DNA of 20,408 nucleotides. Source: Gemmatimonadota bacterium (GTDB taxonomy: Bacteria; 4572-55; J002). The notes under the pieces are model-generated. The model did no database searches and was not told the origin of the DNA. It saw only the letters and a list, made by a program, of their open reading frames with translations. Position 1 is the first letter of the stretch. Each line of letters opens with the position of its first letter. Below, one piece after another: positions 1 through 20,408 of this stretch. A program made the translations under genes and the position numbers. The DNA lies in contig RFFQ01000196.1 in the NCBI GenBank assembly GCA_003697105.1, forward strand, positions 1 to 20,408, in the 5' to 3' direction.

Positions 1-7
1 AACCAAT

Positions 8-11
8 GGAG
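8..11 (+). promoter_or_regulatory. Ribosome binding site of dnaN
   Basis: GGAG lies 7 bases before the ATG at 19. It favours that ATG over the in-frame GTG at 13, which would be only two bases from the site. Confidence 0.6.
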
Positions 12-18
12 TGTGATA

Positions 19-1146
19 ATGAATATCCAGATATCCCAAGAAAATTTACAAAAAGGAATCCAGACGGTTCAAAACGTCGTTTCCTCCAAAACGGCTTTAC
101 CCATTTTAAGTAATGTGCTTCTGGAAGCCGTGGAAGGAAAACTTATTTTCAAAGCGACTGACCTTGATATTTCCATTTCAACAAGCGTTCCGGCAATTGT
201 TTTTGAAGAAGGTTCAATTACATTACCGGCAAAAAAATTCGCAGAGATCATCAAAGAACTCCCCGCGATTTCTGTGAGTTTAGAGGTCGAACAAACTCAA
301 GATCATTACGGTTGGGTTACATTGAAAAGTGAGCGCGGTATGTTTAAGATCATGGGAATTCGGAAAGACGAATTTCCGAATTTTCCAGAAGTCAGCCCGG
401 AAAATCAGATTACCCTGAGTGCTCACATGCTCAAACGTATGATCCAAAAAACCATTTATGCGGTCTCTTCGGATGACACCCGCCCCGCCCTCGGGGGATT
501 GCTATTTGAGGTTCTTCCGGATTCCGTTACGACGGTCGCCACTGATGGTCGTCGTTTGTCACAGTACTCCGCAACGGTTTCTACCTCTATTGCAAATGAA
601 CTTCAAGTGATCGTGCCTCCCAAAGCACTTCACCATCTTAGCCATCTTCTTGGTTCGGATGACCTAATGGTTGAAATTACCTTTGATGAAAATTATATTG
701 TTTTCCAGTTGGATGAAACCACTATTTTTTCGCGATTAATCGAGGGTCCCTTTCCCGATTATAAACAGGTAATTCCGGCAGATAATGATAAATTGATTGT
801 GGTGAATCGACATGATTTTGCCGCATCACTGCGCCGGGTTTCCATTTTGGCGAGTCAACAGACGCGACAGATCAAATTGGCATTATCTCCCAATTTAGTG
901 GAAATCAGTGTAAACACACCGGAGATTGGGGAAGCCAAAGAAGAAATACCGGCAGAATATACCGGAGAACCGATGGAAATTGGCTATAATGCCTCCTTCT
1001 TGCTGGATGTCGTACGAAATATGGATTCAGAGCGGATACAGTTACAATTTGGTGAGCCTGACGGTGCAGGTATTTTTGTTCCCTTAGATACCGAAGAACA
1101 TGAAACCTATATGGCACTTTGTATGCCTTTGCGGTTACTAAGCTGA
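19..1146 (+). CDS. dnaN: DNA polymerase III sliding clamp, beta subunit
   Basis: The product is the ring-shaped clamp that encircles DNA and tethers the replicative polymerase and other factors. The 375-residue length suits a bacterial beta clamp of three repeated domains. The N-terminus (MNIQISQENLQKGIQ) has the family pattern, followed by a segment of the type KTALPILSNVLLEA. A central DTRPALGGLLFEV segment and TVATDGRRLS are characteristic of domain 2. The C-terminus ends CMPLRLLS, matching the family's terminal MPxRL motif. I chose the ATG at 19 because GGAG lies 7 bases upstream. The gene opens the window and is followed by recF, dciA and gyrB, the usual replication cluster, but with two lipoprotein genes in between. 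dnaA is not visible and may lie to the left. Identity is very secure. Confidence 0.97.
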   Translation: MNIQISQENLQKGIQTVQNVVSSKTALPILSNVLLEAVEGKLIFKATDLDISISTSVPAIVFEEGSITLPAKKFAEIIKELPAISVSLEVEQTQDHYGWVTLKSERGMFKIMGIRKDEFPNFPEVSPENQITLSAHMLKRMIQKTIYAVSSDDTRPALGGLLFEVLPDSVTTVATDGRRLSQYSATVSTSIANELQVIVPPKALHHLSHLLGSDDLMVEITFDENYIVFQLDETTIFSRLIEGPFPDYKQVIPADNDKLIVVNRHDFAASLRRVSILASQQTRQIKLALSPNLVEISVNTPEIGEAKEEIPAEYTGEPMEIGYNASFLLDVVRNMDSERIQLQFGEPDGAGIFVPLDTEEHETYMALCMPLRLLS

Positions 1147-1196
1147 TGATATTATGACATGTTTTCCCTGTTCACTTCAATATTCTACTTTCCTTT

Positions 1197-1204
1197 AAGG
1201 AGGT
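1197..1204 (+). promoter_or_regulatory. Strong ribosome binding site before the first lipoprotein gene
   Basis: AAGGAGGT, a near-perfect anti-Shine-Dalgarno match, lies 4 bases before the ATG at 1209. It is the strongest such site on the plus strand and suggests efficient translation of the lipoprotein gene. Confidence 0.6.
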
Positions 1205-1208
1205 TGTA

Positions 1209-2558
1209 ATGCTCAAGCACTATGCCCTATTATTTATTAGCTTATTTTTAATAAGCACTCCCTTGATCTTCACAGGTTGCAGTGAAGATGAGAATGAAGA
1301 ATTTCCGGCGGCACCCCAAGAAGCGAATGCCGTTTTAACCTCTCACTTTGCTGATTTGGCGGCGGGACAGAGCTATGTTGGATTTCATACCAGTGCCGCC
1401 GCGATCGCAAATGGGAGTTATGCTTCTGATAGTCTAGCGTTGATGTTGACCTTACCCCCATTGGATAATTCGCTGACTTATATGGCATCATTCAAGACAT
1501 ATCCGGGTAGTTCTTATCCGGTATTTTTTGCGTTAGCCGGTTCGGGTAATAATGGGACATTTGTCCTTGCGGATCCTACAAATGCACTTGGTTTTGATAA
1601 TCCATTTGATGTTTATCCCACCTTTCAAATTTTGTTCACCGAAACCGAATGGGCAGAGACGGATACGGCGGCTGTTCTTCCCATAATGCTGGCTTCTTCG
1701 CTCCCGGAACCTATTCTGCCTCATATTCAGCGGTTGTTACGTTCTGAACCCAATCTCCCCGAAGCTCATGGCTTACTTCCATCGATCATGTCTGTTGCGG
1801 ATGGCGTGTTAGGGGCATCACAATTGACGGCTGCGGGGACCACGCTTGAGGAAATTCAAGGGAATGCACTTGTTGTCGGAGGTGCGTTGCAAAATTATGA
1901 GGCTTTGGCGACAGGTGCCGGTCAATTACTAGGGTTATGCGCCGCCTCAACGGCATCTTCTCAAATGATGAAATACTACGCTTCTCAAGCCATCGGCTCA
2001 TTGGAAACTGCCGGTGGACATGCGCAGGCGATAGGTGCCAAAATTCAGGAAATTCAGATGGCAACTGAGTTTGATCAAGCTCAGACCTTAGCCAATGAAT
2101 TGTTGGCGCTTAGCCAAGCTCTTCGGGCAAGTTGTTGGATGGCGTTGACAAATGCTCAGAGTATGGCACACTATCCCGTTGGGAATCCGTTACCAAAAGG
2201 ACAATTGCGGATTACCAATAACGAAATGATCCTGACATTGATTGATATGCCGGTTCTGGGTGAATTTGGGACGAATGATTCTAATCTACCGTATGGATAT
2301 GCTTATGAAGGGCTTCTGGTAAAAGGAAATGAGCACATTCTAATCGGCTATTTTGGACATTTACCCGGACAAACGTCTTCAATGGTTTGGCCCTACCGTT
2401 ACACGACATTTCCACAAGGGTTTGATCAGGTAAAAATTAATTTAGTCCGTTATGACCGGGTCATTGATCCCGAAAGTGGTGATGTGGTATATGATTATGA
2501 ATTAGATAATGATCCGGCTGCGAGCCTGCTTACGGTTATGTCTGGTGCAATTCAATAA
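1209..2558 (+). CDS. Putative lipoprotein of unknown function (first of a pair)
   Basis: I do not recognise the family. The 449-residue product has a lipoprotein signal peptide: KH, a hydrophobic stretch to about residue 22, then a lipobox-like IFTGC with Cys24. Ser at +2 would fit an outer-membrane destination if the enteric Lol rule applies. Residues about 75-147 look like a beta-rich domain (LALMLTLPPL, then YMASF and YPVFFALAG). Residues about 165-320 are Ala/Leu/Gln-rich and probably helical, with Cys244 and Cys309. Residues about 330-420 look like a second beta domain (EMILTLIDMPVL, YEGLLV, ILIGYFG). The two beta parts faintly resemble each other and, in hydrophobic pattern only, anti-sigma-K (RskA)-type domains. 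The gene follows dnaN by 62 bases and precedes a second lipoprotein gene by 26 bases. Being a lipoprotein is fairly sure; its role is unknown. Confidence 0.8.
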   Translation: MLKHYALLFISLFLISTPLIFTGCSEDENEEFPAAPQEANAVLTSHFADLAAGQSYVGFHTSAAAIANGSYASDSLALMLTLPPLDNSLTYMASFKTYPGSSYPVFFALAGSGNNGTFVLADPTNALGFDNPFDVYPTFQILFTETEWAETDTAAVLPIMLASSLPEPILPHIQRLLRSEPNLPEAHGLLPSIMSVADGVLGASQLTAAGTTLEEIQGNALVVGGALQNYEALATGAGQLLGLCAASTASSQMMKYYASQAIGSLETAGGHAQAIGAKIQEIQMATEFDQAQTLANELLALSQALRASCWMALTNAQSMAHYPVGNPLPKGQLRITNNEMILTLIDMPVLGEFGTNDSNLPYGYAYEGLLVKGNEHILIGYFGHLPGQTSSMVWPYRYTTFPQGFDQVKINLVRYDRVIDPESGDVVYDYELDNDPAASLLTVMSGAIQ

Positions 2559-2584
2559 ATAAAAAATGAAGAAAGGGTAGAAGA

Positions 2585-4192
2585 ATGCAAATATTCCTTA
2601 AACTGACTGGCATCGTGTTCATGAGTCTGTTGGTGTTGACGTTGGTCAACTGTACGGAGGATACTCCAGCTACCGATGAAAATTATCCGAAAACGGCTAC
2701 TATAGAGCCAGACTCTTTGTTGCTTGATGTAGGAGAAGTATCACCGGAATTAATGGCACATCTGTATGATGTCGATGGGAACGAGGTGACCGGTGATTGG
2801 CCCATTTATTGGTCGGTAAACCGTACTCAAGAAGATACGGCTCTGGTAGTTGAGTTGAATAGTGATAGTAATGTGGGGAATCTGAAAACATTTCGAGCGG
2901 TAAATTATGGGCTAGAGCAAATTTATGCTTCTATCGCAAAAAATCCAAACAATTCGGCTATTCGCGGTGAAGTGACCGTCTTGGTTCCCAAAGCGAGTGC
3001 CTCTCTAACAGGCACATGGGGATTATTTGAAGCCACTATTCGTCCCCAAAATTCGTCCGCGTCTGTGCATGATAGTAAACGAATACGCATCGAAATTGCT
3101 GGCAGTTTACCCGCATTAGTGGGAGATGCTTATGTTTACACCGCCTATGTTATTACTGACAATGGGCAAGTAAATGTAGGACCCCTGACACCTAATCCGG
3201 TGAATGAACAAGTCAACATCTCAATCGATTTAGGTTCTGATGTGAATTTTGCCCAAGATGCTACAGGTTTTCGCCTTACCGTTGAACGGGCGGATAATAT
3301 CCCGGCAACGTATCAAGAGGGGACGGGCATTGTCCTATTTGAAGAGTACCTACCGGCACTTGTTCCCGGGGGTGCTCTCGAAATCGTTCGTCAATTGTTA
3401 CACCCCACAGAAGGAAGCGTCGTACAGCTTCGTGATGCTTTAAACCCCATTTTGTATTACAATGCACGTATCAAAAATAGTGTGGGAGATGGTGATTTAG
3501 TTGCAAGTTACGCGGATTCGCTCTCAGATGTGCTCACACCGCTTTCAGAACAGTTTAATCAGGCAGTGCAACTGTTAGAAGACCTCCAAAATGCGGAAGA
3601 CCGGACCGATCTTATGTATAGTAACGCGCTTGTGGCGGATGGATTGTACCGGCGTTCGTTGGATTCCCTAACGGTTGCTACCAGTATTACAGAGGCATTG
3701 CAATCCACCCCGACGGATACATTGCTCATCAATCGTCTGGATGAGGTCACATCTGCCCTAGAAACGAATCTGACAGAGGGTTTCTCGAATGTTCAAACGA
3801 TGTTGACCTTGAGTGGTGTCGGTCATGAGGATTATTCACCGCAAGTACAAATTATTGAAATGACACGGTCTAATCTGAACTATACGGTTTCCAATGTGGA
3901 TTCTATTCCCTATGTTAATAACTCAAATTGGGAGTATGTTCTGTGGCTGGGTAATAACCGGATTCCATCCTATTTGCCGGTACCAAACGGTGATGATTAT
4001 ATTTTAGATACGGGTCATTATGATGGTATTAACACCCGCGAAACCTTTACCGAACCGGGAGAATCGGTTTCGGATTACCCGGATCGTCATCAATTTGTGT
4101 ATGTGACACTCCAACCGGCAACGGATTTGGAAACGTTCACAGGTATTGTTGTTGCCAAGGGTTTCCTGACATACGCGAACATTTCTCAATAA
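2585..4192 (+). CDS. Putative lipoprotein with Ig-like (Big_2-type) domain, second of a pair
   Basis: I do not recognise the full-length family. The 535-residue product has a signal peptide ending in a lipobox-like TLVNC with Cys23; Asn at -1 is unusual. Residues about 38-135 fit a bacterial Ig-like (Big_2-type) domain: LLLDVGE, then a YDVDGNEVTG turn, a WSV strand and a final GEVTVLV strand. Residues about 165-255 look like a beta domain (RIRIEIAGSLP, DAYVYTAYVI). Residues about 262-412 are probably a helical bundle. Residues about 428-530 form another beta-rich part ending in QFVYVTLQPA and GIVVAKGFL. The last three parts mirror the layout of the upstream lipoprotein, including an LPxLV...IVRQLL segment at the start of the helices. 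It is probably co-transcribed with its neighbour. A candidate terminator follows the stop codon. A surface or periplasmic role is inferred; function is unknown. Confidence 0.8.
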   Translation: MQIFLKLTGIVFMSLLVLTLVNCTEDTPATDENYPKTATIEPDSLLLDVGEVSPELMAHLYDVDGNEVTGDWPIYWSVNRTQEDTALVVELNSDSNVGNLKTFRAVNYGLEQIYASIAKNPNNSAIRGEVTVLVPKASASLTGTWGLFEATIRPQNSSASVHDSKRIRIEIAGSLPALVGDAYVYTAYVITDNGQVNVGPLTPNPVNEQVNISIDLGSDVNFAQDATGFRLTVERADNIPATYQEGTGIVLFEEYLPALVPGGALEIVRQLLHPTEGSVVQLRDALNPILYYNARIKNSVGDGDLVASYADSLSDVLTPLSEQFNQAVQLLEDLQNAEDRTDLMYSNALVADGLYRRSLDSLTVATSITEALQSTPTDTLLINRLDEVTSALETNLTEGFSNVQTMLTLSGVGHEDYSPQVQIIEMTRSNLNYTVSNVDSIPYVNNSNWEYVLWLGNNRIPSYLPVPNGDDYILDTGHYDGINTRETFTEPGESVSDYPDRHQFVYVTLQPATDLETFTGIVVAKGFLTYANISQ

Positions 4193-4214
4193 CACTATTC
4201 TTATTACGGGTTAC

Positions 4215-4266
4215 GAATACCAGAATCTACGACTTGAGAGTGGATTCTGGTATTCCCCTTTTATTC
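4215..4266 (+). terminator. Candidate Rho-independent terminator after the lipoprotein pair
   Basis: A perfect 13-bp inverted repeat (GAATACCAGAATC at 4215-4227, GATTCTGGTATTC at 4243-4255) encloses a 15-base loop. CCCC and a T-rich stretch follow. It starts 22 bases after the lipoprotein stop codon and about 57 bases before recF. The stem is only moderately GC-rich and the loop is long, so termination may be partial. A protein-binding or mRNA-stabilising palindrome is an alternative. Confidence 0.6.
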
Positions 4267-4312
4267 CATGCGAAAAAGTAGCCTCGCTTTTTCAGGTTAA
4301 GGTTCTCTATCG

Positions 4313-5421
4313 GTGTATTTCCGCTCCATTTCGCTGACACAATTTCGTAATTATCACACTGCCACGCTAGATTTGAGTCCCGAGGGAAATATTTTTTTTG
4401 GTACAAATGGTCAGGGAAAGACTAATTTATTAGAAGCCTTACATTGCTTGTGTGTGGGGCGCTCTCCACGCGGGGCGCGGGATACGGAGATTATTAAACA
4501 GGGCTGTGATTTTTACCGGCTTTCCGGGGTTGCATTTCGGAAAAGCGGTACCCGTCTCGATATTGAACTGAATTTTCAGAAACCCAACCGGAAATCGCTT
4601 AAAATAAATGGGCAGTCTCAAAAAGCGGTTTCAGAATTCATCGGGCAACTCTCGGTGGTGAGTGTTTCACCCGAAGATATTGCTATTACGAGTGGCAGCC
4701 CCTCATACCGGAGACGCTACCTCGATATTGCCTTGTCACAAACCCATCGATCCTATCTATCTGCCCTGCAAGAATATCAGCGGATTCTGGATCAGCGAAA
4801 TGCGATTCTCAAAGAGATTCAAATCAAGCCGGAAAAACGCCGCACGTTGCGAGACCAACTGTTAGTATGGGATCAGCAGTTTGCCCAAGCCGGAGCAACC
4901 GTGATTGAACATCGACTGAATGCCGTTGACTTTTTAAGCAAAAAAGCGCATCAGATGCACCAGTATGTCAGTGCTGATACCGAAAATTTGCAATGTCGAT
5001 ATATTCCGGCATTTTCAACAGATACAACCTCCTTAGCAGATGCGTTTTATCAAACGTTGCGAAAACAGCAAGAAAAAGATGAAGTACGTGGCTATACCAC
5101 TTTGGGACCGCATCGGGATGATTTGCGTATTACGTTGAACGGGTTCGATTTGCGGACATACGGGTCGCAAGGACAATTGCGGACGGCGTGTATCTCTTTG
5201 CGGATTGCCGAAGCGGAATGGCTCGCCGCCAAAGCACAGGAATCTCCGATCATGCTCCTCGATGAAGTTTTTGCTGAACTCGACCTGTCGCGTACCCATC
5301 AGTTGATGGAACTGTTTCAGCAGTATGGTCAAGTGTTTATTGCAACAGCACGAGAGGCAGATTTTGCGAAATGTCCCTCTTCATTCCAGACCTTTTACAT
5401 CGATCAAGGACATATCAAACC

Positions 5422-5425
<4 letters not shown>
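4313..5425 (+). CDS. recF: DNA replication and repair protein RecF
   Basis: RecF is an SMC-like ATPase that acts with RecO and RecR to load RecA at single-strand gaps. The 370-residue length is typical. The N-terminus reads YFRSISLTQFRNY, close to the family's opening LxxFRNY. The Walker A motif GTNGQGKTN is at residues 30-38, the ABC signature YGSQGQLR at 283-290, and Walker B IMLLDEVFAELD at 313-324. GPHRDD lies at 265-270. The start is GTG: an in-frame TAA 13 bases upstream rules out a longer start, and AAGG lies about 10 bases before it. The stop overlaps the next gene as ATGA, implying translational coupling to the dciA-like gene. All motifs are intact, so identity is secure. Confidence 0.97.
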
Positions 5426-7719
<2,294 letters not shown>

Positions 7720-7720
<1 letters not shown>

Positions 7721-9222
7721 TGAACGATTCTATTTTTCCGCGTGACGAACGAACACGTACAATTCTCATTGTTGATGATGAGCGCACGCTGGTTCAAATT
7801 GTCTCCAAGATGGTCGAAGGCGCGGGGTATCAAACTCTCTCCGCGAATTCCGGACCCCAAGCGCTGGCGCTCTTAGCCTCTGAGTCCGTTGACTTGGTGT
7901 TGCTGGACATCATGATGCCCGGAGTCAGTGGTTATGAGGTCTGCCGCGAAATCAAAGCGACATACCCAGATTATCTGCCGGTGATCATGGTCACTGCCAA
8001 GCGGGCGCTGGAAGATAAAGTGAGCGGCTTTGAACATGGCGCCGATGATTACGTAGTGAAGCCGTTTCATAGCACGGAACTGCTGGCACGTATTAAAGCC
8101 ATGCTCCGTATCAAAGCAATGCACGAACAACATCAACAAATGTTGAAACGGGTTTCCGCAGAAAAGAGTAAACTAAAGGCGGTCTTCAATTCCACGCGAG
8201 ATGGATTGATAACCCTTGCCGGAGACCATCCCCCGCAAGTCTCCAATGTGAATCGAATTGTTACTGAACTGTTTCATTGCAAAGCCATTGAATTGATTGG
8301 ATTACCACTTGATGATCTGATTCACCGCTGCCGGAAAACGTTTCGGGAAGGTGACGCATTGGCTACGTACTTACGCGACCCCAATCCGGGGGATGAGGTT
8401 TGCAAAGCCTCTACTATGGATCAGGTCTTTGAGGTCTCCCGGTCGCCGGTTGTCGATGCCGGGGGTGTACGGGTCGGCGAGATTATCTCGTTTCATGAAA
8501 TCACCAAATCACATCAACTGGCGGAACTTCGAGATGATGTGAGCCACATGCTGGTGCACGACTTAAAAAATCCTTTGGCGGCTATTTTGACCAGTTTGCA
8601 GGTCGTTATGAAAAGTCAAGAAAGGCAACTTGCTCCGGCGAATGTGGAGTTACTCGAATCGGCATATCACAGCGGGTTACGGTTGATGGGCATGATTGGT
8701 GATATTCTGGATGTGTACCGCTCAGATGCCTCCGCATTGCTTATCACGCCGGAGACCTTCGATCTGGTGCAACTGATTCTGGAGGCGATTGCCGAACAGC
8801 GTATTTTTTCCACAGAAAAAGAGATTACCCTAGAATTTGAACCCTTAGCGGATGTAGATGCGTCGTACCGGGTCTTGGCCGACCGGCATAAAATCTACCG
8901 CGTGTTGACCAATTTGATCGATAATGCAATCCAATTTACCCCTCGTGGGGGGATTATACGGGTTCAATTAGACCGGCTTGCGGATCAATTCCAAATTTCT
9001 GTGATCGATACCGGTGAGGGTATTCCGGCAGAATTTGTTTCCAAAGTATTTGATCGATTTTCGCAGGCAGAAGCCCGAATTCAGGGTAAAAAAATATCAA
9101 CCGGTTTGGGGTTGGCGTTCTGTAAATTAGTTGTTGAAGCACATCATGGCACCATTTCCGTACAAAGCCAACTGGGTCAGGGATCGATTTTTCGATTTAC
9201 GTTACCAATACCAACTTCTTAA
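7720..9222 (+). CDS. Soluble receiver-PAS-histidine kinase (hybrid two-component protein)
   Basis: This signalling protein of 500 residues has no membrane segment or signal peptide, so it acts in the cytoplasm. An N-terminal receiver domain spans about 14-130: acidic pair Asp19-Asp20, phospho-acceptor Asp63 in LLDIMMPG, and Lys114 in VVKPF. A helical linker leads to a PAS-like region at about 148-262, ending GEIISFHEITK. The HisKA domain has His280 in the H-box VHDLKNPL. The HATPase domain has an N-box with Asn402 (NLIDNAIQFTP), G1 box DTGEGIP at 430-436, and G2 box TGLGLAF at 461-467. All catalytic residues are present. Its first codon overlaps the gyrB stop, so it is probably translated with gyrB. 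The output partner is not in the window: no separate regulator with a DNA-binding domain is seen. Domain calls are firm; the signal sensed is unknown. Confidence 0.92.
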
Positions 9223-9252
9223 TGAACATTTTTACGAAAGGGAAGGTAGGTC

Positions 9253-11013
9253 ATGGGAACATTTGCGGTTCGGGAGAGTAAAGGGATTTTTACAATCAAG
9301 GATATGCTGAAAAAGAGCGCCGATCAATTTCAGTCCAAAGTGGCGATGCAAATTAAGCGGAATGGCGTTTACCAACAGATCACTTATTTGCAACTGTTTG
9401 ACCGGGTTCAGGCGCTGGCGGAAAAGCTAGTCGATTTAGGTCTGGAAAAAAATGATCGAGTTTCGATTGTGGGAGAAAATCGACCCGAGTGGGCAATTAG
9501 TTATTTAGCAATTGCTCGCGCGGGCTTAACGATTGTTCCGCTGGACCCCCAATTGAGTGCAGAAAAATTCCGGCATATCATGGAGGATGCCGGTGTCAAA
9601 TATGTTTTTGCTTCGGAGAAATTTGTGGATGATCTGGTGGAAATCCAACCTCGGGTGGAGACCCTGCAAAAGGTTATTTCCATGGATGCGGCACATCATA
9701 CTGAAATGGTGTTATCTATGGAAGCGTTGGAAGCCGAGGGTAAGGAATTGGTGAGCCGTGGCAAAAATATGGCGGAATTGCGCCCGGTAGAACTGGATGA
9801 TTTGGCGGTAATTTTGTATACCTCCGGTACTACCGGTACATCGAAAGGGGTGATGTTGAGCCACCGGAATATTATGTCAAACGTGGATAGCTGTTATCAA
9901 GCCATTTTATTTGATGAAAAGGATGTTTTTCTTTCTGTTTTGCCACTCAACCATGTTTTTGAGGCGACCGCTGGCTTTTTAGTGCCATTGTTTAGCGGTT
10001 CGACCATCACCTATGCCAAAAGCTTAAAATCGGCAGACATTGTGGAAGGCATTAAAGAAACCGGTGTCACCGTTATGAACGGTGTACCGCTACTATATGA
10101 GAAGATGCTTGCCGGAATTCTGCGTAAAATAAAAACACAACCAGAAAAGGTGCAGAAAAAGTTTGGACGAGCCTTAGGTCTGGTCCGGTTGGCAAAAAAA
10201 GTGAATATCAACGCGGGGAAATTGATCTTTAAAGGGTTACGGGAAAAGGCGGGTTTACATACGATTCGCTTTTTTGTTTCTGGAGGAGCGGCACTCTCCA
10301 AAGAAACTCAAATCGGTTTTGCCGAGTTAGGAATGACCATTCTTCAAGGGTACGGGCTTTCAGAATCAGCGCCGGTATTAACGCTCAATCCGGAAGGTCG
10401 AGAACGATTGGGTAGCATTGGACTTCCCATTCCCAATGTCGAGGTTGAAATTTACCAACCTGATAGTGAGGGTATCGGCGAGATCATCGCGCGCGGTCCA
10501 AACATTATGGTGGGCTATTACCGCAACCCCGAAGCCACCGCGGCAACCTTACGAAATGGATGGCTACACACCGGTGACCTTGGTTACAAGGATAAAGATG
10601 GCTATATCTATATCTCTGGGCGTAGCAAAAACATGATTGTGACCAAAGCCGGAAAAAATGTCTATCCCGAAGAGGTTGAACAGGAATTGCTAAAAAGTGA
10701 GTATATTGAGGAAGTTCTGGTCTTGGGAAAACTCGATCCGGAAACTCAGCGGGAGCAAGTCCATGCGATTGTGTATCCCAATTACGAAAATGTGGATGAA
10801 TACGCCAAAACCCACAACTTGCAACCGATGACCCAACAACAAGTGTACGACCTCATTAAAAAGGAAATTTCAACCTACTGTGCGAATCTTGCCGCGTATA
10901 AGCGGGTCAAGGATTTTGAAATTCGTGAGGAAGAGTTTGAAAAAACAACCACGAAAAAGATCAAACGGTTCTTGTTCCAACAGCCACAAGTTCAAGTGAA
11001 TAACGGAGCATGA
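9253..11013 (+). CDS. Long-chain fatty-acid--CoA ligase (AMP-forming)
   Basis: The 586-residue enzyme belongs to the ANL superfamily. It activates a carboxylic acid with ATP to an acyl-adenylate and transfers it to CoA. The P-loop-like motif YTSGTTGTSKG is at 189-199 and is followed by VMLSHRNI. GYGLSES is at 366-372, GWLHTGDLG with Asp442 at 436-444, and GRSKNMIVTKAGKNVYPEEVE follows soon after. The C-terminal lid has the Lys-containing TTTKKIKRF at 565-573. The whole pattern is closest to long-chain acyl-CoA synthetases (FadD or AMP-dependent forms), so fatty acids are the likely substrate, though chain length cannot be read from sequence. A GGAAGG site precedes the ATG at 9253, which is 30 bases after the kinase stop, so co-transcription is likely. 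A strong terminator-like hairpin follows. It could feed exogenous fatty acids into lipid synthesis. Confidence 0.93.
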   Translation: MGTFAVRESKGIFTIKDMLKKSADQFQSKVAMQIKRNGVYQQITYLQLFDRVQALAEKLVDLGLEKNDRVSIVGENRPEWAISYLAIARAGLTIVPLDPQLSAEKFRHIMEDAGVKYVFASEKFVDDLVEIQPRVETLQKVISMDAAHHTEMVLSMEALEAEGKELVSRGKNMAELRPVELDDLAVILYTSGTTGTSKGVMLSHRNIMSNVDSCYQAILFDEKDVFLSVLPLNHVFEATAGFLVPLFSGSTITYAKSLKSADIVEGIKETGVTVMNGVPLLYEKMLAGILRKIKTQPEKVQKKFGRALGLVRLAKKVNINAGKLIFKGLREKAGLHTIRFFVSGGAALSKETQIGFAELGMTILQGYGLSESAPVLTLNPEGRERLGSIGLPIPNVEVEIYQPDSEGIGEIIARGPNIMVGYYRNPEATAATLRNGWLHTGDLGYKDKDGYIYISGRSKNMIVTKAGKNVYPEEVEQELLKSEYIEEVLVLGKLDPETQREQVHAIVYPNYENVDEYAKTHNLQPMTQQQVYDLIKKEISTYCANLAAYKRVKDFEIREEEFEKTTTKKIKRFLFQQPQVQVNNGA

Positions 11014-11034
11014 ACGGGACTGTTGCCGTTAGAA

Positions 11035-11086
11035 CATGAAAAACGCCACGATGTCAATTCCATGATGTCGTGGCTGTTTTCATACA
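11035..11086. terminator. Candidate bidirectional terminator between convergent operons
   Basis: A stem of about 11 bp (GCCACGATGTC at 11045-11055 with GATGTCGTGGC at 11064-11074, two G-U pairs in the RNA) has an 8-base loop. The plus strand continues TGTTTTC, and the minus strand continues GTTTTTC. It therefore fits Rho-independent termination in both directions, in the 115-base gap between the acyl-CoA ligase gene and the convergent minus-strand gene. Confidence 0.75.
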
Positions 11087-11128
11087 TGCAAAGATTTCAG
11101 CAGGGTTTTATACACCCTACACGCAGGT

Positions 11129-12265
11129 CTAATCTTTGGTATCATCCTGTTGGAGGGGCAACTCCAATTGATACAATTCCTGCCGGGTTTGGATGATGGC
11201 ACTCCGTTCTGATCCCGGTAAGAAGGTCACGTGGGGTGTCCGGTAGTGCCACATGTGATAGCGGATTTCATTTTCAAATATTTTGATGCCGGTACGATCA
11301 TACGCCTGAATAATCCCGCGAGTATGGCGTTCGTTTACCGGCGCATTCCCCCCTCGGTCCACATCAATTCCAACCAGAATGTAGGTGCCTGCGTCATTAA
11401 TATCTACCGAAACAAAGGTTTTTCCCGGATCACCGGACTCGGTGTGCCACACTTCCTGTGCGGATTGGGTCTCAAATAGATACAAATTCCAGCGATCTGC
11501 TAAGGCCGTGTAAGCACCATTGGCGGAGATTGAGAGGTCTCGGGGGAAAGGGTTTCGGACGGTTTTCTCGCCTAACAGTTGATCCTGTTCGTAAAAACGG
11601 ATCCGATCTTGGTTCACAAGAGCGGTATATGCCGCGGCATCCGATGTGGCAAAATATTGGCAGGTGGTGTTGATTTCCCAGACCGGATCGCCACTCGGAC
11701 AGCGGAATGCCCTCACGCCTGTTTTGGTATTTGCCACGAACGTGTCGCCATCCGGGGAAAAATCAAAGGTTTGTAAGCCGGGAAGGTCCATTTCCTCGGA
11801 TCGGCTTCCGTTACGGTTGTAAAAATAGAGTTTGGCAAATTCGGGGGATTCTACGTCGCGTAACACAGAGATCAAATATCCACTATTGGATATATAATAG
11901 GCCGTATGGTACTCATGTTCAATTTTAAACAGCGGTTTCCCACTACTTTCGTATAGCTCAAACCCGCTGATAACCATATATTCGCCTGTTCCTGCCACGA
12001 AGGTCATAATCCCGATATATTTCCCATTGGCAGAGATAATGGCACGTTGGTTTGTGTCCAAGGTGCTAAAGAGTTCGGTCTCGCGGGTTGCGGTTAAGAT
12101 GTCGATGCGTTCCGGGTAAACTACCGTGATTTCACTCTCACTAACCCCAACCGTAAAAATATCCGTTTTCTCATCGACCAATCGCTGGAGTTCTGCAGCG
12201 AAGCTTGGAAATGCCAGTATGATCCATAGGATGGCGTTTAGTAGAACATGTCGTACCCGGGTCAT
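11129..12265 (-). CDS. Secreted beta-propeller-like protein of unknown function
   Basis: I do not recognise the family. The 378-residue product starts with a Sec signal peptide: MTRVRH, then a hydrophobic core LLNAILWIILAF and an Ala-rich cleavage region SFAAE near residue 24. No lipobox is present. The mature part carries repeated units of the type S(A/P)xGxY with strand-like flanks (SANGKYIGI, FSPDGDTFVA, SISANGAYTALA, INDAGTYILVG). This suggests blades of a WD40/YVTN-like beta-propeller. I see no catalytic motif. AAGGAG lies 5 bases before the ATG, and the gene starts 28 bases after rpe, so it is probably the last gene of the long minus-strand operon. A periplasmic or secreted binding role is only an inference. 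Confidence 0.75.
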   Translation of the reverse strand: MTRVRHVLLNAILWIILAFPSFAAELQRLVDEKTDIFTVGVSESEITVVYPERIDILTATRETELFSTLDTNQRAIISANGKYIGIMTFVAGTGEYMVISGFELYESSGKPLFKIEHEYHTAYYISNSGYLISVLRDVESPEFAKLYFYNRNGSRSEEMDLPGLQTFDFSPDGDTFVANTKTGVRAFRCPSGDPVWEINTTCQYFATSDAAAYTALVNQDRIRFYEQDQLLGEKTVRNPFPRDLSISANGAYTALADRWNLYLFETQSAQEVWHTESGDPGKTFVSVDINDAGTYILVGIDVDRGGNAPVNERHTRGIIQAYDRTGIKIFENEIRYHMWHYRTPHVTFLPGSERSAIIQTRQELYQLELPLQQDDTKD

Positions 12266-12293
12266 GCTATCTCCTTAGGAATATCCCGCTGAA

Positions 12294-12965
12294 TTAGACA
12301 AGTTGTGCCCGTTTGGCATTATACCGGATCGAGTGAATGGCTTCTGCCAAATTGGGTGCCCCGAAAACGGCTGATCCGGCGACCAGCACATCTGCTCCGG
12401 CTTGTCCGACTAGCCGTGCCGTTTCAGGGTTGATGCCTCCATCCACTTCAACAAAACACTCAAACCCGACCTCACTAATGAGTTCACGTAATTTTCGGAT
12501 TTTGGGGATCACGCCGCGGATAAATTCCTGCCGGGCAAATCCGGGATTGACGGTCATCAGCAGAACTAAATTGAGATCACTCAAGACATATTTGATATTG
12601 TCTAGAGGTGTTGCGGGGTTCAGGGCGACCCCCGGTTGAACGCCCAATTCTTTGATGCGGGTGATGGTGCGGTGCAGGTGAGTACAGGCTTCCGCATGAA
12701 CGGTGATAAAGTTTGCCCCTGCACTGCTGAACGCCTTGAGATAGCGATCCGGGTCTGTGATCATCAAATGTACATCCAGTGGTAAATCCGTAACTTGCCG
12801 GATAGCATTCACCACCATCGGACCAAAGGTGATATTGGGCACAAAATGGCCATCCATGACGTCCAGATGAATAAAATCCGCACCGGCGTCTTCTACTGCC
12901 CGCACCTGATCTGCTAAGTACCGAAAATCCGCGGATAACATGGAGGGTGCTACCTTAATTTCCAT
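12294..12965 (-). CDS. rpe: Ribulose-phosphate 3-epimerase
   Basis: Rpe interconverts ribulose 5-phosphate and xylulose 5-phosphate in the pentose phosphate pathway. The 223-residue TIM barrel shows the family landmarks: APSMLSADF at 6-14, HLDVMDGHFVPNITFGP at 33-49 with catalytic Asp35 and metal-binding His33, DVHLMI with His66 at 64-69, and EVDGGIN with catalytic Asp175 at 173-179. The phosphate loop reads NPGFARQEF at 140-148 instead of the usual NPGFGGQxF, so two glycines are replaced by Ala-Arg. The start codon lies inside the end of the PASTA gene (11-base overlap), with a GGAG site inside that gene, so translation is probably coupled. Identity is secure; the loop change could alter phosphate binding. 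Confidence 0.95.
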   Translation of the reverse strand: MEIKVAPSMLSADFRYLADQVRAVEDAGADFIHLDVMDGHFVPNITFGPMVVNAIRQVTDLPLDVHLMITDPDRYLKAFSSAGANFITVHAEACTHLHRTITRIKELGVQPGVALNPATPLDNIKYVLSDLNLVLLMTVNPGFARQEFIRGVIPKIRKLRELISEVGFECFVEVDGGINPETARLVGQAGADVLVAGSAVFGAPNLAEAIHSIRYNAKRAQLV

Positions 12966-13857
12966 GAGGTTCTCCTAACTGAATTGCGGGGATGTAACTT
13001 ACTGTAAATGAAATTGTTTGACCTTCTTCCACATACGAACCGGGGATTGGGTCTTGCTCTAAGATTGTGCCGGGTAACAAAAAGTTATCGGGGACTTCAC
13101 CCTCCTTTTTTGTGTGAAACCCGAGACGGTCTAACCAAAACTGCATATTATCGTACTTTTGCCCTCGTAAATCTGGCATGACAAATCCACGTGGAACTTT
13201 GCGCTTCCCCAAACTAACCAACAGATCAACTACAGCACCGCGGGATACTTGGGTATTCGATAATGGGGATTGGGTCACCACAAAATTTTTAGCACGGTCT
13301 GTCGTATAAATATATGAAATTTTCCCAATCGTTAAGTTATTTCGTGTCAATAAGATACGTGCTTGTCGCAGTGACATTCCCGATAAATCTGGGATGGTAA
13401 TGATTTCTGTTCCTTTACTAACAACCACGTAAAGGGTACGATCCGTGGCGGTAGATAGGCCGGGTAGCGGGTCTTGAGCGATGACATATCCTTCCGGTGT
13501 TTGCGGGTCATATACACGTTGCCGGACGATGATATGTAAATTTTCGTGTTGGGCAATTTTTTCGGCTTGTTTTAAGCTCTTGTAGCGTACTTCTGGAATG
13601 GTATATGAGGGAATTTGCTCCGATATGTGGGGTTTAATACCCCATTCAAAACTGAAAAAACCCACACTAAATGAAACCACGGCGATTAGCAACGTGATGC
13701 CCGCCATCTTTAACCCAGATGTTTTCACCCGTGGGGGGCGGGATTCTGTCTGGAGCGCCGCACCGCTGTCAGTGGTGGGGGCAGAATCGCTCCCCGCTAG
13801 TTGGAGTTGGCGCTGGGGCGAGCGCCATTGTTGCCACCAATTTTTCCATTTATTCAT
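12955..13857 (-). CDS. Membrane-anchored PASTA-domain protein without kinase domain
   Basis: The 300-residue product has a cytoplasmic N-terminus of about 48 residues, a membrane segment at 51-70 (MAGITLLIAVVSFSVGFFSF), and three PASTA repeats at about 82-149, 152-217 and 222-289. The repeats show the pattern IPDLSGMSLRQARILL...VVTQSPLSNTQVSRG. PASTA domains are known to bind peptidoglycan fragments or beta-lactam-like groups in penicillin-binding proteins and Ser/Thr kinases. No kinase or transpeptidase domain is present. I chose the ATG at 13857, which overlaps the rsmB stop by 8 bases; an in-frame ATG at 13887 also exists. The gene sits between rsmB and rpe, the slot held by prkC in many Firmicutes. 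A cell-wall sensing or scaffold role is inferred. Confidence 0.88.
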   Translation of the reverse strand: MNKWKNWWQQWRSPQRQLQLAGSDSAPTTDSGAALQTESRPPRVKTSGLKMAGITLLIAVVSFSVGFFSFEWGIKPHISEQIPSYTIPEVRYKSLKQAEKIAQHENLHIIVRQRVYDPQTPEGYVIAQDPLPGLSTATDRTLYVVVSKGTEIITIPDLSGMSLRQARILLTRNNLTIGKISYIYTTDRAKNFVVTQSPLSNTQVSRGAVVDLLVSLGKRKVPRGFVMPDLRGQKYDNMQFWLDRLGFHTKKEGEVPDNFLLPGTILEQDPIPGSYVEEGQTISFTVSYIPAIQLGEPHGN

Positions 13858-15160
13858 GACGTCGTAATCGAGCCGCAAAGGCTCCATCGGTTGAATGTTG
13901 GTTGGGGATTACGTGCAGGGTACCGTCCTTATCCTCCGTTGCTCCATAGACCCCCGTGGTCGCCGGTTCAATTATGAAATGAGGGTGTTGCTGGCAAAAT
14001 GTGTGAATGACCGCCTCATTCTCTTCCGGTTCAGTTGTGCAAGTACTGTACACCAAAATACCGTTGGGTTTTAGGTGTGCGGCGGCGGCGTTTAAAATAT
14101 TGAGTTGCAATGTTGCAAATTGCGATAAATCTGCTTCGGTGTGTTTCCAACGCAAATCGGCGCGGCGCCGTAGCACGCCCAATCCGCTGCACGGTACATC
14201 GACCAAAATCCGGTCAAATTGAATCGATGGTGTCCATTCTGTCACCAAATGACACCTGACGGACGTTATGCCAAGCCGCTGGCAATTTTCTCGCACCCGA
14301 TTTAGCCGGTGGGCGTGAACATCTAGGGCTACCAGTGTTCCTGTATTTTGCATTCGTTCGGCAATGTAAGTCGTTTTGCCGCCGGGGGCACTGCAATAAT
14401 CTAAAATGGCTTCTCCTGGTTGGGGGTCCAGTAGATCGACCACCCATCCCCATACGGGGTCTTGAATATAAAAAAATCCACGATGATACAGCGTGGACTG
14501 GGTTAAGGTGCGGGGGTTATTGACCTTCAAAAATTGAGGGTGAATAGTGGGCTCGGTCAGGAACCCGTTCGTGTTTAATTGCTGTTGGAGCGCGCCAATG
14601 TCTATGGATTTCAATTGGTTTACGCGAAGGGTCACCGGAGGGGATTCATTATTCAACTGGCAAATACGCTGGGTTTGCGCTTCTCCCCACCGTTGAATCC
14701 AGCGACGGACAAGCCATTCTGGATGCGAATTGCGTACGGCGATGCGAGTACCCGGTTCCGTTGGTAGTGGGAGTGACGCTAGCTCCCGGAAAATACGGCG
14801 CAGGACGGCATTTGTCAAGTTAGCAACTCCGCGATGTCCGTATCGCTTAGCAAGTTTGACGGCCTCATGACTAATGGCATAGGGTGGGATGCGTTCCAAA
14901 AAGGCGTGCTGGTACACGGCAAGTCGTAAGTTATTGCGAATCCATGGGGTTAAGTTTTGGATCGGTTTGTGTAAAAATTGTGCCAACACCCAGTCCAAAT
15001 AGCCTTGCATTTTTAAGGTGCCGTTGATGAGTTCCGTCAACAATGCCCGATCCGGTTCGGGAAGGTGGGAGGAGGCCGAATTCAAAAGGATGTTTGGATA
15101 GGCGCTGTCCGTTTCAACGCGGACTAAGATTTCCAGAGCAGTTTCGCGGACAGATTTCAT
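13850..15160 (-). CDS. rsmB: 16S rRNA (cytosine-967-C5)-methyltransferase
   Basis: RsmB methylates C967 of 16S rRNA using S-adenosylmethionine. The first roughly 130 residues form the NusB-like RNA-binding domain (RETALEILVRVE, ELINGTLKMQGYLDW). The methyltransferase part has the AdoMet motif DYCSAPGGKT at about 254-263, ALDVHAHRL soon after, the PC motif DVPCSG with Cys324, and the catalytic STCTTEPEENE with Cys374. The 436-residue length is normal. I chose the ATG at 15160 because it forms a TAATG overlap with the fabH stop; in-frame starts at 15166 and 15187 also exist and would lie inside fabH. The 3' end overlaps the PASTA gene. Family assignment is secure; the exact rRNA target is by homology. 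Confidence 0.93.
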   Translation of the reverse strand: MKSVRETALEILVRVETDSAYPNILLNSASSHLPEPDRALLTELINGTLKMQGYLDWVLAQFLHKPIQNLTPWIRNNLRLAVYQHAFLERIPPYAISHEAVKLAKRYGHRGVANLTNAVLRRIFRELASLPLPTEPGTRIAVRNSHPEWLVRRWIQRWGEAQTQRICQLNNESPPVTLRVNQLKSIDIGALQQQLNTNGFLTEPTIHPQFLKVNNPRTLTQSTLYHRGFFYIQDPVWGWVVDLLDPQPGEAILDYCSAPGGKTTYIAERMQNTGTLVALDVHAHRLNRVRENCQRLGITSVRCHLVTEWTPSIQFDRILVDVPCSGLGVLRRRADLRWKHTEADLSQFATLQLNILNAAAAHLKPNGILVYSTCTTEPEENEAVIHTFCQQHPHFIIEPATTGVYGATEDKDGTLHVIPNQHSTDGAFAARLRRHE

Positions 15161-16146
15161 TACCATCGAATCGCGACAGAACCCCAAGAATAACCGCCAC
15201 CAAACGCGACCAGCACCACCAAATCACCTGATTGGATGCGCCCTTGCTGGCGAGCCTCGTTGAGGGCTATCGGTATAGAAGCGGCGGAGGTATTGCCGTA
15301 CTGGTCTAAATTTACAAACACTTTATCCATCGGGATTTTCACCCGTTTTGCCGTCGCTTCGATAATACGGATATTCGCCTGATGTGGGATGAGCAAATCC
15401 ACATCACTGGCTTTGGTGCCAGTCTCCTCTAGTGCCACACGGGTTGCTTCTCCCATGGCGCGCACCGCATACTTAAACACATCGTTCCCAGCCATATGGA
15501 TATAATGGAGGCGTTTTTCGAGGGTTTCGGGGCTGGTCGGGCGACGGGTTCCTCCGGCGGGCATATTTAAACTTCGTGCTCCTGCACCATCACTGCGGAT
15601 GAACGAGGAGAGAACGCCTTTACCATTTTCCGAAGGTGTTAGCACTGCCGCGCCAGCACCGTCACCAAATAGGACACAAGTACTTCGATCTTCAAAATTG
15701 AGAATTTTACTAAGTACCTCTGCTCCAATGACGAGCACGTAGGTTGCCATGCCGGAGGTGATAAACCCCCGTGCGATTGAGAGTCCATACAAAAAACCGG
15801 AACAAGCGGCACTAATATCAAATGCCGCCGCATTTTTGGCTCCAATATTGTCCTGAACCACACACGCACTTGCCGGGAAGACCATATCGGGAGAGGCCGT
15901 ACCTAAGATGATCATGTCCAACTGATCCGCCCGAATTCCGGCATCTTTTAAGGCTTTTTGAGCGGCATCGGTTGCTAGGTCCGAGGTTGATGTGTTTGCA
16001 TCGGCGATCCGGCGTTGGCGGATACCCGTGCGCGTGTAAATCCACTCATCCGATGTATCGACAATTTGCGATAGATCATCATTGGTCAAAATTCCTTCCG
16101 GCACGCTGTGCCCTAAACCGATGATCTGGGCTTTGATTTCGGACAT
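15160..16146 (-). CDS. fabH: 3-oxoacyl-ACP synthase III
   Basis: FabH condenses acetyl-CoA (or another starter acyl-CoA) with malonyl-ACP to start fatty-acid synthesis. The catalytic triad is intact: Cys115 in ISAACSGF, His255 in PHQANIRI, and Asn285 in YGNTSAAS. The N-terminal TSDEWIYTRTGIRQRRIA and the C-terminal AFGGGYSWGSVAIRW are family hallmarks. The 328-residue length is typical. A GAGGAA site precedes the ATG, which is 11 bases after plsX. In many bacteria fabD and fabG follow, but here rsmB follows with a stop/start overlap (TAATG). Starter specificity (straight or branched) cannot be read from this sequence. Confidence 0.97.
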   Translation of the reverse strand: MSEIKAQIIGLGHSVPEGILTNDDLSQIVDTSDEWIYTRTGIRQRRIADANTSTSDLATDAAQKALKDAGIRADQLDMIILGTASPDMVFPASACVVQDNIGAKNAAAFDISAACSGFLYGLSIARGFITSGMATYVLVIGAEVLSKILNFEDRSTCVLFGDGAGAAVLTPSENGKGVLSSFIRSDGAGARSLNMPAGGTRRPTSPETLEKRLHYIHMAGNDVFKYAVRAMGEATRVALEETGTKASDVDLLIPHQANIRIIEATAKRVKIPMDKVFVNLDQYGNTSAASIPIALNEARQQGRIQSGDLVVLVAFGGGYSWGSVAIRW

Positions 16147-16157
16147 AATGTTCCTCT

Positions 16158-17183
16158 TTAATCGAGTTGAAGCTCTTGAATGTACTCCTGAATATGGCGG
16201 TTTACTTCATTTTTAACCGAGCGATACGCCACCTTCACCGCATTGCGGATAGCTTTGGCGGTAGAACTTCCATGGGCAATAATCGTTGTTCCATTGATAC
16301 CCAGCAACGGTGCTCCGCCGTACTCTTCGTAATCAAACACTTGTTCAATCCGGCGCATTGCTTTTTGCAACACATCTAGATCGTGCCCTTCTTCTTTTGC
16401 CAACTGTTGTTCCATTGCCAAATGGAGGGTTGCAAACATGCTTTCCGAGAATTTCAGGACGATATTTCCGACAAAACCATCGCACACAACCACTTCTGCC
16501 ACGCCCCGCATGATGTCTCGCCCTTCTACATTTCCAATAAAATTGATGTGAGCGGCATCTTTTAGCAACTGGTGGGCTTCTAAAGTGGCTTCATTTCCTT
16601 TAGAACTCTCTTCGCCGTTGCTTAACAACGCGACTCGCGGGTTCTTGACACCGAAAACGGCTTCGTAGTAAATACTACCCATTAAGCCAAATTCAACCAG
16701 ATTCGCTGGTTTGCAATCGACATTGGCGCCGGCGTCGATAATCGCCGTGATGCCTCCTTTTTGGGTGGGGAGTGGGGAGGTAATCGCTGGACGCGAAACC
16801 CCCTTTAGCCGCCCCAACCCGATCAAGCTCGCCGCCATCGCCGCGCCGGTGTTCCCTGCTCCAATAACGGCATCCACCTGACCTTGTTTTTGTAAACCCA
16901 TTGCCACCACAATTGACGCTTGCTTGTATTTCCGAATAGCCGTTGCAGGTGACTTTTCATCCATCGGAATGACTTCTGGAGCATGAACCACACGGACATT
17001 CTCCAAGGGAGAACCATGTTTTGCGATTTCGTGTGCGATCGTCTCTTCTGGACCGACAAACACAATTTCGTAAGCGCCATCTGCAACCTGTGCCGCCTGA
17101 ATACCCCCTTTAACGATTTCTTCTGGGGCATAGTCACCACCCATCGCATCAATCGCAATGCGAACCATAGGTTCCGTTGCCAT
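16158..17183 (-). CDS. plsX: Phosphate acyltransferase PlsX
   Basis: PlsX converts acyl-ACP to acyl-phosphate, the donor used by PlsY in phospholipid synthesis. The 341-residue sequence carries the family landmarks IAIDAMGGDYAPEEIVKG at the N-terminus, VIGAGNTGAAMAAS, RPAITSPLPTQKGG, LLSNGEESSKGN, VVCDGFVGNIVLKFSE and GGAPLLGINGTTIIAHGSS. GGAGG lies 9 bases before the ATG at 17183; an in-frame ATG at 17168 is less well placed. It lies between rpmF and fabH in the conserved yceD-rpmF-plsX-fabH order, so a common transcript is likely. Expected location is the cytoplasmic face of the membrane. Confidence 0.97.
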   Translation of the reverse strand: MATEPMVRIAIDAMGGDYAPEEIVKGGIQAAQVADGAYEIVFVGPEETIAHEIAKHGSPLENVRVVHAPEVIPMDEKSPATAIRKYKQASIVVAMGLQKQGQVDAVIGAGNTGAAMAASLIGLGRLKGVSRPAITSPLPTQKGGITAIIDAGANVDCKPANLVEFGLMGSIYYEAVFGVKNPRVALLSNGEESSKGNEATLEAHQLLKDAAHINFIGNVEGRDIMRGVAEVVVCDGFVGNIVLKFSESMFATLHLAMEQQLAKEEGHDLDVLQKAMRRIEQVFDYEEYGGAPLLGINGTTIIAHGSSTAKAIRNAVKVAYRSVKNEVNRHIQEYIQELQLD

Positions 17184-17209
17184 GCAGAATATCCTCCGAC
17201 TTGATAGGA

Positions 17210-17389
17210 TTAATCGTTGATTTCAAGAATAGTACGGCCGTTGTATTCCCCGCAAGAGGTGCAAACCCGGTGCGGCATTTTTGCCGCTCCGCAAGCTGGA
17301 CAAACCGACAAACCCGGTTGTTTCAATTTCCAGTGAGTACGACGTTTGCGGGAACGACTTTTGGAATGGCGTCGTTTAGGTAAAGCCAT
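17210..17389 (-). CDS. rpmF: Large ribosomal subunit protein bL32 (zinc-ribbon form)
   Basis: The 59-residue product starts MALPKRRHSKSRSRKRRTHWK, the usual very basic L32 N-terminus (bL32 normally opens with a VPKRR-type motif). It has a zinc ribbon with Cys30-Cys33 and Cys43-Cys46 (CPACG, CTSCG). The tail GEYNGRTILEIND is the family's usual end. AAGGAG lies 8 bases before the ATG. The gene starts 26 bases after yceD and ends 26 bases before plsX. Keeping all four cysteines means this is the zinc-containing form, not the zinc-free paralogue some bacteria use under zinc limitation. Confidence 0.96.
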   Translation of the reverse strand: MALPKRRHSKSRSRKRRTHWKLKQPGLSVCPACGAAKMPHRVCTSCGEYNGRTILEIND

Positions 17390-17415
17390 GATACAAACTC
17401 CTTATAAGTGAAGTG

Positions 17416-17949
17416 TTACGATTTCTGAATTGATAATTGACGTAGTTTTTCCCAACGGGGGTCTATGACGGTTGAATGGCAGTCACAGGTCTCTTCATTC
17501 AAGTTTATTCCGCACATGGGGCACAGCCCTTGACAATTTTCACTACAAAGAACTTTCAGTGGAATACCTAAAATGAGTGTTTCCCGAATCCGCCCATCCA
17601 ACTCAATTGTGCTCTCGTCATAAGAGAGAGTAATCAGATCATCTTCGGTTAGATTAATCGCTTCATCACTTTCGGACAACTTCAGTTTTCGCTTGAAGTA
17701 CAGCTTAATTGGTAAATGAAAATGCAGGTCACAGGGTGTTAAACACCGGCTACACTCGATGATACTTCGGGCAAAAATCTCTCCTTCAAGGGTAAAATCA
17801 TCACTCCATTTCTGAAGGGCTATTTCGACACGAACTTTATCACGAAAGTGAGCATTTTCAAATTCTTCAATATAGATATCTTCGGGATTAACCTCAAATG
17901 AATAATGGTGTAAACCATTTTCTAAATGCTTAACATCGATTTCAATCAT
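17416..17949 (-). CDS. yceD: YceD / DUF177 family protein, Cys-rich
   Basis: This 177-residue protein belongs to the DUF177 (YceD) family, which nearly always sits before rpmF and is linked to 23S rRNA accumulation or processing. The visible landmarks are CSRCLTPC (Cys66, 69, 73), a middle acidic segment with EAINLTEDD, and a C-terminal zinc-finger-like stretch (Cys135, 139, 143, 146, 155, 157: CQGLCPMCG then CDCH). Then DPRWEKLRQL, the typical family ending, follows. GGAGG lies 6 bases before the ATG. It is 12 bases downstream of serS and 26 bases upstream of rpmF. Family assignment is secure; molecular function is not well known. Confidence 0.92.
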   Translation of the reverse strand: MIEIDVKHLENGLHHYSFEVNPEDIYIEEFENAHFRDKVRVEIALQKWSDDFTLEGEIFARSIIECSRCLTPCDLHFHLPIKLYFKRKLKLSESDEAINLTEDDLITLSYDESTIELDGRIRETLILGIPLKVLCSENCQGLCPMCGINLNEETCDCHSTVIDPRWEKLRQLSIQKS

Positions 17950-17961
17950 GAAACTCCTCCG

Positions 17962-19236
17962 TTATGGTTGAGGAGTAATCACCTCGGTTTTCATGTAATC
18001 CTGAAGGGGTTCGGGGATGCGCACCAGCCCCGCTTCAGTTTGATAATTTTCCAGAATGGCGACCACCAACCGGGGAAGTGCCAAACCGGAAGCATTCAAC
18101 GTATGCACAAATTGGGGTTTACCGCCCCCCCGCGGGCGAAACCGGATATTTGCCCGACGTGCCTGAAAATCCAGAAAATTACTGCAACTGGAGACTTCCA
18201 GCCAACCGCTATAAGCGGCGTATAACTCAATGTCGTAGCATTTGGCGGCGGCAAAACTGAGATCGCCACTACATAGATTCAATATTCGGTACGGGATGTT
18301 GAAATCTTGCAAGATCGCTTCGGCATTTTTTAGTAACGATTCATGTTCTTCCCATGAGGTTTCGGGGTGAACAAATTTGACCATTTCCACTTTATCAAAT
18401 TGATGGATGCGTTTCAGCCCGCGGGTGTCTGCCCCATAAGACCCAGCTTCCCGCCGAAAACACGGTGTATAAGCGGTATAATAGAGGGGGAGTTGGTCTT
18501 CATCCAAAATTTCATCCCGAAAGATATTCGTGACCGGAACTTCCGCTGTCGGGATCAAAAAGAGATCATCCGTGTCGCAGCGATACATATCCTCTTCAAG
18601 TTTGGGTAACTGACCAGTACCAAACATGGTTTGCCGGTTGACCATAAATGGAGGCGATATTTCGGTATAACCATGTTTTTGGGTGTGCAATTCCAACATA
18701 TAATGAATCAGTGCCCGTTCGAGCTTGGCACCCCATCCTTTGTATATCACAAAGTTGCTACCGGCTACTTTTGTTCCCCGCGGCAGATCGATAATATCTA
18801 GCGTTTCGCCTAATTCCCAATGAGGTTTGGGTTCAAAATTGAGCTGCGGCAACTCACCCCAGCGGCTCACTTCTTCATTATCCGTTTCGGTCTGTCCGAT
18901 GGGTACAGATTCATGGGGAATATTGGGTATCCAAATTAGGATGTTATGAATTTCCTGTTCAACCTGTTTAACGTGCTGGTCCAGGGTGCTGATCTGTTGT
19001 CCGACGTCACGCATCTGGGCTATTTTATCGTCGGCGGTTTTTTTTGCTTTTTTGAGTGCGGCGATCTCCTTTGAGACGGTATTGCGTTGATTTTTTAACT
19101 GTTCCACTTCCGACAATAGCTCTCGCCGGCGTTGATCGAGTTCAAGAAACCGGTCAATATCGGCGGTTTCATTTTTATGCTGGATCGCTTTCCGGACCAC
19201 ATCTGGATGGTTACGGATATACTTTGGGTCTAACAT
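17962..19236 (-). CDS. serS: Serine--tRNA ligase
   Basis: SerS charges tRNA-Ser, and also tRNA-Sec where present. The N-terminal region holds a long charged helical arm (about residues 26-100) that reads the tRNA long variable arm. Class II motifs are present: TAEVPV at 230-235, motif 2 with FRREAGSYGADTRG at about 260-273, and motif 3 HTLNASGLALPRLVVAILEN at about 378-397. The 424-residue length is normal. I chose the ATG at 19236 (MLDPKYIRNHPD), which matches the family N-terminus, over an in-frame GTG at 19266 that would add ten residues. The upstream site is weak (GGGG). It lies 35 bases after the deacetylase gene, so it could be part of that transcript. I see no T-box leader in the short gap. 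Confidence 0.96.
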   Translation of the reverse strand: MLDPKYIRNHPDVVRKAIQHKNETADIDRFLELDQRRRELLSEVEQLKNQRNTVSKEIAALKKAKKTADDKIAQMRDVGQQISTLDQHVKQVEQEIHNILIWIPNIPHESVPIGQTETDNEEVSRWGELPQLNFEPKPHWELGETLDIIDLPRGTKVAGSNFVIYKGWGAKLERALIHYMLELHTQKHGYTEISPPFMVNRQTMFGTGQLPKLEEDMYRCDTDDLFLIPTAEVPVTNIFRDEILDEDQLPLYYTAYTPCFRREAGSYGADTRGLKRIHQFDKVEMVKFVHPETSWEEHESLLKNAEAILQDFNIPYRILNLCSGDLSFAAAKCYDIELYAAYSGWLEVSSCSNFLDFQARRANIRFRPRGGGKPQFVHTLNASGLALPRLVVAILENYQTEAGLVRIPEPLQDYMKTEVITPQP

Positions 19237-19271
19237 TGTTACCCCAGAAAATAAAATGAGATTCACAAAAG

Positions 19272-19991
19272 TTATTGATTTTGGAGCAGTTGTCCAATAG
19301 TTCGGAATGTATAACCCTTTTTCAGAAGTCTGTCAATAACTATTTCAATCGCTTTGACAGTCTGGCTGCGGTCGCCGCGTCCATCATGGAAGAGCAAAAT
19401 GGATCCGTTTCGGGTTGGCACGGTACGCTCCACAATTTTTTCCACTCCGGGGCGTTCCCAATCATAAGTTGTAATGTCCCAAAAGATAGAAGTGTATCCC
19501 ATTTGTTGAGCTTGTCTTAGAACGCGCCAATCCCGAAAGCCATACGGGGGGCGAAATAATGTGGGAATAATGCCAAGTGTTTCACGGAGAATAAGATCGG
19601 TTTGGTGCAATTCTCGTTTAATTCGAGTTGTTGAACAGAAGGGTAATTTGGGGTGGGAATAACTGTGATTGCCAATATCATGACCGCCAGCATAGACTTG
19701 GCGGGCGATTTCTGGATAAAGCTCTGTGTTCAACCCTGTCATAAAAAACGTGCCTTTGATGCCAAACTGGTTTAGTATATCGAGTATGGCGGGAGTATAG
19801 ATCGGGTGAGGTCCATCATCGAAGGTAATGGCAATTTCAGGGGAACGTCTGTTGCCATGGAAGAAGGTTGACTTCGGAAAAAACAGGTCAAAAGCAAGAC
19901 GGCGCGGGTAGCTCACACTCGCCGCGCCAGTCAAAGCGATGCCGATGGTCAAGGCGCTACCACCGGCCCAAAGCATCTTTTTTGTAGGCAT
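19272..19991 (-). CDS. Polysaccharide deacetylase (NodB/CE4 family), membrane-anchored or exported
   Basis: The 239-residue enzyme is a carbohydrate esterase family 4 (NodB-type) deacetylase acting on N-acetylated sugars such as peptidoglycan or chitin-like polymers. Motif 1 TFDDGP has Asp58 and Asp59 at 56-61. Motif 2 HDIGNHSYSHP supplies metal ligands His109 and His113. Motif 3 FRPPYG is at 146-151, motif 4 WDITTYDW at 171-178, and motif 5 LLFHDG has His202. All expected residues are present. A hydrophobic stretch at about 6-28 suggests an uncleaved anchor or signal peptide, so the catalytic part should face the periplasm or outside. The ATG follows the upstream TAA directly (TAAATG), implying coupling to the Pro-rich gene. 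The natural substrate cannot be read from sequence. Confidence 0.93.
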   Translation of the reverse strand: MPTKKMLWAGGSALTIGIALTGAASVSYPRRLAFDLFFPKSTFFHGNRRSPEIAITFDDGPHPIYTPAILDILNQFGIKGTFFMTGLNTELYPEIARQVYAGGHDIGNHSYSHPKLPFCSTTRIKRELHQTDLILRETLGIIPTLFRPPYGFRDWRVLRQAQQMGYTSIFWDITTYDWERPGVEKIVERTVPTRNGSILLFHDGRGDRSQTVKAIEIVIDRLLKKGYTFRTIGQLLQNQ

Positions 19992-20408
19992 TTACAATCC
20001 CATTGCTTGCTTTTTACGTTCCAGCATTTCGTTAATGGCATCGTCATAATAGGTTGTGGATTTGGCGATTGCCGGAGAGACCCGTTGCAAATACAAGCGC
20101 CGTCCCCGCTCAAATTCCCCGCCGAGGAGTTGCTCTAAGTTCCCGTTTCGCAAGCCTTGCTCAATCTTTTGCTGATTGTATAGGGCAATATCAGAGACAA
20201 TCACAGAAGCAAATGATTTGGCTTCATTGTGCTGTTTGCGCAACCCTTCATCCATTTCATCGGTTGGAGGTGCGGCTTGGGGTGCTGGGCTTGGTGCCGG
20301 TTGTGGCGTTGGTGTGGGTTGGGGTGCTGGGCTTGGTGCCGGTTGTGGCGTTGGTGTGGGTTGGGGTGCTGGGCTTGGTGCCGGTTGTGGCGTTGGTGTG
20401 GGTTGGGG
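19992..20408 (-). CDS. Partial CDS: C-terminus of a Pro-rich protein with a VSDI-LYN-type tail domain (5' end outside window)
   Basis: Only the C-terminal part is seen; the reading frame is open to the right edge. It begins with three copies of a 14-residue Pro-rich repeat (PQPTPTPQPAPSPA). Then comes a short linker and about 88 residues of charged helical sequence including FASVIVSDIALYNQQKIEQGLRN. This tail (ASxxVSDIxLYN...GxxNGxLxxxLxxEFxRGRxxYxxRV) resembles a domain I recall from C-termini of proteins of various bacterial phyla, often after Pro-rich or other low-complexity linkers; I cannot name its function. It has no start codon in view, and the ATG at 20255 is an internal Met. It directly precedes the deacetylase, TAA adjoining ATG. 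What lies N-terminal to the repeats is unknown. Confidence 0.75.
   Translation of the reverse strand, partial: PQPTPTPQPAPSPAPQPTPTPQPAPSPAPQPTPTPQPAPSPAPQAAPPTDEMDEGLRKQHNEAKSFASVIVSDIALYNQQKIEQGLRNGNLEQLLGGEFERGRRLYLQRVSPAIAKSTTYYDDAINEMLERKKQAMGL
20283..20408 (-). repeat. Three identical tandem 42-bp repeats, in frame
   Basis: Units at 20283-20324, 20325-20366 and 20367-20408 are identical at nucleotide level. 42 is a multiple of 3, so copy number changes keep the reading frame. On the minus strand each unit encodes PQPTPTPQPAPSPA. The last unit ends exactly at the window edge, so more copies may exist beyond it. Confidence 0.95.

Follow-up and report, generated by a model that had tools for sequence, protein, structure and literature searches.

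Relatives of the RskA C-terminal domain

Lipoproteins with two to four RskA_C-type domains are widespread (L053, L059, L064-L066, L075, L076, L079); the members considered here came from about ten other genomes, and their second domain often carries a P-G-E/Q-D-F insert. No recurring partner was found near their genes by reading 13 fetched stretches, and no sigma factor gene was noticed beside those that were looked at. The anti-sigma-K factor RskA combines an anti-sigma N-terminal domain and a mid-protein transmembrane helix with the C-terminal domain RskA_C (PF10099).

Two adjacent genes, encoding the proteins P1 and P2, were compared with these systems. Like the lipoproteins with two to four domains (e.g. 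L064, L065, L066, L076, L079), P1 and P2 have two predicted beta domains and, by reading, the lipobox expected of the two-domain members. The second domain of P2 also aligns through PGE in the manner of their typical second-domain insert. However, P1 and P2 carry some 150 residues of helical structure where those lipoproteins have a linker of about 50, P2 has a probable Ig-like domain, and both proteins score far lower. With RskA, the beta domains share a weak profile resemblance, below the Pfam cut-off; unlike RskA, P1 and P2 have no anti-sigma N-terminal domain, a lipoprotein signal instead of the transmembrane helix and no sigma gene alongside, the neighbours being dnaN and recF. On these marks (N-terminal domain, transmembrane helix, sigma gene nearby), neither protein qualifies as an anti-sigma factor of the RskA kind.

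Two lipoprotein genes between dnaN and recF

The window analysed was an entire contig (G000:C81, 20,408 bases) of a 4.2-Mb draft genome, and one further genome of the host phylum (G001) was present in the searched set. The + strand carries, in order, dnaN (sliding clamp, 13-1146; NCBIfam TIGR00663, 334 bits), P1 (1209-2558, 449 aa), P2 (2585-4192, 535 aa), recF (4313-5425; TIGR00611, 340 bits), dciA and gyrB; all features of P1 and P2 given below are on this strand. P1 begins 62 bases after dnaN and P2 26 bases after P1. A strong ribosome site (AAGGAGG) lies just 5' of the P1 ATG and a purine-rich stretch (GAAGAAAGGGTAGAAG) lies 5' of P2. The codon-adaptation values (P1 0.735, P2 0.725) were within the range of the neighbours (0.64-0.79), and the GC contents were 0.46 and 0.45, respectively. 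Because of the ribosome sites, the lipobox cysteines and the neighbour-like codon usage, both reading frames are real, ordinary genes.

The lipoprotein signals reported in the initial annotation were confirmed by sequence reading. The signal peptide of P1 (1209-1280) ends in the lipobox-like Cys24, followed by the acidic stretch SEDENEE (context IFTGC/SEDENEE), and that of P2 (2585-2653) ends in Cys23, followed by TED (TLVNC/TEDT). The N at position -1 of P2 and the F at position -3 of P1 are less common in a lipobox. Surface lipoproteins of Bacteroidota bear an export signal (LES) at positions +2 to +6, in the form K-(D/E)2, Q-A-(D/E)2 or S followed by an acidic run, and SDDDD is the B. fragilis form (PMC5080379). 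In P1 (CSEDE) and P2 (CTEDT) the cysteine is likewise followed by a polar and then an acidic residue, close to the S-acidic form (PMC5080379), though the rule is that of Bacteroidota and may not be the host's. This suggests that P1 and P2 may be exposed on the cell surface.

The position of the two genes is exceptional, as had been claimed from the window alone. In the sister genome G001, dnaA, dnaN, recF and dciA are contiguous. A further 40 recF loci, taken among the best recF matches and so not a random sample, were inspected: dnaN directly adjoined recF in all 24 loci with dnaN in the fetched stretch, and lay outside that stretch in the other 16. A two-gene insertion at this site is rare, since dnaN and recF are adjacent, with no P1-P2 pair between them, in G001 and in 24/24 further loci; the pair is a clear exception in an otherwise very constant gene neighbourhood. 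No credible match to P1 or P2 was found in G001, and no other copy in their own genome. A RecF scan of the genome contigs gave a single remote locus, which was unrelated.

Domain layout and resemblance to RskA_C-type domains

P1 and P2 gave no credible match in Pfam, NCBIfam, PHROGs, PADLOC or the PDB sequences, and their single domains gave no Pfam match of note. Neither the whole proteins nor the single domains reached the gathering score of RskA_C (PF10099); in their own genome, the search with this family returned only another place (E 0.3, below the cut-off), and a sequence search of the PDB returned no structure of RskA_C type. The homologue search in 386 genomes gave only noise and chance-level matches to P1 and P2; the best P1 matches (E 6e-6 in G153 and 0.004 in G225) were dismissed as noise, lying antisense to a transketolase gene and a GGDEF-EAL gene. 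A putative Chloroflexota family, in which LPHIRHLL would lead into a helical part, was treated as a lead only, no real sequence of it being found. The initial annotation had described a family that it did not recognise; the libraries agreed, but the beta domains most resemble RskA_C-type domains, as detailed below.

As P1 and P2 lacked homologues, no alignment-based structure model could be made, and AlphaFold2 (AF2) was run on single sequences. P2 was modelled without confidence throughout. In P1 the model was confident only for a four-helix bundle (residues about 180-322; 1746-2174), with pLDDT of about 60-93 per block of ten. No beta domain of either protein folded confidently. Fold-search matches of the P1 bundle (designed bundles, FAT, talin) were set aside as generic four-helix bundles, which are no evidence of kinship. 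The helical middle of P2 (residues 263-409; 3371-3811) was placed by AF2 secondary structure only, with pLDDT of about 50 or less.

The order of a beta-rich domain, a helical part and a second beta-rich domain, previously proposed for both proteins, is recovered in outline in the low-confidence AF2 strand and helix pattern of both proteins, and in P2 two RskA_C-like matches flank the helical part. Support for the common architecture is moderate in P2 and weak in P1, where it comes from the C-terminal domain only. P2 would additionally start with an Ig-like domain (residues 33-137; 2681-2995): its pattern was visible by eye only, and residues 21-140 gave no Pfam match and no convincing match among PDB sequences.

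Sequences for profile building were collected with a probe modelled on a lipoprotein family and composed once P1 had been read; it served solely to retrieve genuine members elsewhere. The match of the probe to P1 (E 1.3e-7) was not counted as evidence, because the probe post-dated the reading of P1. The probe collected RskA anti-sigma factors and lipoproteins with two to four RskA_C-type domains. Its helical part alone also matched a small secreted helical protein (L042, frame about 618-1836 in G077; HLGHALNCIEG...NF...C) that has no Pfam or NCBIfam match. Profiles were then built from real sequences alone, with 18, then 52, then 82 domains; the 52-domain profile was made from other genomes only and included no window sequence.

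With the 52-domain profile, P2 scored 14.2 bits in total over two nearly full-length domains that flank the helical part: residues 171-246 (3095-3322; profile positions 8-76 of 85) and residues 435-526 (3887-4162; positions 13-83 of 85, a stretch that takes in the PGE insert). None of 5000 shuffles reached this score (E 2.5e-6 for one sequence) and P2 ranked first among 4161 decoy ORFs, although at genome scale the score is borderline. P1 obtained 5.7-6.8 bits on the RskA_C profiles, with 15 and 8 of 5000 shuffles as good; it ranked 5 and 3 among the 4161 decoys, and 2-3 when only the 654 with at least 250 aa were counted. These scores were carried by the weak C-terminal domain of P1 (residues 356-419; 2274-2465). 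The N-terminal beta-rich region of P1 (1386-1703) looked RskA_C-like by eye only, and the independent profiles gave it no support. All these significance values are somewhat flattering, since many of the decoys do not correspond to real genes and shuffling breaks up the strand alternation.

In hhalign comparisons with the 18-domain set, the scores of all four beta regions were reached by few shuffles: 0/200 for the C-terminal domain of P1, 3/200 for that of P2, and 12/200 and 8/200 for the N-terminal beta regions of P1 and P2, respectively. None of the control regions stood out (helical parts 66/200 and 89/200, Ig-like domain 38/200). We conclude that RskA_C-like domains are moderately supported in P2 and weakly in P1. 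The 18-domain profile found no place in the entire own genome at E 0.5 or below, and a blind genome-wide search would therefore miss the pair. An orphan lipoprotein with no library match can be linked to a class, if the class is first gathered from other genomes.

Origin, expression and possible role of P1 and P2

The explanation that we favour, at about an even chance, is that the pair consists of lineage-specific envelope lipoproteins that diverged from the RskA_C type and were inserted into the dnaN transcription unit. If so, the little-studied RskA_C-type lipoproteins would also include members whose domains are separated by a helix bundle. A less probable but serious contender is that both proteins fall outside every known family. 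Their RskA_C likeness would then reflect only what short beta domains with Y..W and E-P motifs generally have in common, and the two would share no more than a sandwich layout. This would account for the missing library matches, for P1 scores near those of the best decoys and for the silence of the smaller, 18-domain profile in the own genome; it fits poorly with the two nearly full-length matches in P2, which fall at both predicted places and outrank 4161 decoys, and with the helical and Ig negative controls, which do not stand out. That the pair is recent horizontal cargo, brought by a phage or mobile element, is very unlikely: P1-P2 is absent from G001, but its codon usage and GC resemble those of the neighbours, no integrase, tRNA or long flanking repeats were found, no PHROGs or viral contig match was credible, and plasmids gave only one partial match at E 0.5.

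P1 and P2 had been interpreted as remote paralogues from an old tandem duplication, and this account fared less well. BLASTP of P1 against P2 returned nothing (best E 2.3), all pairs in domain-by-domain alignments stayed within the shuffle distribution, and the LPxxLxxxxxIxRLL landmark proposed as shared was indistinguishable from chance. The common layout and the tandem order leave duplication conceivable; direct similarity is lacking, and separate acquisition of two proteins from a widespread lipoprotein class fits equally well. True tandem duplication, in which one gene doubled after insertion behind dnaN, the copies diverged and P2 gained its Ig-like domain, is in our view possible but on balance doubtful: the same strand, the 26-base spacing, the same apparent domain order and the RskA_C-like domains in both proteins agree with it, while no domain pair is similar above shuffles and no further copy exists in the own genome or in G001. 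It concerns origin only and is compatible with a divergent RskA_C-type identity. A 20-base repeat (85% identity, 1866-1885 and 3356-3375) encodes ALVVGGALQ in P1 and ALVPGGALE in P2; the two sites do not correspond between the proteins, and the repeat is probably due to chance.

No terminator-like site was found in the dnaN-P1 or P1-P2 gap by a simple scan. Downstream of P2 lies a terminator-like hairpin (4215-4255; inverted repeat I3, recognised by folding) with a 16-bp stem and a 9-base loop, followed by CCCCTTTT; the scan missed it because its loop limit was 8. The hairpin and CCCCTTTT (4215-4263) fold at -27.8 kcal/mol (z -5.2), and 0/200 shuffles were as good. Co-transcription of P1 and P2 with dnaN is likely, because the gaps are short, no terminator-like site was found in them and a strong hairpin follows P2. 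In the mechanism that we propose for the divergent RskA_C-type lipoproteins, the pair was inserted after dnaN and probably shares the dnaN transcript or uses a promoter inside or after dnaN; its own terminator would close the unit, so that recF-dciA-gyrB would be started afresh. P1 and P2 would be transported to the outer membrane, where the acylated N-terminal cysteine would anchor them. Each would consist of two beta domains joined by a helix bundle rather than by the usual short linker, with a further Ig-like domain in front in P2. Most likely they would have a binding or scaffolding role in the cell envelope: the beta domains may contact ligands or partner proteins, and the helix bundle would hold them apart.

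The pair is linked to replication by its address alone, and the finding by itself has no bearing on how replication works; P1 and P2 would have no direct part in it. Operon neighbours are often unrelated in function, and envelope proteins are not known to contact DnaN. Both points weigh against a functional link, in which lipoproteins co-expressed with the clamp would track in amount the origin-proximal gene dosage or the replication state; so does the restriction of the dnaN-P1-P2-recF arrangement to one genome. Despite the 62-base gap with no terminator-like site found and the hairpin after P2, which speak for such a link, we give it very little credence. Scarcely more can be said for a new two-gene envelope module, confined to one lineage of a sparsely sampled phylum and fixed in the dnaN-recF unit, which would tie lipoprotein supply to clamp expression.

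Two other genes of the window were recorded. On the - strand, 11129-12265 encodes a secreted 378-aa protein with the look of a beta-propeller and no convincing Pfam or NCBIfam family. On the + strand, 7720-9222 encodes a hybrid protein (response regulator, PAS and histidine kinase); its start shares one base with the gyrB stop codon, and the gene therefore probably belongs to the gyrB unit.
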